The notes under the pieces are model-generated. The model searched no databases. It was not told where the DNA came from and saw only the letters and a program-made list of their open reading frames with translations. 64,000 nt of DNA from Terrimicrobium sacchariphilum (GTDB lineage: Bacteria > Verrucomicrobiota > Verrucomicrobiia > Chthoniobacterales > Terrimicrobiaceae). The translations under genes were made by a program, and so were the position numbers. Shown in pieces: positions 1 through 64,000 of the stretch (its first letter is position 1; each line of letters begins with the position of its first letter). The DNA is taken from assembly GCF_001613545.1 (NCBI RefSeq), contig NZ_BDCO01000002.1, forward strand, positions 2,914,001 through 2,978,000, written 5' to 3'.

Positions 1-120
1 TGCCCGAATCTCCAGCGGATCGAGGCGTCTCTCCTTATCATGGCTGAGCGAGGAGAGAACAACGGGCGCGATGAAGGACAGCACGCCCACGACGATCATG
101 ATGATGCCAAAAACCCTCAT
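1..120 (-). CDS. Small membrane protein, 3' end outside window (partial)
   Basis: Reading the minus strand from the ATG at 120 gives 40 codons without a stop up to the window edge. The protein starts MRVFGIIMIVVGVLSF and is a hydrophobic helix of about 20 residues followed by a charged, Arg/Lys/Glu-rich stretch, so it looks like a single-pass or N-terminally anchored inner-membrane protein. Its start lies 3 bases after the stop of the gene at 124-528, so the two are probably co-transcribed. The family is not recognisable from this fragment. Confidence 0.5.
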   Translation of the reverse strand, partial: MRVFGIIMIVVGVLSFIAPVVLSSLSHDKERRLDPLEIRA

Positions 121-123
121 GGC

Positions 124-528
124 TCAGGCCGTCTTGAGAAATGCCTGGAGCGCCGGGATCTTGGCGATCACGCCGTCGATGACCTCCGGCCCGGCCACCT
201 CGCGGGATTTTTCCACGAAAGCCTGCACAAAAGCGGTGATCTGCGGGGTCGAGAGACCGGCGGCTTGGAGATTGGCAAAGGCTTTCGCGGCATCGGCGGT
301 CTGGCCGCCGAGGAAACCGCCGAGCAGTCCACCGAGGGGATTCGAGCCTTCGGATTTGACGGGTTCGCTAAGGAGCTCGGTAGCGCCGGGAATCTGTGCG
401 ATCAGTTTCTCGAAATCCGTTCCGGCTGCGTATTTCTGGGCAAACTGGAGGAGAATCTTGACGGCTTCGCGCGCCGCTTCGGGAGCCACGTTGAGACGGG
501 CGCTCAGGGATTCGATGAACTGGTCCAT
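124..528 (-). CDS. Hypothetical small soluble protein, DUF2780-like
   Basis: A 134-residue protein without signal peptide or membrane helix. The N-terminal half is helical and ends in a Pro/Ser linker, followed by a glycine-rich patch (NPLGGLLGGFLGG, about residues 63-75) and a second helical half with a GL-x3-QI-x5-F pattern and KIPALQAFL near the end. The arrangement resembles DUF2780 (VcgC/VcgE-like) proteins of unknown function, but the match is by eye. It sits 3 bases upstream of the partial membrane-protein gene at the left edge and probably shares its transcript. The antisense frames over it are shadows. Confidence 0.55.
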   Translation of the reverse strand: MDQFIESLSARLNVAPEAAREAVKILLQFAQKYAAGTDFEKLIAQIPGATELLSEPVKSEGSNPLGGLLGGFLGGQTADAAKAFANLQAAGLSTPQITAFVQAFVEKSREVAGPEVIDGVIAKIPALQAFLKTA

Positions 529-627
529 GGCTTTATATGCGGCGGAATGCGATCCGTGGCAAGGGCAGGCTGAAAGTGAATCTTACCGCTTGCCATTCCC
601 GGCCCGGCGGCCCATGTATCTGCCGCG

Positions 628-1560
628 ATGGGAAATGACCGCCAGAAGTCACAGGGAGACTTGGAGTCCGGCATCGCGCTGATCACGGCGGCATTCTTCT
701 GCGCGTCCGTCATGAGCGCCTTCAGCAAGGAAGCCACCGGCGTGTCTCCCCTGCTCCTCCTGTTTCTGCAATACGGCATCAGCTTTCTCGTCTTCGTGCC
801 TCCCGTCCTCAAGCAGGGACCGGGACTGCTGAAGACCTCGCACCTCAGGCTGCACGCTTTTCGCAGCATCGCGGGCTCGATCTGCCAGCTCCTCTTTTTC
901 ATCGCGGTGAAGTCGATCTCCCTCCTCGACGCCGTACTGCTCTCCAATGCCGCGCCGCTCTTCATCCCGCTGGTTGTCCTGATCTGGTTCCGCAAGACCG
1001 TGCAGCCGCTCGTGTGGCTCAGCCTGTTCATCGGCCTCGTCGGCATCTGTCTCATCATCAAGCCGGGCCCGGAGATGTTTCGCAATCCGGCCTCCCTCAT
1101 CGCGCTGGCCGCCGCCGTCTTCTCCGCCATCGCGCTCGTCGCGACGAACAAGCTTTCGGAAACAGAGCCGCCCACGCGCATCCTGTTCTATAACTTCGGC
1201 ATCTCCACCGTGCTCCTCGCCCCGGTCTGCGCCTTTGCCTGGAAGCCGCCGACGGCTCAGGAGTGGATGCTGCTCGTGGCGGTGGGCCTTTCGTATGCCC
1301 TTACCCAGTATCTCATCATCCTCGCCTACCGCCATGCCAGTGCGGCGCAGATTTCGCCCTTCAACTACACCGTGGTGATTTTCTCCGGCATCCTCGGCTG
1401 GATTTTCTTCGGCAATGTCCCGGATTTCATCTCGCTCCTCGGCACCCTCCTCATCTGCGCAGGCGGCATCCTCAGCATCCGCGCCGGACATCCGGAAGGC
1501 CGCGGCCATGCGTTCGGCAGTGGCCACTGGCATCTTTTCGGAAAACCCAAGACCTCATGA
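628..1560 (+). CDS. EamA/DMT-superfamily permease
   Basis: A 310-residue integral membrane protein with about ten hydrophobic segments, the usual length and layout of the drug/metabolite transporter superfamily (two EamA repeats). The N-terminal repeat begins ALITAAFFCASVMSAFSKEA and the second begins near residue 150 (IALAAAVFSAIALVATNKL). Such proteins export or import small metabolites, and the substrate cannot be read from sequence. The stop overlaps the ATG of the SMP-30-like gene in an ATGA arrangement at 1557-1560, so the two are likely translated together and the substrate may be related to that lactonase's pathway. That last point is inference. Confidence 0.85.
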   Translation: MGNDRQKSQGDLESGIALITAAFFCASVMSAFSKEATGVSPLLLLFLQYGISFLVFVPPVLKQGPGLLKTSHLRLHAFRSIAGSICQLLFFIAVKSISLLDAVLLSNAAPLFIPLVVLIWFRKTVQPLVWLSLFIGLVGICLIIKPGPEMFRNPASLIALAAAVFSAIALVATNKLSETEPPTRILFYNFGISTVLLAPVCAFAWKPPTAQEWMLLVAVGLSYALTQYLIILAYRHASAAQISPFNYTVVIFSGILGWIFFGNVPDFISLLGTLLICAGGILSIRAGHPEGRGHAFGSGHWHLFGKPKTS

Positions 1561-2471
1561 AACTCGATCCCCGCTCGCTCCCCGCTGTCTCCACCCTGCG
1601 CGCTGATCTCGTGCATCAGCACGACTCCATCCTCGGCGAATCGCCCCTCTGGGAAGAGCGCGAGCAGGTTCTCTACTGGGTCGACATCGATCGCGGGCAG
1701 ATTCATCGCTTTGATCCCGCAAAGCGCACAAATACGACGCACACCCTGCCCACCAAGGTCAGCTCGATCGTGCGGCGTGCGTCGGGTGGCCTCGCTGTCA
1801 CCCTGAAGAAAAACTTTGGGTTCTTCGATCCGGCCTCCGGGAAGCTGGAGGAACTCGACGTGGTCGAGGGCGATCAACCGGAGAACCGCTTCAACGATGG
1901 CAAGGTCGACCGCCAGGGGCGTTACTGGGCCGGTACGATGAACGAGGTGCATATCGGCAGACCCGACGCGGGGCTGTACCGCTTTGAGGGGCCGGGCCGG
2001 CTGCAAAAGATGGTTCCCGAGGTCACAATCTCCAACGGCACGGGATGGAGCCCCGACGGTCGTACCATGTACTACACGGACACCCTCCGGCACACGGTCT
2101 TTGCCTACGATTTCGACACGGAAACCGGCGCGATTTCCAATCGCCGCCCGTTCCTGGAAATCGAGCCCGCCAGCGAGGGCCTGCCCGATGGATTGACCGT
2201 CGATGCGGAGGGCCATGTCTGGAGTGCGCTGGTGAACTACGGCTGCATGCTGCGCCTCGACCCGGCGGGAAATCTGGAGCGCATCGTGGATTTCCCGGCC
2301 ACCCGAGGCACGTGCTGCACCTTCGGCGGGCCGAACTACGAGCATCTCTATATCACCACCGCGCGCGAATGCCTCGATGAGATGCAGATTGCCGCCCAGC
2401 CGCTGGCGGGAAGTGTCTTCCGTTGCGAGCCGGACGTGCGCGGACTCGCCGAGACGCCGTTCAACGGTTAA
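1557..2471 (+). CDS. SMP-30/gluconolactonase/regucalcin-family lactonase
   Basis: A 304-residue six-bladed propeller protein of the SMP-30/LRE family. These proteins hydrolyse sugar lactones using a divalent metal. Visible family marks are the metal-ligand Glu in LGESPLWEE, the RFNDGKVDRQGRYWAGTM segment with the conserved Asn-Asp, SNGTGWSPDGRTMYYTD, and GLPDGLTVDAEGHVWSA carrying the catalytic-site Asp. An upstream ATG in the same frame would run deep into the permease gene, so the ATG at 1557, overlapping the permease stop, is preferred. The last 4 bases overlap tail-to-tail with the minus-strand fusion gene. It probably acts in sugar-acid metabolism with the adjacent permease. Confidence 0.88.
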   Translation: MKLDPRSLPAVSTLRADLVHQHDSILGESPLWEEREQVLYWVDIDRGQIHRFDPAKRTNTTHTLPTKVSSIVRRASGGLAVTLKKNFGFFDPASGKLEELDVVEGDQPENRFNDGKVDRQGRYWAGTMNEVHIGRPDAGLYRFEGPGRLQKMVPEVTISNGTGWSPDGRTMYYTDTLRHTVFAYDFDTETGAISNRRPFLEIEPASEGLPDGLTVDAEGHVWSALVNYGCMLRLDPAGNLERIVDFPATRGTCCTFGGPNYEHLYITTARECLDEMQIAAQPLAGSVFRCEPDVRGLAETPFNG

Positions 2472-4252
2472 GCCGCCCAGTCCGGTGCAGGGGCCTCAAA
2501 GGTCACGCGCTTGCGGCTGACCGGGTGCGTGAACTCCATGCGCCATGCGTGGAGACAGAGCGGAGCATCCCCGACCGCCAGCGTCATCGCGTCTCCCAGC
2601 CTGCCGTCAGGCAAATATGCCGGATCGCCCACGACCGGCCATCCGAGACTCCAGAGATGGACGCGAATCTGGTTGGTCCGTCCGGTGAGCGGGCGAGCCT
2701 CGACCAGTGACGTCCCATCGGGAAAACGGGCCTTGACGGCAAACTCCGTGCGGGCCGAAAGACCGCCCTCATCCACCACGCGGGAACCCAGCTCCCCCGG
2801 CTCCGCGCTGATGGGAGCAGTGCAGACAAAACGCTCCTCCGACGGCGTCCCCTGGATGCGCGCCAGATAAACCTTTCCCACCTCGCCCCGCTCGAACTGC
2901 GGCTGGAGCAGACGCGCAAAATGCCGTGTCCGCGCACAGACCAGCACTCCGGTCGTATTGGCATCGAGCCGATGCGCCGGACGGATCTTTTGGGGATCGT
3001 AGGCACGGTCGAGGAAATACTGGAGCGTATTGCGGTTGAACCGCCCGCACGGGTGCATGGGCAGCGGCGCGGGTTTGTTCAGGATCACGATCGCCTCGTC
3101 CTCGTGCAGCACGACCACATCCGACGCGACATCCGGCTCCGCCGCCATCGGGAGACGGTGATAGATGCGCTGCCCGGCAAAGACCGGCGTTTCTGCGGTC
3201 AGCGCAACCCCATTGGCATCCTCCATCCGCCCCGCGGCGCAAATCGCCCGCCAGTGTTCAACGGATTCATGAGCGAACAGCGCAGTCAATACCTCAAGCA
3301 GCGTCCCGCCATCATGCTCCTGCGGAACGATGAAGGGACGGCGATTCTCATAAGGCTTGCTCCCCGGCAATGGCGTCGCCGCCTGCTGCAAGCGAACGGT
3401 ACCGGCGCGCGCCGCCTCCCGCATCAGTTCCTCTGGAGCGCGATAGCAATGCGGGCAGGATTTTCCCGGCACATAGCGCGGGTCGCTCTGCTCGTCGTCG
3501 GTAAGCGGAGCCTGACAGGCAAAGCACTGGGCCGTGCCCGTCTCATGCAGCGCCGGGTCCACCCCCACCCGCTGATCAAAGACGAAACACTCGCCGTCAT
3601 AATGCGCCGAGCCGCAATCCTCGAAGTACTTCAGGATGCCGCCCTCCAGTTGGAAGATTTTCCGAAAGCCCCGGCTCTCCATGTATGGCCCGGCCTTCTC
3701 GCACCGAATCCCTCCGGTGCAAAACATCACGATCGGCTCGTCTTTCATCTCCTCGGGCAGCGTGTCGACGGCTGCCGGGAAGTTACGGAAATGGTCGAGG
3801 TCAAATGTCTTCGCCCCGTGGAAGGTGCCGAGCTTCACCTCGTAGTCGTTGCGCGTATCCAGCAGAGTCACGGGGCGTCCCTCGTCGAGCCATTGCTTGA
3901 GCGTGTGAGGCGGCAGCTTTTCCGAGGTGCGTGTCGCCGGGTCGATGCCCTCCACGCCAAAGGCGATGATCTCCTTCTTGATCCGCACCAGCATGCGGTT
4001 GAACGGCTGGGCGTCGCTCTCACTGTACTTGGCCTTCAGCTCCTCCAGGCCGGGAAGGGAGCGGAGTTCCGTGAGCAATTCCTCGATTCCCTCGCGTCCT
4101 CCCGCGACGAACAAATTGATCCCCTCCGCGCTGATCAGGATCGTACCGCGCAGCTTGCGGGCTTTGCAGAAATCCAGGAGCCGCTGGCGGAGGGGCTTGA
4201 GGTTTTCCAGCCGGGCAAACTTGTAGGCGGCGATGTTCGTGATTGGAAGCAT
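2468..4252 (-). CDS. TrhO-type rhodanese fused to RluA-family pseudouridine synthase
   Basis: A 594-residue two-enzyme fusion. Residues 1 to about 300 match the TrhO/UPF0176 family: an N-terminal acylphosphatase-like domain (ILISAEGINLFVAG), then a rhodanese domain with the catalytic cysteine in MFCTGGIRCEKAGPYM, then a C-terminal Cys cluster (CFACQAPL, CPHCYR). TrhO hydroxylates uridine 34 of certain tRNAs. Residues from about 320 on are an RluA-type synthase: VVVLHEDEAIVILNKPAPLP, PAHRLDANTTGVLV with the catalytic Asp, and LTGRTNQIRVHL. Both halves look intact. Each domain alone is about 280-300 residues, so this is a full-length join with no frameshift. The substrate of the second half is unknown. 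Confidence 0.88.
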   Translation of the reverse strand: MLPITNIAAYKFARLENLKPLRQRLLDFCKARKLRGTILISAEGINLFVAGGREGIEELLTELRSLPGLEELKAKYSESDAQPFNRMLVRIKKEIIAFGVEGIDPATRTSEKLPPHTLKQWLDEGRPVTLLDTRNDYEVKLGTFHGAKTFDLDHFRNFPAAVDTLPEEMKDEPIVMFCTGGIRCEKAGPYMESRGFRKIFQLEGGILKYFEDCGSAHYDGECFVFDQRVGVDPALHETGTAQCFACQAPLTDDEQSDPRYVPGKSCPHCYRAPEELMREAARAGTVRLQQAATPLPGSKPYENRRPFIVPQEHDGGTLLEVLTALFAHESVEHWRAICAAGRMEDANGVALTAETPVFAGQRIYHRLPMAAEPDVASDVVVLHEDEAIVILNKPAPLPMHPCGRFNRNTLQYFLDRAYDPQKIRPAHRLDANTTGVLVCARTRHFARLLQPQFERGEVGKVYLARIQGTPSEERFVCTAPISAEPGELGSRVVDEGGLSARTEFAVKARFPDGTSLVEARPLTGRTNQIRVHLWSLGWPVVGDPAYLPDGRLGDAMTLAVGDAPLCLHAWRMEFTHPVSRKRVTFEAPAPDWAA

Positions 4253-4355
4253 GGGAGCGGAGCATCATTCCTGCTTCATTTCGCGCGCGCAAGTCGTCCG
4301 CCGCTTTTCTGTCGCATTTACGGGCCGCTCTGGGGCATGGTCGTCGATTCGTTCC

Positions 4356-6233
4356 ATGAGTATCCCGCTGCTCTCCGCCACTGACCTGTCGCTTTCCTAC
4401 GGTTCCCAGCACCTGCTGGAATCCGTCACCATCGCCGTGGCGGCAGCCGAGAAGGTCGGTCTGGTGGGCCGCAATGGCTGTGGAAAAACCAGCCTGCTCA
4501 AGATCCTCGCGGGTGACCAGGCGCCGGACTCCGGGGAGGTTTCCAGCCGCCGGGGGTTGCGCGTGGGCTACCTGCCGCAGGAATTCGAACTCGATGACTC
4601 GCGCACCGTGCGCGAAAACATCGAGTCCGGCGCGGCGGACCTCGTCGCGGCCCTGCAACGCTACGGCAGCGGAGCCGGAACAGAAGCCCAGCTCGCCGAT
4701 GACCTCAAGCTCATCGAGGCGGCGGATGGTTGGAATCTCGACACCCGCATCCGCGCCGACGCTACCGCCCTCCGGGTTCCCGACCTCGATCTGCCCGTCG
4801 GCCCGCTCTCCGGCGGAGAAAAGCGCCGCGTCGCCCTTTGCCGTGCTCTCGTCGCCCAACCCGACCTGCTGCTTCTCGACGAACCGACCAACCACCTCGA
4901 CGCGGAATCCATTCGCTGGCTGGAGGGCTTTCTCGCCTCTTTCAAGGGCGCGGTCATCTTCGTGACGCACGACCGGTATTTCCTCGATGTCATCGCGACC
5001 CGCATTATCGAGGTGGCCGATGGAAGGGCGTTCTCGCATCCGGGCAATTACACCGCCTATCTGGAGGCCAAGGCCCTGCGCCAGCAGATCGCCGAGCAGA
5101 CCGAGCGGCGCAGGCAGCGGTTTATCCGCGCCGAGCTGGAGTATGTCCGCGCGGGGGTGCGCGCCCAGCGGTCAAAGAGCCGCCATCGCCTCGACACCTT
5201 TTACGAGATCGCCGGGCTGGAGGCTCCGCCCGAGGAGCGCGAGATGGACCTTATCCTTCCGCCCGCGCCGGAACTCGGCAACACCGCGATCGAGCTTTCG
5301 AATGTGGGAGCACGGGCCGGAGGCGACGGCCGCTGGCTCTTCCGAGGGCTGAATCTCAGCATCAAACCCGGCGAATGTACCGGCATCGTCGGGCGGAACG
5401 GCGTCGGCAAGACCTCGCTGCTCAGGATTTGCCTCGGAGAATCCGCTCCCGCCGAGGGCGACGTCACCATCGGGAAGCGCGTCATTTTCAACTACATCGA
5501 CCAGGGTCGGCTCCAGCTCGACGGGACCAAATCCGTCATCGACGAAGTCGCCGACCTCGGCGGCGAAACGGTCACCTTTGGAGAAACCAAGATCAGCGTG
5601 CGCGCCTATCTACGCCGGTTCCTCTTCACCGACGACCGAGTCCGCGAACGCATCGACCGTCTCTCCGGCGGCGAACGCGCCCGGCTCCTTCTGGCGAAAA
5701 CGCTCAAGCGCGGCGGCAACCTCATCGTTCTGGACGAACCCACGAACGACCTCGATCTGCAAAGCCTGCGCATCCTGGAGGAGGCGCTGGTTCATTTCGA
5801 CGGTAGCGCCGTGGTGGTCAGCCATGACCGCTATTTCCTCGACCGGGTTTGCGACCAGATCGTCGCCTTCGAGGACGATGGGCGGGTTCACGTCCAGCCG
5901 GGTAACTACTCGTACTATCTGGAAAAGCGCAAGGATCTGGAGCGCCCCGCCCAGTGGGACGCCCCGGCGGAAGCCAAGACCCAGCGCACCACGCGCCAGC
6001 GGAAGCTCTCCTTTAAGGAACAGCGGGAATACGAGACGATGGAGGCCACTATTCTGGAGGCGGAATCCCTCGTCGACGAAATCGAGAACCTCCTGAACGA
6101 TCCTCAATTCTTCGTTAGCCGCGCCCAGGAGGCTCCGGCCAAGGTGCAGGAACTCGAGGCTGCCAAGGCCCGGGTAGCCGAGCTTTACCAGCGTTGGGCC
6201 GAGCTGGAAGAAATCGCCGCCGGACAGAAGTAA
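4356..6233 (+). CDS. uup: ABC-F family ATPase, Uup-like
   Basis: A 625-residue soluble protein with two ABC ATPase domains and no membrane segment, typical of ABC-F proteins that act on ribosomes. Domain 1 has Walker A GRNGCGKT (38-45), signature LSGGEKRR (151-158) and Walker B LLLLDEPTNHLD (171-182). Domain 2 has GRNGVGKTS, LSGGERARLLLA and LIVLDEPTNDLD. The last ~70 residues form a charged coiled coil, as in Uup. The frame is open further upstream, but homology begins at the ATG at 4356 (MSIPLLSATDLSLSYG). It is divergent from the fusion gene at 4252 with about 100 bases between. Confidence 0.9.
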   Translation: MSIPLLSATDLSLSYGSQHLLESVTIAVAAAEKVGLVGRNGCGKTSLLKILAGDQAPDSGEVSSRRGLRVGYLPQEFELDDSRTVRENIESGAADLVAALQRYGSGAGTEAQLADDLKLIEAADGWNLDTRIRADATALRVPDLDLPVGPLSGGEKRRVALCRALVAQPDLLLLDEPTNHLDAESIRWLEGFLASFKGAVIFVTHDRYFLDVIATRIIEVADGRAFSHPGNYTAYLEAKALRQQIAEQTERRRQRFIRAELEYVRAGVRAQRSKSRHRLDTFYEIAGLEAPPEEREMDLILPPAPELGNTAIELSNVGARAGGDGRWLFRGLNLSIKPGECTGIVGRNGVGKTSLLRICLGESAPAEGDVTIGKRVIFNYIDQGRLQLDGTKSVIDEVADLGGETVTFGETKISVRAYLRRFLFTDDRVRERIDRLSGGERARLLLAKTLKRGGNLIVLDEPTNDLDLQSLRILEEALVHFDGSAVVVSHDRYFLDRVCDQIVAFEDDGRVHVQPGNYSYYLEKRKDLERPAQWDAPAEAKTQRTTRQRKLSFKEQREYETMEATILEAESLVDEIENLLNDPQFFVSRAQEAPAKVQELEAAKARVAELYQRWAELEEIAAGQK

Positions 6234-6286
6234 CATTTCCCCCCTCGCCAGAGCCGGGAAGGCGGTGTATCGTTTTTCCGGAACGG

Positions 6287-7132
6287 ATGTTAAAACCCTG
6301 GATGATACCCGGCGATCTCGCTCCGGGAGACAGCAAGTGTCTGGAACGCGATTGGTCGGACGTTGAACTCGCCCGCGTCGAAAGCGCGGATGATCCCGGC
6401 TTTGATATCGCTTTTGGGGCGCTCTGGGCGGAATTCGGAGCCAAGGGAGAGATCGAGCAGGCGGCGGTTCTTTCCCGGCGGCTCCACTGGCACGGTCAGT
6501 TGCAGGAAAATGGCTACGGCCTTCGCTATCGCCTCATGCTCGTTACCTCCGGCGGGAAGTTTGTCGCCGTTCGCGACCACACCGCCATCGTGCCAAAGGA
6601 CGAAGACGCCGCGTACGTCCATCTTTCCCACAATCTCGTCTCACCGGAATGGCGCAGGACAGGGATTGCCGGATGGCTCCGCGCCCTTCCCATCCAGACG
6701 GCCCGCCACGGTCTCGCCGCGCTCAACAAGCCCGAGTCGTCGCCAATCACGCTCGTCGCCGAGATGGAGTATCCCGATCCGGCGGTCGAAGCCACGGCGA
6801 TACGCCTCGGCGCGTATGAAAAAGCCGGTTACCTCAAGGTCGACCCCATTCGCATTTCCTACGTCCAGCCAGATTTTGGCTCGCCGGAGCAGATCGATCT
6901 CGCGGGAGGCCCGAAGCCCCTGCCCCTCACCCTCATGGTCCGCCGGGTTGGGCGGGAAACGGAACGACAGATCACCGGACGCGAGGTGAAGTCCATCGTC
7001 ACCGCGCTTTACAAGATGTACGAAGGCAGCTTCCGCGCCCGCGACATGGCTGAGGTCTGGAAAACACTCGATGGTTATCCGCGAGATGACGAAGTGATCA
7101 CACTCGTCCGTCCCACCGAGGGAATTTCATGA
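6287..7132 (+). CDS. GNAT-like acyltransferase domain protein
   Basis: A 281-residue soluble protein of uncertain family. The central part has features of a GNAT fold: a beta strand with a basic pocket followed by LSHNLVSPEWRRTGIAGWL, which looks like the acetyl-CoA pyrophosphate-binding loop (R-R-x-G-I-A/G). A later EKAGYLKVD segment resembles the GNAT 'GF/GY' strand. The match is by pattern only. Its stop overlaps the start of a histone-deacetylase-like gene (ATGA at 7129-7132), so both are probably made together. An alternative start is the ATG at 6302. The substrate cannot be predicted. Confidence 0.6.
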   Translation: MLKPWMIPGDLAPGDSKCLERDWSDVELARVESADDPGFDIAFGALWAEFGAKGEIEQAAVLSRRLHWHGQLQENGYGLRYRLMLVTSGGKFVAVRDHTAIVPKDEDAAYVHLSHNLVSPEWRRTGIAGWLRALPIQTARHGLAALNKPESSPITLVAEMEYPDPAVEATAIRLGAYEKAGYLKVDPIRISYVQPDFGSPEQIDLAGGPKPLPLTLMVRRVGRETERQITGREVKSIVTALYKMYEGSFRARDMAEVWKTLDGYPRDDEVITLVRPTEGIS

Positions 7133-8061
7133 GCCTACGGCTTTTCTACGATCCGGGTTTCGCCGCGCCGATCGGAGACCACATCATGCCGATCCGCAAG
7201 TTTGGCCTGGTCGCGGAGCAGGTGCAACGCCTTCCGGGGATGGAACTTGCGAGCGTGAACCCTGTAAGCGAGGACGACTTGTTACGAGTTCATTCCCCAG
7301 CCTACATCAAGGCGGTAAAGACGGGCGAACCGTGCGATCTGGCCGAGTCCCAGAAATTTCCCTGGTCGCTCGAGCTTTTCCCCAGTGTCTGCCTGACCAA
7401 TGGCGCTGTGCGCGATGCAGCAGTTCAGGCGCTCAAAACCGGAGCCGCCGGAGCGCTGGCCAGCGGATTTCATCATTCCTGTCCCGATCATGGAGAAGGT
7501 TTCTGCACCTTCAATGGCCTCATCGTCGCCCTGGAGTGGCTGAAAGCCCATGGTTTGATCCGCACGGCCGCCATCCTCGATATGGATCTGCACTACGGCA
7601 ACGGCACCGCGCTGCTCGCCGCCACGCGCCCATGGATCAGGGCGCTCTCGCTGTACGGCAATGACTACTGGGACAACATCCCCTACCGCGATGTGACCGA
7701 GCGCCATCACGAAGATGGCCCCAATCACCGCTCAGCCGCGATCATCCCCACCGGAGGACCGGATGGCGAAGCCATGCTCGCCCTGCTGGAACGCGAGATC
7801 GGGTGGCTGGTCTCCGAGGAGAAACCCGACATTCTCCTGTATCAGGCCGGAGCCGATCCGTTGAAATACGACCCCTACTCGCCGCTCGACCTCAGCCACG
7901 AAGACCTGGCCGCCCGCGACCGCCGGGTATTTGAGTTTGCCCGTGCGCATGCCATCCCCATCGCTTGGGTTCTGGCCGGTGGGTACACCAAGGATGTCAC
8001 CCAGGTCGTGCAAGTTCACGTGAATACCGCCATCGCCTGCCGGGACACGTTTTCTCTTTGA
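7129..8061 (+). CDS. Histone-deacetylase-family (arginase-fold) amidohydrolase
   Basis: A 310-residue zinc amidohydrolase of the HDAC/AcuC/acetylpolyamine-amidohydrolase superfamily. The active-site marks are visible: the His-His dyad at 115-116 (SGFHHSCPDHGEGFCTFNG), the zinc ligands in ILDMDLHYGNGT (Asp and His, about 151-155), a third zinc Asp in YQAGADPLKYD, and the C-terminal VLAGGYTKD loop. Bacterial members remove acetyl groups from protein lysines, acetylated polyamines or small amides, and sequence alone does not say which. It is coupled by a 4-base overlap to the GNAT-like gene before it, which suggests an acetylation/deacetylation pair (inference). Confidence 0.88.
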   Translation: MSLRLFYDPGFAAPIGDHIMPIRKFGLVAEQVQRLPGMELASVNPVSEDDLLRVHSPAYIKAVKTGEPCDLAESQKFPWSLELFPSVCLTNGAVRDAAVQALKTGAAGALASGFHHSCPDHGEGFCTFNGLIVALEWLKAHGLIRTAAILDMDLHYGNGTALLAATRPWIRALSLYGNDYWDNIPYRDVTERHHEDGPNHRSAAIIPTGGPDGEAMLALLEREIGWLVSEEKPDILLYQAGADPLKYDPYSPLDLSHEDLAARDRRVFEFARAHAIPIAWVLAGGYTKDVTQVVQVHVNTAIACRDTFSL

Positions 8062-8092
8062 CGACGCCTCCGTCCTCGCCTCTGTTTTTGCC

Positions 8093-8422
8093 ATGACCGT
8101 TACCCGACTCTCCCACGAATCCCGCGTCATCTTCGAGATCGACGGCCGCCTCGACGCGGCGAATGCCGTCACCCTCGATCGGGAGTTCTTTTCCTGCTAT
8201 GATGAAGGCTCCCGCGATTTTATCTGGGACTGCTCCAAGGTCACGTACCTGAGCAGCGCGGGACTCCGCTCATTTCTTCAGGCCATGAAGCGCCTGGAGG
8301 GAGCTGACGGGAGGCTGGTCATCGTTGGAGCCAGCCCGCAGCTGCTGGAGGTCTTCGACATCTCTGGATTCAAGCCTCTCCTGACCTTTGCGAAGGACCA
8401 GACCGCCGCTTTGAAAGCCTGA
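8093..8422 (+). CDS. STAS-domain protein, anti-anti-sigma-factor-like
   Basis: A 109-residue single-domain STAS protein like SpoIIAA/RsbV. The typical core DCSKVTYLSSAGLRSFLQA carries the Ser that is phosphorylated in partner-switching systems. An N-terminal strand (VIFEIDGRLDAANAVTLD) matches the family opening. No anti-sigma kinase (RsbW-like) or PP2C phosphatase is next to it, so its partner must be encoded elsewhere. It lies 31 bases after the HDAC-like gene and 5 bases before ubiX, probably in the same transcript. Confidence 0.85.
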   Translation: MTVTRLSHESRVIFEIDGRLDAANAVTLDREFFSCYDEGSRDFIWDCSKVTYLSSAGLRSFLQAMKRLEGADGRLVIVGASPQLLEVFDISGFKPLLTFAKDQTAALKA

Positions 8423-8427
8423 TCCTC

Positions 8428-8985
8428 ATGAGACTCGTCGTCGCAGCCACCGGAGCGAGCGGCTCCATCTACCTGCAGCGCCTGCTTCACTATCTCGGAA
8501 ACGGCGACCATGAAGTCCATTTCATCGCCAGCCCCTACGCGCGGCAGGTGATTCACGAGGAACTGGGGAAACTCGCTCTGCCCGAGGGAACCATCGAGCA
8601 TTCGGATAAAAGCATGAATGCCCCCTTCGCGAGCGGCAGCGCGAAGTTCGACGCCATGGTCGTCGTGCCATGCTCGATGGGAACGATGGCCCGCATCGCC
8701 CACGGCACCAGTGAGTCCCTCATTCTCCGCGCCGCCGATGTCTTCCTCAAGGAGCGGCGCAAGCTCATCCTCGTCCCGCGCGAAACGCCATGGAACCTCA
8801 TCCATGCCCGCAACGCCGTCGCGGTGGTCGAGGCAGGCGCGATTCTCCTTCCCGCCTCCCCCTCATTCTACAGCCTGCCCAAGTCCTTCGAGGAACTCGC
8901 CGATACCGTCGTCTGGCGCATCCTCGACCAGATCGGCATCGACGCGCCGAACGCCTGCCGCTGGCGGGAGACTCCCGAGGTCTGA
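8428..8985 (+). CDS. ubiX: Flavin prenyltransferase UbiX
   Basis: A 185-residue protein matching UbiX/Pad1, which prenylates FMN to give the cofactor of UbiD-type decarboxylases. The N-terminal flavin-binding loop is VVAATGASGSIYLQRLL. The VVVPCSMGTMARIAHGTS segment, ILRAADVFLKERRKLILVPRETP and the C-terminal helix with RILDQIGID are family-typical. Length is normal. No ubiD gene is present in the window, although a UbiB-family kinase occurs at 16.5-18.2 kb. Start at 8428 follows the STAS gene by 5 bases. Confidence 0.92.
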   Translation: MRLVVAATGASGSIYLQRLLHYLGNGDHEVHFIASPYARQVIHEELGKLALPEGTIEHSDKSMNAPFASGSAKFDAMVVVPCSMGTMARIAHGTSESLILRAADVFLKERRKLILVPRETPWNLIHARNAVAVVEAGAILLPASPSFYSLPKSFEELADTVVWRILDQIGIDAPNACRWRETPEV

Positions 8986-9042
8986 GGCGCATTTTATCCG
9001 AGCCAATCAAGACGCTGGATTATTGCGGCGGCAGCAGGCATC

Positions 9043-9759
9043 ATGTTCCGCCAGATGCTCGATCTGATTGAAAAACTGCTGACCCTGCAGGATCGCGACC
9101 AGCGCCTGCGTGCCCTCCAGACCGAACTTGCGAACCTTCCCCAGGAACGCGCCGCCAAGGAAAAGCTCATTGCTGATTCCGCCGCCCGCTTGGAGAAAGC
9201 CAAAACCCGCGCCAAGGAAATCGAGGTCGAGAAACGCAACCTGGAAACCGAGGCGCAAGCCAAGCGCGACTCCATCGCCCGCTATCGTCAGCAGCAGCTC
9301 CAAACCCGCAAAAACGAAGAGTACTCCGCCCTCGCCCACGAAATCGAAGCCGCGGAGAAAGTCATTTCCTCCATCGAGGATCGCGAGCTTGAGCTCATGG
9401 ACGAAGCCGAGCGCCTGAAGCCGGAAATTTCCGCCGCTGAGAAAACTCATTCCGAGGAGAAGACCAAGATCGAGCTCGTGATCAAGAGCCTCGACGAAAA
9501 GAAAGGCAATCTCGAATCCCGCATCGGCGAGGTCAAAAAAGAGCGCGATGCCGCCACCGCAGGTATCGACGAGGACGTACTCGACCGCTACCAGCGCCTT
9601 TTCAAGACCAAGAACGGCAATCCGGTGGTCGCTCTGGAACACGAGGTCTGCATGGGTTGCCACATGAAGGTGACCACCCAGACCGTCGTGCAGGTCAAGG
9701 CTCATACTGATGTGATCCACTGCCCGCAGTGCGGTCGCATGCTGTACATCCCGGCCTGA
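9043..9759 (+). CDS. Coiled-coil C4 zinc-ribbon protein (CdsZ/DUF164-like)
   Basis: A 238-residue soluble protein. Residues about 5-180 are a long, highly charged helical hairpin rich in Lys, Glu and Ala. The C-terminus carries a four-cysteine zinc ribbon, CMGCHMKV and CPQCGRMLY (about residues 203-234). This is the layout of the zf-RING_7/DUF164 family, named CdsZ in chlamydiae and widespread in bacteria. The molecular role is poorly known, with suggestions including nucleic-acid or secretion-related scaffolding. An ATG 12 bases further in (MLDLIEKLL) is a possible alternative start. It follows ubiX by 57 bases. Confidence 0.85.
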   Translation: MFRQMLDLIEKLLTLQDRDQRLRALQTELANLPQERAAKEKLIADSAARLEKAKTRAKEIEVEKRNLETEAQAKRDSIARYRQQQLQTRKNEEYSALAHEIEAAEKVISSIEDRELELMDEAERLKPEISAAEKTHSEEKTKIELVIKSLDEKKGNLESRIGEVKKERDAATAGIDEDVLDRYQRLFKTKNGNPVVALEHEVCMGCHMKVTTQTVVQVKAHTDVIHCPQCGRMLYIPA

Positions 9760-9908
9760 TTTCGCACTCCGCCCTGGAGGCGGTGAAAAAAAACGGCAAC
9801 GCGGATTTGCGCCCGGAGCCGTATAGAGTATTGTAACAAACTCGCCACGTTGCCGATGCGCCCTTGCTTTGGGTTCGATTAGCACGTATCTACCCCAACC
9901 CCAACCTT

Positions 9909-9913
9909 GGAGG
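9909..9913 (+). promoter_or_regulatory. Ribosome-binding site for the M14-like gene
   Basis: GGAGG at 9909-9913 stands 7 bases before the ATG at 9921. It decides the start of the following gene, because the same frame is open back to 9864 but the upstream part lacks both a Shine-Dalgarno match and protein-like composition. Confidence 0.7.
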
Positions 9914-9920
9914 CACTACC

Positions 9921-10715
9921 ATGGAAACACTGACCGACCGCAAAATCTCGCATCACTACGAGTCTGGAAAACAGGACCTGGAAAGTCTGATAGCCCCGCT
10001 CATTGAGCTCTCCGAGGAGTCGTCATCTCTCGTCGTCGGCTATGGCCTCGGCCAGAGCGCTTCCCGGGACGAGATGATCCCGTATTTTCACGTCTGCGGC
10101 TCCTACACCGACCAGTCGCCTGTCCGCGTCCTTCTCATTGGAGGATGGGCTGGCACGGAATCTGTCACGCCCTACGTCGCGGCCCGGGTCGTTGCGGCAT
10201 TGGAATCAAAACTCCGCCTTGTTGCCGGGATCGAAATCACCGCCTACCCTGTCGCCAATCTGGACGCCCATCGCGCCGGGGAATACGTCACCCGCGACCA
10301 GCAGAATGACAGCGCCAAGTGCTGGGAAGATTCCTCGCTCAATCACATCAAGGTGCTGGAGAATGAACTCAAGCGCTACGACTTCGACCTCGTGATCGTG
10401 CTGCGGGAGAACATGCGCGCCCATGAGGCTCAGGTCGAGGCCTGGCTGGTGGAAGATGAGCAGAAATCCGTCCTCTCGGCGGCTCTCGACAACCTCGGTT
10501 CCGTCGGGCACTCGTTCAATTGGAAGGCCAATCCGGTCCGCCCGGTCTATCCTCGCACGTTCACGCCGATTCCCCATGCGGAAAGGCAGCCTGCCGAGAT
10601 CATCATCGGTCTCCCGGGAGCGCGCGATACTTACGATCAAGCCCAGGAAGGCCTCGGCCTCATCCTGAGCCTGGCTCACGCCGTCCGGCAGGCCCGGAAC
10701 GAAGGTCGGCTCTAG
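9921..10715 (+). CDS. M14 carboxypeptidase-like protein, catalytic motif incomplete
   Basis: A 264-residue soluble protein. The order of elements, a strand with VRVLLIGGWAGTES, then EITAYPVANLDAHRAGEY (like the 'NPDG-x-R' turn of M14 peptidases), and later a long helix with VIVLRENMRAHEAQVEA, suggests the zinc carboxypeptidase M14/AstE-like fold. The usual HxxE zinc motif appears as GGWAGTE, with Trp where the His ligand is expected, so activity is doubtful. No signal peptide is visible. A strong GGAGG site sets the start. This assignment is tentative and it may instead be an uncharacterised lineage-specific family. Confidence 0.5.
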   Translation: METLTDRKISHHYESGKQDLESLIAPLIELSEESSSLVVGYGLGQSASRDEMIPYFHVCGSYTDQSPVRVLLIGGWAGTESVTPYVAARVVAALESKLRLVAGIEITAYPVANLDAHRAGEYVTRDQQNDSAKCWEDSSLNHIKVLENELKRYDFDLVIVLRENMRAHEAQVEAWLVEDEQKSVLSAALDNLGSVGHSFNWKANPVRPVYPRTFTPIPHAERQPAEIIIGLPGARDTYDQAQEGLGLILSLAHAVRQARNEGRL

Positions 10716-10732
10716 GCTGATCCCTCTCCAAT

Positions 10733-10766
10733 GAGAATGGCCGCCCGATGAGACGGCCATCTTCTC
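10733..10766 (+). terminator. Bulged hairpin after the M14-like gene
   Basis: GAGAA-TGGCCG pairs with CGGCCA-TC-TTCTC around a 10-base loop, giving an 11-base-pair stem with a 2-base bulge. It lies 18 bases after the stop at 10715. There is no uridine tract, so it may be a transcript-end stabiliser rather than a true intrinsic terminator. Confidence 0.35.
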
Positions 10767-10854
10767 GCCGATCTCGATTTCTTCATCGAGTTGTTGCGAC
10801 AACGGCTCCGACGCGCTTTTTCTTCGCCAGATCGTCAGATATTCTTTCTGGACG

Positions 10855-11877
10855 ATGAGTAAACGTGTCGGACTGATGGGTTGCGGCCAGGTAGCGGCGT
10901 ATGGCCACATACCAGCGATCTTTGCGACGCCGGATCTCGACCTTTTCGCCGTATTCGAGCCAGACCCGGATCGAGCCAGGGAAATCCCGCATCGCTTTGG
11001 GATTCCGTTTGCCTTTTCTCGAGCGGAGGATTTTTTCGCCTCAGGCATCGAGGCGGTTACGATTACCTCTCCTGCACCGTGCCACCGGGAAAACGTCCTG
11101 GATTGCGCGCGGCACGGCCTGCCGGTGCTCTGCGAAAAGCCCCTGGCCATCAATAAGGAGGAAGGCGACGAGATGGTCGCAGCCATGCGAAACGCGGGCC
11201 GATCGTTTTATGCCGGGTTTTGCTACCGATTCAGCCCCGCTGCCTTAAAAATCCGGGACCTTGTCCGCAGCGACGTAATCGGACGTGTACGCTCCCTCCG
11301 CCTTATCTACAACTGGCATCTGCACGGGAAATACGAGACCTCCTGCGACGGAGTGAAGACCCTGCAAAAGCGACGGGAAGCCCGTATGGAGGAAGGCGGT
11401 CCCATGGTGGATTGCGGCACGCACCAGATCGATCTCGCTCATTTCTGGCTCAACTCACCCGTGACCCGATTCGCTGGCCACGGAGCCTGGGTGGATGACT
11501 ATCAGGCTCCCGACCACATGTGGCTCCATCTCGACCACGCCAATGGCGCACATACTGCGGTGGAGATCAGCTACGCCTACACACACACGGCCCAAAATCG
11601 CCGCTCCGAATTTATTTACGAACTCATCGGCACCGACGGAATCATCCGCTACGACCGCGAGGCGGAGAGCTTTTTCATGGAAAACTCGACCGGCCGCCAC
11701 GACTTCTCCTTTACGCCGGAGAAGGATTTCATCGGCCTCTATCGGGAATGGGCCGCTGCGCTGACCTCTGGAAAATCCGACCTGCTGACCACCGCTGAAG
11801 AAGGCGTCCACGTCGCCGACCTGGCCCGCCGCGCAACGGATGAGGCGATTGCCACGCGCGTCCTGCTGCGGAGCTGA
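10855..11877 (+). CDS. Gfo/Idh/MocA-family NAD(P)-dependent oxidoreductase
   Basis: A 340-residue protein with an N-terminal Rossmann fold (VGLMGCGQVAAYGHIPAI, residues about 5-22) and the family hallmark VLCEKPLAINKEE near residue 95. A C-terminal alpha/beta catalytic domain follows, with the substrate-binding His-containing segment MVDCGTHQIDLAHFWL. Members oxidise or reduce sugars, inositols or aminosugars with NAD(P), and the substrate here is unknown. The gene stands alone between a hairpin upstream and a clear terminator downstream, so it is probably monocistronic. Confidence 0.9.
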   Translation: MSKRVGLMGCGQVAAYGHIPAIFATPDLDLFAVFEPDPDRAREIPHRFGIPFAFSRAEDFFASGIEAVTITSPAPCHRENVLDCARHGLPVLCEKPLAINKEEGDEMVAAMRNAGRSFYAGFCYRFSPAALKIRDLVRSDVIGRVRSLRLIYNWHLHGKYETSCDGVKTLQKRREARMEEGGPMVDCGTHQIDLAHFWLNSPVTRFAGHGAWVDDYQAPDHMWLHLDHANGAHTAVEISYAYTHTAQNRRSEFIYELIGTDGIIRYDREAESFFMENSTGRHDFSFTPEKDFIGLYREWAAALTSGKSDLLTTAEEGVHVADLARRATDEAIATRVLLRS

Positions 11878-11936
11878 GTCAAGAGCGAGCCGCCGGGCTT
11901 CGTCCCACGACAAAGCGTCTCTCCCGAAAAGAATGC

Positions 11937-11977
11937 GTGGCAGGCGCCCCCTGATCCGTGGCGCCTGCCACACTTTT
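11937..11977. terminator. Intrinsic terminator between convergent genes
   Basis: A perfect 12-base inverted repeat, GTGGCAGGCGCC (11937-11948) and GGCGCCTGCCAC (11960-11971), with an 11-base loop, is followed on the plus strand by ACTTTT. It lies in the 224-base gap between the oxidoreductase (plus) and the TPR gene (minus). The rest of that gap shows no open reading frame of note and contains an AT-rich stretch near 12050-12110. Confidence 0.75.
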
Positions 11978-12101
11978 CCCTCCGGCATTTATCCGGTTCC
12001 TCCTAGTCGAGCTATTCCCTGGCCCTTTGCTCCCTGCCCTCCTCGAACAAATTGAATAACGACTTACTTAGTCGCTTATTTGAAAATCGCAAGAATTTTT
12101 C

Positions 12102-13172
12102 TCATTTTTCCGAGTAAAACTCCGCCAGCTTCGGCTCCTTGGCGAAACGGCGCATGGCCGGATCATTGATCAAGTAAATGAAGAGCTCCCGGTCCATGAG
12201 GGGTTGTGTCTTTCTCAGCAGGTCTGCGGCCTGGTCAAAATCACCTCGTTTCATCGCGGCGTAAGCGGCTGGCAAAAGCTCACGCGGGTCGTTGGTCGAC
12301 GTTTGTTGCGGCGGGAGGTCGACCGCTGCGAGACTTTCGAGCCGCAGCAGTCGCGAGGTGATGTCCATCACGAGGTGGCTGTCCATGGGATTCAGGCGGG
12401 CCTTGGCAGCCTCGATCTCCTGGAGCGCCTCCTGCCGATTCCCTTGGTAACGCAGCAGCGTCGCCAGCTCGAAATGCGGGTACGGATTTGCCGGATCGAC
12501 GGCCATGGCCTCGCGAAGGAAGGATTCGGCGCGCCTGCGAGGATCGACCATCGCCATTTGCGTGCGGTCGCTCGCCTTTTGCGTTTCCACCACCGCCAGC
12601 AAGGCCAGCGAGTCGGACACTCTTTCCTTCAACGAAATGGATTCATTTGCTGCGGTCGACGCCAGTTGTCTATCCCCGTTCTGCAGTCCCGCCAGTGCGA
12701 GCAAATAGGCGACTGACGGGTGAGAGCCGCTCTGGCTTTTCAGATCGGAAAGGATCGTGATGGCTTCCGATGGATTCCCGCTGCGCAGCATCTGCAATGC
12801 CCGGTTCAGGGCCAACATTTGCTCCTCGGAAGCCAGGGCGGGAATCCGCTGCGCAGCGGCGTGTTCAGCCGCCCGCTCCGAGGCTTGCCCAAGCCTGTAT
12901 CCCGCATACCCGGTAGCGACCACGGCTATCAGCATCAGCATGGCTGCTCCAGCGATGAATGGCCATGGTAGAAGCCCTGCCTTCTTTTCTGCAGCCGCTT
13001 CGCCCGGAGCGAGAGGTGGAACTGCCTCAGATTCCTTCGCCTCCCCGGCGGCGCGTTTCAAAGCCTCGTGAGATGCCAGCTGTCGGGGACGGAAGAGCGT
13101 GGAACGTCCGGCACGATCGCTTCGTTCAAAGCGACGTTCCGGACGTATCGGCTCGTTGGTTGTCTCGGACAT
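12102..13172 (-). CDS. Membrane-anchored TPR protein
   Basis: A 356-residue protein with a basic, disordered N-terminus, one hydrophobic segment at about residues 67-92 (PWPFIAGAAMLMLIAVVATG) and a helical C-terminal part with TPR-like repeats, such as ALNRALQMLRSGNPSEAITI and FLREAMAVDPANPYPHFELA. It is probably anchored in the inner membrane with the repeats on the far side. TPR repeats mediate protein-protein contact, and no enzyme domain is visible. The gene is divergent from recF with 137 bases between the starts and is convergent with the oxidoreductase across the terminator at 11937. Confidence 0.75.
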   Translation of the reverse strand: MSETTNEPIRPERRFERSDRAGRSTLFRPRQLASHEALKRAAGEAKESEAVPPLAPGEAAAEKKAGLLPWPFIAGAAMLMLIAVVATGYAGYRLGQASERAAEHAAAQRIPALASEEQMLALNRALQMLRSGNPSEAITILSDLKSQSGSHPSVAYLLALAGLQNGDRQLASTAANESISLKERVSDSLALLAVVETQKASDRTQMAMVDPRRRAESFLREAMAVDPANPYPHFELATLLRYQGNRQEALQEIEAAKARLNPMDSHLVMDITSRLLRLESLAAVDLPPQQTSTNDPRELLPAAYAAMKRGDFDQAADLLRKTQPLMDRELFIYLINDPAMRRFAKEPKLAEFYSEK

Positions 13173-13309
13173 ATCCCACCTTCCCGCAAGTCTCCGGGAA
13201 ATTCCCCATGTCGGTCAAATGGCGGTGAGTTACGCTTCCGTAACAATCCGTGAAAACGAAAGCGATCAGGCCGCTTGCCGCCCCTCCGGCAACCTTCTAG
13301 ATATTTCCG

Positions 13310-14356
13310 ATGCTCCGAGACCTCCGGCTGCGAGATTTTCGCTGTTTTGAATCCCTGCACTTCACGCCCGAGCCGGGGCTGAACTTCATCATCGGAGCCA
13401 ATGCCCAGGGAAAAACCTCCATTCTCGAGGCAGCATGTGTTCTTTTGCGTCTCCAGTCTCCCAAGGCAGGCTCCCTCGGGGAAACCGTACGCTTCGGACA
13501 GTCGGCTTTCGGCCTCGATGGCCACTGGGAAACCCGGCACCTCCATCTCAAATACGAGAACGCACTCAAGTCCTTCGCGCTGGATTCCAAAAACCAGTCC
13601 CGCTCCGGTGACTATCTCTCGGTGGGACGAGTAGCGTGGATCGGGAACGACGACCTGCAGCTCGTCCGGGGCTCCGGCACGCATCGCCGCCGCTACCTTG
13701 ATTTCCTGGGAGCACAGATTGCCGAGGGTTATCTCAAGACATTGCGCTCCTACGAGCGGGCATTGCGATCCCGCAATGCGCTGCTGAAAGACAATCGCCC
13801 GCGCCGGGAAATTGCAGCATTCGACCAACCGCTCGTGGAATACGGGCAGGCGCTGCTGGACTGGCGGCAGGAATTCTGCCGGGTACTGGAGCCGCTGATC
13901 GCCGCATCCTACACCCGAATCTCAGGCGGAGCCGAAACCATCCACATCGAGTATGTGCCCGGCTCCAACGGCGATCTGAAATCCGCGCTTGCCGCCAGCC
14001 TGGAGGAGGAGTCCCGCCTGCGCAGCACGGTCACCGGCCCGCATCGGGACGACGTGCGTGTACTGCTGGGCGATAAACCGGCCGCGATCTACGCGTCGGA
14101 GGGTCAGCAGCGGTCTGTCGCTCTGGCGTTAAAGCTCGGGCAGGCGGCAGAATTGGCCGCCGCCACCCAGACTCCCCCGCTCTACCTGATCGACGACGTC
14201 TTCGGAGAACTCGACCCCGCACGTCGGAACAACCTCATGGCGGCCCTGCCGCCCGAAGCGCAGAAGATCATCACGTCGACCACGCTGGACTGGCACCGCT
14301 CGGAAATGAGCGGCGCCATATTCCAGCTGGCGGATGGTGTACTCAGCCGGACCTAA
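13310..14356 (+). CDS. recF: DNA replication and repair protein RecF
   Basis: A 348-residue ABC-like ATPase that loads RecA at gapped DNA with RecO and RecR. It opens with the typical MLRDLRLRDFRCFESLHF, has Walker A GANAQGKTS at 29-37, the VTGPHRDDVRVLLG segment, the ABC signature region SEGQQRSVALALKLG and Walker B LYLIDDVFGELD. Length is close to the usual 360. In many bacteria recF sits with dnaA-dnaN-gyrB. Here it is alone, divergent from a TPR gene and convergent with an aminotransferase 4 bases downstream. Confidence 0.93.
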   Translation: MLRDLRLRDFRCFESLHFTPEPGLNFIIGANAQGKTSILEAACVLLRLQSPKAGSLGETVRFGQSAFGLDGHWETRHLHLKYENALKSFALDSKNQSRSGDYLSVGRVAWIGNDDLQLVRGSGTHRRRYLDFLGAQIAEGYLKTLRSYERALRSRNALLKDNRPRREIAAFDQPLVEYGQALLDWRQEFCRVLEPLIAASYTRISGGAETIHIEYVPGSNGDLKSALAASLEEESRLRSTVTGPHRDDVRVLLGDKPAAIYASEGQQRSVALALKLGQAAELAAATQTPPLYLIDDVFGELDPARRNNLMAALPPEAQKIITSTTLDWHRSEMSGAIFQLADGVLSRT

Positions 14357-14360
14357 GAAA

Positions 14361-15542
14361 TCAGGCGGCGGCTTCGCTCACGCGGAGTTCCTCGCAGAAC
14401 TCGCCGATGCGCTCGATGGCGATCTTGATCTGGTCGAGAGCGGTGGCATAGCTGCAACGCACATGCCCCTCGCCACTCGGTCCAAAGGCGCTGCCGGGTA
14501 CGACGGCGACTTTCTTCTCCCTCAACAGACGCAATGAGAACTCCCGGCTGGAGAGCCCCATCGTGGAAATCTTCGGGAAGACATAGAACGCTCCGCGCGG
14601 CCGGAAGCACTCCAGCCCGAGATCGTTAAACCCGCGCACGATGTAGTTGCGGCGCAGTTCGTACTCTCGGCGCATGGATACCATGCTCTGCTCGCCGCGC
14701 TCCAGGGCCTCGACCGCAGCCTCCTGCCCCATGATGGAAGCACAGAGGATGGAGTATTGGTGAATCTTCATCATCGCCTCGATCAGCTCGACCGGGGCGC
14801 AGACGAAACCGATACGCCAGCCGGTCATGGCATAGGCCTTCGAAACGCCGTGCAGGAGAACGGTGCGCTCCTTCATTCCCGGCACGGCCGCGATGGAGAA
14901 GTGCTGCTTCCCGTCATAGGTCAGCTCGCTGTAGATTTCGTCAGTCAATACGACGATGTCGTGCTTGATGCAGACGGCGGCGATCTCCTCGAGCTCCTCG
15001 GGCGGCATGGCCGCGCCAGTGGGATTCGTGGGGAAGTTCAGCATGAGCACGCGCGTTTTCGGCGTGATCGCCTTCTCGATCGCCTCGGCTTTGAGGATGA
15101 AATTGTCCTCCGCATACGTCGGAATCGCGCGGGCCACGCCTCCGGCCAGCGTGATACTCGGCGCGTAGGAAACGTAACACGGCTCGTGATAAAGCACCTC
15201 GTCGCCGGGGTTGAGCAGCGCGCGCAGGGCGATATCGATCGCCTCGGAGACGCCGATGGAGACCAGCACCTCGCTCAGCGGCTCATAGCGCACGTGGAAG
15301 TGGTCATACACGTAATCCGAGATGGTGCGGCGCAGGCGCGGCAGGCCCAGGTTGGAGGTATAGCCTGTACGACCCTTCTCCAAAGAGTAGATGGCAGCCT
15401 CGCGGATGTGCCAGGGCGTGGCAAAATCCGGCTCGCCGATGCCGAGCGAAATCACGTCGCCCATCGTCTGGACGACCTCAAAGAAATCGCGAATCCCGGA
15501 ACGCGGGATCTCGCGCACAGTGTCAGCAATGCGAATGCTCAT
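14361..15542 (-). CDS. PLP-dependent class I aminotransferase
   Basis: A 393-residue fold-type I aminotransferase. Marks include IGEPDFATP near residue 35, NFPTNPTGA (about 169-177), the Asp-x-x-Tyr pair DEIYSELTY, and the PLP lysine K235 in GVSKAYAMTGWRIGF. A C-terminal Arg sits in HVRCSYA. It belongs to the aspartate/aromatic/PatA-type subgroup. The exact amino acid is not predictable, but amino-acid or diaminopimelate metabolism is likely. The gene overlaps by 4 bases (ATGA, 15539-15542) the stop of the Lrp-type regulator gene upstream, which may therefore regulate it. Confidence 0.9.
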   Translation of the reverse strand: MSIRIADTVREIPRSGIRDFFEVVQTMGDVISLGIGEPDFATPWHIREAAIYSLEKGRTGYTSNLGLPRLRRTISDYVYDHFHVRYEPLSEVLVSIGVSEAIDIALRALLNPGDEVLYHEPCYVSYAPSITLAGGVARAIPTYAEDNFILKAEAIEKAITPKTRVLMLNFPTNPTGAAMPPEELEEIAAVCIKHDIVVLTDEIYSELTYDGKQHFSIAAVPGMKERTVLLHGVSKAYAMTGWRIGFVCAPVELIEAMMKIHQYSILCASIMGQEAAVEALERGEQSMVSMRREYELRRNYIVRGFNDLGLECFRPRGAFYVFPKISTMGLSSREFSLRLLREKKVAVVPGSAFGPSGEGHVRCSYATALDQIKIAIERIGEFCEELRVSEAAA

Positions 15543-16018
15543 GGCGTGACCGCGAGGCGTTCCGGTGTGAGCTCGACCTGATGGAAGGCTCCGTTTTCCT
15601 TGTAGGTCTTGAGGCGGAAATGGGTCGCGGTCGACTGCACGGCCTCGACCGTGCTGAGCTTCTCAGCCACAAAGGCGGCGACGGCTCGCAGGTTGCGAGC
15701 CTCCAGGACGATGAGCAGGTCGTAACCTCCGCTCATGAGATAGCAGGTCTGCACCTCCTCAAACTTGGCGATGCGGGCTGCGATACGGTCAAAGCCGCCG
15801 TCCCGCTCAGGAGTGATCTTGACCTCAATGACCGCCGTGACCGAATCCGTGTCCCACTTGTTGTGGTTCACGATGGCCTGGTAACCAAGGATGATGCCGT
15901 CCTTTTCCAAGCGGGCGATCTCGGCCTGCACTTGTTCGACGGAAAGGTCGAGCATACGGGCGATGTCCTCACGTGGAGTGAGGGCGTTCTTTTGCAGGAT
16001 ATCGATCAATGCTTGCAT
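15539..16018 (-). CDS. Lrp/AsnC-family transcriptional regulator
   Basis: A 159-residue protein with an N-terminal AsnC-type winged helix-turn-helix (residues about 1-50, ALTPREDIARMLDLSVEQVQ then LEKDGIILGYQAIVN) and a C-terminal RAM ligand-binding domain (about 65-140, with YLMSGGYDLLIVLEARNL). Such regulators bind amino acids and control amino-acid metabolism genes. It is first in a two-gene unit with the aminotransferase, joined by an ATGA overlap. It is divergent from the histone-like gene with 68 bases between start codons. Confidence 0.9.
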   Translation of the reverse strand: MQALIDILQKNALTPREDIARMLDLSVEQVQAEIARLEKDGIILGYQAIVNHNKWDTDSVTAVIEVKITPERDGGFDRIAARIAKFEEVQTCYLMSGGYDLLIVLEARNLRAVAAFVAEKLSTVEAVQSTATHFRLKTYKENGAFHQVELTPERLAVTP

Positions 16019-16086
16019 GGAAAGGAGGCATCATTACGCCCCTAACGCTGCTTGGCAAGCGCACGACAAGAGGTTACGTTGTCGCC

Positions 16087-16443
16087 ATGGCTAAGAAACC
16101 CACGAAAAAAGCCGCCTCCAAGTCCCCCAAGAAACCCGCAGCCGCCAAAGCTGCCCCGAAGACCAAGACGGCGAAGAAAACCACCAAGCCCGCCGCTACG
16201 AAGTCCTCCACCCGCCCGCTCGGCGCCCGTGAGCAGAAGCTCGCCAACAGTGCGCTGAAGCTCGTCGACGAAGCCGCCGCGCTCCTCCGCAAGGGCATCA
16301 ACACCACGGCCGACGTGTCGGAAAAGAACCGCCTCGCCGCCAAGAAGCGCGCCCACGGCCTTCTGAACAAGGCAACCTCCTCGCTGAGCAGCATCCTCGG
16401 AAGCAGCTCCGACGCCCTGCACAAGGTCATCGGCAAAATCTAA
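16087..16443 (+). CDS. Histone H1/Hc1-like lysine-rich DNA-binding protein
   Basis: A 118-residue very basic protein. Residues 1 to about 50 are almost entirely Lys, Ala, Pro, Thr and Ser with KKPTKKAASK and AAKAAPKTKTAKK-type runs, like eukaryotic H1 tails and chlamydial Hc1. Residues about 55-118 form a helical domain (KLVDEAAALLRKGINT, LAAKKRAHGLLNKAT) that resembles the Hc1 helical part. It probably coats DNA as a nucleoid protein. The ATG at 16087 is chosen because the upstream extension in the same frame is not basic and would overlap the Lrp gene. A strong terminator follows at once. Confidence 0.75.
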   Translation: MAKKPTKKAASKSPKKPAAAKAAPKTKTAKKTTKPAATKSSTRPLGAREQKLANSALKLVDEAAALLRKGINTTADVSEKNRLAAKKRAHGLLNKATSSLSSILGSSSDALHKVIGKI

Positions 16444-16465
16444 CCTACACTCTTCAATCTCTCAG

Positions 16466-16495
16466 GCGCCGGTGGTTTCCACCGGCGCTTTTTTT
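16466..16495 (+). terminator. Strong intrinsic terminator after the histone-like gene
   Basis: GCGCCGGTGG (16466-16475), loop TTT, CCACCGGCGC (16479-16488), then seven T residues at 16489-16495. It is a textbook Rho-independent terminator 22 bases after the stop at 16443, consistent with a short, highly expressed single-gene transcript. Confidence 0.92.
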
Positions 16496-16505
16496 ATGCC
16501 CTCGG

Positions 16506-18212
16506 CTAGAGTCCGCCGTGCTTCCAGATCGAAAGCACCATGCGCAGGCACATAAAGAATCCCCAGATCAGACCGGCCAGGCCGATGACCGGGACATCCC
16601 CGATCTTGGGGGGAATCCCCGAGTGGATGAGAATGCTGGAGCAGATCAGCACCGAAGCGGCCAGAATGGCATTGGTCAGCCGATTGGCGATGGAGTCGAG
16701 GGTCTTGCGCAACGGCTCGAATCCCTCGGGATCGATCTTGTGCTGGAGCGGGATGCTGACCTTTCCATGCTTGATCTGCTGATAGAGATTCCGGAAATCA
16801 CCGGGAAACGTATCGAGAAAATCCAGTCCCTCGCTCGCCCAGCGCTGCAGCAGCATCATGAGCCGATGCGGGTGATATTTCCCCTGCATGAGCTTGATGG
16901 CATAGGGTTCGCCCTGCTTGATGAAATTCAGGTCAGGATCGAGCGTTCGGCCCACGGCCTCGACCTGGGTCAGGGCCTTGATGCCGAGATAGAAGCTGCC
17001 CTTCATGCGGAGATGGTTGTTGCGCAGCATCTCCAGGAGCTTGTTGAGCACCACCTCCAGCCGGATCTCGCGGAGCGGTCGATTCAGGTGCGTGCCGCTG
17101 AACTCCTCCACGTCGTTTAGCATCTTCGCCGTGTTGGAGGCGAAACCCTCCTCGCTCATGTCGAGGATTGAACGCATGACCTGCTGGTGATTTTTCTCGG
17201 CGAGGCCCGCGATCAACTGCGCAATGCTGGTACGGAACGGCGGGGTAAAGGAGCCCATCATACCGTAATCCAGCAGGCCGATCGCACCGTCCTTCATCAC
17301 GAGCATGTTTCCGGGATGCGGGTCTCCATGGAAAAAGCCAAACTCGAAGATCTGTTTGTAGATCAGCTCGGTGATGTTGCGGGCGAGCACCGATGGGTCG
17401 ATGTCGTTCTTTTGGAGTCGCTTCTCATCGTACACGTTGACTCCCGCCAGGAAGTCCATCGTCAGCACGCGCGTGCTTGTCAGATCGCGGTAAATCTTCG
17501 GCACACGGATAGTCGGGTCGTCGGCAAATTGCTTCCCGAAGCGCTCGGCGTTGGAGGCTTCATGGCTGAAATCGAGTTCCTTCACCAGCGTGGAGGCAAA
17601 CTCGGCTACCACCCCGACCGGATTCAGGCCGGAGATTTCGGGCACGTGCTTGTCCACGAATCGGGCGATGTCGTGGAGGATGGAGAGATCGAGCTCCACG
17701 ACCTTTTGAATATCGGGACGCTGGACCTTGATGGCGACCTTCGTGCCATTCTCCTTCAAGGTGCCCGCATGCACCTGGGCAATGGAGGCGCTGCCAACGG
17801 GCTTGTCCTGAAAGGATGAGAAAACTTCGTCGATCGAGATATTGAGTTCGGACTCGATGATCTCCCTCGCCGTGGACGTGGCAAAGGGAGGCACCTGGGA
17901 CTGGAGCTTGGTCAGTTCGACAAAATACTCATCGTCGACCAAGTCACGCCGCGAGCTGATGATCTGGCCGAATTTAATGAACGTCGGCCCCAGCTCCTCC
18001 AGCGCCATGCGCATGCGAACCGGGAGCGGTTTGGAGAGCACGCCATCCTCCCGCAGGGTGATGGTGGCATCCTCAAGACCGAGGACTCGCTGTAGGGCGA
18101 CGAGCTTGAGGACGTCGGCAAACCCATATTTCCAAAGGATGCCGATAATCTCGCGATATCGCGGAAGGTTGTTGGCAAACTCGACCGCGCTTTTGAGTTG
18201 ATCCAGGATCAC
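16506..18212 (-). CDS. ubiB: UbiB/AarF/ABC1-family atypical kinase
   Basis: A 568-residue membrane-associated kinase-like protein. It shows the diagnostic KxGQ motif (LGPTFIKFGQIISSRRDL), the Ala-rich loop GSASIAQVHAG, the Lys of VAIKVQRP, and FFHGDPHPGNMLVMKDGAIGLLDYG covering the catalytic and metal-binding segments. Two C-terminal hydrophobic helices close the protein. UbiB proteins support quinone biosynthesis, probably by acting on membrane-held precursors. The start is a GTG at 18212. It is downstream of the histidine-kinase chain and 39 bases from it, so it may be the last gene of that operon. Confidence 0.9.
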   Translation of the reverse strand: MILDQLKSAVEFANNLPRYREIIGILWKYGFADVLKLVALQRVLGLEDATITLREDGVLSKPLPVRMRMALEELGPTFIKFGQIISSRRDLVDDEYFVELTKLQSQVPPFATSTAREIIESELNISIDEVFSSFQDKPVGSASIAQVHAGTLKENGTKVAIKVQRPDIQKVVELDLSILHDIARFVDKHVPEISGLNPVGVVAEFASTLVKELDFSHEASNAERFGKQFADDPTIRVPKIYRDLTSTRVLTMDFLAGVNVYDEKRLQKNDIDPSVLARNITELIYKQIFEFGFFHGDPHPGNMLVMKDGAIGLLDYGMMGSFTPPFRTSIAQLIAGLAEKNHQQVMRSILDMSEEGFASNTAKMLNDVEEFSGTHLNRPLREIRLEVVLNKLLEMLRNNHLRMKGSFYLGIKALTQVEAVGRTLDPDLNFIKQGEPYAIKLMQGKYHPHRLMMLLQRWASEGLDFLDTFPGDFRNLYQQIKHGKVSIPLQHKIDPEGFEPLRKTLDSIANRLTNAILAASVLICSSILIHSGIPPKIGDVPVIGLAGLIWGFFMCLRMVLSIWKHGGL

Positions 18213-18251
18213 CCCCTGCGAATAAACCGCCCGGGAGGTCTCGCCAAGCTC

Positions 18252-19421
18252 TTACTTGGCCTCGTTTGGACTCCCCTGCTCCAGGAATCGAACCCGCCTG
18301 TCGCCGCTCGGCAGCCGAATCGTCACCGTGAGCCCCTGCCCCGGCGCGCTTTCGATGATCACCTCGCCGCCATGCGCCCGCACGATGCGGCGCACGATCA
18401 GCAGGCCCAGACCGGAGCCGCTTTGCTTGGTCGTGAAGTACGGCTCGAAGACGCGAGTGATATTCTCGGGCGCAATCCCTCCCCCGCTGTCGGCAAAGGA
18501 AATAAACTGGTGCGTCTCATCCGCTCCGGACCGGATGCGCAGGATGCCGCCTGTTTTCATCGCCTGAAAGGCGTTGCGGATGATGTTGTAAAACGCCTGC
18601 TTGATCTGGTCGCGGTCCACACCCAGCGTCGGCAGCGAGCGATCCAGGTCCACCTCGACCAGAATGTCCCGATCCCGGATCTCCGCCTGCAGAAAGGAGA
18701 CGGATTCCTCGACGATCGCGTTCAGGCTATCGGGCCTCAGGGTCAACGGCTGGGGTCGGATGGCGCGAAGGAATTGCGTGATGATGTGATCGAGGCGTTT
18801 CACCTCCTGCCGGGCGACGTTGATCGACTCCTCGAATTCGCCGCGCGAGCGCGAGGGCAGCTTGCGCAGCCGCCGCTCCATGAGCTGCAGGTGGATGTCG
18901 AGCGAGTTCAGCGGATTGCCGATCTCGTGGGCCACACCGGCGGCCAGCAGTGTGAGGGCGGAAAAGCGCTCGCTCTCGATGGTTTCCTGCGTCTCGCGCC
19001 GATACTGCGTGATGTCACGTAAGATGATGGCGTGTCCGACGACCTCATCGGGGCTGTCCTCGCTCATCAGGGGAACCGTGTAAAAATTCAGATGCCGGTT
19101 CTCGGGATAGAAAACCTCCAGATCGCGGCTAATGACTCCTCCGCCGGCGGAAAGCTGTTCGAAATCGAGTCCGCGTACGGCGTGGCCCAGCAGCTCGCCC
19201 AGGCTGGCCTCGACGCTGATGCCGAAGAATCCGGCGGCGGCGCGATTGAGGTAAATGATGCGCCCCGAGGGATCAGTCACGATCACACCCTCCAGGATGG
19301 CGTTGAAGATCGTCTCAAGAAACCCCTTCTCGCGAGCGATCTCGACGAGGTAGTTCTGTACATCGCCGGGCTGCACCAGCCGGATGCGCTCGATGAGTTT
19401 TTCCAGGAAGCCGCGTTTCAT
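18252..19421 (-). CDS. Soluble PAS-domain sensor histidine kinase (NtrB/AtoS-like)
   Basis: A 389-residue kinase with no membrane helix. Residues about 33-140 are a PAS domain (AILEGVIVTDPSGRIIYLN). The HisKA box is AAGVAHEIGNPLNSLDIHLQ with phospho-accepting H165. The C-terminal ATPase domain has N (YNIIRNAFQAMK), G1 (FADSGGGIA), F (VFEPYFTTK) and G2 (GSGLGLLIVRRI) boxes. The ATG at 19421 is preferred because it forms an ATGA overlap with the aldehyde dehydrogenase stop. No response regulator is encoded nearby, so it is an orphan. The signal sensed is probably cytosolic. Confidence 0.9.
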   Translation of the reverse strand: MKRGFLEKLIERIRLVQPGDVQNYLVEIAREKGFLETIFNAILEGVIVTDPSGRIIYLNRAAAGFFGISVEASLGELLGHAVRGLDFEQLSAGGGVISRDLEVFYPENRHLNFYTVPLMSEDSPDEVVGHAIILRDITQYRRETQETIESERFSALTLLAAGVAHEIGNPLNSLDIHLQLMERRLRKLPSRSRGEFEESINVARQEVKRLDHIITQFLRAIRPQPLTLRPDSLNAIVEESVSFLQAEIRDRDILVEVDLDRSLPTLGVDRDQIKQAFYNIIRNAFQAMKTGGILRIRSGADETHQFISFADSGGGIAPENITRVFEPYFTTKQSGSGLGLLIVRRIVRAHGGEVIIESAPGQGLTVTIRLPSGDRRVRFLEQGSPNEAK

Positions 19422-20791
19422 TTCGCCGCCCTCCACTGCACCGCCTGCTCATCGACGGCAAAGCGCACGAACCCACGCCCGCCCGGCTTCCCATTGCCGG
19501 AAGCACCGAAGCCGCCGAAAGGAAGAGTGGATGGCGAGAATGTCGTGGGCAGGTTCCAATACAGATTTCCCACCTCCAGCCGGTCGCCGATCTCGCGGAA
19601 ACTCTCCTCCGTCGCGGTAAAGATCGAGGCGGTGAGGCCGAAGGGCACGCTGTCATGGAGGGCAACCAGTTCCTCGTCACCGTCAAAGGTCTGCAACGAC
19701 ACGATAGGGCAAAACATTTCCTGATCCGAAACCCCTGAGGCAAATTTCGCGACCGCTGGACGAACGTAATAGCCCGTATGCCCATTCATTTGAGGCAGGA
19801 CCTCGCCGGGAACGATCCACTCGGCACGCTCGGCCAGGAAACCGGAGTAACGCTGAACGGAGCGCTCGGTCGCCAACGGCCCGAGCATGGTGGTTTCGTC
19901 GAGCGGATACCCGGGTTGATACCGCTGAAGCGAGGCTTTCAGGAGTTCGCAATAATCCTTCTCCACCTCGCGAGCCACCAAGACACGGCTGGACGCGTTG
20001 CATCGCTGGCCGGTTGTCAGGCACATTGCGTCGGCGGTGCATTCGGCGGCGAGCGCCAGGTCGGCGTCACTCAGGACGATAACGGCGTTCTTGCCACCCA
20101 ACTCCAGTGCGACCGACTTGGAATAATCCTCGGCCAAGTCCCGAGCGAGCGCCTTGCCGACAGGCACGGAGCCGGTGAAGCACACCGAGCGCACCGCCGG
20201 ATGCAGACATACCGCCTGCCCGATCGCGCCCCATCCTTGCACCAACTCAAATACGCCGGGCGGCAATGCGCTCTGCATTGCCTCTGCGTAAGCCGCCACG
20301 GTCGTCGCGACCAGCGGCGAGGGCTTGAAGAGCACGGTATTCCCTGCCACCAGATAAGCCATCGCGGCGCCGTGGCCGAGATGGATGGGAAAGTTAAACG
20401 GCGAGATCACAGCCGCCGGGCCGCGAGCGCGGTGCCGTACGACCGCCGGGTGCGGCCCCTTTTCCACCGCCTCCTCCCCGATGTAGCGGCGAGCGTCCTC
20501 AAAGGTGAGGTCAAACTTGGCAATGACTGCACCAAGCTCGATCCGGGCTTCGCGCAGCGGCTTGCCCATCTCCGTTGCGATCAGCACGGCAAGCTCCTCC
20601 TGCCGCGCCTTCACCGCCTCCTGCGCTCCCTTGAGAGCCGTGATCCGGTCGTCCAGACTGGCGCGCCTCCATTCCGGGAAGGCTTTGACAGCGCGGGAGA
20701 CGGATGCCTCCACGTTGCCGGAATGCGCCTCGGGCAGAGAGACGGTCAGGTCTCCCGGGGATCGATTCGTCCAGACGGCCGGTTCGTTCAT
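19418..20791 (-). CDS. Aldehyde dehydrogenase, succinylglutamate-semialdehyde dehydrogenase-like
   Basis: A 457-residue NAD(P)-dependent aldehyde dehydrogenase. Visible elements are ISPFNFPIHLGHG (cofactor-side loop), FKPSPLVATT, the catalytic Glu in ALELGGKNAVIV, and the nucleophilic Cys in TTGQRCNASSR. The 'PFNFP-HLGHG' segment and overall spacing resemble AstD of arginine catabolism, but no other ast gene is nearby, so the substrate is open. Both ends overlap neighbours by 4 bases: oligopeptidase upstream and histidine kinase downstream. This supports one operon. Confidence 0.85.
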   Translation of the reverse strand: MNEPAVWTNRSPGDLTVSLPEAHSGNVEASVSRAVKAFPEWRRASLDDRITALKGAQEAVKARQEELAVLIATEMGKPLREARIELGAVIAKFDLTFEDARRYIGEEAVEKGPHPAVVRHRARGPAAVISPFNFPIHLGHGAAMAYLVAGNTVLFKPSPLVATTVAAYAEAMQSALPPGVFELVQGWGAIGQAVCLHPAVRSVCFTGSVPVGKALARDLAEDYSKSVALELGGKNAVIVLSDADLALAAECTADAMCLTTGQRCNASSRVLVAREVEKDYCELLKASLQRYQPGYPLDETTMLGPLATERSVQRYSGFLAERAEWIVPGEVLPQMNGHTGYYVRPAVAKFASGVSDQEMFCPIVSLQTFDGDEELVALHDSVPFGLTASIFTATEESFREIGDRLEVGNLYWNLPTTFSPSTLPFGGFGASGNGKPGGRGFVRFAVDEQAVQWRAAK

Positions 20792-22620
20792 GCGTTGAGC
20801 AGGGTTTCGAGTTCGTTGACGCGACGTTCGAAGAGCGCCAGCGCGGCGTCGACCGGCGCGGGCGTGGACATATCCACCCCAGCCTCAGCGAGCGTCTCAA
20901 TCGGGAACCGGCTGCCGCCGCTCTTGAGGAAGTTCAGATACTTCGAGGCGTCGCCCGTCGCAAGAACCTGCTCGGCCAGCGCCGCCGCCGCCGAGATGCC
21001 CGTGGCGTATTTATAGACGTAGAAAGCGCCGTAGAAATGCGGGATGCGCAGCCCTTCCAGGTTGAGCTCCTCATCGAGGGCAAAGTCGGGACCGAAATAC
21101 GCCTCCAGCAATCCGCGATAGATCTTCTGGAACGTATCCAGAGTCAGTGCGTCGCCGCTCTCCTCGGTTTCGTGGATCGCCTTCTCAAACTCCGCAAACA
21201 TCGTCTGCCGGTAGAGCGTGCCTCGGAGATCGTCGATCTGGCGGTTGAGGATATAGGCGCGCATGCGCGGGTCGTCCGTGGTCTTCAGGAGATGCTCGGT
21301 GAGGAGGATCTCGTTGAAGGTCGACGCCACCTCCGCGAGGAAGATCGGGTAGTGGTAATTCTGAAAGCTCTGCGCGCGCTGGGAGTACCAGGTGTGCATC
21401 GAGTGGCCGGCCTCATGGGCGAGCGTGTAGACATCGGAGAACACGTCGGCCTTGTAATTCATCATGATGTACGGCGGGCTCGTGTACGTGCCATAGCTGA
21501 AGGCTCCGCTCCGCTTGCCCTTGTTCTCGTACCGGTCGCACCAGCGACCATCGCGCAGGCCATGGCCGAGCACCTCGCGGTATTTGTCGCCGAGCGGCAC
21601 GAGAGCGCTGAGCACCTTTTCCACCGCGCCGTCCCACGGCACCTCGGTGTGCACGTCGCCGACCATTGGCACGTAGGTGTCGTAGTGATGAATCTCGTCG
21701 AGACCCAGCACGCGCTTGCGCAGGGCAAAGTAGCGATAGAGCGGCTGGAGGTGATTGCGCACCGAGCCGATGAGATTGTCGTACACGCTCACCGGCACGT
21801 CGTCGTAGAAGAGCGCGCATTCGAGAGCCGACGGATAGTTGCGAGCGCGAGCGTAAAAGACATCCGCGCGCACGGAATTCGCCAGCGAGGAAGCCACCGT
21901 ATACTGGTGGTCGCGGAACTCGGCGTAGAATTTGTGAAACGCCTCCTTGCGCACCGCCGGATCGCGATCCTGGAGGAACGAGGAAAACGAGCTTTGCGTC
22001 AGTTCCCGTTCCTGCCCCCGGCTATCCCGTAGCGAGCCGAATTTCATGTCGACATTGGTCAACTGAGAGAAGGTGTCGCGATGTCCGCGCGTCGCGGCGG
22101 AGCCGAGCGCAAGCAAGCGCTCCTCGGCGGCGGTGAGCGTGTGCGGCTTCAGTCGGCGCAACTTGCGCAGCGGGATCGTCCACTCCGCCAGCACCGGATC
22201 GGCAAGATATGCCTCGTAGGCCTCGTCGGAAAGCGCCTGGAGTTCAGGCTGGAAGAAGGAAAAGGCCTCCCCCACCCGTACGAGCAAACCATCGAGACGG
22301 GCTTCACGGGAGAGCGCGCCCGCATCTGAGCTATCCTCGGTGACCTTGAGCGCCGCATATTGGTTGAGCCGCTCGACGCGAAGATCGACCGTCTTTTCAA
22401 ACTCAAGGGCTTCCCGAAGCTTCGAGGCTCCTTCCGCAAGCTTGCCTCGAAATTCCGCTGCCTTCGGGAACTCCGCTTGCAGTACGGCAAAATCCTTCTC
22501 CCATTCCTCGTCGCTCGTATAGAGCGGATTCAGGTCCCAGGTATCCTCGACTTTCACCTCCGAACGCAGGGGGGTGCGTTTACCGCCATCGCCTTCCGAC
22601 AGAAACCGTGCTGACAACAT
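20788..22620 (-). CDS. pepF: Oligoendopeptidase F (M3 family)
   Basis: A 610-residue cytosolic zinc peptidase that cleaves short peptides. The zinc-binding HExxH is in YTLAHEAGHSMHTWYSQ, and the third ligand Glu follows in LAEVASTFNEILLTE. The N-terminal region (VEDTWDLNPLYTSDEEWEKD) matches the PepF opening. The same frame can be read from a TTG at 22650, but the ATG at 22620 gives the usual N-terminus. The stop overlaps the aldehyde dehydrogenase start (20788-20791). It is first of the peptidase - dehydrogenase - kinase chain. Confidence 0.92.
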   Translation of the reverse strand: MLSARFLSEGDGGKRTPLRSEVKVEDTWDLNPLYTSDEEWEKDFAVLQAEFPKAAEFRGKLAEGASKLREALEFEKTVDLRVERLNQYAALKVTEDSSDAGALSREARLDGLLVRVGEAFSFFQPELQALSDEAYEAYLADPVLAEWTIPLRKLRRLKPHTLTAAEERLLALGSAATRGHRDTFSQLTNVDMKFGSLRDSRGQERELTQSSFSSFLQDRDPAVRKEAFHKFYAEFRDHQYTVASSLANSVRADVFYARARNYPSALECALFYDDVPVSVYDNLIGSVRNHLQPLYRYFALRKRVLGLDEIHHYDTYVPMVGDVHTEVPWDGAVEKVLSALVPLGDKYREVLGHGLRDGRWCDRYENKGKRSGAFSYGTYTSPPYIMMNYKADVFSDVYTLAHEAGHSMHTWYSQRAQSFQNYHYPIFLAEVASTFNEILLTEHLLKTTDDPRMRAYILNRQIDDLRGTLYRQTMFAEFEKAIHETEESGDALTLDTFQKIYRGLLEAYFGPDFALDEELNLEGLRIPHFYGAFYVYKYATGISAAAALAEQVLATGDASKYLNFLKSGGSRFPIETLAEAGVDMSTPAPVDAALALFERRVNELETLLNA

Positions 22621-22732
22621 CCTCCCATCATACCGAGCCTGCTCCAGCAAACAACTTGTTACAGCAGCCTGATTTTCGTTTTCGCACCGGGAGATAAAGA
22701 TTACTCATCGCCCAAGCTCTCACGCCAAATCC

Positions 22733-23665
22733 ATGGAACCGCTGTTGCAACGCCTGAACCGCTCAATCGATCGTTTTTTGGGGAAGCGAATCGGCAATGG
22801 CCTGCGCTTTGGAGGTCGCACGGGGATGAATACCGTTCACCTCTACAGCGAGATCGATGGCGAGCAACGTGCCGCTTCGTTCGCCTACTACGTCCTATTT
22901 TCCATCTTCCCGCTCTGCGCTCTGATCCTCACGACCGGATCGGCATTCTTCGGGACGACCGATGTGGTGGAGACGATCAAGGGCTTCCTGCCCATCAGCG
23001 CACAGGAGCAGAAATTCATCTGGGAAAATGTCCATCGCCTGGAACAGGCCCGCGGCGGGGTAAGCGCGATTTCGGTGGCGATCCTGCTTTGGAGCTCGCT
23101 ACGCTTTTTCCAAGCCCTAGTCCGAGGTGTGAACCGGGCATGGCATACGGTGGAAATCCCATGGTGGCAGGTCCCGCTGAAGAACCTGCTAATGCTCCTC
23201 ATCATCGGCAGTGCACTCTTCGTCGGTCTGTTGATTCCCGCCGTCCTGCAGGCCGTGAGAAACATCCTGATCGGTGCCGAGCAGTGGGTGCTCCATTATT
23301 ATCCCCAGTTCAATCTCGGCCTCGCTTCCATGGCTCTGGATCTGTCCCGGTACCTGCTGGGAGGACTCGTGCTGTTTTACTGCTTCAGCCTCCTCTATAT
23401 GCTGGCACCACGCCGCCGGGTGTACTTTCGCCAGGTCTGGCTGGCCGCGGTCATCGTGACGCTGGCGCTACAGGCATGCCAGATTGCCTTCGTGAACTAT
23501 CTTCCGCACCTGCTGAATTACGGAATCTACGGTGCAGTCGGCGGTCTCATGCTGCTGCTTTTCTGGGTCTACATCTCCGGAATCGTCATCATTCTCGGCG
23601 GGTGTCTTTGTGTAGCTCTCGACAAGGAATGGAATGGCCGGGTGGAAGTTATTCCAGCCAGTTGA
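22733..23665 (+). CDS. YihY/BrkB-family inner-membrane protein
   Basis: A 310-residue protein with about six transmembrane helices in the YihY/virulence-factor BrkB pattern: the SFAYYVLFSIFPLCALIL opening helix, SLRFFQALVRGVNRAWHT with the conserved loop, LAPRRRVYFRQVW and the closing GIYGAVGGLMLLLFWVYISG. The family was once misnamed RNase BN and its role is undefined. The last 17 bases overlap a small minus-strand membrane gene at 23649-23792. The start is divergent from pepF. Confidence 0.88.
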   Translation: MEPLLQRLNRSIDRFLGKRIGNGLRFGGRTGMNTVHLYSEIDGEQRAASFAYYVLFSIFPLCALILTTGSAFFGTTDVVETIKGFLPISAQEQKFIWENVHRLEQARGGVSAISVAILLWSSLRFFQALVRGVNRAWHTVEIPWWQVPLKNLLMLLIIGSALFVGLLIPAVLQAVRNILIGAEQWVLHYYPQFNLGLASMALDLSRYLLGGLVLFYCFSLLYMLAPRRRVYFRQVWLAAVIVTLALQACQIAFVNYLPHLLNYGIYGAVGGLMLLLFWVYISGIVIILGGCLCVALDKEWNGRVEVIPAS

Positions 23666-23792
23666 GCAGGTTGAAATCCGTCGCGATGAGGACCGTACAG
23701 ATCACAATCATCCCGATGAGGCCCACCACGCAAAGACAAGCTCCACCAACCAGCCACCGCCGGATCAACCGATCTTCCGCCTCCGGGTCCAT
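23649..23792 (-). CDS. 47-residue single-pass membrane protein
   Basis: Reading the minus strand from the ATG at 23792 gives MDPEAEDRLIRRWLVGG followed by a strong hydrophobic helix of about 23 residues and a short polar end (DFNLLNWLE). The charge pattern, acidic then Arg-rich before the helix, is that of a genuine small membrane protein and not of an antisense shadow, which is typically Arg/Pro rich. It overlaps the yihY stop by 17 bases. Function unknown. Confidence 0.55.
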   Translation of the reverse strand: MDPEAEDRLIRRWLVGGACLCVVGLIGMIVICTVLIATDFNLLNWLE

Positions 23793-23855
23793 CCTGCAAA
23801 AGTAAGTCCTCCAGGCCAGACGGACAAGCCTGACCCGCTGACGAGTACCCTCCCT

Positions 23856-24575
23856 ATGTTGAATGATCCTAAGCAGGATGATATCGCAGGGCACGTGCGT
23901 ACGCATCTTCGCAGAGTCGCCGTGAGCGGTTTCACCCTGGTGGAACTCCTCATCACGATTGCCATTGTGGGCATACTAACCGCGCTCGTGATGGTCAACT
24001 GGCCCCAGTTGCGGCTGATGACCCAGCGCTCAACCGCATTGAACAATATGCGAGCGATCGGCGTCGCGTTTCACCTCTATGCCAATGAGCATGACGGGGT
24101 ATTGCCGCAACGGACCACCGGTGCAACCGACCGGTGGCCGCGCATCCTTGCGGACTATCTTGATGACATCAAGGTCTACGCCGCGGTAGGCGACGGCAAT
24201 GTGAACCGCTCCGATCGGGAGCTACTCCTCTCCAACTCCCGGAACAACACGAGCTACATCATGAATGGATATAACGATGTCGGCGCGTACCAGGACACCA
24301 CGGTCCAGGTACGCATCACTCAAATATCCCATCCCTCACAAGTCATCCTCCTCGGCACACCCAAGGCGGGAAGCACCCATTTCTACATGGATATGCTGGA
24401 GGGAAAAAACGGCAACCATGTCGATGTCCTGAACCTCGAACTCTACGACAACGGATCGAATTACCTATTCGCAGATGGTTCCGCCCGATTTATCAAAAAA
24501 GCGGACTACGACCACCGTCTCTGGCTGGTAAATCCCGACTTCGCCATCCCCGGCGAACCGTCTCAGACGCCTTGA
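23856..24575 (+). CDS. Type II pseudopilin-like protein with prepilin leader
   Basis: A 239-residue protein with a class III prepilin signal: a positively charged leader (HLRRVAVSG) then the processing site G/FTLVELLITIAIVGIL with the conserved Glu at +5, then a long soluble domain. The later part contains LFADGSARFIKKADYDHRLW, a 'DG-x-A-R' turn common in verrucomicrobial and planctomycetal prepilin-like proteins. The ATG at 23856 puts the leader at about 25 residues. No secretion or pilus genes are adjacent. It follows the small minus-strand gene by 63 bases. Confidence 0.85.
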   Translation: MLNDPKQDDIAGHVRTHLRRVAVSGFTLVELLITIAIVGILTALVMVNWPQLRLMTQRSTALNNMRAIGVAFHLYANEHDGVLPQRTTGATDRWPRILADYLDDIKVYAAVGDGNVNRSDRELLLSNSRNNTSYIMNGYNDVGAYQDTTVQVRITQISHPSQVILLGTPKAGSTHFYMDMLEGKNGNHVDVLNLELYDNGSNYLFADGSARFIKKADYDHRLWLVNPDFAIPGEPSQTP

Positions 24576-24603
24576 CACCTCCCCCATGATCAAGGCTCAC
24601 CGC

Positions 24604-25143
24604 ATGAGAAAAATCCTCGCCGCAGCTTCGATATTCCTTTTTTCCTTGTCCATGCTCCCTGCCTCCACGCTCCAGGAAATCCCGTTTGAAACGATGGACG
24701 GAAAAACGTCGAAACTCGGCGATTACTCCGGGAAGGTCTTACTCGTGGTCAATGTCGCCTCCAAGTGCGGCCTGACTCCACAGTACGCCGCCCTAGAAAC
24801 CCTTCAGCAAAAGTACGGCCCGGAGGGATTCACCATTCTGGGGTTCCCTTGCAATGACTTCGCCGGACAGGAGCCGGGAACCAACGAGGAAATCGTTTCC
24901 TTTTGCTCGACTCGCTACAACGTCACCTTCCCCATCCTGGCCAAGGTCCATGTCCTCGGAGCAGAAAAAGCCCCGCTCTTTGCCGCTCTGACCGGACCGG
25001 ACGCAAAATTCCCCGGCGACATCGCGTGGAACTTTGGGAAATTCCTGATCGGCCGGAATGGCGAGGTCATAGCCCGCTTCGAACCCAAGACGAAACCCGA
25101 CGATCAAGCCGTCATCTCCGCAGTGGAAGCCGCACTCAAATAG
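24604..25143 (+). CDS. Secreted glutathione peroxidase-like thiol peroxidase
   Basis: A 179-residue protein with an N-terminal signal peptide (MRKILAAASIFLFSLSMLPAS). The catalytic tetrad elements are visible: Cys in NVASKCGLTPQY, Gln in GFPCNDFAGQEPG, and Trp-Asn in IAWNFGKFLIGRNG. The resolving-type Cys occurs in GFPCN. It reduces peroxides, probably in the periplasm and with thioredoxin-like donors as for most bacterial members. An ATG at 24586 is an equally possible start. The gene follows the pseudopilin-like gene by 28 bases. Confidence 0.9.
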   Translation: MRKILAAASIFLFSLSMLPASTLQEIPFETMDGKTSKLGDYSGKVLLVVNVASKCGLTPQYAALETLQQKYGPEGFTILGFPCNDFAGQEPGTNEEIVSFCSTRYNVTFPILAKVHVLGAEKAPLFAALTGPDAKFPGDIAWNFGKFLIGRNGEVIARFEPKTKPDDQAVISAVEAALK

Positions 25144-25197
25144 TTTTTACCCATGTTCCGACTCGATCGTGAAGAAAGTCTCCCCCTCACCGCTCCC

Positions 25198-26184
25198 ATG
25201 AAATTCCGCACCTTTGGCAAGGGCGGCGAGAAGGTCTCGGAAATCGGCCTCGGCTGCTGGCAACTCAGCGGCAACGCCTGGGGCGATCTGGATGAAGCAA
25301 AAGCCCTGGAGATCCTCGCTGCCGCAGCGGATGCCGGGGTGAACTTCCTGGATACCGCCGACGTTTATGGCACGGGACGCAGTGAGGAGCTCATCGGCAA
25401 GTTTCTGAAATCCCGCCCCGGGTCCGATTTCTTCATCGCGACCAAACTCGGCCGCACCTCCGACCTTTATCCCGACAAATACACGGAAGCCGGCGTACGC
25501 GCCGCCCTGGAGGCTTCACTCCAGCGGCTCGGGGTCGAGACGATTTCGCTGGTTCAACTCCACTGCGTCCCAGTGGAAGTCCTACGACAGGGAGACATCT
25601 TTGACTGGCTCCGAAAGTTGCAAGCCGAGGGCAAGATCCGGCACTTTGGAGCAAGTGTGGAAGATACCGCCCAGGCCTCGCTCTGCCTCGCGCAGGACGG
25701 ACTCGCCAGCCTCCAGATCATTTTCAACATCTTCCGGCAGACTCCCGAGACAACGATCCTCCCGGCGGCGAAGGCGAAAGGCATCGCCATCATCGTCCGC
25801 CTGCCACTCGCCAGCGGCCTGCTCTCCGGGAAGTTCACCAAGGACACCCTTTTCGCGGAAAATGATCATCGGAACTTCAACCGCGACGGCCAGGCCTTCA
25901 ATGTGGGCGAGACCTTTGCGGGCATCCCATTCGACAAGGGCGTGGAACTCGCCGACGAGATGAAGCACTTCGTCCCGGAAAGTCTGACGATGGTTCAGAT
26001 GGCGCAGCGCTGGATACTCGACCACGACGAGGTCACCGTCGTGATCCCCGGCGCCCGCACGCCCGCCCAGGCACGCGAAAACGCCTCCGTTTCCCGCCTG
26101 CCAGAGCTTCCGGAGTCGCTGCACGCACGCCTCGCCCGGTACTACAAGACCGAGGTGGAACCCTTCATCCGAGGCACGTACTAA
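25198..26184 (+). CDS. Aldo/keto reductase
   Basis: A 328-residue TIM-barrel oxidoreductase. The AKR catalytic residues are recognisable: Asp and Tyr in FLDTADVYGTGRSEELIG, Lys in FIATKLGRT, and His in LVQLHCVPVE. The NADPH site at the end is VIPGARTPAQARENASVS. The ATG at 25198 is preferred over the one at 25153 because family homology starts at MKFRTFGKGGEKVSEIGLG. The substrate is unknown. It follows the peroxidase by 54 bases and could be in the same stress-related transcript. Confidence 0.9.
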   Translation: MKFRTFGKGGEKVSEIGLGCWQLSGNAWGDLDEAKALEILAAAADAGVNFLDTADVYGTGRSEELIGKFLKSRPGSDFFIATKLGRTSDLYPDKYTEAGVRAALEASLQRLGVETISLVQLHCVPVEVLRQGDIFDWLRKLQAEGKIRHFGASVEDTAQASLCLAQDGLASLQIIFNIFRQTPETTILPAAKAKGIAIIVRLPLASGLLSGKFTKDTLFAENDHRNFNRDGQAFNVGETFAGIPFDKGVELADEMKHFVPESLTMVQMAQRWILDHDEVTVVIPGARTPAQARENASVSRLPELPESLHARLARYYKTEVEPFIRGTY

Positions 26185-26271
26185 AAAGGCACTCGCATTC
26201 CGTCTTATCCGCAAATCACTTAACGAACCGTATTGCGCGGCAGGAAGGCATTTGCCATAAAGCTCGCTCCC

Positions 26272-26724
26272 ATGCGCTTCACCCCTATCGCCATCGCACT
26301 GGCACTCGCAGTTTCCATCATTCCTACCATGGCTCAAAACGCACTCGAAGAAGGCAAGAAGTTCCTCGCCGAAAACGCAAAGAAAGAAGGCGTGGTCACC
26401 ACGTCCAGCGGTCTCCAGTACACTGTGATCAAGGAAGGCACGGGCAAAAAGCCCAAGGCCACCGATACGGTGCTCGTCCACTACCGCGGCACCCTGCTGA
26501 ACGGCAAGGAGTTTGACAGCTCCTACAGCCGCAACGAGCCGATCGAGTTTCCGCTCAATCGCGTAATTCCCGGCTGGACCGAAGGCGTTCAACTCATGAA
26601 GGAAGGCGCCAAGTACAAGTTTTTCATTCCGTCCCAGCTCGCCTACGGCCCCTTTGGCGCCGGTCCGGACATCGGACCCAACGAGACGCTAATCTTTGAA
26701 GTTGAGTTGCTAAAGGTCCGCTAA
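26272..26724 (+). CDS. FKBP-type peptidyl-prolyl isomerase, exported
   Basis: A 150-residue protein with a signal peptide (residues about 1-20, ending PTMAQ) and one FKBP domain: TSSGLQYTVIKEGTG, VLVHYRGTLLNGKEFDSS, VIPGWTEGVQLMKEGAKYKFFIP, LAYG and IGPNETLIFEVELL. The short helical linker (LEEGKKFLAENAKKEGV) is typical of FkpA/MIP-type foldases of the periplasm. Start chosen at 26272 because the signal peptide begins there. Confidence 0.93.
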   Translation: MRFTPIAIALALAVSIIPTMAQNALEEGKKFLAENAKKEGVVTTSSGLQYTVIKEGTGKKPKATDTVLVHYRGTLLNGKEFDSSYSRNEPIEFPLNRVIPGWTEGVQLMKEGAKYKFFIPSQLAYGPFGAGPDIGPNETLIFEVELLKVR

Positions 26725-26747
26725 CCCATCATCAGCCCTCTCTGGCC

Positions 26748-27710
26748 ATGCCTCTCGTCGACAAGCCTCTCGCCGATCTCAAGGAATACTACGGCATCTC
26801 GCCGCGCCCCAGTGACTTCAATGAATACTGGGACGCTGCTCTGACCGAACTCGACGCCACCGATCCCGCGCCGAAGCTGGAGCGCTCGAAGGAGATCGAT
26901 CCTCGCAATGCCGAAGCCTTTGACCTGTGGTTCACGGGCGTAGGCGGAGCGCGGATCTACGCCAAATACCTGCGCCCCAAAAAGCGCGAGGGCAAGCTCC
27001 CGGCCATCCTCCACTTCCACGGGTACACCGGCAATAGTGGCGAGTGGGCCGACAAGCTAAACTACGTCGGCGAGGGATTTGTCGCCGCGGCTCTGGACTG
27101 TCGCGGTCAGGGAGGAAAGAGTGAGGATTCCGGCGCTGTGAAGGGAAACACTCATCACGGCCACATCATTCGCGGTCTCGACGACGCCCCGGAAAAGCTT
27201 CTTTTCCGCAGTATCTTCCTCGATACGGCGCAACTGGCCCGCGTCATCATGAGCTTTGAGGAGGTGGACGCCTCGCGCGTTGCCACCTTCGGCGGGTCCC
27301 AGGGCGGAGCGCTTTCGCTCGTCTGCGCGGCGCTCGAACCCCGCATCAAGAAGTGCGTCTCCGTCTTCCCGTTCCTGTCGGATTACCGTCGCATCTGGGA
27401 AATGGATCTGTACAAGGACGCCTACGCGGAACTCCGTACGTTCTTCCGTCATTTCGATCCGCTCCACGAGCGTGAGGACGAGATTTTCAACAAGCTGGGG
27501 TACATCGACATCAAGAACCTCACGCCGCGCATCAAGGCGGATGTGCTCATGGCGATCACCCTCATGGACACGATTTGCCCGCCCTCGACGCAGTTCGCCG
27601 CGTTCAACAATATCTCGGCGAAGAAAGAATCCATCGTTTATCCCGACTACGGCCACGAAGGGCTGCCTCAGTTCGGGGACAAGGCGTTTGGATTTCTGCG
27701 TGATCTGTAA
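26748..27710 (+). CDS. CE7-family acetyl xylan esterase/cephalosporin-C deacetylase
   Basis: A 320-residue alpha/beta hydrolase. Family marks are LHFHGYTGNSGEW (oxyanion region), LDCRGQGGKSED (the RGQG motif), the nucleophile elbow FGGSQGGALS and the His in YPDYGHEGLP. The Asp of the triad is in LMDTICPPSTQ. Members deacetylate acetylated xylo-oligosaccharides and antibiotics, mostly inside the cell, and no signal peptide is seen here. It lies 23 bases after the FKBP gene and its stop directly precedes the GTG of the next gene. Confidence 0.9.
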   Translation: MPLVDKPLADLKEYYGISPRPSDFNEYWDAALTELDATDPAPKLERSKEIDPRNAEAFDLWFTGVGGARIYAKYLRPKKREGKLPAILHFHGYTGNSGEWADKLNYVGEGFVAAALDCRGQGGKSEDSGAVKGNTHHGHIIRGLDDAPEKLLFRSIFLDTAQLARVIMSFEEVDASRVATFGGSQGGALSLVCAALEPRIKKCVSVFPFLSDYRRIWEMDLYKDAYAELRTFFRHFDPLHEREDEIFNKLGYIDIKNLTPRIKADVLMAITLMDTICPPSTQFAAFNNISAKKESIVYPDYGHEGLPQFGDKAFGFLRDL

Positions 27711-28067
27711 GTGAAAATCCTGAAGGCCTACACCTACTCGGGCTGCGGAACCTGCAAAAAGGCGGTTCGGTTTCTCCGTGATCACGGCGTGGCCTTCGAG
27801 GAAATCCCCATCCGGGAGCATCCGCCCACAGAAAAAGAGCTCAAGGGGGCACTTCAGAGTTACAAAGGAGAAGTCCGGCGGCTTTTCAACACCTCCGGAC
27901 GCGATTACAAAGAGATGGAGCTATCCAAAAAGCTCCCTTCCCTCTCCGAGGCTGAGGCGATAGCTCTGCTGGCTGGCAACGGAAACCTGGTAAAACGTCC
28001 ATTTGTGGTTCTGGATTCCGGCTATCTCGTCGGTTTCAACGAAACAGACTGGGCAAAGATCGCCTGA
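27711..28067 (+). CDS. ArsC/Spx-family thioredoxin-fold protein
   Basis: A 118-residue ArsC-fold protein with a CxxC motif in YSGCGTCKKAVRFLRDHG, a FEEIPIREHPPTEKEL segment and the conserved Arg-Pro of LVKRPFVVLDSGYLVGF. It resembles the YffB/Spx/MgsR branch more than true arsenate reductases, so it may be a thiol-transferase or redox regulator. The start is a GTG placed immediately after the TAA of the esterase gene, which implies co-translation. Confidence 0.88.
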   Translation: MKILKAYTYSGCGTCKKAVRFLRDHGVAFEEIPIREHPPTEKELKGALQSYKGEVRRLFNTSGRDYKEMELSKKLPSLSEAEAIALLAGNGNLVKRPFVVLDSGYLVGFNETDWAKIA

Positions 28068-28146
28068 AGCGGTCGTTTTGAGAGGGGATTGGGCTTGCTT
28101 TGCTGGCCTCCATCTGGAACATTCTGAAAAACGCGGACAATTTTTC

Positions 28147-28923
28147 ATGAAACGTCTCACCGTCATTTTCTCCACCGCACTGGTGACAGTTGCCGCTGTC
28201 TCTCCCCTTTCTGCCCAGCAGCAAGGTCAACAGCAGCAGCAACAAACCCAGGCTCCCGCCCAAACTTCGCTGACGAACAAGCAGCGAGCCGAGCTCGCCA
28301 AGGCTCTGGCCGGAGTCGATGCGACCAATCCGGAAGCGGTGACCAAGGCCGTTCTCGGGGTCATCGCCCAGTACCCCTCGCTCGCACCGCTTTTCACGGG
28401 TGAAGCAATCAAGGCTGTCACGGCAAACCCAGCGCTATCCAGCAACCCAACCGCCGCCGCCAAGGTAGTTTCCGCTGTCGTTTCAGCAGTGGTTTCAACC
28501 TATCCGGCTGCCGCCCAGCCGATCGTGAGTGCTGCGGTTAAAGCCGTACCCGCCACGTTGAAGCCCGCAGTCGTACCGGCAATGGTCGACAAGGCGATCG
28601 CGTCTGTCAGCACGGTCGCAACCAAGGCCGCCATCCTCAACGGTGCAAAGGAAGGTGTCGGAGGGATTCCCTCTCTCATCGCGACCCTCGATAAAGTCGC
28701 TCAGGACAATAACATCAAGATCGACGAGAATAGCGACACCAGCGGCAACACGCGTTACACCATTGCCGATCAACTCGCTGACAGCTATATAAGTGGCGAC
28801 CAAGGCTCCGACACAGGTATCGGCGCGGCTCCCCTCCCGAATTCCTCGGGTGGCGGCAGCGGGTCTAACAGCAATCCGGGAGCCACGGGAAACCAGCCTG
28901 CTCCGTCCTCCGCTGGATCCTAG
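28147..28923 (+). CDS. Secreted low-complexity protein of unknown function
   Basis: A 258-residue protein with a clean signal peptide (MKRLTVIFSTALVTVAA...LSA). A Gln-rich segment follows (residues about 25-37), then a helical Ala/Val/Pro-rich middle (about 40-175) with recurring 'AVVSAVVSTYPAAA' and 'AVKAVPATLKPAVV' type units. The Ser/Gly/Asn-rich tail of about 40 residues looks disordered. No known domain is recognised. Similar Ala/Val helical exported proteins are common in Verrucomicrobiota (inference). A bidirectional terminator follows. Confidence 0.65.
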   Translation: MKRLTVIFSTALVTVAAVSPLSAQQQGQQQQQQTQAPAQTSLTNKQRAELAKALAGVDATNPEAVTKAVLGVIAQYPSLAPLFTGEAIKAVTANPALSSNPTAAAKVVSAVVSAVVSTYPAAAQPIVSAAVKAVPATLKPAVVPAMVDKAIASVSTVATKAAILNGAKEGVGGIPSLIATLDKVAQDNNIKIDENSDTSGNTRYTIADQLADSYISGDQGSDTGIGAAPLPNSSGGGSGSNSNPGATGNQPAPSSAGS

Positions 28924-28952
28924 TCCTGCGGTTTCCGACAGTTTCTTTTTTC

Positions 28953-28981
28953 AAAAGCGCCCTCTTGTGAGGGCGCTTTTT
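28953..28981. terminator. Bidirectional intrinsic terminator
   Basis: AAAAGCGCCCTC (28953-28964), tetraloop TTGT, GAGGGCGCTTTT (28969-28980), plus one more T. The perfect 12-base-pair stem flanked by A and T runs can end both the plus-strand secreted-protein gene (stop 28923) and the minus-strand DnaJ-like gene (stop 28996). Confidence 0.92.
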
Positions 28982-28995
28982 GTTTATCCGTCCAG

Positions 28996-29943
28996 TTATC
29001 GCGAGAGGTCTGCTAGTTGCTTCCAGATCGCCTTTTCCGCATCGGACGGGTTCTTCGGCACGGTGATCGAAGCCACCGCATAGAAGTTCCCACGGGCTCC
29101 TCCTCTGCCCGGCAATCCCTTGCCAGAAAGCCGGAATCTCTGGCCGCTTTGAGTTCCCGGAGGAACATGCAGTCGCGCACGACCCTCCAGGGTAGGCAGT
29201 TCCACATCCGCTCCGAGCACGGCGTCGTAAGCTGGAATCTCAAGTTCGTAAACCAGATCCTCCCCCTGCACCTCGTAGTCCGGATGTTTCTGGAACTTGA
29301 TACGAAGATAAAGATCTCCCGATTCCCCGCCGCCCTGTCCCTCGGAACCTTGTCCTGCCAGCCGAATACGCTGCCCCTCACGGACTCCACGCGGGATTTT
29401 CACGGTATAGGTTTGGATTTTGCCAGTATCGCCGCGGCGGAACGAAATCTGCCGCGTTGAACCATGAAAGGCTTCCTCGAGCGAAACCAGCAGGTCGGCT
29501 TCGACGTCCTGACCTCGCGACGGGCCATCATCGAAATCGTAGCCGCCAGAGAAACCGCGAGAAAACCCGCCGCCTCGCCGACCGCCGAACATCTGCTCGA
29601 AGAAGTCGCTGAATCCCGTACCGCCAAAATGAAACTCCGCACCTCCGGCGTCGCCGCCGCGGCCATACGCCTGCTGCCACGTCTGGCCCTGTGGGGGCGG
29701 CGCGTAGCCGCCCTGCTGCCAGTTGGCGCCTAGTTCATCGTATTTGGCCCGCTTCTCCGGGTCTCCAAGCACTTCGTAAGCTTCGTTGATCTCCTTGAAT
29801 TTCTCCTCCGCCGTCTTCTTGTCCTCGGCGGTATCGGGGTGAAACTTGCGGGCGAGCTTGCGGAAAGCGCTCTTGATCTCGTCCTGGGTGGAGGTCTTGG
29901 AGACCCCCAATGTCTGGTAGTAGTCGCGAAATTGAACCGGCAT
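28996..29943 (-). CDS. DnaJ-family co-chaperone, CbpA-like
   Basis: A 315-residue J-protein. The J domain is at residues about 6-72 with the HPD motif in LARKFHPDTAEDKK. A Gly/Phe-rich segment with aromatic residues follows (about 75-130, GGRRGGGFSRGFSGG). The two-part substrate-binding C-terminal domain includes LVSLEEAFHGSTRQISFRRG and VKIPRGVREGQRIRLAGQG. The cysteine-rich zinc finger of DnaJ is absent, so it is a type B, CbpA-like protein. It works with DnaK in protein folding. It is divergent from serS, with 69 bases between starts. Confidence 0.92.
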   Translation of the reverse strand: MPVQFRDYYQTLGVSKTSTQDEIKSAFRKLARKFHPDTAEDKKTAEEKFKEINEAYEVLGDPEKRAKYDELGANWQQGGYAPPPQGQTWQQAYGRGGDAGGAEFHFGGTGFSDFFEQMFGGRRGGGFSRGFSGGYDFDDGPSRGQDVEADLLVSLEEAFHGSTRQISFRRGDTGKIQTYTVKIPRGVREGQRIRLAGQGSEGQGGGESGDLYLRIKFQKHPDYEVQGEDLVYELEIPAYDAVLGADVELPTLEGRARLHVPPGTQSGQRFRLSGKGLPGRGGARGNFYAVASITVPKNPSDAEKAIWKQLADLSR

Positions 29944-30012
29944 ACTTCTGAAGGAGATTTACACGAAACCGAAGAAGCACCACAGTCAAATGCTCTCCAA
30001 GCCAATTTCTTC

Positions 30013-31281
30013 ATGCTCGATCTCCGCCTGCTCCGCGAACAGCCCCAAGCCGTCAAAGACCGTCTCGCCACCCGAGGGACGTGTTTCTCCGAGCACATCG
30101 ACAAGCTGCTCGCCATCGATGCCGAACGCCGCTCAGCCGAAACCCGGCTCCAGAACCTCCAGGCTGATCGCAATCGCCTGAGCAAGGAGATCGGCAAGCT
30201 CCGCAGCCAGGGACAGGACAGTTCGGCCATCGAGGCCCAGGTCAAGACGCATGCCGCCGAGATGCAAACGCTCGCCCAGCTCTCGACGGAACTCGACAGC
30301 CGCCAGCGGGACCTGCTGCTCGTGTTGCCCAATCTTCCTCAACCGGAAGTGCCGGTGGGTGAGACCGCCGAGCAAAATCCGGTCCTACGCCTCTGGGGCG
30401 AAAAGCCCTCCATCGCCAATCCTCAGGATCATCTGGCCATCGCCGAGCGGCTCAAGTTGATCGATCAGGAACGCGCGACCAAGATCAGTGGCAGCGCGTT
30501 TGTCTGTTATACCGGCGTCGGCGCTCGTCTCGAGCGTGCACTGCTGAACTTCCTGCTCGACCTCCACACCCGCGATCACGGTTATACGGAGATCAGCACT
30601 CCGTACGTCGTGAAACCCGAGGCCCTCGTCGGCACTTCGCAACTCCCGAAATTCGAGGAACAGCTGTATCGCATCGACCGGGACGACCTCTACCTTGCTC
30701 CCACGGCCGAGGTTCCGGTAACCAACCTCCACCGCGAGGAAACCCTGCAGACATCGGTCCTTCCGATCAAGTACACGGCCTATACGCCATGCTTCCGCCG
30801 TGAAGCGGGATCGGCCGGGTTGGGTACGCGCGGGCTGATCCGCATGCATCAGTTTGACAAAGTCGAGCTGGTCAAGATCTGTACGCCAGAGAAGTCGCGC
30901 GAAGAGCTGGAACTCCTGACCGCAGACGCCGAGCGCGTGCTCCAGCTCCTCGGCCTGCATTACCGAGTGATCGAGCTTTGCACGGGAGACATCGGCTTTG
31001 GCTCGGCGAAGACCTACGATATCGAGGTCTGGTCGCCTGGCCAGAATGCATATCTGGAGGTCTCCAGCTGCTCGAATTTCGAGGATTTCCAAGCTCGGCG
31101 CATGAACCTGCGGTTCAAGGGCGACGATGGGAAAAACCGCTTCTGCCATACCCTGAACGGCTCGGGCACTGCCCTCGCCCGACTCTACGTGGCGCTGCTG
31201 GAAAACGGTCTCCAACCCGACGGCTCCGTGCTCCTGCCCGAGCCTCTGCATGACTACTTCGGCGGACAACGCATCTCCTGA
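30013..31281 (+). CDS. serS: Seryl-tRNA synthetase
   Basis: A 422-residue class II aminoacyl-tRNA synthetase. The N-terminal long helical arm (residues about 1-105, LQNLQADRNRLSKEIGKLRSQ) binds tRNA-Ser. The catalytic core has motif 2 (PCFRREAGSAGLGTRGLIR) and motif 3 near the end (LNGSGTALARLYVALLEN), with the Ser-binding TAEVP in YLAPTAEVPVTNL. The open frame extends upstream to 29839 across the dnaJ start, but homology begins at the ATG at 30013 (MLDLRLLREQP). The last 32 bases overlap tilS. Confidence 0.96.
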   Translation: MLDLRLLREQPQAVKDRLATRGTCFSEHIDKLLAIDAERRSAETRLQNLQADRNRLSKEIGKLRSQGQDSSAIEAQVKTHAAEMQTLAQLSTELDSRQRDLLLVLPNLPQPEVPVGETAEQNPVLRLWGEKPSIANPQDHLAIAERLKLIDQERATKISGSAFVCYTGVGARLERALLNFLLDLHTRDHGYTEISTPYVVKPEALVGTSQLPKFEEQLYRIDRDDLYLAPTAEVPVTNLHREETLQTSVLPIKYTAYTPCFRREAGSAGLGTRGLIRMHQFDKVELVKICTPEKSREELELLTADAERVLQLLGLHYRVIELCTGDIGFGSAKTYDIEVWSPGQNAYLEVSSCSNFEDFQARRMNLRFKGDDGKNRFCHTLNGSGTALARLYVALLENGLQPDGSVLLPEPLHDYFGGQRIS

Positions 31282-32230
31282 TTTCCTCCAAGATCTCTCG
31301 GCGGCAGTGGATGCCTACTCCCCCCGCCGCAAGTACCTGATCGGAGTTTCCGGAGGCCGGGATTCCATGGCGCTGCTGCATGGACTCCGAGCGCTGGGAT
31401 TTCGTCATCTCGTCGTCTGTCATCTTGATCACGGCCTCCGAGGAGCGGCCTCCCGCGCTGATGCCCGGCTGGTGGAGAAAGCGGCTAAAAAGCTTGGCTA
31501 TCGTTTTCTCGGCGAGTCCTGTCAGGCGGATCTCGAAGCAAAGAGCCGAGGCTTGTCGCTGGAGGCAGCCGCCCGCCAGATGCGGCACGAGTTTCTCGCC
31601 CGCTGTAGCCGGTCCGAGCAATGCCACGATGTCTTTCTCGCCCACCACGCGGACGACCAGATCGAGACTGTCTTCCTGAATCTCCTGCGGGGTACGGGGA
31701 CAGCAGGCTTGGGCGGAATGCGCTCACAAACGCCATTGAGAGTCGGCAAAGCCGAGTTTATCCTTCACAGACCCATGCTCGGAATCCGTCGCGAATCGAT
31801 CTCCGGCTATATCACGTCGTGCCGCATTCCTTTCCGGGAGGATGCCAGTAATCAAGACACGCGGCATACGCGAAATCGAATCCGGCGGGATGCACTGCCC
31901 CATTTACGAAAACTCTTCAGCGCAAATATCGATGAGGCAATCCTGCGTACTTCGATCATCCTGCAGGACGAGGAGGCGTGGATGCAAACGCTCGTTCCCG
32001 CTCCCGCGGAATCTCTGGCATGTGAGGAACTACGGGCTATGCCAAAGGCGCTCCGCAGACGCCTGATCCTGCGCTGGCTTCGCGAACAGAATGTCCCGGA
32101 ACCGGGCTTCGCGGAAATCGAGCGCGTCCTCGGCCTGCTCGATATCGAGGGACCAGCCAAAGTGAACCTACCCGGCGGGTGGCATGCGCGGCGCCGGAAC
32201 AAAGTCGTCTTTCTCGAAAGGCCCCAATGA
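31250..32230 (+). CDS. tilS: tRNA(Ile)-lysidine synthetase TilS
   Basis: A 326-residue N-type ATP pyrophosphatase that attaches lysine to C34 of tRNA-Ile(CAU), changing both its codon and amino-acid identity. The PP-loop is VSGGRDSMALLHG (about 33-45). Other marks are VVCHLDHGLRG, the ATP-site segment FLAHHADDQIETVFLNLLRG and the downstream RNRIRRDALPHL. The C-terminal part is short compared with long-form TilS. It overlaps the end of serS by 32 bases, making a tRNA-charging and decoding pair, and overlaps the next gene by an ATGA. Confidence 0.94.
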   Translation: MTTSADNASPDFLQDLSAAVDAYSPRRKYLIGVSGGRDSMALLHGLRALGFRHLVVCHLDHGLRGAASRADARLVEKAAKKLGYRFLGESCQADLEAKSRGLSLEAAARQMRHEFLARCSRSEQCHDVFLAHHADDQIETVFLNLLRGTGTAGLGGMRSQTPLRVGKAEFILHRPMLGIRRESISGYITSCRIPFREDASNQDTRHTRNRIRRDALPHLRKLFSANIDEAILRTSIILQDEEAWMQTLVPAPAESLACEELRAMPKALRRRLILRWLREQNVPEPGFAEIERVLGLLDIEGPAKVNLPGGWHARRRNKVVFLERPQ

Positions 32231-32943
32231 ATTTCCGAGACGCTGTCCACAAAGCCACCGCTGGCGCCAAGGCCAATCTTTTACCGGGGTTGCTCCTTCA
32301 GGCTCTGATGCTGGTTTTCTTCTGCCTTTATATCAGTCATGAAGGCACCCGGCACTTCCTGGCCAACATTGCCGATATCAAGCGAGAAGCCGGGTACCGT
32401 TTTGCCTTTGTCTCCTACGTCATCGCCGCGGCTTTTCTTCCGGAGTTGCTTCGCGTCGCGTTCTTTCAAGACGGGCGCGCCACCCGCGCCAACCTCTGGA
32501 GTTTCCTCACCGCCGCACCGTTCTGGGGGTGCATCGGGATGTTGGTTGACTATTTCTATCGCCTGCAAATGGCATGGTTCGGGCCGGGCGACAGCCTCGG
32601 CATAGTCCTGACAAAGATGGTGGTGGATCAGTTTATCTTCAGCCCGTTCCTCTGCCTCCCGCTTACCTTGTCCTATTTCATCTGGCGCGACGCCGGATTC
32701 CGCCTAGCTCCCGCAGCGCGAGAGATTTTCAGCCTCTCATTCATCATCGACCGGGCGATTCCCTCCCAAGTCGCCGGCTGGATGATCTGGATTCCCGGGG
32801 TCTCTCTGGTTTACTTCGTTCACTCCGAGCTGCAAATCCCCGTTGCCGCGCTTATCCAGACCTTCTGGGTGCTTGTATTGACATTTACCTCACGCCGCAC
32901 CCAGTCGCGTCCCACCTCAACGCGATCACCGCTTCGGAGCTGA
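32227..32943 (+). CDS. Mpv17/PMP22-like membrane protein
   Basis: A 238-residue protein with about five hydrophobic segments. The stretch DYFYRLQMAW followed by LTKMVVDQFIFSPFLCLPLT resembles the Mpv17/PMP22 signature (Y-R-x-L ... K-x-x-x-DQ-x-x-F-x-P), and the C-terminal WMIWIPGVSLVYF ... FWVLVLTFTS resembles the W-x-x-W-P and closing helix of that family. These proteins are best known from mitochondria and peroxisomes as small-molecule channels, and bacterial copies are uncommon. The assignment is by pattern. It overlaps the tilS stop by 4 bases, and its tail overlaps the antiporter gene by 18 bases. Confidence 0.55.
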   Translation: MNFRDAVHKATAGAKANLLPGLLLQALMLVFFCLYISHEGTRHFLANIADIKREAGYRFAFVSYVIAAAFLPELLRVAFFQDGRATRANLWSFLTAAPFWGCIGMLVDYFYRLQMAWFGPGDSLGIVLTKMVVDQFIFSPFLCLPLTLSYFIWRDAGFRLAPAAREIFSLSFIIDRAIPSQVAGWMIWIPGVSLVYFVHSELQIPVAALIQTFWVLVLTFTSRRTQSRPTSTRSPLRS

Positions 32944-34551
32944 GGACCGGGCATACCGTCCGATGAGACGGTGGAGACGCCGATCCTCCAGGTCGAAATC
33001 ATACTCAATCCTTTTGCGCATCTCCTCGGAGATCTCTCCGCGGGAACGCATCTCGGCAAGGCGGAGACGGATATTCTGAAACAACTCCGGGAAAACCGTC
33101 ATGTCGCAATCGAATATGCTCTCCGTCTGAAGCTGCGGAGACTCGATGCGAATCTGCAGGTGATGCGCCCGCTGCGCATAGTTGTCCCGCCATAGACGCA
33201 GTGAGGCCTTTTCCGCCTCGTCGGTCTTGGTGGCGATGATCCGCTCGATCTGATCCACCAGCCACTGCATGATGGCGAGCCGGGCCCGGGCCTCACCCAG
33301 ATAAGTCTCGGCCTCCTCCTCGACCTTCAGCTTGCGCATCAACCAAGGCAGGGAGAGACCTTGAAAAACCAGGGTCACAAAGATCACCGAAAAGGTCAGG
33401 AAAAGGATGAGATGCCGGAAGGGAAACGGCTCCCCTGTGGCCGTGGTCTCGGGCAGCGCCATCGCCGCGGCCAGGGAAACCACCCCCCGCATCCCGGCCC
33501 AGGAGGCCGCGATCAACTCCCGCCACGGCAAGCGCTCCTGTCGGCGCACCTCGGCAAAAAGTATCCGCTGGAGAAGCGCGAGGGGAAAAATCCATGCAAA
33601 CCGGATCGCAATCACGACCAGGGAAACTCCGATACCCAGGAGGATGAGAATCACGGGATTCCAATCGCCCGCCAGGCCCGCCCAGATTGCCGGAAACTGG
33701 AGACCGATAAGAATAAAAACGATGCCATTGAGCAGGTAGTCAATGAACCGCCAGATTGTTTCCCGCTGGAGTCGGTTTTCCGGTGAAAGAGTTTCCCAGG
33801 CGTGATGTCCCAGGTGCAGGCCCGCAGTGACGACGGCCAGCACGCCGGAGCAGCCAAAATGCTCGCACGGCAGATAGGCGATGTAGGGAGTCAAAATGGT
33901 CAAGGTGACCTGGACAGCCGAATCCGAGAGCTCTCGATGGACATACGCAACAACCCAGCCCACAACCCAGCCAAACGCCACGCCTCCCAGAGACTCCCAG
34001 ACAAAATCCCCGCCCGCCTGGGACAGGGAAAACGATCCTGTCACGACCGCAACCACGGCGAACTGATAGGCAACCAGCCCGCTGGAGTCATTGATCAGGC
34101 TTTCACCTTCCAGGATCGTCGACAGACGCTTGGGCACCCGGAGATTCTTCAGCACCGAATTGGCCGCGACCGCATCCGGTGGTGAGACAATCGCCCCGAG
34201 GACGAATCCAGTCGCCAGAGTCATGCCCGGAATGATCCAGTGCGCAGCATACCCCACCCCCACCATCGTGGCCAAGACGAGTCCGATCGCGAGGGCGAAG
34301 ATGGGAATGAGATTCGCCCGAAAATCCTCCCACGGGAAATTCCATGCCGCCGAGAAAATGAGGGGTGGCAGAAAGATGATGAGCACCAGCTCCGGATCGA
34401 GCTTCACCAACGGGAGATTGGGGAAGAAGGCGATACCCAGACCGGCGATGACAAGCAGGATGGGAAAGGGAAAACGCAACCTCTCTGCAACCACCGAGAG
34501 CACCCCGACAAGGCCGAGGAGCAGGAGGAGCGTCTCAATTTTCTCTACCAT
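32926..34551 (-). CDS. CPA1-family Na+/H+ antiporter
   Basis: A 541-residue protein with about 12 membrane helices in residues 1-420 and a hydrophilic C-terminal tail of about 120 residues. Family marks are GAIVSPPDAVAANSVL (the 'PPDA' region near the ion-binding Asp), ESLINDSSGLVAYQF with the Asn-Asp pair, and AGMRGVVSLAAAMALPE. It exchanges cytoplasmic Na+ or K+ for protons and helps pH and salt homeostasis. It is divergent from the AsnC-like gene at 34634 with 82 bases between, and convergent with the Mpv17-like gene. Confidence 0.92.
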   Translation of the reverse strand: MVEKIETLLLLLGLVGVLSVVAERLRFPFPILLVIAGLGIAFFPNLPLVKLDPELVLIIFLPPLIFSAAWNFPWEDFRANLIPIFALAIGLVLATMVGVGYAAHWIIPGMTLATGFVLGAIVSPPDAVAANSVLKNLRVPKRLSTILEGESLINDSSGLVAYQFAVVAVVTGSFSLSQAGGDFVWESLGGVAFGWVVGWVVAYVHRELSDSAVQVTLTILTPYIAYLPCEHFGCSGVLAVVTAGLHLGHHAWETLSPENRLQRETIWRFIDYLLNGIVFILIGLQFPAIWAGLAGDWNPVILILLGIGVSLVVIAIRFAWIFPLALLQRILFAEVRRQERLPWRELIAASWAGMRGVVSLAAAMALPETTATGEPFPFRHLILFLTFSVIFVTLVFQGLSLPWLMRKLKVEEEAETYLGEARARLAIMQWLVDQIERIIATKTDEAEKASLRLWRDNYAQRAHHLQIRIESPQLQTESIFDCDMTVFPELFQNIRLRLAEMRSRGEISEEMRKRIEYDFDLEDRRLHRLIGRYARSSAPKR

Positions 34552-34633
34552 TGCCGAGGCACATTAGCTCACCATATTGGCAGGTCAAAGACCTTGCACT
34601 CTGGCTTTCTTGTGCGCATTATTAGAAAATATT

Positions 34634-35749
34634 ATGATTCCCATCGAGCATACCGATCCCGTCAATACGAAGATTCTCTCCGTCTCCGAGGATAAAATCA
34701 CGGGATTCGTCCGGGAACCTTTCCAGGAAATCGCCAATCGTTGCGACCTTCCTCTCGACACCGTATTGGAGCGCATTCGTACCATGCTGGCCGCCGGAAC
34801 GATTCGCCGGGTCCGCCAGACCCTCCTCGCCACCAACCTCGCCGAAGGCGCGCTTGTGGCGTGGCGAGTACCTGAGAGTCAGCTCGACGCCGCATTTGAG
34901 GACATGTTCCAAAACGATCCCTACACGGGGCACGTCGTCGTTCGGTCCACTGAGGCGAACATTCCGGGCAAGGCGTTCAAACTTTGGACCACACTGAAGG
35001 TGCCGGCAGGGTATTCCCTCGATGCGCATTGCGAAATCCTGATGCGCCGCACGGGTGCGGATGCTTATCGCCTCATGCCAGCGAAGGGGATTTTCGCTCT
35101 CGGCGTCGGCCATGTCCGCCGCTCCAAGATCCAGCCCGGCGACCGCTGCGAAGGTCCCGCCAAGATGCACAAGGTCGAGACGATCAAGCTGACCGACCAC
35201 GAGTGGCGCATCCTGACCGTCCTCAAAAGGGAATTCGCCCCGGACGAGATTTGCGAACCCGCCTGGACAAAACGCGCCGCCGAGGCAGGCGTGAGCCTTG
35301 ACGAGTTCTTCGCCGTCGCAGAATCCCTCGCCGCGAGAAAGCTGGTGGGCCGGTTCTCCACCTTCCTGGAGCATGTCAAACCAAACCAGAGCGGAGCGCG
35401 GGTGACCCGCTTCAACGCGCTCTTTCATTGGGCTGTTCCCCCGGGCCGCGAGATCGAGGCTGGCAGCGAAGTCGGCCGCCATGAGGTCCTGACCCACTGC
35501 TACTGGCGCGATGGAGGTCCGGAATTCAATAATGTCAACATCATGGCCGTGGCCCACGGCACCGATCGCGAGCGCGTGCTCGAGCACAAGGCCGCGATCG
35601 ATCGCCACCTCGAGGAGGCCAGCATCCCGGTTACCTATACCAATGTCTTTTGGGGAGGACGCAGCGAAATCAAACCCTCCGAGATCTCCCCTATCGCTTA
35701 TGAGGAGTGGCTTCGCAAGAACTCCGCTCCGTCATTGACCAACGCCTGA
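34634..35749 (+). CDS. Two-domain AsnC-like protein, siroheme-decarboxylase (AhbA/AhbB)-like
   Basis: A 371-residue protein that looks like two fused Lrp/AsnC-type units. The first unit has a helix-turn-helix (PFQEIANRCDLPLDTVLERI ... GTIRRVRQTL). The second begins at about residue 195 with KLTDHEWRILTVLKREFAPD and continues RKLVGRFSTFLEHVKPNQSG then ALFHWAVPPG ... HEVLTHCYWRDGG. The 'R-F-x-x-x-L-x-H-x-K ... W-x-V-P ... HCY-x-R' series resembles AhbA/AhbB and NirDLGH, which decarboxylate siroheme in alternative heme or heme d1 synthesis. No other heme genes are near. It could instead be a regulator. The ATG at 34634 is taken because the upstream extension is not protein-like. Confidence 0.55.
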   Translation: MIPIEHTDPVNTKILSVSEDKITGFVREPFQEIANRCDLPLDTVLERIRTMLAAGTIRRVRQTLLATNLAEGALVAWRVPESQLDAAFEDMFQNDPYTGHVVVRSTEANIPGKAFKLWTTLKVPAGYSLDAHCEILMRRTGADAYRLMPAKGIFALGVGHVRRSKIQPGDRCEGPAKMHKVETIKLTDHEWRILTVLKREFAPDEICEPAWTKRAAEAGVSLDEFFAVAESLAARKLVGRFSTFLEHVKPNQSGARVTRFNALFHWAVPPGREIEAGSEVGRHEVLTHCYWRDGGPEFNNVNIMAVAHGTDRERVLEHKAAIDRHLEEASIPVTYTNVFWGGRSEIKPSEISPIAYEEWLRKNSAPSLTNA

Positions 35750-35760
35750 ACAGGCGCAGG

Positions 35761-35785
35761 GCGAGCCGTCTATTGGGCGGCTCGC
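35761..35785. terminator. Hairpin downstream of the AsnC-like gene
   Basis: GCGAGCCG (35761-35768) and CGGCTCGC (35778-35785) form an 8-base-pair stem with a 9-base loop, followed on the plus strand by TCGATTTTC. It lies 12 bases after the stop at 35749 and inside the 3' end of the minus-strand lipoprotein gene. The weak T-run makes it a tentative terminator. Confidence 0.4.
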
Positions 35786-35934
35786 TCGATTTTCTGGCCG
35801 ACATTCTCAATGCCGGAGCCGACATCGTAAACTGCATTGTCGACACTACGGCCAGCTCGTTGAGCCGGACCGCCCGGACCACTACATGCGACCAGGGCCA
35901 ACGTAGAACAAAGAAGAATAAGTCGGATGATCAT
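35770..35934 (-). CDS. Entericidin-like small lipoprotein
   Basis: Reading the minus strand from the ATG at 35934 gives a 54-residue protein with a lipoprotein signal peptide (MIIRLILLCSTLALVAC) and lipobox LVAC followed by SGPGGPAQ. The mature part is short and polar and ends in VGSGIENVGQKIERAAQ. The layout and the 'A-G-x-x-V-x ... G-x-x-I-E-x-A-A-x' ending resemble the entericidin A/B family of small outer-membrane lipoproteins. It lies 9 bases after the stop of smc on the same strand and is convergent with the AsnC-like gene. Confidence 0.65.
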   Translation of the reverse strand: MIIRLILLCSTLALVACSGPGGPAQRAGRSVDNAVYDVGSGIENVGQKIERAAQ

Positions 35935-35943
35935 AACGATTTC

Positions 35944-38900
35944 CTAGGAAATCGTTCCTGGTTTGTCATCCGGATTCTCCCGATTGGCACTTTCTCCCGC
36001 AGGATCGGCAGACAGGTCAACAAGCACCGTCTCTTCGATTTCCGGCTCGGCAGAGAGGTCGACGAGGACAGTCTCTCGCGACTGCTCTCCGACCGGCGCT
36101 GCGGACAAATCCACAAGCACGGTCTCCTCGGCCTCTGGCTCAACCGAGGCAGGTTCTGCCGACAGGTCGACCAGCACGCTTTCCTGGGGCTCTTCACCGA
36201 GCGGCTCAGCAGAAAGGTCTACCAATACGGTTTCCTCAACCACCTGCGCATCGTCAACCGGGTCGGCCGATAGATCAACCAGAACCGTCTCCTCCTCGGG
36301 GGAGTCCTTATTCTCGGATTCCGCGCCAGCAGAGAGATCGACTTGAGCCGTTTCCTCCGACTCTTCATCAGCCACGAGCACATTGCTCTGCACCGAAGCC
36401 GCGGAGTCCTCCGCTTTCCCGTCGGTCGCGGCTCCAAACTCGGCTCGTTCGCGCTCGCTCTGGAGGTCGCCGTGTTTGCCGAAGACCTCGGCCACGCTCT
36501 TGGGCTGTTCGATGCCCTTCGCCGCGCTCTCCTCCTTGGTGGTAAACTTGACGCTCACGAGCTTGCTCACGCCATGCTCCTCCATCGTCACACCATACAG
36601 CATGTCGGCGCGGCTGATCGTGCGCTTGTTGTGCGTGATGACCACGAACTGGCTCTGGCCGACGAAGCGGTCGAGGATCTTGACGAATCGGCTGATGTTT
36701 GACTCATCCAGCGGCGCATCCATCTCGTCCAGCACGCAGAACGGGCTGGGCTTCACCATGTAGATGGCGAAAAGAAGGGCCACGGCCGTCATGGTGCGTT
36801 CGCCGCCGGAAAGCAGCGAAATGCTCTGGAGTTGCTTACCGGGAGGCTTGGCGATGATCTCGATACCGCACTCGAGCGGATCGCTATCATCCATGAGCAT
36901 GAGATTCGCGCGACCACCACCAAACAGTTCGTTGAACATGAACTGGAAGTTCTCGCGGATCTTCACGAACGTCTCGGCGAAGAGTTCCTTCGTGGTGCGG
37001 TTGATCTTGGAAATGACCTCAAGCAGCTCCGTCTTGGAGTTCACGAGATCCTCGTTCTGCTTCTCCAGGAAATTCTGGCGCTGTTCGAGTTCCTCGTACT
37101 CCTGAATGGCTTCCAGGTTCACCGGACCCATCGAGTCGATACGCTCGGTCAGCTCGGCCACGAGTTCCTCGATGCGATCCCAGTTCAGCGGTTCCTGAGG
37201 CTCAGTCGGGAGCTCCGGAGATTCCTCCGATGGAGCTTCCGGGGCCGGGGCCTCCTGAGCAACCTCGCCACCATCTACCGCGGCAACATCGCCTCCGGAA
37301 TTCCGCTTCTTGATGCGCTCACGATAAGCACAGACAAGACCGTAGGCGTCGGGTTCAAAAGCCTCCAGGTCCGTCTGGTAGCGCTGGGACACATGGTTGC
37401 GCAAATTTTCCATGCGCATTTCCACCTGGGCGATACGAACCTCCAGGCGGCCACGCTGCTCCTGCAATTGCACGAGATTCTGCCGAGCGGCGCGGAGGGC
37501 GATTTCGATAGCCTCAGCCTCGCCGTAAACCTCCGAGCGAGCCGCGACGAGTGCCGCCCCCTGTGTCTCCAGCGACATCACCTCTTCCTGCCATTCCCCG
37601 ATCGAGGATTGCAGGGTGGCGCTTTCCGCCTGGAGCGAGTCAATACGAGCCTCGTAGTTGGAGATATCCTGTCGACGGGCATCGAGAAGCTCGGCGAGCT
37701 CCGCGAGACGCGCCGACATCGGGCCGCGCTGGCGGCTGAGATTTTCCTGCTGCTGGCGCTCGGTAGCCACGCGCACGCGCACCTCGTTCAACTGCTCGAC
37801 GGCGACGTTTTCGCGCTCGCGTACGATGAGGATGTTATTCTCAGCATCGGAGCGGCGCACCCGGGCCTGCTCGATGGTGGACGCGACCTCGGCAATGTTC
37901 ATCTCGAGGTTCTGCACGTGGGCGAGGCTGGCGCGGAGCGATTCGCTCAACTGTACAGTCTCGCGGGCAAAGGATTCGCGACGGGTCTCAAGGTCGCTGT
38001 ATTGACGCTCCGCCAGCTTCTTTTCGTTCTGGATGGCGGCGCTTTCCACCTGAGCACGCTGCAAGGCATCGCGCGAGGCGAGCAAGCGATCCTGCGCATC
38101 GTCGAGCGCCTGCATGGCCTCGGAACGTGTGTTGGAATGCACCTCCAGCTTTTGAATGACCAGCGTAAGGGCTTCATCGAGTTCCGCGATCTGGGCCTTG
38201 CGTACCAGCGTTGACTGTCCGGAATTTTCCCCCGAGGCACCACCTCGCACGATACCGTCACGAGTGATCAGTTCTCCCGCCAGCGTCACCACACCGAGAT
38301 ACGGATGCTGCGCCTTGATTCGAAACGCAGCTTCCAGGTTTTCAACCACGGCGATATCGGCGAGCAAAGCCATCGCAAAAGCGCGGGCATCGCCCTCCGC
38401 ATTTACGCAGGAGGAGGCCCAAGTAATCGCACCCTCCGGGAGGATGTCGCCCTTTTGCTCACTCGGGCGAATCCACTCGCTCGGGATGAGTGCAGCCTTG
38501 CCGAGCTTTTTTCCCGCGAGTGTCGCCAAGGCCGCCTCGGCGACCATGGAATCCTTGAAGATAATCGCCTGCAGCGAGGAACCCAGGGCGGCCTCGATGG
38601 CAGGAATGAAGCGCTGCTCGACCTGAATATTGTCTGCCAGCGCACCCTGAATGGCGGGACGGTAAAAATTCGGATCGTCCAGGCCGCGCAGGACGGTCTG
38701 CGTGCCCTCATCGTACCCCTCGCCCTGCTCCTGCAGCTGGCGGAGCACCTCGAGGCGGGACTCAATGCCCGTAGCCTCGCGGGAGATGGCATTCATCGCA
38801 TTCTCGGCATTCTGCCGCGCCAACTGAGCGCCTTCATAGGCAGACTGGGCCTCGGATTGCTCGATCTGGGAAAACTCGACGGTGTGAACCGAGGCCTCTT

Positions 38901-40230
38901 CGCGATGGCGGATTTCCTCCAGGCGGGCCTGAAGTTCGCCGACGGCCTGGGCGGCAGCCTCTGCCTCACCCTGCAACAGGCGGAGACGGGTTTCTCCTGC
39001 CTCACGGCGTCCTGCCGCAGCGGAAATGTCATTACGGAGCGAGCCGAGACGCCCCTCGTGCCGCGAGATCTCCGAGTTGATCTCCTGAATCTGGCGCTCG
39101 GCGACAATGCGCTCCTCGCGAGCCATCCGCACGCGATCCGTATGCTCGTTCAGCGTGGTTTCATGATCCTGGAGCGTAGCGATCATCTGCTCCAGCAGAA
39201 TGTCGGTCTGCTCAATCTGCTCCTGCTGGGCGCGGATTTTTTCCTCGGCTGCCGCGATGTCGAGGCGATGGCGATCGATCAGGGTCGACGCCTCTTCGCA
39301 CCGCTCGGCATTCGTCGAGATACGATTTTCGGCGGAAAAAACCCGATTGCGGAGATTCTGGATGCTCTCTCGCAACTCCCCCATCTGGCCGTCGAGTTCG
39401 TCAATACGAGCACGGTAGCCGGAGAGTTCTGCCTCCTGCTGTGCGATCTCGGTCTCATGAACACCGCGGGTCGACTCGCCCTGGTCGAGCTGCTGGCGGA
39501 TGGTGGTGAGTTCCTCGGAGAGTTGTCGATAGTTCTTGTGCGAAAGGTGGACGTCAAAAACCCGGAGGTCCTGCATGAAGGACTGATAACGGCGAGCCTT
39601 GGAAGCCTGCCGCTGAAGGGAGCCGATCTGGCGCCGCACCTCCTTGATGATATCCTGGACGCGGAGAAGATTGGCCTCGGTATACTCCAGTTTGCGGAGG
39701 GCCTCTTTTTTTTGGGCCTTGTACTTGGTAATACCAGCCGCCTCTTCAAAGATGGCGCGACGATCCTCCGGCCGGCTGCTCAGGATGAGATCGATCTTTC
39801 CCTGCTCCATGATGGAGTAGGCACTGCGGCCCACACCCGTATCCATGAAGAGCTGGTGAATGTCCTTGAGGCGACAGGGGGTCTTGTTGAGAAAATACTC
39901 GCTCTTCCCATCGCGATAGACGCGTCGGGTGATGCAGACTTCGTTCCAGTCCACGCCGAGTTCTTTTTCGCACTCGGCAAAGGTCAGCGACACCTCGGCC
40001 ATACCCAGCGCTTGACGGCTGTCCGTACCGCTGAAAATGACGTCGGACATTTCCCCGCCCCGGAGCGCTTTTGCAGATTGCTCACCCAGCACCCAACGCA
40101 TAGCGTCGAGGACATTCGATTTGCCACAGCCGTTCGGACCCACGACGGCGGTCACGCCGCGATGGAAATTCAAAATCGTTCGCGGCGCGAACGACTTAAA
40201 GCCGAGCATTTCGAGGGATTGAAGATACAT
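35944..40230 (-). CDS. smc: Chromosome segregation protein SMC with repeat-bearing C-terminal extension
   Basis: A 1428-residue SMC, against the usual 1150-1190. The N-terminal head has Walker A GPNGCGKSN (31-39). Long coiled coils flank a hinge at about 500-670 (VEQRFIPAIEAALGSS ... DGIVRGGASGENSG). The C-terminal head has signature LSGGERT (about 1140-1146) and Walker B FCVLDEMDAPLD. The head ends near residue 1230 and about 200 extra acidic residues follow, with seven VDLSA-type repeats. A Pro/Glu-rich insert interrupts the second coil near residue 975-1015. SMC holds and loops chromosomal DNA. The ATG at 40230 is preferred over 40263 because AGGAGG precedes it. Confidence 0.95.
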   Translation of the reverse strand: MYLQSLEMLGFKSFAPRTILNFHRGVTAVVGPNGCGKSNVLDAMRWVLGEQSAKALRGGEMSDVIFSGTDSRQALGMAEVSLTFAECEKELGVDWNEVCITRRVYRDGKSEYFLNKTPCRLKDIHQLFMDTGVGRSAYSIMEQGKIDLILSSRPEDRRAIFEEAAGITKYKAQKKEALRKLEYTEANLLRVQDIIKEVRRQIGSLQRQASKARRYQSFMQDLRVFDVHLSHKNYRQLSEELTTIRQQLDQGESTRGVHETEIAQQEAELSGYRARIDELDGQMGELRESIQNLRNRVFSAENRISTNAERCEEASTLIDRHRLDIAAAEEKIRAQQEQIEQTDILLEQMIATLQDHETTLNEHTDRVRMAREERIVAERQIQEINSEISRHEGRLGSLRNDISAAAGRREAGETRLRLLQGEAEAAAQAVGELQARLEEIRHREEASVHTVEFSQIEQSEAQSAYEGAQLARQNAENAMNAISREATGIESRLEVLRQLQEQGEGYDEGTQTVLRGLDDPNFYRPAIQGALADNIQVEQRFIPAIEAALGSSLQAIIFKDSMVAEAALATLAGKKLGKAALIPSEWIRPSEQKGDILPEGAITWASSCVNAEGDARAFAMALLADIAVVENLEAAFRIKAQHPYLGVVTLAGELITRDGIVRGGASGENSGQSTLVRKAQIAELDEALTLVIQKLEVHSNTRSEAMQALDDAQDRLLASRDALQRAQVESAAIQNEKKLAERQYSDLETRRESFARETVQLSESLRASLAHVQNLEMNIAEVASTIEQARVRRSDAENNILIVRERENVAVEQLNEVRVRVATERQQQENLSRQRGPMSARLAELAELLDARRQDISNYEARIDSLQAESATLQSSIGEWQEEVMSLETQGAALVAARSEVYGEAEAIEIALRAARQNLVQLQEQRGRLEVRIAQVEMRMENLRNHVSQRYQTDLEAFEPDAYGLVCAYRERIKKRNSGGDVAAVDGGEVAQEAPAPEAPSEESPELPTEPQEPLNWDRIEELVAELTERIDSMGPVNLEAIQEYEELEQRQNFLEKQNEDLVNSKTELLEVISKINRTTKELFAETFVKIRENFQFMFNELFGGGRANLMLMDDSDPLECGIEIIAKPPGKQLQSISLLSGGERTMTAVALLFAIYMVKPSPFCVLDEMDAPLDESNISRFVKILDRFVGQSQFVVITHNKRTISRADMLYGVTMEEHGVSKLVSVKFTTKEESAAKGIEQPKSVAEVFGKHGDLQSERERAEFGAATDGKAEDSAASVQSNVLVADEESEETAQVDLSAGAESENKDSPEEETVLVDLSADPVDDAQVVEETVLVDLSAEPLGEEPQESVLVDLSAEPASVEPEAEETVLVDLSAAPVGEQSRETVLVDLSAEPEIEETVLVDLSADPAGESANRENPDDKPGTIS
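36001..36354 (-). repeat. Seven VDLSA-centred peptide repeats at the SMC C-terminus
   Basis: Consensus ETVLVDLSA(E/D)P occurs six times, once as ESVLVDLSAEP, and a seventh more divergent copy reads ETAQVDLSAGA. Units are spaced about 13-22 residues apart by acidic, Pro/Glu/Gln-rich linkers. Codons differ between copies (for example VDLSA is GTTGACCTGTCTGCC, GTGGATTTGTCCGCA, GTAGACCTTTCTGCT and GTTGATCTATCGGCC), so the peptide is conserved while the DNA is not. Confidence 0.92.
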
Positions 40231-40233
40231 GAG

Positions 40234-40240
40234 ACCTCCT
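40234..40240 (-). promoter_or_regulatory. Ribosome-binding site deciding the smc start
   Basis: On the minus strand AGGAGGT lies 3-4 bases before the ATG at 40230. The alternative in-frame start at 40263 has no such site, so the shorter SMC starting MYLQSLEMLGFKSF is preferred. Confidence 0.8.
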
Positions 40241-40254
40241 CTAGGGTTAGGTCC

Positions 40255-40288
40255 GCCCACCAATAGGAGTGGGCAAAAACCTTGGCAA
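40255..40288 (-). promoter_or_regulatory. Candidate smc promoter with overlapping palindrome
   Basis: On the minus strand TTGCCA (40288-40283) is followed after 17 bases by TATTGG (40265-40260), a moderate sigma-70-like pair about 30 bases before the smc ATG. An inverted repeat GCCCAC-N8-GTGGGC (40255-40274) overlaps the -10 element and could be an operator or a hairpin in the leader. The call is by eye only. Confidence 0.35.
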
Positions 40289-40345
40289 GTAAAAACACTA
40301 TATATTGTGGTCTCCTTTTGAGACTCGCGCTACCTATTGAGTTTT

Positions 40346-41689
40346 ATGTCCGATTCCCGTCTCAACGATCTTCTTGATTTTCTGCGTTTTCCGAGCATCT
40401 CGACCCAATCCGAACACACCGTCGATCTCCGGAATTGCGCGGAGTGGCTGAGGCAAAAGATCGAGAGCCTGGGAATGGCGGCGGAAGTGAGGGAAACCGG
40501 CGGCCACCCCGCCGTGATCGGCCGCACGGCGCACGATCCGGCAAAACGCACCCTCCTGATCTACGGACATTACGACGTCCAGCCGCCGGAGCCGCTGGAG
40601 CTCTGGGAAACCCCGCCTTTTGAGCCTTCCATCCGTAATGAACGCATTTATGCGCGAGGGTCCACGGATAACAAAGGCCAGATCATGGCCCACATCCTCG
40701 GCGTCGGAGAAGCCATCGCCAGCGGGAAACCCTTGCCGGTCAATGTGATCTTCCTCATTGAGGGTGAGGAAGAGATCGGCAGTGACCATCTCGCTCCCTT
40801 CCTGGAACGTTACAAGGAGGACCTCGCTTGCGACGTCATCGTCATTTCCGACAACGGAATGGCCGCCCATGGGTATCCAACTCTTACCTATGCGCTGCGA
40901 GGTATCAGCGCCCTCGAATTCAAGGCCTCCGGCCCGGCACTCGACTTGCACTCGGGAGTTTTTGGTGGTGCGGTCATGAATCCAGCAACCGCCGTGGCTC
41001 GGCTGATCGCGTCCCTGCATGATGAGGATGGCCGGGTGGCGATTCCGGGATTCTATGATGCGGTGGCCGATCTGCTTCCCTGGGAACGCGACGCTGCGGC
41101 AGCGTTGCCGATCGGGGATGAGATCATCCGGGAACTCACCGGAGTGAACGAACTCTTTGGCGAAAAGGGATACAACTCTATCGAGCGCATCGGGGGCCGG
41201 CCCACGGCAGAAGTAAATGGCATCGGCGGCGGCTACCAGGGCGAAGGCACCAAAACGGTCCTGCCCCGGGAAGCCTTCGCGAAGCTGACATTCCGCCTCG
41301 TGCCGAACCAACAGCCGGAAGAGATCCTGCGCCTCGCCGAGGCCCACCTTGTCAGCCATTGCCCGCCCGGCATCAAGCTGGAGATTACCAAGGGCCACTC
41401 GGGCGAGCCATATTTTGCCGACCCGACCTCGCCCGATGGGCTGGCGGTTCAGCGAGCGCTGGAGCGGGTCTTTGGCCACAAACCTGCCCTCATGCGGGAG
41501 GGCGGATCGATTCCCATCGTCGTCGCGTTCCGAAATATCCTCGGCCCTGCCGCTCTGCTGCCAGGACTCGGCTCGCCGGATTGCCAGGCGCACTCGCCGA
41601 ACGAGAACTTCCCGATCGAGAACTTCCTCAAAGGCATCAAGCTTAGTCAGGCGATCCTGGAAGAACTCGGCACGATCCCCTTGCGATGA
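40346..41689 (+). CDS. M20-family dipeptidase (CNDP-like metallopeptidase)
   Basis: A 447-residue M20 zinc peptidase. The metal and catalytic sites are visible: YGHYDVQPPEPLELW (metal His and catalytic Asp), RIYARGSTDNKGQIMAH (bridging Asp), FLIEGEEEIGSDHL (catalytic Glu-Glu), SDNGM and the C-terminal His in DCQAHSPNENFPIEN. It belongs to the dipeptidase branch (PepV/CNDP/DUG1-like) and probably degrades dipeptides in the cytosol. The ATG at 40346 is chosen over a TTG 9 bases upstream. It is divergent from smc and joined to the next gene by an ATGA overlap. Confidence 0.9.
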   Translation: MSDSRLNDLLDFLRFPSISTQSEHTVDLRNCAEWLRQKIESLGMAAEVRETGGHPAVIGRTAHDPAKRTLLIYGHYDVQPPEPLELWETPPFEPSIRNERIYARGSTDNKGQIMAHILGVGEAIASGKPLPVNVIFLIEGEEEIGSDHLAPFLERYKEDLACDVIVISDNGMAAHGYPTLTYALRGISALEFKASGPALDLHSGVFGGAVMNPATAVARLIASLHDEDGRVAIPGFYDAVADLLPWERDAAAALPIGDEIIRELTGVNELFGEKGYNSIERIGGRPTAEVNGIGGGYQGEGTKTVLPREAFAKLTFRLVPNQQPEEILRLAEAHLVSHCPPGIKLEITKGHSGEPYFADPTSPDGLAVQRALERVFGHKPALMREGGSIPIVVAFRNILGPAALLPGLGSPDCQAHSPNENFPIENFLKGIKLSQAILEELGTIPLR

Positions 41690-43956
41690 AACGATCGCTT
41701 CTCCTCGTCTGCTCCCTACTATATGGAGCGTTGCTGGCCGTGGCCGATACGGTGCCCGCGGAGCCATCCCCCACTCCATCAGCCGCAGAGAAAAAGGACT
41801 GGCTGGCAGACCAGTTGGAATCCGCCCGGCAACGGGAATCCGCGCTCAACGAAAGAAACCTCAGTGAAGCGCTGCAAAAGAACGGCCTTCCGGCAGACCA
41901 AGCGTCGGATTTCCTGGCAGCCGCCAACGAAGCGGTACGCAATTACCAGACCGCATCCGACACGTTGACCTCGATCCAGAACAACGAGCGGGCGCTCCAG
42001 GCCTTGCAGACTGAGCCCCCGCCGAAAGCGCCTACGAACGACCAGGAGTCGGACGCCATGCGGGAGAAAATCAACACTCTGCGCCAGCAGATCCAGACCG
42101 AGGAAACGCAGGTGCAGTTGGACCAGTCCGTACTGGCCCGCAGCCAGACTCGTCTGGACTCGGCGGAGCAGGACCTCCGGCGAATTCAACAGGAGGCTGA
42201 TGCCGTCACCGATCCGGCGCAAAAACAGCGGTCAGTTCTCCAGGTGCAGCTTGCCCAGCTTCGCCGCGAAGCCGCCGCTTCCGCAGCCTTCCTCGCCGAC
42301 TGGCGAGTGACGCTCGACCAGATCGATCGATCCATCGTTTCCCTCAATCTCGCCCGCACCGAGAAAGCCCTCGCTGCGGCGGGACAGGATACCGTCTTCA
42401 ACCGCCAGCGTGCGGAATCAGCTCTCGCCCGGATCGATCAAATCCAGAACTCCACCCGCGACCGCATCGAGGCCACGCGTCGGATTGCCGCCGGATTGAA
42501 CGACACGATCACCAACCTGGGCAAGCAGGTCGAGGAGGCAAAAAAAGCCGGCCGTGAAAAGGAGGCCATCGCCCTTGCCGCCCGTCAAACCATCGTAACA
42601 GATGCCGCCAGCGTGGCTAACAAGATCATCCAGACCGAGGAGGGAATCCTCACCGAATGGACGAAAATCCAAGCCATCTGGAAACTGACGCTAGCCGCGA
42701 TCGAGAAACCCGAGTCCGCCTCCTACGAGTCCATCAAGACACAGTCGGCCCAGGCGCTCTCAGACATCGAGCCCTGGCGCGAACAGCTTCGCCGCAGCCT
42801 TCAGGATACCCAGCGACGTCTGGAGGAAGCCCAGGCCGAAACACCGGCCCGCGATGCGGAATTGCGCAAGCATCAGGAGGCCCGTCTGGATGCCCTGCGC
42901 AAGCGCGTCACCCAGCTCAGCGAACTCGTGCCAACGGTTGACAGCGTGATCGCGCTCCAGCAGCAGATGATCTCCGAAAGTCGCGAGCGACTGGCCAGCC
43001 AGAGCATCGCGGAAAAGGCGGCGCTCTCGGCCGAAAATCTCGGCAATCTCATCAAGGATGGTTGGAACAAGGAGCTCTTCGTCACCACGGACAAAATCAC
43101 CGACAGCTCGGGAAACGTCACCACGCGACAGCACGCGGTTTCACTGGGAAAGCTCCTTTCCGCTCTCGTCTGGCTCATTCTGGCCTTCGCCCTTTCCAAG
43201 GTAGTCTCGCGAACGGTGTGCAACCGCATCCAGACCCGCTTCTCGCTCGACCCTGTCCGCGTCTCCGCTCTCGAGAAAGCCCTGTTTACCGCCATCCTCG
43301 CGGTAGCCATATTGACTATCCTTAACTGGCTGAATATCCCGCTGACGGCCTTTGCCTTCATGGGTGGCGCGCTGGCTATCGGCATCGGCTTTGGCGCTCA
43401 GACGCTGGTGAACAATTTCATCAGTGGCCTCATTCTGCTGGCCGAAAGGCGTATCAAGGTCGGCGATACCATCGAGGTGGACGGTCATACCGGCAGCGTG
43501 CTGAATCTCGGCACCCGCTGCTCCCGCATCCTCAAGGGCAATGGCGCAGAGGTCCTCGTGCCAAACAGCTATCTCCTGGAAAAGAACGTAGTCAACTGGA
43601 CGCTGACGCACTACCGGCACTCCTTTGACTTCGCCGTGGGCCTTTCATACGGTACCGACATCACGAAGGCCGTTGCCCTGCTCCGGCAGGCCGTCGAGGC
43701 CGAACCCAAGGTCCTGAAGACTCCGGCCCCGGTGGTTTTCTTCGAGGAATTTGGCAGTCAGGCGCTGATCTTCCGCATGTCCTATTGGGTGGATCTGCGG
43801 GGGACGGACAACCGTGTCGTGGGGAGCAATATCCGCACACGCATTGCCCAGCTTTGCCAGGAGCAGGATATCCAGATTTCCGCGCCAAATCAGGACCTCC
43901 GCCTGCACACGCCGGATGCCATCCGGGTGCAGATGATTCCGCATGATTCGGAATAG
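41686..43956 (+). CDS. MscS-family mechanosensitive channel with periplasmic coiled-coil domain
   Basis: A 756-residue protein. A signal peptide (about 1-21) precedes a long periplasmic coiled-coil region (about 30-470) rich in Gln, Glu and Arg, as in MscK/MscM-type proteins. The membrane part has few helices at about 485-580. The MscS core is then seen: FAFMGGALAIGIGFGAQTLV (TM3-like pore helix), NNFISGLILLAERRIKVGDTIEVDG, and LVPNSYLLEKNVVNWT of the beta domain. It probably releases solutes during hypo-osmotic stress. It starts inside the stop of the peptidase gene (ATGA), so both are co-translated. Confidence 0.92.
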   Translation: MKRSLLLVCSLLYGALLAVADTVPAEPSPTPSAAEKKDWLADQLESARQRESALNERNLSEALQKNGLPADQASDFLAAANEAVRNYQTASDTLTSIQNNERALQALQTEPPPKAPTNDQESDAMREKINTLRQQIQTEETQVQLDQSVLARSQTRLDSAEQDLRRIQQEADAVTDPAQKQRSVLQVQLAQLRREAAASAAFLADWRVTLDQIDRSIVSLNLARTEKALAAAGQDTVFNRQRAESALARIDQIQNSTRDRIEATRRIAAGLNDTITNLGKQVEEAKKAGREKEAIALAARQTIVTDAASVANKIIQTEEGILTEWTKIQAIWKLTLAAIEKPESASYESIKTQSAQALSDIEPWREQLRRSLQDTQRRLEEAQAETPARDAELRKHQEARLDALRKRVTQLSELVPTVDSVIALQQQMISESRERLASQSIAEKAALSAENLGNLIKDGWNKELFVTTDKITDSSGNVTTRQHAVSLGKLLSALVWLILAFALSKVVSRTVCNRIQTRFSLDPVRVSALEKALFTAILAVAILTILNWLNIPLTAFAFMGGALAIGIGFGAQTLVNNFISGLILLAERRIKVGDTIEVDGHTGSVLNLGTRCSRILKGNGAEVLVPNSYLLEKNVVNWTLTHYRHSFDFAVGLSYGTDITKAVALLRQAVEAEPKVLKTPAPVVFFEEFGSQALIFRMSYWVDLRGTDNRVVGSNIRTRIAQLCQEQDIQISAPNQDLRLHTPDAIRVQMIPHDSE

Positions 43957-44006
43957 GCCGCAAATTTCCTCCCACACCCGACGGATCGTCTGCTATAGTC
44001 CCCCCC

Positions 44007-44255
44007 ATGTCCCAGCAAGTGACGCGCCTTTGGCTTATGTATCCCGCACGGCTCATCACCCGTCCCATCGTCTATGAGATCGGGAAAGAATTTGCGGTGG
44101 TGACAAACATTCGCCAAGCCAGCGTCACGGAAGAAATCGGCATTGTTTCCCTCGAGCTCGATGGGGATCGCGAGGAAATCAAGAAGGCGATCAACTGGCT
44201 CGAGGAGCAGGGCGTAAAGGTCGAGCCCGTCGAGATCAACACGATCGAGGGCTGA
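44007..44255 (+). CDS. Stand-alone NIL-domain protein
   Basis: An 82-residue protein of the NIL domain type (ferredoxin-like fold), normally found as the C-terminal ligand-sensing part of methionine ABC-transporter ATPases (MetN) and of some ferredoxins. The core pattern is RLWLMYPARLITRPIVYEIG ... NIRQASVTEEIGIVSLELDG ... AINWLEEQGVKVEPVE. It probably binds methionine or a related sulfur compound and acts as a small regulator. No transporter gene is next to it. Confidence 0.8.
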   Translation: MSQQVTRLWLMYPARLITRPIVYEIGKEFAVVTNIRQASVTEEIGIVSLELDGDREEIKKAINWLEEQGVKVEPVEINTIEG

Positions 44256-44349
44256 TCCCCTCGCCCGATTTTGCAGCCATAATCAACAGGTATGGCTGAA
44301 TTGCGAAGAAGGCATTAGGCGTTTTCGCGACATGGCGTATTCTTCGTCC

Positions 44350-44613
44350 ATGGCAAAAATCCTTACGATCCTCGCTGCGGTCACTGCAGTGGCGGTGATT
44401 GGCGCATGGGCTGTACTCGGCGCAAACCGCGGATGGACGAAGACCTCTGTCGGCATCCAGAAAATCGATCCGGTAACGGAGATCGCCTTCACGGAATACG
44501 AAAGCCGTTTCGTGCCCGGAGTCGACTTCCTGGCCGTCGGTCTCGGAGGCGCTATCGGCCTCGGGGTGATTGCCCTCGTGATTTCGAAGATTCAATCCAC
44601 AAAAAAACCATGA
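44350..44613 (+). CDS. Small two-helix membrane protein upstream of YceI
   Basis: An 87-residue protein with one N-terminal hydrophobic helix (MAKILTILAAVTAVAVIGAW), a polar middle of about 40 residues and a second hydrophobic helix near the end (LAVGLGGAIGLGVIALVIS) followed by a Lys-rich tail. An alternative ATG lies at 44332. The stop overlaps the yceI-like ATG (44610-44613), so they are co-translated. It may anchor or assist the YceI protein. The family is unknown. Confidence 0.6.
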   Translation: MAKILTILAAVTAVAVIGAWAVLGANRGWTKTSVGIQKIDPVTEIAFTEYESRFVPGVDFLAVGLGGAIGLGVIALVISKIQSTKKP

Positions 44614-45224
44614 AAAAAGCAGTCCTCATAGCAACAGCGGTCCTGGCGACATCGTCCATCTGGGCGGCCTCCACGAGCTTTGATTTCAAAGATCCCAAGG
44701 GCGTAAACAACGTCGTCTTCAAACTCGATGCTCCCCTGGAGTCGATTAACGGCACCGCCACCGGCGTCTCCGGCACCGTGTCGGTCGATCCCGCCGATTT
44801 CACCACGGCGAAGGGCAAGATCACGGTCGAGACGTCCAGCCTCACCGTTCCGAATCCGATGATGAAGGAACACCTTCTCGGAGAGAACTGGCTTAACGCG
44901 GCAAAGAATCCGGCCATCACTTTTGAGATCAAGGAAGTGAAAAACGTGAAGGCCACGAATGGCTCCGGCACCGCCGATGTGACCGGAACATTCACGCTCA
45001 ATGGCGTGTCGAAAGACATCACTGTCCCGGCCAAGATCGCATATCTCCCGGGCAAGCTGGGTGACCGTACCAATGGCAAAGTGCAGGGCGACCTTCTAGT
45101 GGTGCGTACCGCCTTCCAGATCAACCGCAGTGATTACAACATCCAGCCCGGCCAGTATCAGGACAAGGTCTCCGAGACAATCGACCTGTCCCTCGCCGTC
45201 GCGGGAGCTGCCCCGAAGAGCTAG
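44610..45224 (+). CDS. YceI-family periplasmic lipid-binding protein
   Basis: A 204-residue protein with a signal peptide (residues about 1-19, SSIWA) and the YceI beta-barrel: FKLDAPLESINGTATGVSG, VDPADFTTAKGKITVETSSL, MKEHLLGENWLNAAKNPAIT, TGTFTLNGVSKDITVPAKI and the closing FQINRSDYNIQPG. YceI proteins bind polyisoprenoid chains in a hydrophobic pocket and are often induced by high pH or osmotic stress. It overlaps the small membrane gene before it and is followed by a strong terminator. Confidence 0.92.
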   Translation: MKKAVLIATAVLATSSIWAASTSFDFKDPKGVNNVVFKLDAPLESINGTATGVSGTVSVDPADFTTAKGKITVETSSLTVPNPMMKEHLLGENWLNAAKNPAITFEIKEVKNVKATNGSGTADVTGTFTLNGVSKDITVPAKIAYLPGKLGDRTNGKVQGDLLVVRTAFQINRSDYNIQPGQYQDKVSETIDLSLAVAGAAPKS

Positions 45225-45245
45225 ACTGCCTTTCGGAAATCTTTC

Positions 45246-45285
45246 ATGCCGGCTGGCGGAACCTTCCGCGGCCGGCATTTCTTTT
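45246..45285 (+). terminator. Intrinsic terminator after the YceI-like gene
   Basis: ATGCCGGC (45246-45253) pairs with GCCGGCAT (45271-45278), with an inner GCGGAA-CC-TTCCGC stem, then TTCTTTT. The near-continuous stem of 14 base pairs ends the plus-strand transcript and reaches the last bases of the minus-strand TPR gene. Confidence 0.88.
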
Positions 45286-46018
45286 AGTCCTTCGGCTTGT
45301 TCTCCTTTAAGGTCTTTTCGATGTCCGGATCGGGATCCGCTCCCAGCTCGAGGGCCCGGTAGTAGTGCCGTCGGGCCAGTTCAATGGCCGGAGGTTTGCT
45401 CTCGAGGTAAAACGCAGCAAGGTTGAAGTTTGCGTCGGCGTTGTTTGGATCGAGCTCAATAGCTTTCCTAAGCTCAGCCTGAGCGCCATCGATCCATCCC
45501 TTCCGTCCCACCACGACTCCGAGAAAGGCATGCGCCCTGGCATTCTTCGGATCGTAGAGCACGGCCTGGGCGAGGGCCGCCAGAGCCTCGTCAAGGCGAT
45601 TTTCATCGAGAGCGATGATGCCCAGCGTGAGCCATGCGGGAGGATTATCCAACCGGATCTGGACAGCCCGCTTGAGGTACTTCTCCGCCTCCGAATGATT
45701 CCCGGCAGAAAACTCGACCACCCCGATATTGATCAATGCAAGCAGGTTGTCCGGAGCGAGATCGAGAACCTTCAGGTAAGCCTTGCGAGCGCGGTTGTAG
45801 TCCCCCCGGGCGAACGCTGCGCGCCCCTCGGCAGCCGTCTCGCGAGCAAGCTCCGGTACATAAGTAGCGTCCGGCCCCGTCGGATCGGGAGTCGGCGAAG
45901 GGGTAGCCAGCAGCGTGGCCGTCGGTGCAGGGCTCGGAGCCGTTGCGGCAGTTGGGGCCTTGGATTGGGCCACAGCAGATCCGCAAAGACACACAAAAGC
46001 AAGGAGACGGAGGCGCAT
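45284..46018 (-). CDS. Exported TPR-repeat protein
   Basis: A 244-residue protein with a signal peptide (MRLRLLAFVCLCGSAVAQS) and a Pro/Thr/Ala-rich linker (about 19-47). At least four TPR units follow: EGRAAFARGDYNRARKAYLK, LINIGVVEFSAGNHSEAEKY, ALDENRLDEALAALAQAVLY and AELRKAIELDPNNADANFNL. It probably acts as a periplasmic adaptor in protein complexes. Its start overlaps the proC stop by one base (46018), making a two-gene unit. No enzymatic domain is seen. Confidence 0.85.
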   Translation of the reverse strand: MRLRLLAFVCLCGSAVAQSKAPTAATAPSPAPTATLLATPSPTPDPTGPDATYVPELARETAAEGRAAFARGDYNRARKAYLKVLDLAPDNLLALINIGVVEFSAGNHSEAEKYLKRAVQIRLDNPPAWLTLGIIALDENRLDEALAALAQAVLYDPKNARAHAFLGVVVGRKGWIDGAQAELRKAIELDPNNADANFNLAAFYLESKPPAIELARRHYYRALELGADPDPDIEKTLKENKPKD

Positions 46019-46815
46019 TAGCGCGAAGAAAGTTCCTGGGATCGGGCTGCTGCCGCCAGCACAGCTGAGATGAAGGCTGCACGCACGCCTCCCTTTTCCA
46101 AGGCAGTGAGGCCGGCAATAGTGGTGCCGCCCGGGCTGGTGACCATCTCACGGAGAATCGCGGGATGCTCCTTGGTCGAGGCCGCCATCTCCGCCGCTCC
46201 CGCGACGGTTTCAATGGCGAGATCGAGCGCCATCTTGCGAGGGAGCCCCGCGGCCACGCCGCCATCGGAGAGCGCCTCGAGGATCAGGTAGATAAAGGCC
46301 GGACCGCTGCCGCTCAGACCGGTAATGGCATCGAGTTGCTTTTCGTTGGCCGGAAAGACCTCGCCCACAGCCTCAAATATCTCGGAGGCCAGATTGACAT
46401 CCTGATGCGAAAGCGTGGGGCTGGGCGCGAGCGCAGTGGCGCTTTTTCCGATCATGGCGGCTGTATTGGGCATGGCTCGCATGACCCGAGCACCAGGGGC
46501 GGCGGCCTCCATGGCGGAAATGGTCAGCCCCGTGACAACAGAGATGAGAAACTTCCCGGCGAACTCCTCCCTCGCCTGACCGATGGCGTCGAGCGCGTCG
46601 ATCGGCTTGACACAAAGAATCACAACATCAGCAGCGCGGACAGCGTCGGCATTGGTACGCACGACGTTGACGGAGGTGGCTGCGGAAACATTTTCCAGAG
46701 AAGCCTGGGAACGGCTGGAAACAGTGATCTGTCCGGGCGTACACAGATTCGCCCGGAGCATTCCATGGATGAGGGCCAAGGCCATCTTTCCGGCCCCAAG
46801 GAAGGCGTAGTTCAT
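46018..46815 (-). CDS. proC: Pyrroline-5-carboxylate reductase ProC
   Basis: A 265-residue NAD(P)H enzyme that makes proline from pyrroline-5-carboxylate. It shows the Rossmann opening MNYAFLGAGKMALALIHGML, VVILCVKPIDALDAI, the MRAMPNTAAMIGKSATALA segment and the P5CR signature GLSGSGPAFIYLILEALSDG near residue 165 plus TSPGGTTIAGLTALEKGGVR. An open frame runs upstream to 47034, but the ATG at 46815 is where homology starts. It is divergent from the lipoprotein gene at 46901. Confidence 0.95.
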   Translation of the reverse strand: MNYAFLGAGKMALALIHGMLRANLCTPGQITVSSRSQASLENVSAATSVNVVRTNADAVRAADVVILCVKPIDALDAIGQAREEFAGKFLISVVTGLTISAMEAAAPGARVMRAMPNTAAMIGKSATALAPSPTLSHQDVNLASEIFEAVGEVFPANEKQLDAITGLSGSGPAFIYLILEALSDGGVAAGLPRKMALDLAIETVAGAAEMAASTKEHPAILREMVTSPGGTTIAGLTALEKGGVRAAFISAVLAAAARSQELSSR

Positions 46816-46900
46816 GAGGGGAGAGTAAGACGAGAAATGATGCGGGCAAGGAGTTTCAGAAAGAGTTGCCAGCCCCGGCGGGCTTGGGTAGTGCTGGGGC

Positions 46901-47416
46901 ATGTCCAGGCGTCTCCTGCACCTTTCCCTCTTTGCCGCGGTAAGCGTCATGCTCGGCGCATGCGCATCGTCCGGCCCATCGGTCAACCCGGCCATCACCT
47001 CGGCAGTCTCATCCCATGGGGTGAACTCCGGCACTTATGTAAAGATGAGCCATGGTCAGGTCCTCGACTATGACGACATCCTCAACCTCGTGCAGAAAGA
47101 CGTGCCGTCGAACATCATCGTCGGCTACCTCGCCAGCACCCGGAAGGTGTACGACTTCAACACCGCCCAGCTTCAGGGCCTCAAGAGCGCCGGCGCATCG
47201 GCCCAGGTACTGAACTTCCTGTCGGAAAGCCAGGGCTTCTATGGCAAAACGACTCCGGCCCAGGTGACGCGTACCAAGAACGAGCAGGCCGACCGTTACT
47301 ATCGGACCCCGTACTATCAGGATGAACAGCCGTTTGCCTACAACGCTCCGATCATCGACGACTGGTATGACTCCGGCTACGAAGAGTCGCTCTACAGCCC
47401 GTTCTCGTTCAACTAA
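46901..47416 (+). CDS. Hypothetical lipoprotein
   Basis: A 171-residue protein with a lipoprotein signal (MSRRLLHLSLFAAVSVMLGACASSGPS, lipobox LGAC). The middle part, LDYDDILNLVQKDVPSNIIVGYLASTR, resembles the short 'ML-x-x-G-x-x-x-x-I' helical module found in several exported verrucomicrobial proteins (inference). The C-terminus is rich in Tyr, Pro, Asp and Asn (RYYRTPYYQDEQPFAY). No known domain is recognised. It is followed after 19 bases by the DHS-like gene, probably in one transcript. Confidence 0.65.
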   Translation: MSRRLLHLSLFAAVSVMLGACASSGPSVNPAITSAVSSHGVNSGTYVKMSHGQVLDYDDILNLVQKDVPSNIIVGYLASTRKVYDFNTAQLQGLKSAGASAQVLNFLSESQGFYGKTTPAQVTRTKNEQADRYYRTPYYQDEQPFAYNAPIIDDWYDSGYEESLYSPFSFN

Positions 47417-47435
47417 GTTTCGCTGACTCTCCATC

Positions 47436-48623
47436 ATGGCCAAACAGCTCGAAGGCAAATTCCCACGCCTGCTTCCGGACGCGGTCCGCAAAGGCATCGG
47501 CGCAGCCGACCTCATCGACACGGCATTCAAGGCCTACAACGGCGGGCGTCTCGCCGAGGCCTGCCGACTCTTCACCTCACGGATGATCGCAAACGAAGGC
47601 ACCGTGGGGCTGTCCCTTACGGGCGCTCTCACCCCGGCGGGACTCGGCAAGTCCTGTCTCATTCCCCTGCTGGAGGCAGGCTTCGTCGACTGGATCATCT
47701 CGACCGGCGCGAACCTGTATCACGATCTTCACTTCGGCCTCGGCATGGATCTTTTTGCCGGATCGCCTTTCCTCAATGACGTGGATCTCCGTCATAAGGG
47801 CGTGATTCGCATTTACGACGTGCTCTTCGATTACGACGTGCTGCTCGATACCGATGCCTTCGTGCGTCAGGTCATCCAGGGGCCGGAGTTTCAGAAGACG
47901 ATGGGCACCGACGAGTTCCACTACCTGCTCGGCAAATACGTCTACGCTCGCGAGCAAAAGCTCGGCATCAAGGGCCACAGCCTCCTGAGTGCCGCCTATC
48001 GACTCGGCGTGCCGATCTTCACCAGTTCGCCCGGCGACAGCTCGATCGGCATGAATGTGGCCGCGATGTCGCTACGCGACTCAAAGCTCGCCTTTGACGT
48101 CAACCGCGACGTCAACCAGACCGCCTCCATCGTTTACAATGCCAAGCGCTCGGGCCAGACCTCCAGCGTCTTTATCCTCGGCGGCGGGTCGCCAAAGAAC
48201 TTCATGCTCCAGACGGAACCTCAGATCCAGGAGGTCATGGGCATCGAAGAACGCGGCCATGATTTCTTCCTCCAGTGCACCGATGCCCGCCCGGATACCG
48301 GCGGCCTGAGTGGTGCGACTCCGGCGGAAGCTGTCTCCTGGGGCAAGGTCGATCCCGACAGCCTGCCGGATTGCGTGGTCTGCTACGCGGACTCCACCAT
48401 CACCCTGCCGCTCATTACGGCCTACGCGCTCAGCCGTGCTCCCAAGCGCAAGCCGAAGCGCCTCTACGATCGCCGCGAGGAAACCCTCGAACTCATCCGT
48501 TCGGAATACTTCAAGCGCGGCACGGTCGAGAAGATCGAGCATCGGACCAACCTCGAAAAGAAGAAGAAAAAGCCCGCCCGCAAGCTGGCAAAGCGAGCTT
48601 CGTCGGTCGGTCTCAAGAAGTAG
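47436..48623 (+). CDS. Deoxyhypusine-synthase-like protein (DHSL)
   Basis: A 395-residue protein of the DHS family. It has [18 protein letters not shown] and [17 protein letters not shown] (NAD-site segments), a [20 protein letters not shown] stretch and the catalytic lysine K304 in [16 protein letters not shown], followed by [11 protein letters not shown]. In place of the eukaryotic His-His segment there is [14 protein letters not shown]. Bacterial DHSL enzymes transfer an aminobutyl group from spermidine to putrescine to make homospermidine, and lack an eIF5A target. A Lys/Arg-rich tail of about 30 residues is unusual. Its GTG-started neighbour follows at 3 bases. Confidence 0.85.
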
Positions 48624-48626
48624 ATC

Positions 48627-49175
48627 GTGGAGGAATCGCCGTTTGCCGCGCCGTTTATCTACGCAGCAGGCGGCGACATTGAGGTGCGTATCGAGGATCA
48701 TCCCGATCCCACGCGCATTGATCATGTCTGGATCTCGATCGACACCGAGGAGTTCGGTCGCATCCGCATCGCGGTCAACACCGATTCGCGAAACAGTTTC
48801 ATGGCTGGGTTTGATCGGCGCATCCGGGTGGGAACCCTGCGCGGAACCTGGACAGAACTGCCGCCTCGTATCGTGCAGGCTCATCGCGGATTTGATTACG
48901 CCTCCATCCCCGATATCGAGAGTATCGCGTTTGAGCCGATGCCCCGGGTGCAGGTCGAGAGCCTGCTCTCCCGGGCCTGCTACCGTGCGTCCCTGCTGGA
49001 GGTCTGGGGGACGCCGTACGAGCGGCCGCGCATCGGGATTCACCAGATTCACAGCCGCAGAGCCAGCCGCGCCGTGCCCGTCGACCTGAGGGGACGAGAT
49101 GGGGCCTTGCAGTTCTACTTTCGCGACGACTATACGACGCTGCTGGTGTTGTTCAAATTTGACGGACAGCCGTGA
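48627..49175 (+). CDS. Divergent DUF2278/YukJ-like protein
   Basis: A 182-residue soluble protein starting at a GTG 3 bases after the DHS-like stop. The first half carries a beta-rich pattern (DHVWISIDTEEFGRIRIAVN). The end has GIHQIHSRRAS followed by RGRDGALQFYFRDDYTTLLV, which resembles the 'GIHDIHMNQGN ... QDGALF-x-YF ... W-x-x-x-FLAFQSQ' ending of YukJ/DUF2278. Function of that family is unknown. The stop overlaps the GTG of comEC (49172-49175). Confidence 0.6.
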   Translation: MEESPFAAPFIYAAGGDIEVRIEDHPDPTRIDHVWISIDTEEFGRIRIAVNTDSRNSFMAGFDRRIRVGTLRGTWTELPPRIVQAHRGFDYASIPDIESIAFEPMPRVQVESLLSRACYRASLLEVWGTPYERPRIGIHQIHSRRASRAVPVDLRGRDGALQFYFRDDYTTLLVLFKFDGQP

Positions 49176-51475
49176 AAAAGGTTTCCCTGCTCCGCCAGCG
49201 CCTACCCTTTGCGGCGTTGCTGGTTCCGGTGGCGGGAGGCATCCTGCTTGCGCAACTTTTCCATCCCGCACTTCTCTTCACCGCCATCGTGGCAGCGGTT
49301 TCAGGGAGCCTGTTTGCGGCAGCCTGCGTCAAGTGGTCGACCGCCAGCCGGGATTTCTGGTTTCACCTGTTCCTTGCTGCCACGATGGCGGTGATCCACC
49401 TCCTGCAAACCACGCGGAGCGCATCAACCTCACTCGCGAGTTGGCTGGGTGATCGTCGGTTGCCCGTAACCGCCGAGGGATTTGTCATTACCGAACCGTC
49501 GGTCTTTTCTGCACGATCCGCCCGGTTTGATTTTCGTGTCGACTCCCTGTCTGCGGACGGCAGCCAAATCACTGCGCCTCTTTCGGTACAAATCCGTTGG
49601 CGAGGCGCCGCCCCTCAGTATGGAGACCGCCTGAGGATTTCCGGTCTTCTCTCAAATATCTCGCCTCCGCGGAATCCCGGCCAGTTCGATGCCGCCACGT
49701 GGTCTCAGCGCAAAGACATTCATCAGGTAATCGAAATCATTCAGCCAGGTGTCGCCGAACCTCTCGGTCGCCAGCAGGGAAATCCGCTGGTGTGGTTTTC
49801 CATTTCGGTGCGGAACTGGATGATTTCCGCAATCACCTACTCCATCGATGATCCCAATGTCTCCAAGCTGCTGACCGGGATGGTGCTCGGAGATACGAGC
49901 GACCTCTCCCAAAACATCCAGGAAGCCTTTCGCGCCACCGGGACCTATCACCTCTTTTCCGTCAGCGGACTCCATGTGGGTATCGTGGCAATCATTCTCT
50001 GGTATCTCTTCAAAACCCTGCGGTTGCCGCGAAAACTCACGGCGGCACTGATCATTCCCCTCCTCTTCTTCTATGTCCTGATGACCGGCCTGAAAGCGGC
50101 AAGCATCCGGGCCGCCGTGATGGGATCGATCATCCTGATCGGCCTCATGGCCGAAAGACGTCCCGTTCTGCTAAACAATCTCTGCGCTGCAGCGGTCCTT
50201 ATCCTATTGACTGATACCAACCAGCTTTTCAACGCCGGTTTCCAGTTGTCCTTCGGAGTCGTCGCATCGATTCTCCTCCTAAGCGCGATCTTTGAGCGGA
50301 AGATCGGGGAACCACTCGCACCCGATCCCTTCATTCCGCGCAAACTCCTGTCGCCCGCCCGCCGGTTCGCGCTGCGGACCACACAGGTCTTCGCGAGCCT
50401 TTCAGCCGTTTCGCTCGCTGCCTGGCTGGGTTCCTCTCCGCTCACCGCCGGGTACTTTCACATGGTGTCGCTCTCCGCCTTGCCGGCCAACCTGATCGCC
50501 GTTCCACTGTCCTTCGCCATTATGTTTGTCACGGCGCTCTCGGTCTTCGCGTTTTTGGTGTCACCCTGGCTGGCCGCGGTATTCAACCAGACAAATCTCG
50601 TTCTGACCAAGCTGCTGCTCTTCAGCGTCCAGACCTTTGCAAACATCCCGGGATCGCACGTCTACCTCCCGCCCTGGCATCAAGCTCAGCGCGTCGTGAT
50701 CTTCGATGCTGGCGCCGGAGGAGCAGCCTCCATACAGGCTGGAGGAAAGACGTGGCTCATCGACTGCGGTCCACAATATTTCACCGACTCCGTCATCGTT
50801 CCCTATCTCCGGTCCCAAGGCATTCGGAAGCTCAATGGACTCATCATCACTCATGGAGACGCGAATCACATGGGCGGAGCGGAAAATCTGATTCTCGCCA
50901 CACGACCTGCGACCATCCTCGACTCGGGCACCTCCCAACAATCTCCCACCCGCAAAAAACTCCTCGCCTGGATGGGGACGCAAGGCATGGTTCCCACCCT
51001 GGCCCGCAGCGGATTTCGCGAAGAGCTATCCCCGACCGTATCCTTGGAAATCCTCTACCCACCCGGGAACCCGCCCAAGGCGGTGGCAGACAATCTCGCC
51101 CTCGTCGCCCTGCTCACGATCGAAGGTCGCCGCATCCTCTTCACCTCGGATATCGGGCTGCTCGCCGAAACGTGGCTGATGGAACACGCCTCGGAAAAGC
51201 TGTCGTGCGACATTCTCGTCCAGGGAGTTTCCAAGACGGGACGAACGACACCGGAGGATTTCCTGGAGGCGGCACATCCCAGTCTCGTCATCGCAACCGC
51301 CGCCGACTTTCCCGAGACCGAGCGCATCCCCGCAGCCTGGGAGGCGCAGCTTGCCAAGAGAGGTATCAAGTTGATCCGACAAGACGAAACGGGGGCGGTT
51401 GTGATAACCTTCTCCAGCGATAAAACCATCGCCACCGGATTTCTCAACAAAGCAACATGGCATCTCCCGCAGTAA
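49172..51475 (+). CDS. comEC: ComEC/Rec2-family DNA-uptake channel protein
   Basis: A 767-residue membrane protein. Residues about 1-75 are hydrophobic, 90-200 form the DUF4131 beta domain, and 215-520 form the competence domain (GTYHLFSVSGLHVGIVAIIL, with the conserved 'SGLH'). A metallo-beta-lactamase-fold domain closes the protein (VVIFDAGAGGAASIQAG, IITHGDANHMGGAENLI, ILFTSDIGLLAETW). ComEC transports single-stranded DNA during transformation, and the MBL domain is thought to degrade the other strand. The usual HxHxDH motif appears as HGDANH, so metal binding is partly altered. Start is GTG. Confidence 0.92.
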   Translation: MKKVSLLRQRLPFAALLVPVAGGILLAQLFHPALLFTAIVAAVSGSLFAAACVKWSTASRDFWFHLFLAATMAVIHLLQTTRSASTSLASWLGDRRLPVTAEGFVITEPSVFSARSARFDFRVDSLSADGSQITAPLSVQIRWRGAAPQYGDRLRISGLLSNISPPRNPGQFDAATWSQRKDIHQVIEIIQPGVAEPLGRQQGNPLVWFSISVRNWMISAITYSIDDPNVSKLLTGMVLGDTSDLSQNIQEAFRATGTYHLFSVSGLHVGIVAIILWYLFKTLRLPRKLTAALIIPLLFFYVLMTGLKAASIRAAVMGSIILIGLMAERRPVLLNNLCAAAVLILLTDTNQLFNAGFQLSFGVVASILLLSAIFERKIGEPLAPDPFIPRKLLSPARRFALRTTQVFASLSAVSLAAWLGSSPLTAGYFHMVSLSALPANLIAVPLSFAIMFVTALSVFAFLVSPWLAAVFNQTNLVLTKLLLFSVQTFANIPGSHVYLPPWHQAQRVVIFDAGAGGAASIQAGGKTWLIDCGPQYFTDSVIVPYLRSQGIRKLNGLIITHGDANHMGGAENLILATRPATILDSGTSQQSPTRKKLLAWMGTQGMVPTLARSGFREELSPTVSLEILYPPGNPPKAVADNLALVALLTIEGRRILFTSDIGLLAETWLMEHASEKLSCDILVQGVSKTGRTTPEDFLEAAHPSLVIATAADFPETERIPAAWEAQLAKRGIKLIRQDETGAVVITFSSDKTIATGFLNKATWHLPQ

Positions 51476-52260
51476 CTCTCCCGCTCCTCGACGTGAGCGA
51501 ACTCACCATTCGCCGCGAGTCCTCCTACGTTCTCTCAAGGGTCCACTGGACCGTCCGAAAGGGTGAACACTGGGTGATCCTCGGCGCCAACGGATCAGGC
51601 AAAACATCTCTCCTGAAAGCCATAGCGGGATACATGCCGCCAACCGACGGCGATATCTCGGTGCTGGGCGAGACCTTTGGATCGAGCGACTGGCGGGAAC
51701 TCCGCAAACGTATCGGTGTGGTCAGCGCGAGCATTTCCCACCTTTGCCACGACGAAGACCCGGCCCTGGAAATCGTCGCGGGCGGATTACAGGCCATGAT
51801 CGGCCTTTGGGGACAGCTCCGGGCGGGAGACAAGAAGAAGGCTCTGGCTTCGCTCGGCTTGGTACGAGCGCGCTATCTCGCTAACCGGCGCTGGGAAGTC
51901 CTTTCCCAAGGCGAGCGCCAGAAGGTGCTTATCGCGCGTGCTCTTATCTCCGCACCGCCCCTGCTCATCCTGGATGAGCCGTGCTCCGGCCTCGATCCTG
52001 TGGCTCGGGAACGCTTTCTTCAGGATCTCCGGCATCTGGCAGCTAAACGCAGCGCTCCAGCAATGATCCTCGTCACCCACCATATCGAGGAGATATTGCC
52101 GGAATGCACCCACCTGCTGGCCCTCAAGGATGGCAAGGTGGAATACTGCGGCCCGATCGCCGAGGGACTGACCTCGGCGACATTAAGCCGCACATTTTCC
52201 GCGCAGATGCGCGTGCGGAAATCGGGAGACCGCTACTCCCTGCACGGGTTGTCCGTTTAG
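51457..52260 (+). CDS. ABC-transporter ATP-binding protein
   Basis: A 267-residue ATPase with Walker A GANGSGKTSLL (about 43-53), Q-loop region near VVSASISHLCH, signature LSQGERQKVLIARAL and Walker B LLILDEPCSGLDPVA. It resembles stand-alone ATPases of the YlmA/ModF type, without a membrane partner nearby. The role is unclear. It starts 19 bases before the comEC stop, so it is strongly coupled to that gene. Tail-to-tail it faces YmdB with 3 bases between. Confidence 0.88.
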   Translation: MASPAVTLPLLDVSELTIRRESSYVLSRVHWTVRKGEHWVILGANGSGKTSLLKAIAGYMPPTDGDISVLGETFGSSDWRELRKRIGVVSASISHLCHDEDPALEIVAGGLQAMIGLWGQLRAGDKKKALASLGLVRARYLANRRWEVLSQGERQKVLIARALISAPPLLILDEPCSGLDPVARERFLQDLRHLAAKRSAPAMILVTHHIEEILPECTHLLALKDGKVEYCGPIAEGLTSATLSRTFSAQMRVRKSGDRYSLHGLSV

Positions 52261-52263
52261 CCG

Positions 52264-53055
52264 CTAGGCCTCCTCGACCATCTCGCTGACGCGCTCGATC
52301 GACAGGGCGCGTCCCGTGTTGGGATCGACCTGCACGATCACACCGCAAAGACGCACCGGCCACTTGGCCACGGGGAACTGTCCCGGGAGATTGTCCATGA
52401 AGCGCTTGATGATCGGCTCGGGTTCACGGCCAAGGCAGGAATGCTCCGGCCCGCACATGCCGGCATCGCAGAGGAATCCCGTGCCATTGGGCAGGATCTT
52501 CTCATCCGCCGTCTGCACGTGTGTATGAGTGCCAAATACCGCCGAAACCCGTCCATCGAGGAAGCGTCCCATGGCGATCTTTTCGCTCGTGGTCTCGCTG
52601 TGCATGTCGACGATGATGACAGGAGTCTCCAGCCGCATCCTGTCGACCTCGATCGAGGCGGCGGGAAACGGATTGTCCAGGATCGGCTGCATGAAAGTAC
52701 GGCCCTGCACGTTCAGAACCCCGATCTTGCCCTTGGCCGTATCGAGAATGATGCTCCCGTTGCCAGGCGCGCCATCGGGATAGTTGATAGGGCGCAGCAA
52801 TCGCGGTTCCGTCTCTATGTAGGAAGCCGTTTCCCGCTGATCCCAGACATGGTCGCCCGTCGTGATGACCGCAACCCCGGCGCGAAGCAAATCGATGGCG
52901 ATTTTGGCGGTGATGCCGCGACCGGCGGCCGAGTTCTCGCCATTCACAATGACAAAATCGACTCCTCTCTCCTTGAGGAATACAGGCACTCTGCGAATCA
53001 CGGCCTTGCGACCGGGTTCGCCTACGATATCTCCAAGAAAGAGGATACGAATCAT
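52264..53055 (-). CDS. YmdB-family metallophosphoesterase
   Basis: A 263-residue protein of the TIGR00282/YmdB family, a cyclic-nucleotide (2',3'-cAMP-type) phosphodiesterase. It shows IRILFLGDIVGEPGRKAVIR, VDFVIVNGENSAAGRGITAK, the metal His-x-x-Asp region TTGDHVWDQRE, IIVDMHSETTSEK and VFGTHTHVQTADEKILPNGT. In Bacillus, YmdB affects motility and biofilm decisions. Here it stands alone between convergent and divergent neighbours, 113 bases from the amidase start. Confidence 0.9.
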   Translation of the reverse strand: MIRILFLGDIVGEPGRKAVIRRVPVFLKERGVDFVIVNGENSAAGRGITAKIAIDLLRAGVAVITTGDHVWDQRETASYIETEPRLLRPINYPDGAPGNGSIILDTAKGKIGVLNVQGRTFMQPILDNPFPAASIEVDRMRLETPVIIVDMHSETTSEKIAMGRFLDGRVSAVFGTHTHVQTADEKILPNGTGFLCDAGMCGPEHSCLGREPEPIIKRFMDNLPGQFPVAKWPVRLCGVIVQVDPNTGRALSIERVSEMVEEA

Positions 53056-53168
53056 CAGTCCCCCAGTAAATCAAATGGGAGGCCGATGACAAACCTCTGG
53101 AAAAAAAACTCACGCATCCCCTCGATTTTGCTCCCCCATATCGGGATGGGATGTGATTTAATTCCCGC

Positions 53169-54377
53169 GTGAAGCGCCTCCTGCTGACCGCCTTGCTTCT
53201 GATTTCGTTCCACCCCGTTCAGGCCCGGCTCAGCCCGCTGGCATTGCCTCCGGACTGGTCCCGCCTCAATGTCTACCAGGGGACCATCACCCGTGCCGAT
53301 TTCGTGGATCTTCTCGACCGGGTCTACGCTCCAAACGGAGCTTGGCAAAAATACATCACCGTGACGGATGCCGGAGCGGTCATCCGTACAGGGAGTGAAC
53401 CCTTTGTGCTGCGCTTCGCCCCGGATCGCGGCAGCGCAAAAGCCCCCGTGAACTACTGGCGGCCGCGCTCCGCTCTGCCCCACGAGGAGCCGGGCAAGCC
53501 GTTGGCAGGCCTTCGTATTGCCATCGACCCAGGCCACATCGGGGGTACCTGGGCCAAGATGGAAGAGCGCTGGTTCCAGATTGGGAGTTCCAAGCCCGTG
53601 ACGGAAGGCGATATGACGCTGAAGGTGGCCAAACTGCTGGTTCCACGACTTGAGGAACTGGGAGCGGAGGTCGTTCTCACCCGTGCCAAGGCGTGGCCGG
53701 TCACCTCATCTCGCCCTAGCCAACTGGTCAAAGCAGCCCGTGCCTCTCTGGAGGATAAAAATGCCGCCGTCACCGATGAATCCCTGCAAAAGGAGAGCGA
53801 AAAGCTTTTTTACCGAGTCGCGGAGATCCGCCGTCGGGCCAAGCTGGTCAACGACAGCTTCCGCCCAGACCTTGTCCTGTGCCTACACTTCAACGCCGAG
53901 GCGTGGGGCGATGAAAACAACCCCAAGCTACTGGATGAAAATCACTTACACTTTCTCGTCACAGGATCCTTTAGCGCGGATGAGCTGGATTATGAGGATC
54001 AGCGATTTGAAATGCTGACAAAGCTGTTGAACAGGTCTCTCTCCGAGGAGGTTGCCTTGACCAACTCCCTCTCGAAATCCATGGTCGCACAAACGGGGCT
54101 GCCCCCCTACGTGTATCGGCAGGCCAATGCCATCCGGGTCAACGGAAATGACTACATCTGGGCTCGCAACCTCCTGGCCAATCGACTGTTTTCCTGCCCG
54201 GTCGTCTACGTCGAGCCCTATGTGATGAATAACAAGCTCGTTTTTGACCGTATTCAGGCCGGGGATTACTCCGGGCGGAGGGAGTTTGGCGGCATAATGC
54301 GAAAAAGTATCTACCGCGAATATGCGGATGGGATTGTCGACGGGCTTCTGGCGTATTATTCCAAACGTTCCCTGTGA
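53169..54377 (+). CDS. N-acetylmuramoyl-L-alanine amidase (Amidase_3)
   Basis: A 402-residue exported zinc amidase that cleaves the bond between MurNAc and the stem peptide. It has a signal peptide (about 1-20), an N-terminal domain (about 25-110) and the Amidase_3 catalytic domain: IAIDPGHIGGTW (zinc His), the zinc Glu in VTEGDMTLKVAK, the second zinc His in CLHFNAEAWGDE and the catalytic Glu in VYVEPYVMNNKL. The domain is long because of a helical insertion at about 190-230. The start is GTG and the stop overlaps the GTG of the ParA gene. Confidence 0.85.
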   Translation: MKRLLLTALLLISFHPVQARLSPLALPPDWSRLNVYQGTITRADFVDLLDRVYAPNGAWQKYITVTDAGAVIRTGSEPFVLRFAPDRGSAKAPVNYWRPRSALPHEEPGKPLAGLRIAIDPGHIGGTWAKMEERWFQIGSSKPVTEGDMTLKVAKLLVPRLEELGAEVVLTRAKAWPVTSSRPSQLVKAARASLEDKNAAVTDESLQKESEKLFYRVAEIRRRAKLVNDSFRPDLVLCLHFNAEAWGDENNPKLLDENHLHFLVTGSFSADELDYEDQRFEMLTKLLNRSLSEEVALTNSLSKSMVAQTGLPPYVYRQANAIRVNGNDYIWARNLLANRLFSCPVVYVEPYVMNNKLVFDRIQAGDYSGRREFGGIMRKSIYREYADGIVDGLLAYYSKRSL

Positions 54378-55180
54378 AGATCATAGCCGTTGCCAACCAG
54401 AAGGGCGGAGTCGGAAAGACCACGACGACGCTGAGCCTCTCCGCCGCACTCGCCGAAAAGGGCGTGCGCGTCCTGCTCGTGGACGTCGATCCGCAGGGCA
54501 ATGCCAGTAGCGCACTCGGGGCCTCAGGTGAGAAGGGCAGCCTGTACCACGCCCTCATCGGAGAGAAACCCGCCGCCGAGATGGTCTACTCGACCCGAAT
54601 CGAGAACCTCTGGACCATCCCCGCGACGCTCGACCTCGCAGGTGCTGAGGTGGAGGTCGCCCGGATGGAGGGTCACCTGACCCAACTCCGCCGTGTCCTC
54701 AGCCCGCTGAAAGACCTCGGCCTCTACGATTATCTTTTCCTCGATTGCCCACCTTCGCTGGGCATCCTGATGTCCAACGCCCTCTCCGCGGCCGACGAAA
54801 TCCTCGTCCCGATCCAATGCGAATACTACGCGCTGGAAGGCCTCGGCCTTCTCATGCAGGTGACCGAGCAGATACGCGCGTCGGGAGCCAATCCTGACCT
54901 GTCTCTCTGCGGGTTGCTCATGACCATGTACGATGGACGTACGAATCTGAACCCCGCTGTGGTCAAGGAAGTGCGTAATCACTTCCAGGAAGTCGTCTTC
55001 GATACGCTCATTCCCCGCACGGTTCGTTTTGCCGAGGCTCCGAGCCACGGTCGCACCATTATCGAGCACGACCCCGCCGGACAGGGTGCAGAGGCCTATC
55101 GAGCACTCGCAGGGGAATTTCTCGAACGCCAGAAGAAAGGCGTTGCCTTTGTCAGCGGCGCAACTGCCCACCATTCTTGA
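54374..55180 (+). CDS. ParA/Soj-family ATPase
   Basis: A 268-residue P-loop ATPase with the deviant Walker A KGGVGKTTT (10-18, with the signature Lys), VLLVDVDPQGNASSALG, Walker B DYLFLDCPPSLGILMSNAL and IPIQCEYYALEGLGLL-type switch region. It matches the chromosomal Soj group, which positions chromosome origins together with ParB. No parB gene follows, as pyrE starts here instead, so ParB must lie elsewhere. GTG start inside the amidase stop. Confidence 0.9.
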   Translation: MKIIAVANQKGGVGKTTTTLSLSAALAEKGVRVLLVDVDPQGNASSALGASGEKGSLYHALIGEKPAAEMVYSTRIENLWTIPATLDLAGAEVEVARMEGHLTQLRRVLSPLKDLGLYDYLFLDCPPSLGILMSNALSAADEILVPIQCEYYALEGLGLLMQVTEQIRASGANPDLSLCGLLMTMYDGRTNLNPAVVKEVRNHFQEVVFDTLIPRTVRFAEAPSHGRTIIEHDPAGQGAEAYRALAGEFLERQKKGVAFVSGATAHHS

Positions 55181-55182
55181 AT

Positions 55183-55749
55183 ATGAACGAAGTCCTCGAT
55201 CTCTTCCGCCAGACCGGCGCTCTCCTCAACGGCCATTTCATTCTGCGTTCCGGGTTGCATAGCAGGGAATTCTTCCAGTGCGCCCTGCTCCTTCAGGATG
55301 CCACCATCGCTGCGCAGGTTTGCGGTATGCTCGCGGAGCAGCTCTCAGCCTATGACGCAACGACGGTAGTCTCGCCGGCTGTCGGCGGTATCATCGTCGG
55401 TCAGGAGGTGGCCCGTCATCTCGGCAAGAAGCACATCTTTGTGGAAAAGGATGGCAACGGCGGCCTCGTGCTGCGCCGTGGGTTCACCATCACGCCGGGC
55501 GAGCGCTTTCTCGTCGCGGAGGACGTGGTCACGCGCGGCGGCCGGGTGCAGGAAACGATCCAGATCATCAAGGATCACGGCGGCGTGGTCGTGGCGGCAG
55601 GGTCCATCGTGGATCGTAGCGGAGGGAATCTGCCAGATTTCGGGTGCCCATTTGTTTCACTGGTTCAGATGACTCCCGAGACATTTGAAGCGGACAACAT
55701 TCCCGCTGATCTTGCAGGCATTCCGGCGATCAAACCCGGCAGCAAATAA
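55183..55749 (+). CDS. pyrE: Orotate phosphoribosyltransferase
   Basis: A 188-residue enzyme that makes orotidine monophosphate from orotate and PRPP. Visible are FILRSGLHSREFFQCALLL, the VVSPAVGGIIVGQEVARHL region, FVEKDGNGGLVLRRGF with catalytic Lys/Arg, and the PRPP-binding FLVAEDVVTRGGRVQETI. ATG at 55183 is preferred to a TTG at 55177. It is 2 bases after the ParA stop, so amidase-ParA-pyrE form one transcription unit. Confidence 0.93.
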   Translation: MNEVLDLFRQTGALLNGHFILRSGLHSREFFQCALLLQDATIAAQVCGMLAEQLSAYDATTVVSPAVGGIIVGQEVARHLGKKHIFVEKDGNGGLVLRRGFTITPGERFLVAEDVVTRGGRVQETIQIIKDHGGVVVAAGSIVDRSGGNLPDFGCPFVSLVQMTPETFEADNIPADLAGIPAIKPGSK

Positions 55750-55796
55750 GAGGCTTTGGTCTTGATGGGAGAGGGATTGCGCCGGACAGTAGGCGC

Positions 55797-57179
55797 GTGA
55801 AGTGGCTGATCATCCCTCTCCTCGCCCTGCTCGCCGTCCCCGTCCACGCGGAGGAATCGAAAATCCGCGAGGGTTCCGTCGTCGTCCTGCCTATTGAAGG
55901 AGAGGTCAGCGAAGCGCAATTTTACTTCATGCGTCGCATCCTCAAGGAGGCGGAAGCAGCGAAGGCCTCTGCCTTTGTCATCAATATGGACACCTACGGC
56001 GGCAGCCTCGGTGCAGCGGTGAAAATGCAGGATGCGCTAATGAAGTCGCCCATCCCGACCATCACGTATGTAAACCCCAATGCGGGTTCCGCCGGGGCAC
56101 TCATCGCGCTCTCAACACGCAGGGTCTTCATGGCTCCGGTGAGCGCGATCGGCGCAGCCGCTCCGGTGATGGGCGGCGGCGAGGATTTGCAGGAGACGAT
56201 GAATGCCAAGGTCGTTTCGTATTTCTCCGGCTACTTCCGCAGTGCGGCGGAAAGGAACGGCTATAACCCCGAGGTTGCCGAGGCCTTCATCAACAAGGAC
56301 AAGGAGGTCAAGATCGGCGACCAGATCATCAACCCCGCCGGGAAGCTCCTCACCCTGAGCGCTCAGGAAGCGGTGAAAGTGTACAACGGCAAACCGCTGC
56401 TCGCCTCCGGCATCGCAGATTCGCTTGATGATCTAGCCAGAAAGGCTGGCCTCAATCCGCAGGAAATCGTCAAGATCGAGCCGAGTGGATTTGAGACAGT
56501 CGCCCGATGGATCACACTGCTCGCTCCTTTTCTCATGATGGCGGGAATTCTCGCCGCCTACATTGAGTTCAAGTCTCCGGGATTCGGCGTCCCGGGCGTG
56601 ATTGCGGCGATCTGCTTCCTGCTCTTTTTCTTCGGCCACTATATCGCAGGACTAACGGGGTTTGAAGTCGCTGCATTCTTCTTCCTGGGCGTCATCCTCA
56701 TCGTCGTCGAACTGCTCTTTTTCCCCGGCATTGCAGTCCTCGCCGCGCTCGGGCTCCTCCTCATGCTTGGTTCGTTATTCTTTGCAATGGTGGATTACTA
56801 TCCTGCCCAGCCGCTGAATCTCGATTGGGAATTGGTTGCCCGCCCTCTCGTCAATCTCGGCATTGCCCTCCTGCTGGCGGCAATCGGCATGATGCTCCTC
56901 GCGAAATATTTCCCACACCTGCCTTTTTTCCGACGCGTCATTCTCAGCCCGGCCATCTCGGCGGGTCCAGCCCTGCCAGTGGACGCAGTAGTACGGGCGC
57001 CGACTCTCAATGTCGGTACGGTAGGAAAAGCCCGAACGATCCTCCGCCCTGCAGGCAAGGCGGATATTGAAGGAATGCTGGTCGATGTGGTTACAGATGG
57101 CGAATTCATCGATCCCGGTGCCTCGATCCGCGTCCTCCGTGTAGAAGGAGAGAAAGTCGTTGTCGGTGCCGTCCGCTGA
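55797..57179 (+). CDS. NfeD-family membrane serine protease (ClpP-class)
   Basis: A 460-residue protein. A signal peptide (about 1-18) is followed by a ClpP-like protease domain (about 25-220) with the nucleophile in NPNAGSAGALIALSTRRVF and the Lys in INKDKEVKIG. Three to five membrane helices (about 240-390) and an OB-fold (IEGMLVDVVTDGEFIDPGAS) finish the protein. This is the long NfeD1b type, a partner of stomatin/SPFH proteins. No stomatin gene is adjacent. The start is GTG. It probably maintains membrane domains or degrades stomatin-bound proteins. Confidence 0.9.
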   Translation: MKWLIIPLLALLAVPVHAEESKIREGSVVVLPIEGEVSEAQFYFMRRILKEAEAAKASAFVINMDTYGGSLGAAVKMQDALMKSPIPTITYVNPNAGSAGALIALSTRRVFMAPVSAIGAAAPVMGGGEDLQETMNAKVVSYFSGYFRSAAERNGYNPEVAEAFINKDKEVKIGDQIINPAGKLLTLSAQEAVKVYNGKPLLASGIADSLDDLARKAGLNPQEIVKIEPSGFETVARWITLLAPFLMMAGILAAYIEFKSPGFGVPGVIAAICFLLFFFGHYIAGLTGFEVAAFFFLGVILIVVELLFFPGIAVLAALGLLLMLGSLFFAMVDYYPAQPLNLDWELVARPLVNLGIALLLAAIGMMLLAKYFPHLPFFRRVILSPAISAGPALPVDAVVRAPTLNVGTVGKARTILRPAGKADIEGMLVDVVTDGEFIDPGASIRVLRVEGEKVVVGAVR

Positions 57180-57268
57180 CCGCCTCCCGCCCGAAGTTCC
57201 GAAAACACTCCGCCTTTGACACCTTCCGCCGGGAGAGTCAGAGTCGCGGCCTAACCAATCATTATTTT

Positions 57269-57751
57269 ATGGCACTTCCCGTAGGCTCAAAAGCCCCCGA
57301 TTTCACCCTCAAGTCTGCCGGCCCGAATGGACTCGAAGACATTACGCTGAGCAGCAACTTCGGTGTTCAAGCCACCGTCCTTCTGTTTTTCCCACTCGCT
57401 TTCACCAGTGTATGCACGCAGGAATTCTGCGATCTTACAGCCGGCCTGAGCCGGTACTCCGACCTGAATGCCGACGTCATCGGCATCAGCGTCGACAGCC
57501 CGTTCGCGCAGGACGCCTGGGCCAAGAAGGAGAAAATCACGATCAAGCTCGCCAGCGATCTCAACAAGGAGACGACCAAGGCCTACGACGTGCTCTTCCC
57601 TGCTCTTGCCGGAATCGGTGACACGGCAGCCCGTGCCGCTTTCGTCATCGGCAAGGACGGCGTGATCTATTACAGCGAGCAGACCCCGAGTCCGAAGGAA
57701 CTTCCCAGCTTCGATAAAATCGAGCAGGTCCTCAGCACTCTCACCCTGTAA
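57269..57751 (+). CDS. Peroxiredoxin of the AhpC/TSA family (AhpE/BCP-like)
   Basis: A 160-residue thiol peroxidase. The peroxidatic Cys is C49 in FPLAFTSVCTQEFCDLTAG, preceded by the typical PDFTLKSAGPNG and ATVLLFFPLAF. The next Cys C54 may resolve the disulfide, and VIGISVDSPFAQDAWAKK fits the family. It removes peroxides in the cytosol. It follows NfeD after 89 bases, with AT-rich sequence (AACCAATCATTATTTT) directly before the ATG. Confidence 0.92.
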   Translation: MALPVGSKAPDFTLKSAGPNGLEDITLSSNFGVQATVLLFFPLAFTSVCTQEFCDLTAGLSRYSDLNADVIGISVDSPFAQDAWAKKEKITIKLASDLNKETTKAYDVLFPALAGIGDTAARAAFVIGKDGVIYYSEQTPSPKELPSFDKIEQVLSTLTL

Positions 57752-57759
57752 CTCTCATC

Positions 57760-58428
57760 ATGACTGGTCCGTTGCGACTCGCCTGCCTGCTGGCAGCCAT
57801 CGCTCTCGCCGGGTGCGACCGCAAGGCCGCGCCCGCTGCGGCAAGCACACCGACTCCAGCCCCGGTTAATGAACCAGGCTATGCCGGAGTGCCCGAGCCA
57901 TCCGCCAGCCCTGCGGCGTCGGAAGCGCCCTCGGGGCAAGTGGTCGCACCGGAACAAGTCAATACCGACTCCGCCAACGCGGAAAACCAGGCGGTAAAGA
58001 CCGAGGTGCTCTCGCGCATCGACGTCATGCCAAACCTGACCCCCGAGGAAAAGGACAAGCTCTACGTGCAGGTGGAGCGCGCCCGGGGGATGGGCAAGAT
58101 CATCACGATCCCCTTCGCATCAGGCAAAACCGCCGTCGGCGCCACGGAAATCGCCGCCCTTCAGGAGGTGATCAAGTTGCCGCAGGTGCAAAAATTCGCG
58201 TCAGACCCGACGGTGGTTTTTGTGGTTCTCGGGTTCGCCGACAAGAAGGGCGATCCCGGCAAGAACCAGGCCATTTCCCTCCAACGTGCGGACAGCGTGG
58301 TTTCCACCCTCAAGCGCAGCGGTATTCTCAATGTCACCCACGCGGTCGGGATGGGCAGCTCGGAAATCTTCGACGCTCAGAATCTCGACAAGAACCGCGT
58401 GGTGGAGGTCTGGGCCGTCCTCCCGTAA
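57760..58428 (+). CDS. OmpA-like domain lipoprotein
   Basis: A 222-residue protein with a lipoprotein signal (LACLLAAIALAGCDRK, lipobox LAGC), a Pro/Ala/Ser-rich linker (about 22-70) and a C-terminal domain like the OmpA peptidoglycan-binding fold: GKIITIPFASGKTAVGATEIA, VVFVVLGFADKKGDPGKN, QAISLQRADSVVSTLKRSG and VVEVWAVLP. It probably tethers the outer membrane to the cell wall, like Pal. It lies 8 bases after the peroxiredoxin and 9 bases before the FHA-ABC gene, so the three are likely one operon. Confidence 0.8.
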   Translation: MTGPLRLACLLAAIALAGCDRKAAPAAASTPTPAPVNEPGYAGVPEPSASPAASEAPSGQVVAPEQVNTDSANAENQAVKTEVLSRIDVMPNLTPEEKDKLYVQVERARGMGKIITIPFASGKTAVGATEIAALQEVIKLPQVQKFASDPTVVFVVLGFADKKGDPGKNQAISLQRADSVVSTLKRSGILNVTHAVGMGSSEIFDAQNLDKNRVVEVWAVLP

Positions 58429-58437
58429 TTCTCTGCC

Positions 58438-60348
58438 ATGAGCAGCGAGATCGAGACCCGGGAAGGCCTGGCTCCCATCCCGCTTAAGGATGGACTCGTA
58501 CTCGGTCGCGGTGCGGAGGCGGGCGCGTTATTGCCTGATCCCGCAGTTTCCCGCCGCCATGCCCAGCTCCGATCCACACCGGAGGGATGGATCATCGAGG
58601 ATCTCGGCAGCCGCAGTGGATCGTTTCTTAACGGCCGGGTGTTTCAGCGCGAGCGCCTCGTCCTCGGCGATGTCCTGCGCATCGGTCCGTTTTTCCTCAG
58701 GTACGACGGGCATTTCCTGAGGGAAACTCTTGGCGCCACCGGAGCGAGGCTGGAAGCCATCAGCCTCGGCAAGATCGCATCGGGCCATACGATTCTCTCC
58801 GATGTGTCGTTGGTCGTGGAGCCGTGTCAGTTCGTCGGCGTCATCGGCCCCAGCGGTGCGGGAAAGAGCACACTCCTCGATGCGCTGTGCGCGTTGCGTC
58901 CGGCCACGTCGGGGTCTGTTCGTCTGGATCACGTCGATCTTTACAAGCACTATGAGAGCCTGCGCGAGGAACTCGGCTACGTGCCGCAGGACGATATCGT
59001 CCCGTTGGAACTCACCGTCCGCGATGCGTTGTGGTACGGGGCGAAGCTGCGCCTGCCTGCCGGAACTCCCGGCGCGGAAATCTCCCGGCTGGTCGATCAC
59101 ACCATCGCCCAGATCGGTCTGGCGGAACGAGCCAATACACCGGTGGGCAGGCTTTCCGGCGGCCAGCGCAAGCGCGTGAGTGTCGGAGCCGAGCTGCTCT
59201 GCCGCCCTCGCCTCATGTTTCTCGACGAGCCGACATCGGGGCTCGACCCGGCAGCGGAAACGCGGCTGATGCAGTCTCTCCGGGAGCTTTCCACCAATGG
59301 CTGCACCATCGTCTGCACGACGCATGTGATGGGCAATGCCTATCTCTTCGACAAGCTCGCGGTGGTGAATGCCGGCCGGCTGGTCTTTTTCGGTGAACCC
59401 GCGGCGGCGCTCCGCCACTTTGGCGTCGAGCATCTGGAAAATCTTTACGAGCGTCTGGAGATTCTTGATCCGGCTGGCATTCCTCCTTCCCTGCCGCCGA
59501 GCGAGGAGCCTGCCTCGGAACCGATGCTCGCGGCCCGCGCGAAACGACCGGCGGCGCTGCCCATCCTGCTCATGCGCCAATGGGCCATCCTGCGGTCGGA
59601 TTGGAAAAACCTCCTGCTCGCGCTCGGCCAGCCGGTCTTCATAGCGTTGCTGGTGACCTGGGTCTCGAAGGAATCGCCTCTCGCCCTCTTCTTCGCCTAC
59701 ATCGCAACGCTGTGGTTCGGGTGCGGGAATGCCGCGCAGGAGATCGTGAAGGAACTGCCCATGTTCCGCCGCGAACGGCTCATCGGCCTGGGCCGCCATG
59801 AGTATCTGCTGGCAAAGTTCCTCTCCCTAGCCCGCATCACCATCATCCAAAGCCTGCTTCTCTATGGCGTGATGCAAATCACGGCGGGCGGATTGAAAGG
59901 CTCGATCGGCTGGCAGGTTGCGGGACTCGTCCTTACGGCCACCGCCTCGGTAGGAATCGGCCTCGCCATTTCCGCGCTTTCCCGCAGCGTTCTCCAGGCC
60001 GTGATGCTCGTGCCACTGGTCTTGATCCCGCAGATTCTCTTCTCCGGCTTCACTCCGTCAGCAGGCGACATGAAGGATGGACCGTATCTCGTGTCCCGCC
60101 TGATGCCGAGTGCGGCGGTGCAATCGGTCATGGATGTGAGCCTGTTCTGGGATCAGAAAATCACAGGCTCGATGCGGGTGGATTATCCCTCGTCATTTTC
60201 CAATCTGAACCGCGACCGCTCGCTACGGAACGGACAAGTCTTTACCAACGCAGGCCCGGCCTGGCAGGGACTTGGCACCCTCGCCCTCTGGGCGCTGGTC
60301 TCCTATTGGGTCGCGTGGTTCGCGCTACGCGGCAAGGAACGCGGTTAG
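58438..60348 (+). CDS. FHA-domain ABC exporter half-transporter (ABCG-type)
   Basis: A 636-residue three-part protein. Residues about 20-95 form an FHA phosphothreonine-binding domain (LVLGRGAEAGALL, DPAVSRRHAQL, DLGSRSGSFLNGR). Residues about 105-335 are an ABC ATPase with Walker A GPSGAGKSTLL (137-147), signature LSGGQRKRVSVGAELL and Walker B LMFLDEPTSGLDP. The last 260 residues contain about six helices of the ABC-2 type. The FHA part suggests control by a Ser/Thr kinase, none of which is adjacent. The substrate is unknown. It faces folC tail-to-tail with 6 bases between. Confidence 0.88.
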   Translation: MSSEIETREGLAPIPLKDGLVLGRGAEAGALLPDPAVSRRHAQLRSTPEGWIIEDLGSRSGSFLNGRVFQRERLVLGDVLRIGPFFLRYDGHFLRETLGATGARLEAISLGKIASGHTILSDVSLVVEPCQFVGVIGPSGAGKSTLLDALCALRPATSGSVRLDHVDLYKHYESLREELGYVPQDDIVPLELTVRDALWYGAKLRLPAGTPGAEISRLVDHTIAQIGLAERANTPVGRLSGGQRKRVSVGAELLCRPRLMFLDEPTSGLDPAAETRLMQSLRELSTNGCTIVCTTHVMGNAYLFDKLAVVNAGRLVFFGEPAAALRHFGVEHLENLYERLEILDPAGIPPSLPPSEEPASEPMLAARAKRPAALPILLMRQWAILRSDWKNLLLALGQPVFIALLVTWVSKESPLALFFAYIATLWFGCGNAAQEIVKELPMFRRERLIGLGRHEYLLAKFLSLARITIIQSLLLYGVMQITAGGLKGSIGWQVAGLVLTATASVGIGLAISALSRSVLQAVMLVPLVLIPQILFSGFTPSAGDMKDGPYLVSRLMPSAAVQSVMDVSLFWDQKITGSMRVDYPSSFSNLNRDRSLRNGQVFTNAGPAWQGLGTLALWALVSYWVAWFALRGKERG

Positions 60349-60354
60349 CAGACA

Positions 60355-61530
60355 CTAAGGCCGTACGCCGAGAAGCTCCATCGCCTCGCCCACGAGGAAA
60401 AGGGAGCCAGTGATCAGCATGCGGCCGCCGGACTGTCGGGCGGCGGCGATGCCTGTCGCGAGCGATTCCTTCACCTGCGACGGAACGCCCACATGGAAAT
60501 TCGCCGGAGCCTCGGCGCGCTGGCTGCGAGTCGGGACGAAATAAAACTCGCGGGAAATCTTCGCGATCGAGCCCAGCATCTGCGAGTAGTCCTTGTCGCT
60601 CAGGGCTCCGAAGACCACGACCGCTTTCTCGTCTCCGAAGCGCTCGATCCAGTGCTGCACCAGACACTCCGCCGCCTGCGGATTATGCCCGCCATCCAGT
60701 ACTGTGCCATCGGCCAGCACCTGAAAACGTCCAGGCCAAGTGGCGGATTTCAAACCCGCCCGGATCTCGGCGTCGATAAGAGATATTTCCGCCGCAGCCA
60801 AAGTCCGCAGAGCCAGCGCGGCATTCAGCTTCTGAACTGATCCCGGGATACCGAGTTCGTACCCCTCCAGCGGATCGTCCACAAACTCGATAGGCGCATT
60901 TTTTTCCCGGGCGGTGGCCCGGAGAACCTCTGCTGCCGGAGCCTGCTGGCGACCACTGACGACCGGGACGCCCGGCTTGATAATCCCCGCCTTTTCCCCC
61001 GCGATGGCCGCGAGCGTATCGCCCAGCCATTTCATGTGATCGAAGTCCACGGGAGTAATCACCGAGACCAGAGGCGTGACCGCATTGGTCGAGTCGAGCC
61101 GACCGCCCATGCCGGTTTCGAGAATCACGATATCGCAGCCCTCGTCGGCGAAATGTCGGATACCGAGAGCCGTCACGATTTCAAAGTAGGTCGGGGAATG
61201 CACCCAGCCCTCCGTCTCGCGGCGGATCAGGGTCAGGACATCGACCACCTTTGCGTCCGGTATCATCGCGCCGTTGACGCGAATGCGTTCGCCGAACTCC
61301 ACGAGATGCGGCGACGTATAAAGCCCGGTCCGCAGCCCATGCGCGCGGCAGAGCGAATCCAGAAACGCGCAGACCGAGCCCTTGCCATTCGTCCCTGCCA
61401 CATGAAGGAAGCGCAGGTCTTTCTCGGGATTGCCGAGGAGCGCGAGCAAGGCCCGGGTATTATCCAACCCGAGCTTGATCCCAAACTGCTGCGTGGAATA
61501 CAGCCACGCGAGCGCCTCGGCGGAGGTCAC
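60355..61530 (-). CDS. folC: Folylpolyglutamate/dihydrofolate synthase
   Basis: A 391-residue Mur-ligase-like ATPase that adds glutamate to folates. Marks are HVAGTNGKGSVCAFLDSLC (P-loop), GLYTSPHLVEFGERI, FEIVTALGIRHFADEGCDIV, ILETGMGGRLDSTNAV (the omega loop and metal-binding Glu), and PVDFDHMKWLGDTLAAIAGEK. Length is near the usual 420. Its ATG overlaps the accD stop (61527-61530). The accD-folC order is also known from proteobacteria. Confidence 0.94.
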   Translation of the reverse strand: MTSAEALAWLYSTQQFGIKLGLDNTRALLALLGNPEKDLRFLHVAGTNGKGSVCAFLDSLCRAHGLRTGLYTSPHLVEFGERIRVNGAMIPDAKVVDVLTLIRRETEGWVHSPTYFEIVTALGIRHFADEGCDIVILETGMGGRLDSTNAVTPLVSVITPVDFDHMKWLGDTLAAIAGEKAGIIKPGVPVVSGRQQAPAAEVLRATAREKNAPIEFVDDPLEGYELGIPGSVQKLNAALALRTLAAAEISLIDAEIRAGLKSATWPGRFQVLADGTVLDGGHNPQAAECLVQHWIERFGDEKAVVVFGALSDKDYSQMLGSIAKISREFYFVPTRSQRAEAPANFHVGVPSQVKESLATGIAAARQSGGRMLITGSLFLVGEAMELLGVRP

Positions 61531-62375
61531 TTGCTGGCCGGAGCGAGGTAGTCGAGAAGCTGGCTGATCACGCCGCGCAGCTTCGTCCGCGAGGCCACGA
61601 TATCGATGAGACCGTGCTTCTCGAGGAATTCCGCGGTCTGAAAGCCGGGAGGCAGGTCTTGATGCGTGGTCTCCTTGATCACGCGGGGACCGGCGAAGCC
61701 GATCATGCTCTTCGGCTCCGCGATGAGCACGTCGCCAAGCGAGGCGTAGCTCGCCATCACACCGGCGGTAGTGGGATTGGTCAAAACGGTGAGGTACGGC
61801 AGACGAGCCTCGGCATGGCGGGCGAGAGCGCCGCTGGTCTTGGCCATCTGCATGAGGCTGAGCATGCCCTCGTACATGCGGGCTCCGCCGGAGGCGCAGA
61901 CGATGACGACGCCCATCTTCTTCTTGGTCGAGAGCTCGATGATGCGGGTGATCTTTTCCCCGACCACGGAACCCATGGTGGCGGCGAGAAAGCTGAAATC
62001 CATCACGGCGATACCCACCGGCTTGCCGTCGATCTTTCCGGTACCCGTGATGACGGCGTCGGTGAGGCCCGTCTTGTCCTGATAGCTCTTGAGGCGGTTC
62101 GTGTAGGTCGCCACGCCCTTGAACTCCAGGGTATCCACGGAGGTCATGTTCGCATCCGTTTCCTCAAAGGTTCCTTCGTCAATGAGGGAGGCAATACGCT
62201 CCTTCGATCCCATGGTGAAGTGGTGTTCGCACTTTGGGCAGATGCGGAGGTTTTCCTCCAAGGCGAGATTGTGAATCACCTCGGAGCAGCTGGGGCATTT
62301 GGTCCAGAGTCCTTCAGGCATCTCGCGGGTTTTGCTGACGATGTTCTTGAGAAAGGGCTTACGAAAAATGGGCAT
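61527..62375 (-). CDS. accD: Acetyl-CoA carboxylase carboxyltransferase subunit beta
   Basis: A 282-residue subunit that transfers the carboxyl group from biotin to acetyl-CoA together with AccA. The N-terminal zinc ribbon has CPSCSEV and CPKCEHHF. The core is GKPVGIAVMDFSFLAATMGS, VVIVCASGGARMYEGMLSLM, LTNPTTAGVMASYASLGDV and IGFAGPRVIKETTHQDLPPG. The ATG at 62375 (MPIFRKPFLKN) gives the normal N-terminus, although the frame is open to 62423. Upstream by 20 bases is comF. Confidence 0.95.
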   Translation of the reverse strand: MPIFRKPFLKNIVSKTREMPEGLWTKCPSCSEVIHNLALEENLRICPKCEHHFTMGSKERIASLIDEGTFEETDANMTSVDTLEFKGVATYTNRLKSYQDKTGLTDAVITGTGKIDGKPVGIAVMDFSFLAATMGSVVGEKITRIIELSTKKKMGVVIVCASGGARMYEGMLSLMQMAKTSGALARHAEARLPYLTVLTNPTTAGVMASYASLGDVLIAEPKSMIGFAGPRVIKETTHQDLPPGFQTAEFLEKHGLIDIVASRTKLRGVISQLLDYLAPASK

Positions 62376-62395
62376 GGAGTAAAAAGGGTACGGAA

Positions 62396-63121
62396 TTAGC
62401 CGCGGGCGAGAGTGAGCGCGCAAACGGAATGGGCTCCGCCTTCACGGAGGACACGGGCGCATTCATCGAGTGTGGAGCCTGTGGTGAACACATCGTCCAC
62501 CAAGAGAAGCTTTTGACCTTGCACGGAGACATTCTGCCGTAGAGCGAAGGCATCCCGCAAGTTTTGCATGCGCATATGGCGATCGAAATGCGTTTGGGTC
62601 GTGGTGGATCGAATTCGGCGCAAGACTTTCACAATAGGAACGTTACACCGTTTTTGCAACTGTCGGGCCAGAATTTCGGACTGATTGAACTCCCGTTCCC
62701 GCTCCCTTGTGGAGAAAAGCGGCACGGGAACGAGGCCGTCAAAGGTGCGTCCCCGGATGCGTTCGTCGGCCAGCCCTTCGCTCAAAAGCCGCCCGAGAAC
62801 CGGGGCCAGAGTGAGCTCGCGACCGTACTTCAGGCGGTGGATCATCTCCCGCAGGACGCCCCGGCTTTCCCAGCAGGCCACGGCGTAGTCGAAGTGAAAG
62901 TCGCGATCCCCGCAGTTCGTGCAGACAAAGGAGCCCAGCGTGCCCCGGGAGGGACGCGAGCAAACCGGGCACCTCGGCGGGGTGATGGGTTTCAGGTCGG
63001 CCTGGCACTCCGGGCAGAGATCCTCTCCGCTCACCGCACAAAGACATCCCGAACAATGCGCGGGGAAAAAGAGATCCCGCAGGGTCTCAAGCCCGATCCG
63101 GCACGCGTCGAGCACTGGCAT
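62396..63121 (-). CDS. comF: ComF-family phosphoribosyltransferase-like protein
   Basis: A 241-residue protein. Four-cysteine zinc motifs are at the N-terminus (CSGCLCAVSGEDLCPECQ, then CPVCSR and CTNCGDR). The PRTase fold follows: VPVPLFSTREREREFNQSE and the PRPP loop LLLVDDVFTTGSTLDECARV. ComF assists natural transformation, probably handling incoming single-stranded DNA with a helicase. The ATG at 63121 is preferred, with a GTG-type start at 63148 possible. The start overlaps the end of the CPBP gene. Confidence 0.88.
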   Translation of the reverse strand: MPVLDACRIGLETLRDLFFPAHCSGCLCAVSGEDLCPECQADLKPITPPRCPVCSRPSRGTLGSFVCTNCGDRDFHFDYAVACWESRGVLREMIHRLKYGRELTLAPVLGRLLSEGLADERIRGRTFDGLVPVPLFSTREREREFNQSEILARQLQKRCNVPIVKVLRRIRSTTTQTHFDRHMRMQNLRDAFALRQNVSVQGQKLLLVDDVFTTGSTLDECARVLREGGAHSVCALTLARG

Positions 63122-64000
63122 GGCGAAGATACAACCAGACGAGCCCACCGGTAATCAACAGGACAATCACGGGAGCCAGTCCCGTCGGCACCGCACCGCT
63201 CACGAGGTTGGGCCCGACCCAGGGAAGAAACTCCTCCGGCGGCTTGGCCCGGAATTTCCCGAACCACTGGATTCCCTGCTGGCCAGTGATCCATCCGGCA
63301 TGGATGCCGATGGGAAGCCAGAGCGACCGCGTCCAAAGGGCGGCAATTCCGAGGATGAGGCCACCGATAAAGAGCGACAAAATGCCAAATCCCAGGACAT
63401 GGGGTGCAGGCAGGCCGTCGACCACGGCGGCCAGTTGCTGAAGTCCGCTATACCACTCGACGTGCTCGGTCATGGCCTTGGCGGGTTTGGCAAAATGGAT
63501 GACGGCAAACAGCGCCGAGACTCCGAGCAGGGCGGGAATGCGCCCAAAGGCTCGTGCCGCCAGCCCAAGCAGCACGCCCCGGAAGAGAAACTCCTCCACC
63601 GTCGCCACCACCCCGGCGGTCATCAGAATGCGGAAGAGATGACCGAGGCCGAGCTCCTTCTTGATCTTGTAGACGTCGAAGAAGAAATAGCTCACCCCGA
63701 GCAGGATTACCGGAATGAGCGCTACAGCGAGGCCAAACCCAAGGTCCTTCGCCCAGGAAGGATTCTTCTCAAGTCCGAACCCTCGGACATTCCGGATTCC
63801 CAGCCAGAACAACAACGGCACGATGAGCACCAGAGCCGACACCTGGGTGACGCGGCTGAAATACCGATGAAAGGGATGCTTCGCCAGCCCGGTCAGTACC
63901 CCATGATCCGCCAGGGCCTGAACCCCCCAGTAAATCGGCGGAGCCAGGAGGACCCCCGCGAGGATGACGATGAGGAGATAAAGGAAGATTTTTCCGATGG
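63087..64000 (-). CDS. CPBP-family intramembrane metalloprotease (5' end outside window)
   Basis: The minus-strand frame is open from the stop at 63087 to the window edge, so at least 303 residues are present and the start is missing. A GTG at 63842 could be read as a start, but upstream sequence (KIFLYLLIVILAGVLLAPP) is an evident membrane helix, so the gene continues. CPBP marks are the catalytic EEFLFRG (EExxxR), FAVIHFAKP and the GIHAGWITGQQ helix. Members process membrane proteins such as prenylated peptides. It overlaps comF by about 35 bases. Confidence 0.88.
   Translation of the reverse strand, partial: IGKIFLYLLIVILAGVLLAPPIYWGVQALADHGVLTGLAKHPFHRYFSRVTQVSALVLIVPLLFWLGIRNVRGFGLEKNPSWAKDLGFGLAVALIPVILLGVSYFFFDVYKIKKELGLGHLFRILMTAGVVATVEEFLFRGVLLGLAARAFGRIPALLGVSALFAVIHFAKPAKAMTEHVEWYSGLQQLAAVVDGLPAPHVLGFGILSLFIGGLILGIAALWTRSLWLPIGIHAGWITGQQGIQWFGKFRAKPPEEFLPWVGPNLVSGAVPTGLAPVIVLLITGGLVWLYLRHASARRVPDRA

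Follow-up and report, generated by a model that had tools for sequence, protein, structure and literature searches.

Why does the SMC protein of Terrimicrobium sacchariphilum run on well beyond its ATPase head, and what could a short peptide repeated along such a tail be for? SMC occurs almost universally, and in bacteria the proteins known to assist it are ParB, the kleisin ScpA and the kite protein ScpB. We analysed a window of 64,000 nucleotides (the whole stretch of DNA considered here) from a genome of 4,751,807 bases in three contigs, as published for strain NM-5T (PMC5532833). The features concerned are, in window coordinates:

35944 to 40263, minus strand: smc, a 1439-codon frame with TTG at 40263, a canonical SMC by Pfam
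36454 to 36498, minus strand: post-head motif SVAEVFGKHGDLQSE, residues 1256-1270
36352 to 36384, minus strand: degenerate unit NVLVADEESEE ahead of the array, discernible in each of the three species of the genus
36319 to 36354, minus strand: unit 1, ETAQVDLSAGA(E)
36256 to 36291, minus strand: unit 2, ETVLVDLSADP(V)
36199 to 36234, minus strand: unit 3, ETVLVDLSAEP(L)
36148 to 36183, minus strand: unit 4, ESVLVDLSAEP(A)
36091 to 36126, minus strand: unit 5, ETVLVDLSAAP(V)
36040 to 36075, minus strand: unit 6, ETVLVDLSAEP(E)
35998 to 36033, minus strand: unit 7, ETVLVDLSADP(A)
35947 to 35979, minus strand: conserved C-terminus ENPDDKPGTIS, which hardly differs among the three species of the genus

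The protein carries head and hinge domains in one chain, with SMC_N (PF02463) matched over residues 13-1234 (E 3.6e-70) and the hinge (PF06470) over residues 536-649 (E 3e-20). The real start is probably the ATG at residue 12, about 40230, since the Pfam match begins at residue 13. The genome also holds one PF04079 and one PF02616 match, the ScpA/ScpB partner genes, so in head, hinge and partners this SMC resembles that of a canonical bacterial SMC-ScpAB condensin. It differs in adding, behind a widespread end motif, 169 acidic residues with tandem peptide units. The initial annotation had placed the end of the head near residue 1230 with about 200 residues beyond it, and the SMC_N match, which stops at residue 1234, agrees on both counts.

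Within the tail, VDLSA occurs seven times, at residues 1308, 1329, 1348, 1365, 1384, 1401 and 1415, and the seven 12-codon units together span 35998-36354 on the minus strand. The earlier reading of the units, six copies of E[TS]VLVDLSA[DEA]P and one ETAQVDLSAGA, is borne out, and the copy-to-copy distances of 21, 19, 17, 19, 17 and 14 residues fall within the 13-22 it had given; the degenerate NVLVADEESEE unit is an addition to its seven. The last 169 residues have a charge of −41. In 20,000 shuffles of these residues no pentapeptide occurred more than four times, and the seven-fold peptide is beyond chance. Unit spacing in both relatives that carry the array is 17 or 19 throughout, and this mixture of 17 and 19 hints that the array grew partly as a two-unit block. 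On the plus strand, a 127-codon frame at 35963-36346 mirrors the repeat (SADRSTSTVSS); this frame is read as a shadow of that of SMC, in which most changes from copy to copy are silent.

The array is confined to one genus in the genomes examined. Searching 97 genomes (T. sacchariphilum included) with the last 414 residues gave matches in 88 at E 1e-30, and the array is present in 3/3 genus genomes examined, T. sacchariphilum having seven VD[LF]S copies, the MAG SCN18_30_10_14_R3_B_61_17 (JAFKMU010000052) seven and strain LR76 (QAYZ01000016) five; none of six tails read outside the genus from this search has it. A named collection contains 163 stretches encoding a relative, and the best 80 of these, several of them on the same contigs as loci of the 97-genome search, comprise 78 complete tails and two that run off their contig. 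The array is found in two of these 78 (the SCN18 MAG and LR76), and the other 76 are without it. Relatives lacking the tail would, by the initial annotation, count against it; this applies in part, at the level of other genera, where the tails read end without the array. The C-terminal query found no SMC at E 1e-30 in two genomes of 0.9 Mb (99% complete) from the order of T. sacchariphilum; these reduced genomes may have lost SMC or have a strongly diverged one.

The core peptide is also largely restricted to smc. A scan of 19 genomes for sites that could code for V[LF]VD[LF]SA with serine as TCN gave six, five and three in the three genomes of the genus, every one at smc, and a single site across the remaining 16, on a contig other than the one with that genome's smc. 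With a wider pattern on the T. sacchariphilum genome, V[LF]VD[LF] followed by WSN (codons for S, T, C, W or R), 13 sites were found, six of them in smc, against five for the pattern run backwards. Four of the seven loci outside smc were inspected and show no array; one of them encodes VLVDFST in frame, close to the N-terminus of a predicted protein of 245 residues, and two are antisense to longer frames. A stricter pattern returned the six smc sites and one EPVLVDF followed by TG, hence with no serine, which resembles a thioredoxin strand. Being tied to exact patterns, these searches would overlook other proteins in which the motif has diverged. In a phylum scan with the tail, two of the 387 genomes drawn gave a match, T. 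sacchariphilum and one other, the SCN18 MAG and LR76 apparently lying outside the genomes drawn; the second match, to a protease-like protein (29% identity, E 1e-4), was taken as chance. Among viral contigs, 19 stretches fitted a pattern and none was confirmed, the patterns being drawn from linker stretches, so that the core was hardly probed. The tail matched no Pfam family above cut-off and no solved structure up to E 10. The strings VLVDLSA and VDLSAEP are absent from open-licence PMC papers, and no SMC of this kind appears in the open-licence titles and abstract openings surveyed.

Is the peptide kept by selection, or is it simply young? We compared 19 units from the three species by an uncorrected Nei-Gojobori count. 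Between copies within a species, pS is 0.826, 0.786 and 0.818 and pN 0.105, 0.128 and 0.180, giving pN/pS of 0.13, 0.16 and 0.22 with the VD[LF]S columns included. The units were gathered by VD[LF]S, which fixes those four columns by construction, so that part of the measured conservation is built in. Excluding these columns leaves pS at 0.796, 0.760 and 0.768, pN at 0.154, 0.188 and 0.245, and ratios of 0.19, 0.25 and 0.32, which are upper estimates because pS is near saturation. Outside the fixed columns, 18 of the 19 units keep V(−2); L(−1), E(−4) and P(+6) are each retained by 17, and A(+4) by 15. Between species, over three pairs and with an ambiguous repeat alignment, pN/pS is 0.15, 0.26 and 0.21 for the motif, 0.54, 0.31 and 0.42 for the linker and 0.07, 0.05 and 0.07 for the SMC body. 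The unit columns therefore evolve faster than the body, and the gap between motif and linker is small for the pair T. sacchariphilum-LR76 (0.26 versus 0.31).

Together, these values, drawn from three species and 19 short units found in part through the columns compared, indicate that the peptide appears old and under purifying selection, with saturated synonymous sites. Tandem Repeats Finder (minimum score 30) detects no DNA array at 35900-36500, and this and the saturated pS exclude a recent DNA duplication. The earlier proposal that the amino acids are held by selection and not recently duplicated is supported, since the copies differ far less at nonsynonymous than at synonymous sites. The nearest DNA neighbour of each unit lies in another species in 19/19 cases, once tied with its own species; since 12 to 14 of the 18 candidate neighbours come from other species anyway, the result goes no further than to show that homogenisation is not under way among the copies of one species.

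The core serine is encoded by TCN in all 19 units. AGY codons make up 33% of serine codons in the SMC body and 13% in the linkers, and the chance of 19/19 TCN, calculated by hand, is 0.67^19 or about 0.0005 on body usage and about 0.07 on linker usage. A single ancestral unit is likely to lie behind the array, and the serine codons do not prove it. Codon diversification beyond chance is not claimed: the observed pS was reached by random codons in 0, 7 and 8 of 1000 simulations on body usage, a clear excess, and in 25, 124 and 83 of 1000 on linker usage, a weak one.

Structure prediction yields no folded repeat. With a three-sequence alignment, AlphaFold models the tail at a mean pLDDT of 51.4, with no strand and with helices only before the repeats. 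A model of the C-lobe plus tail, based on 52 sequences (that of the window and 51 of 64 usable distinct relatives), has a mean pLDDT of 55, and its repeat blocks, at 39-54, are again strandless; the C-lobe itself is poorly folded there and does not fold alone. Both models fit an intrinsically disordered tail, weakly so because the alignments are shallow. For a beta-solenoid or other folded repeat, the spacing of 14-21 (17-19 in the relatives), the pLDDT of 51 and the lack of any strand from three sequences all point the other way, and the variable linker lengths in particular argue against a solenoid.

The most likely interpretation of the array is that of docking sites: a disordered acidic SMC tail with tandem linear motifs that form strands upon docking on a putative folded partner near the head, a proposal that we consider about equally likely to be right or wrong in this form. 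The look of a linear docking motif comes from the many kept copies, the variable acidic linkers and the near-absence of VLVD[LF]S elsewhere in the genome, where, among the four inspected of the seven sites outside smc, one VLVDFST stands at the start of an unrelated protein. The consensus is E-E-T-V-L-V-D-[LF]-S-A-[DE]-P, in five to seven copies plus one decayed. Each unit would form an extended hydrophobic strand with acid flanks and could be added as a beta-strand into a groove of the partner; presumably, the V-L-V-D-L alternation between acids provides the chemistry of such strand addition. The rims of the groove would probably be basic and belong to one folded partner. Copy number would then provide avidity, with ten to fourteen weak sites per SMC dimer beside the ATPase heads. 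A nucleoid or cell-cycle protein outside the complex is one candidate partner, a part of SMC-ScpAB another. The data single out none of ParB, ScpA, ScpB, FtsZ and the Lys-rich protein at 16009-16443. This last, a small protein encoded on the plus strand with a Lys/Ala/Pro-rich stretch, we take to resemble histone H1-type nucleoid proteins, and it is conceivable as an electrostatic partner of the acidic SMC tail.

How does such an array compare with known peptide systems? The acidic tip of SSB and the C-terminal peptide of FtsZ are also conserved short peptides on a disordered linker, present as a single copy at the extreme end, whereas the SMC tail has five to seven internal copies of a different sequence. 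A likeness is also found in SUMO-interacting motifs (SIMs), whose parallel form is given, in a review, as psi-psi-X-psi with adjacent acidic or phosphorylatable residues, the ubiquitin ligase RNF4 carrying four closely spaced SIMs (PMC12751080). As far as that text describes them, the tandem SIMs of RNF4 share with the SMC tail disorder, a repeated hydrophobic core, acidic and Ser/Thr flanks and avidity through copies. Indeed, LVDL fits psi-psi-X-psi, with E/D and S/T flanks and five to seven copies; the SIM pattern, which admits a core of psi-psi-X-psi or psi-X-psi-psi type, is loose and easily matched. SIMs are eukaryotic and, on the account of that review, loose in motif, whereas the SMC units are near-identical. 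Two Pfam models, SUMO-like PF11976 and ubiquitin PF00240, have no match in the T. sacchariphilum genome at E 0.1; in 14 control genomes these models gave only matches below cut-off, in one and two genomes, respectively. The SIM likeness is thus used as a working analogy only. A more specific proposal, that SMC itself acts as a multivalent scaffold whose ten to fourteen docking peptides per dimer recruit a dedicated partner to the heads in a SIM-like, independently evolved manner, is offered as a tentative one and is rather less likely than docking in general.

An alternative is that the tail acts in cis, the units docking on the SMC heads, neck, ScpA or ScpB while the acidic tail rivals DNA for the head surface and thereby tunes loading or ATPase cycling. 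The tail, at −41, emerges directly from the head, and among 56 non-overlapping, mechanically called frames in the window SMC stands alone in having 60 consecutive residues with a charge of −15 or below. Furthermore, ScpB is extended by acidic stretches in the same three genomes. In LR76, T. sacchariphilum and the SCN18 MAG it has 445-447 residues, of which 137-139 (charge −29 to −31) precede the core and 142 (charge −30 to −31) follow it; the corresponding stretches in two other genera of the family are 38 and 66 residues (−10, −10) and 54 and 69 residues (−9, −14), and the ScpB open frames are 449-451 codons in the genus versus 226-339 in eight other genomes. VDLSA is absent from ScpB of the three genus genomes. 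These long acidic stretches on both sides of the ScpB core keep a cis target among the candidates, and the SMC and ScpB acidic tails would adjoin at the heads. However, DNA mimicry needs no hydrophobic VLVDLS core, seven copies have no obvious need at one cis site, and AlphaFold shows no docking in the C-lobe plus tail model, in which the lobe itself folded poorly. On balance, we consider action in cis unlikely, at perhaps one chance among several.

It is more doubtful still that the VLVDLS strands pair with each other between neighbouring SMC tails and cluster the complexes as stickers with spacers. The regular, strand-prone hydrophobic cores with acidic spacers between them would suit such pairing, as would a core for which the one VLVDFST at a protein start is the only match seen in another protein of the genome. 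Against this, −41 per tail opposes self-association, AlphaFold predicts no strands, and the kept flanking E, T and P exceed what a generic sticker needs. About as improbable is a low-complexity acidic tail serving solubility or charge, with no specific partner, duplicated and drifting: its restriction to one genus, its variable copy number, its evolution faster than the body and its weaker codon bias (GC3 of 0.63-0.66 over 35947-36453 versus 0.78 in the body, in three species) would fit, but an 11-residue peptide recognisable in all three species despite saturated synonymous sites, with motif pN/pS below that of the linker in every species pair, would not.

Docking on a partner near the head gains a wider context from the motif that lies between head and array. 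After the head, 60 of the 78 complete tails have [SPTG][VI]Axx[FLM]GK, in many cases with NLHSE or a similar sequence next, and 64 have a looser form. Both shares are inflated, as the motif was part of the query and the tails come from the best 80 of 163 loci. The widespread form of the motif is PS[VI]AE[SAT]FGK...LHSE, and by record title the carriers are Chthoniobacter-like, Spartobacteria and some other verrucomicrobial records. The distance from head to motif varies from 15 to 56 residues while the motif stays, and it therefore also looks like a docking peptide. The string VAESFGK is absent from open-licence PMC papers. For Chthoniobacter flavus, PSVAESFGKSGNLHSE is proposed as a bait peptide. 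The Terrimicrobium array would be an addition behind this older post-head motif.

Targeting of an SMC complex through a conserved pocket is also described for yeast, where condensin is directed to chromosomal sites and the pocket is apparently on the condensin side (PMC11791182). In Terrimicrobium, by contrast, it is SMC that bears the repeated peptide, and a pocket, if there is one, would belong to the partner. A genus with a kept, repeated peptide on its SMC, and with a cultured type strain, offers a direct bait for a new SMC partner. The post-head motif, moreover, raises the possibility that SMC C-termini served for peptide docking before the array arose, and more generally in Verrucomicrobiota.
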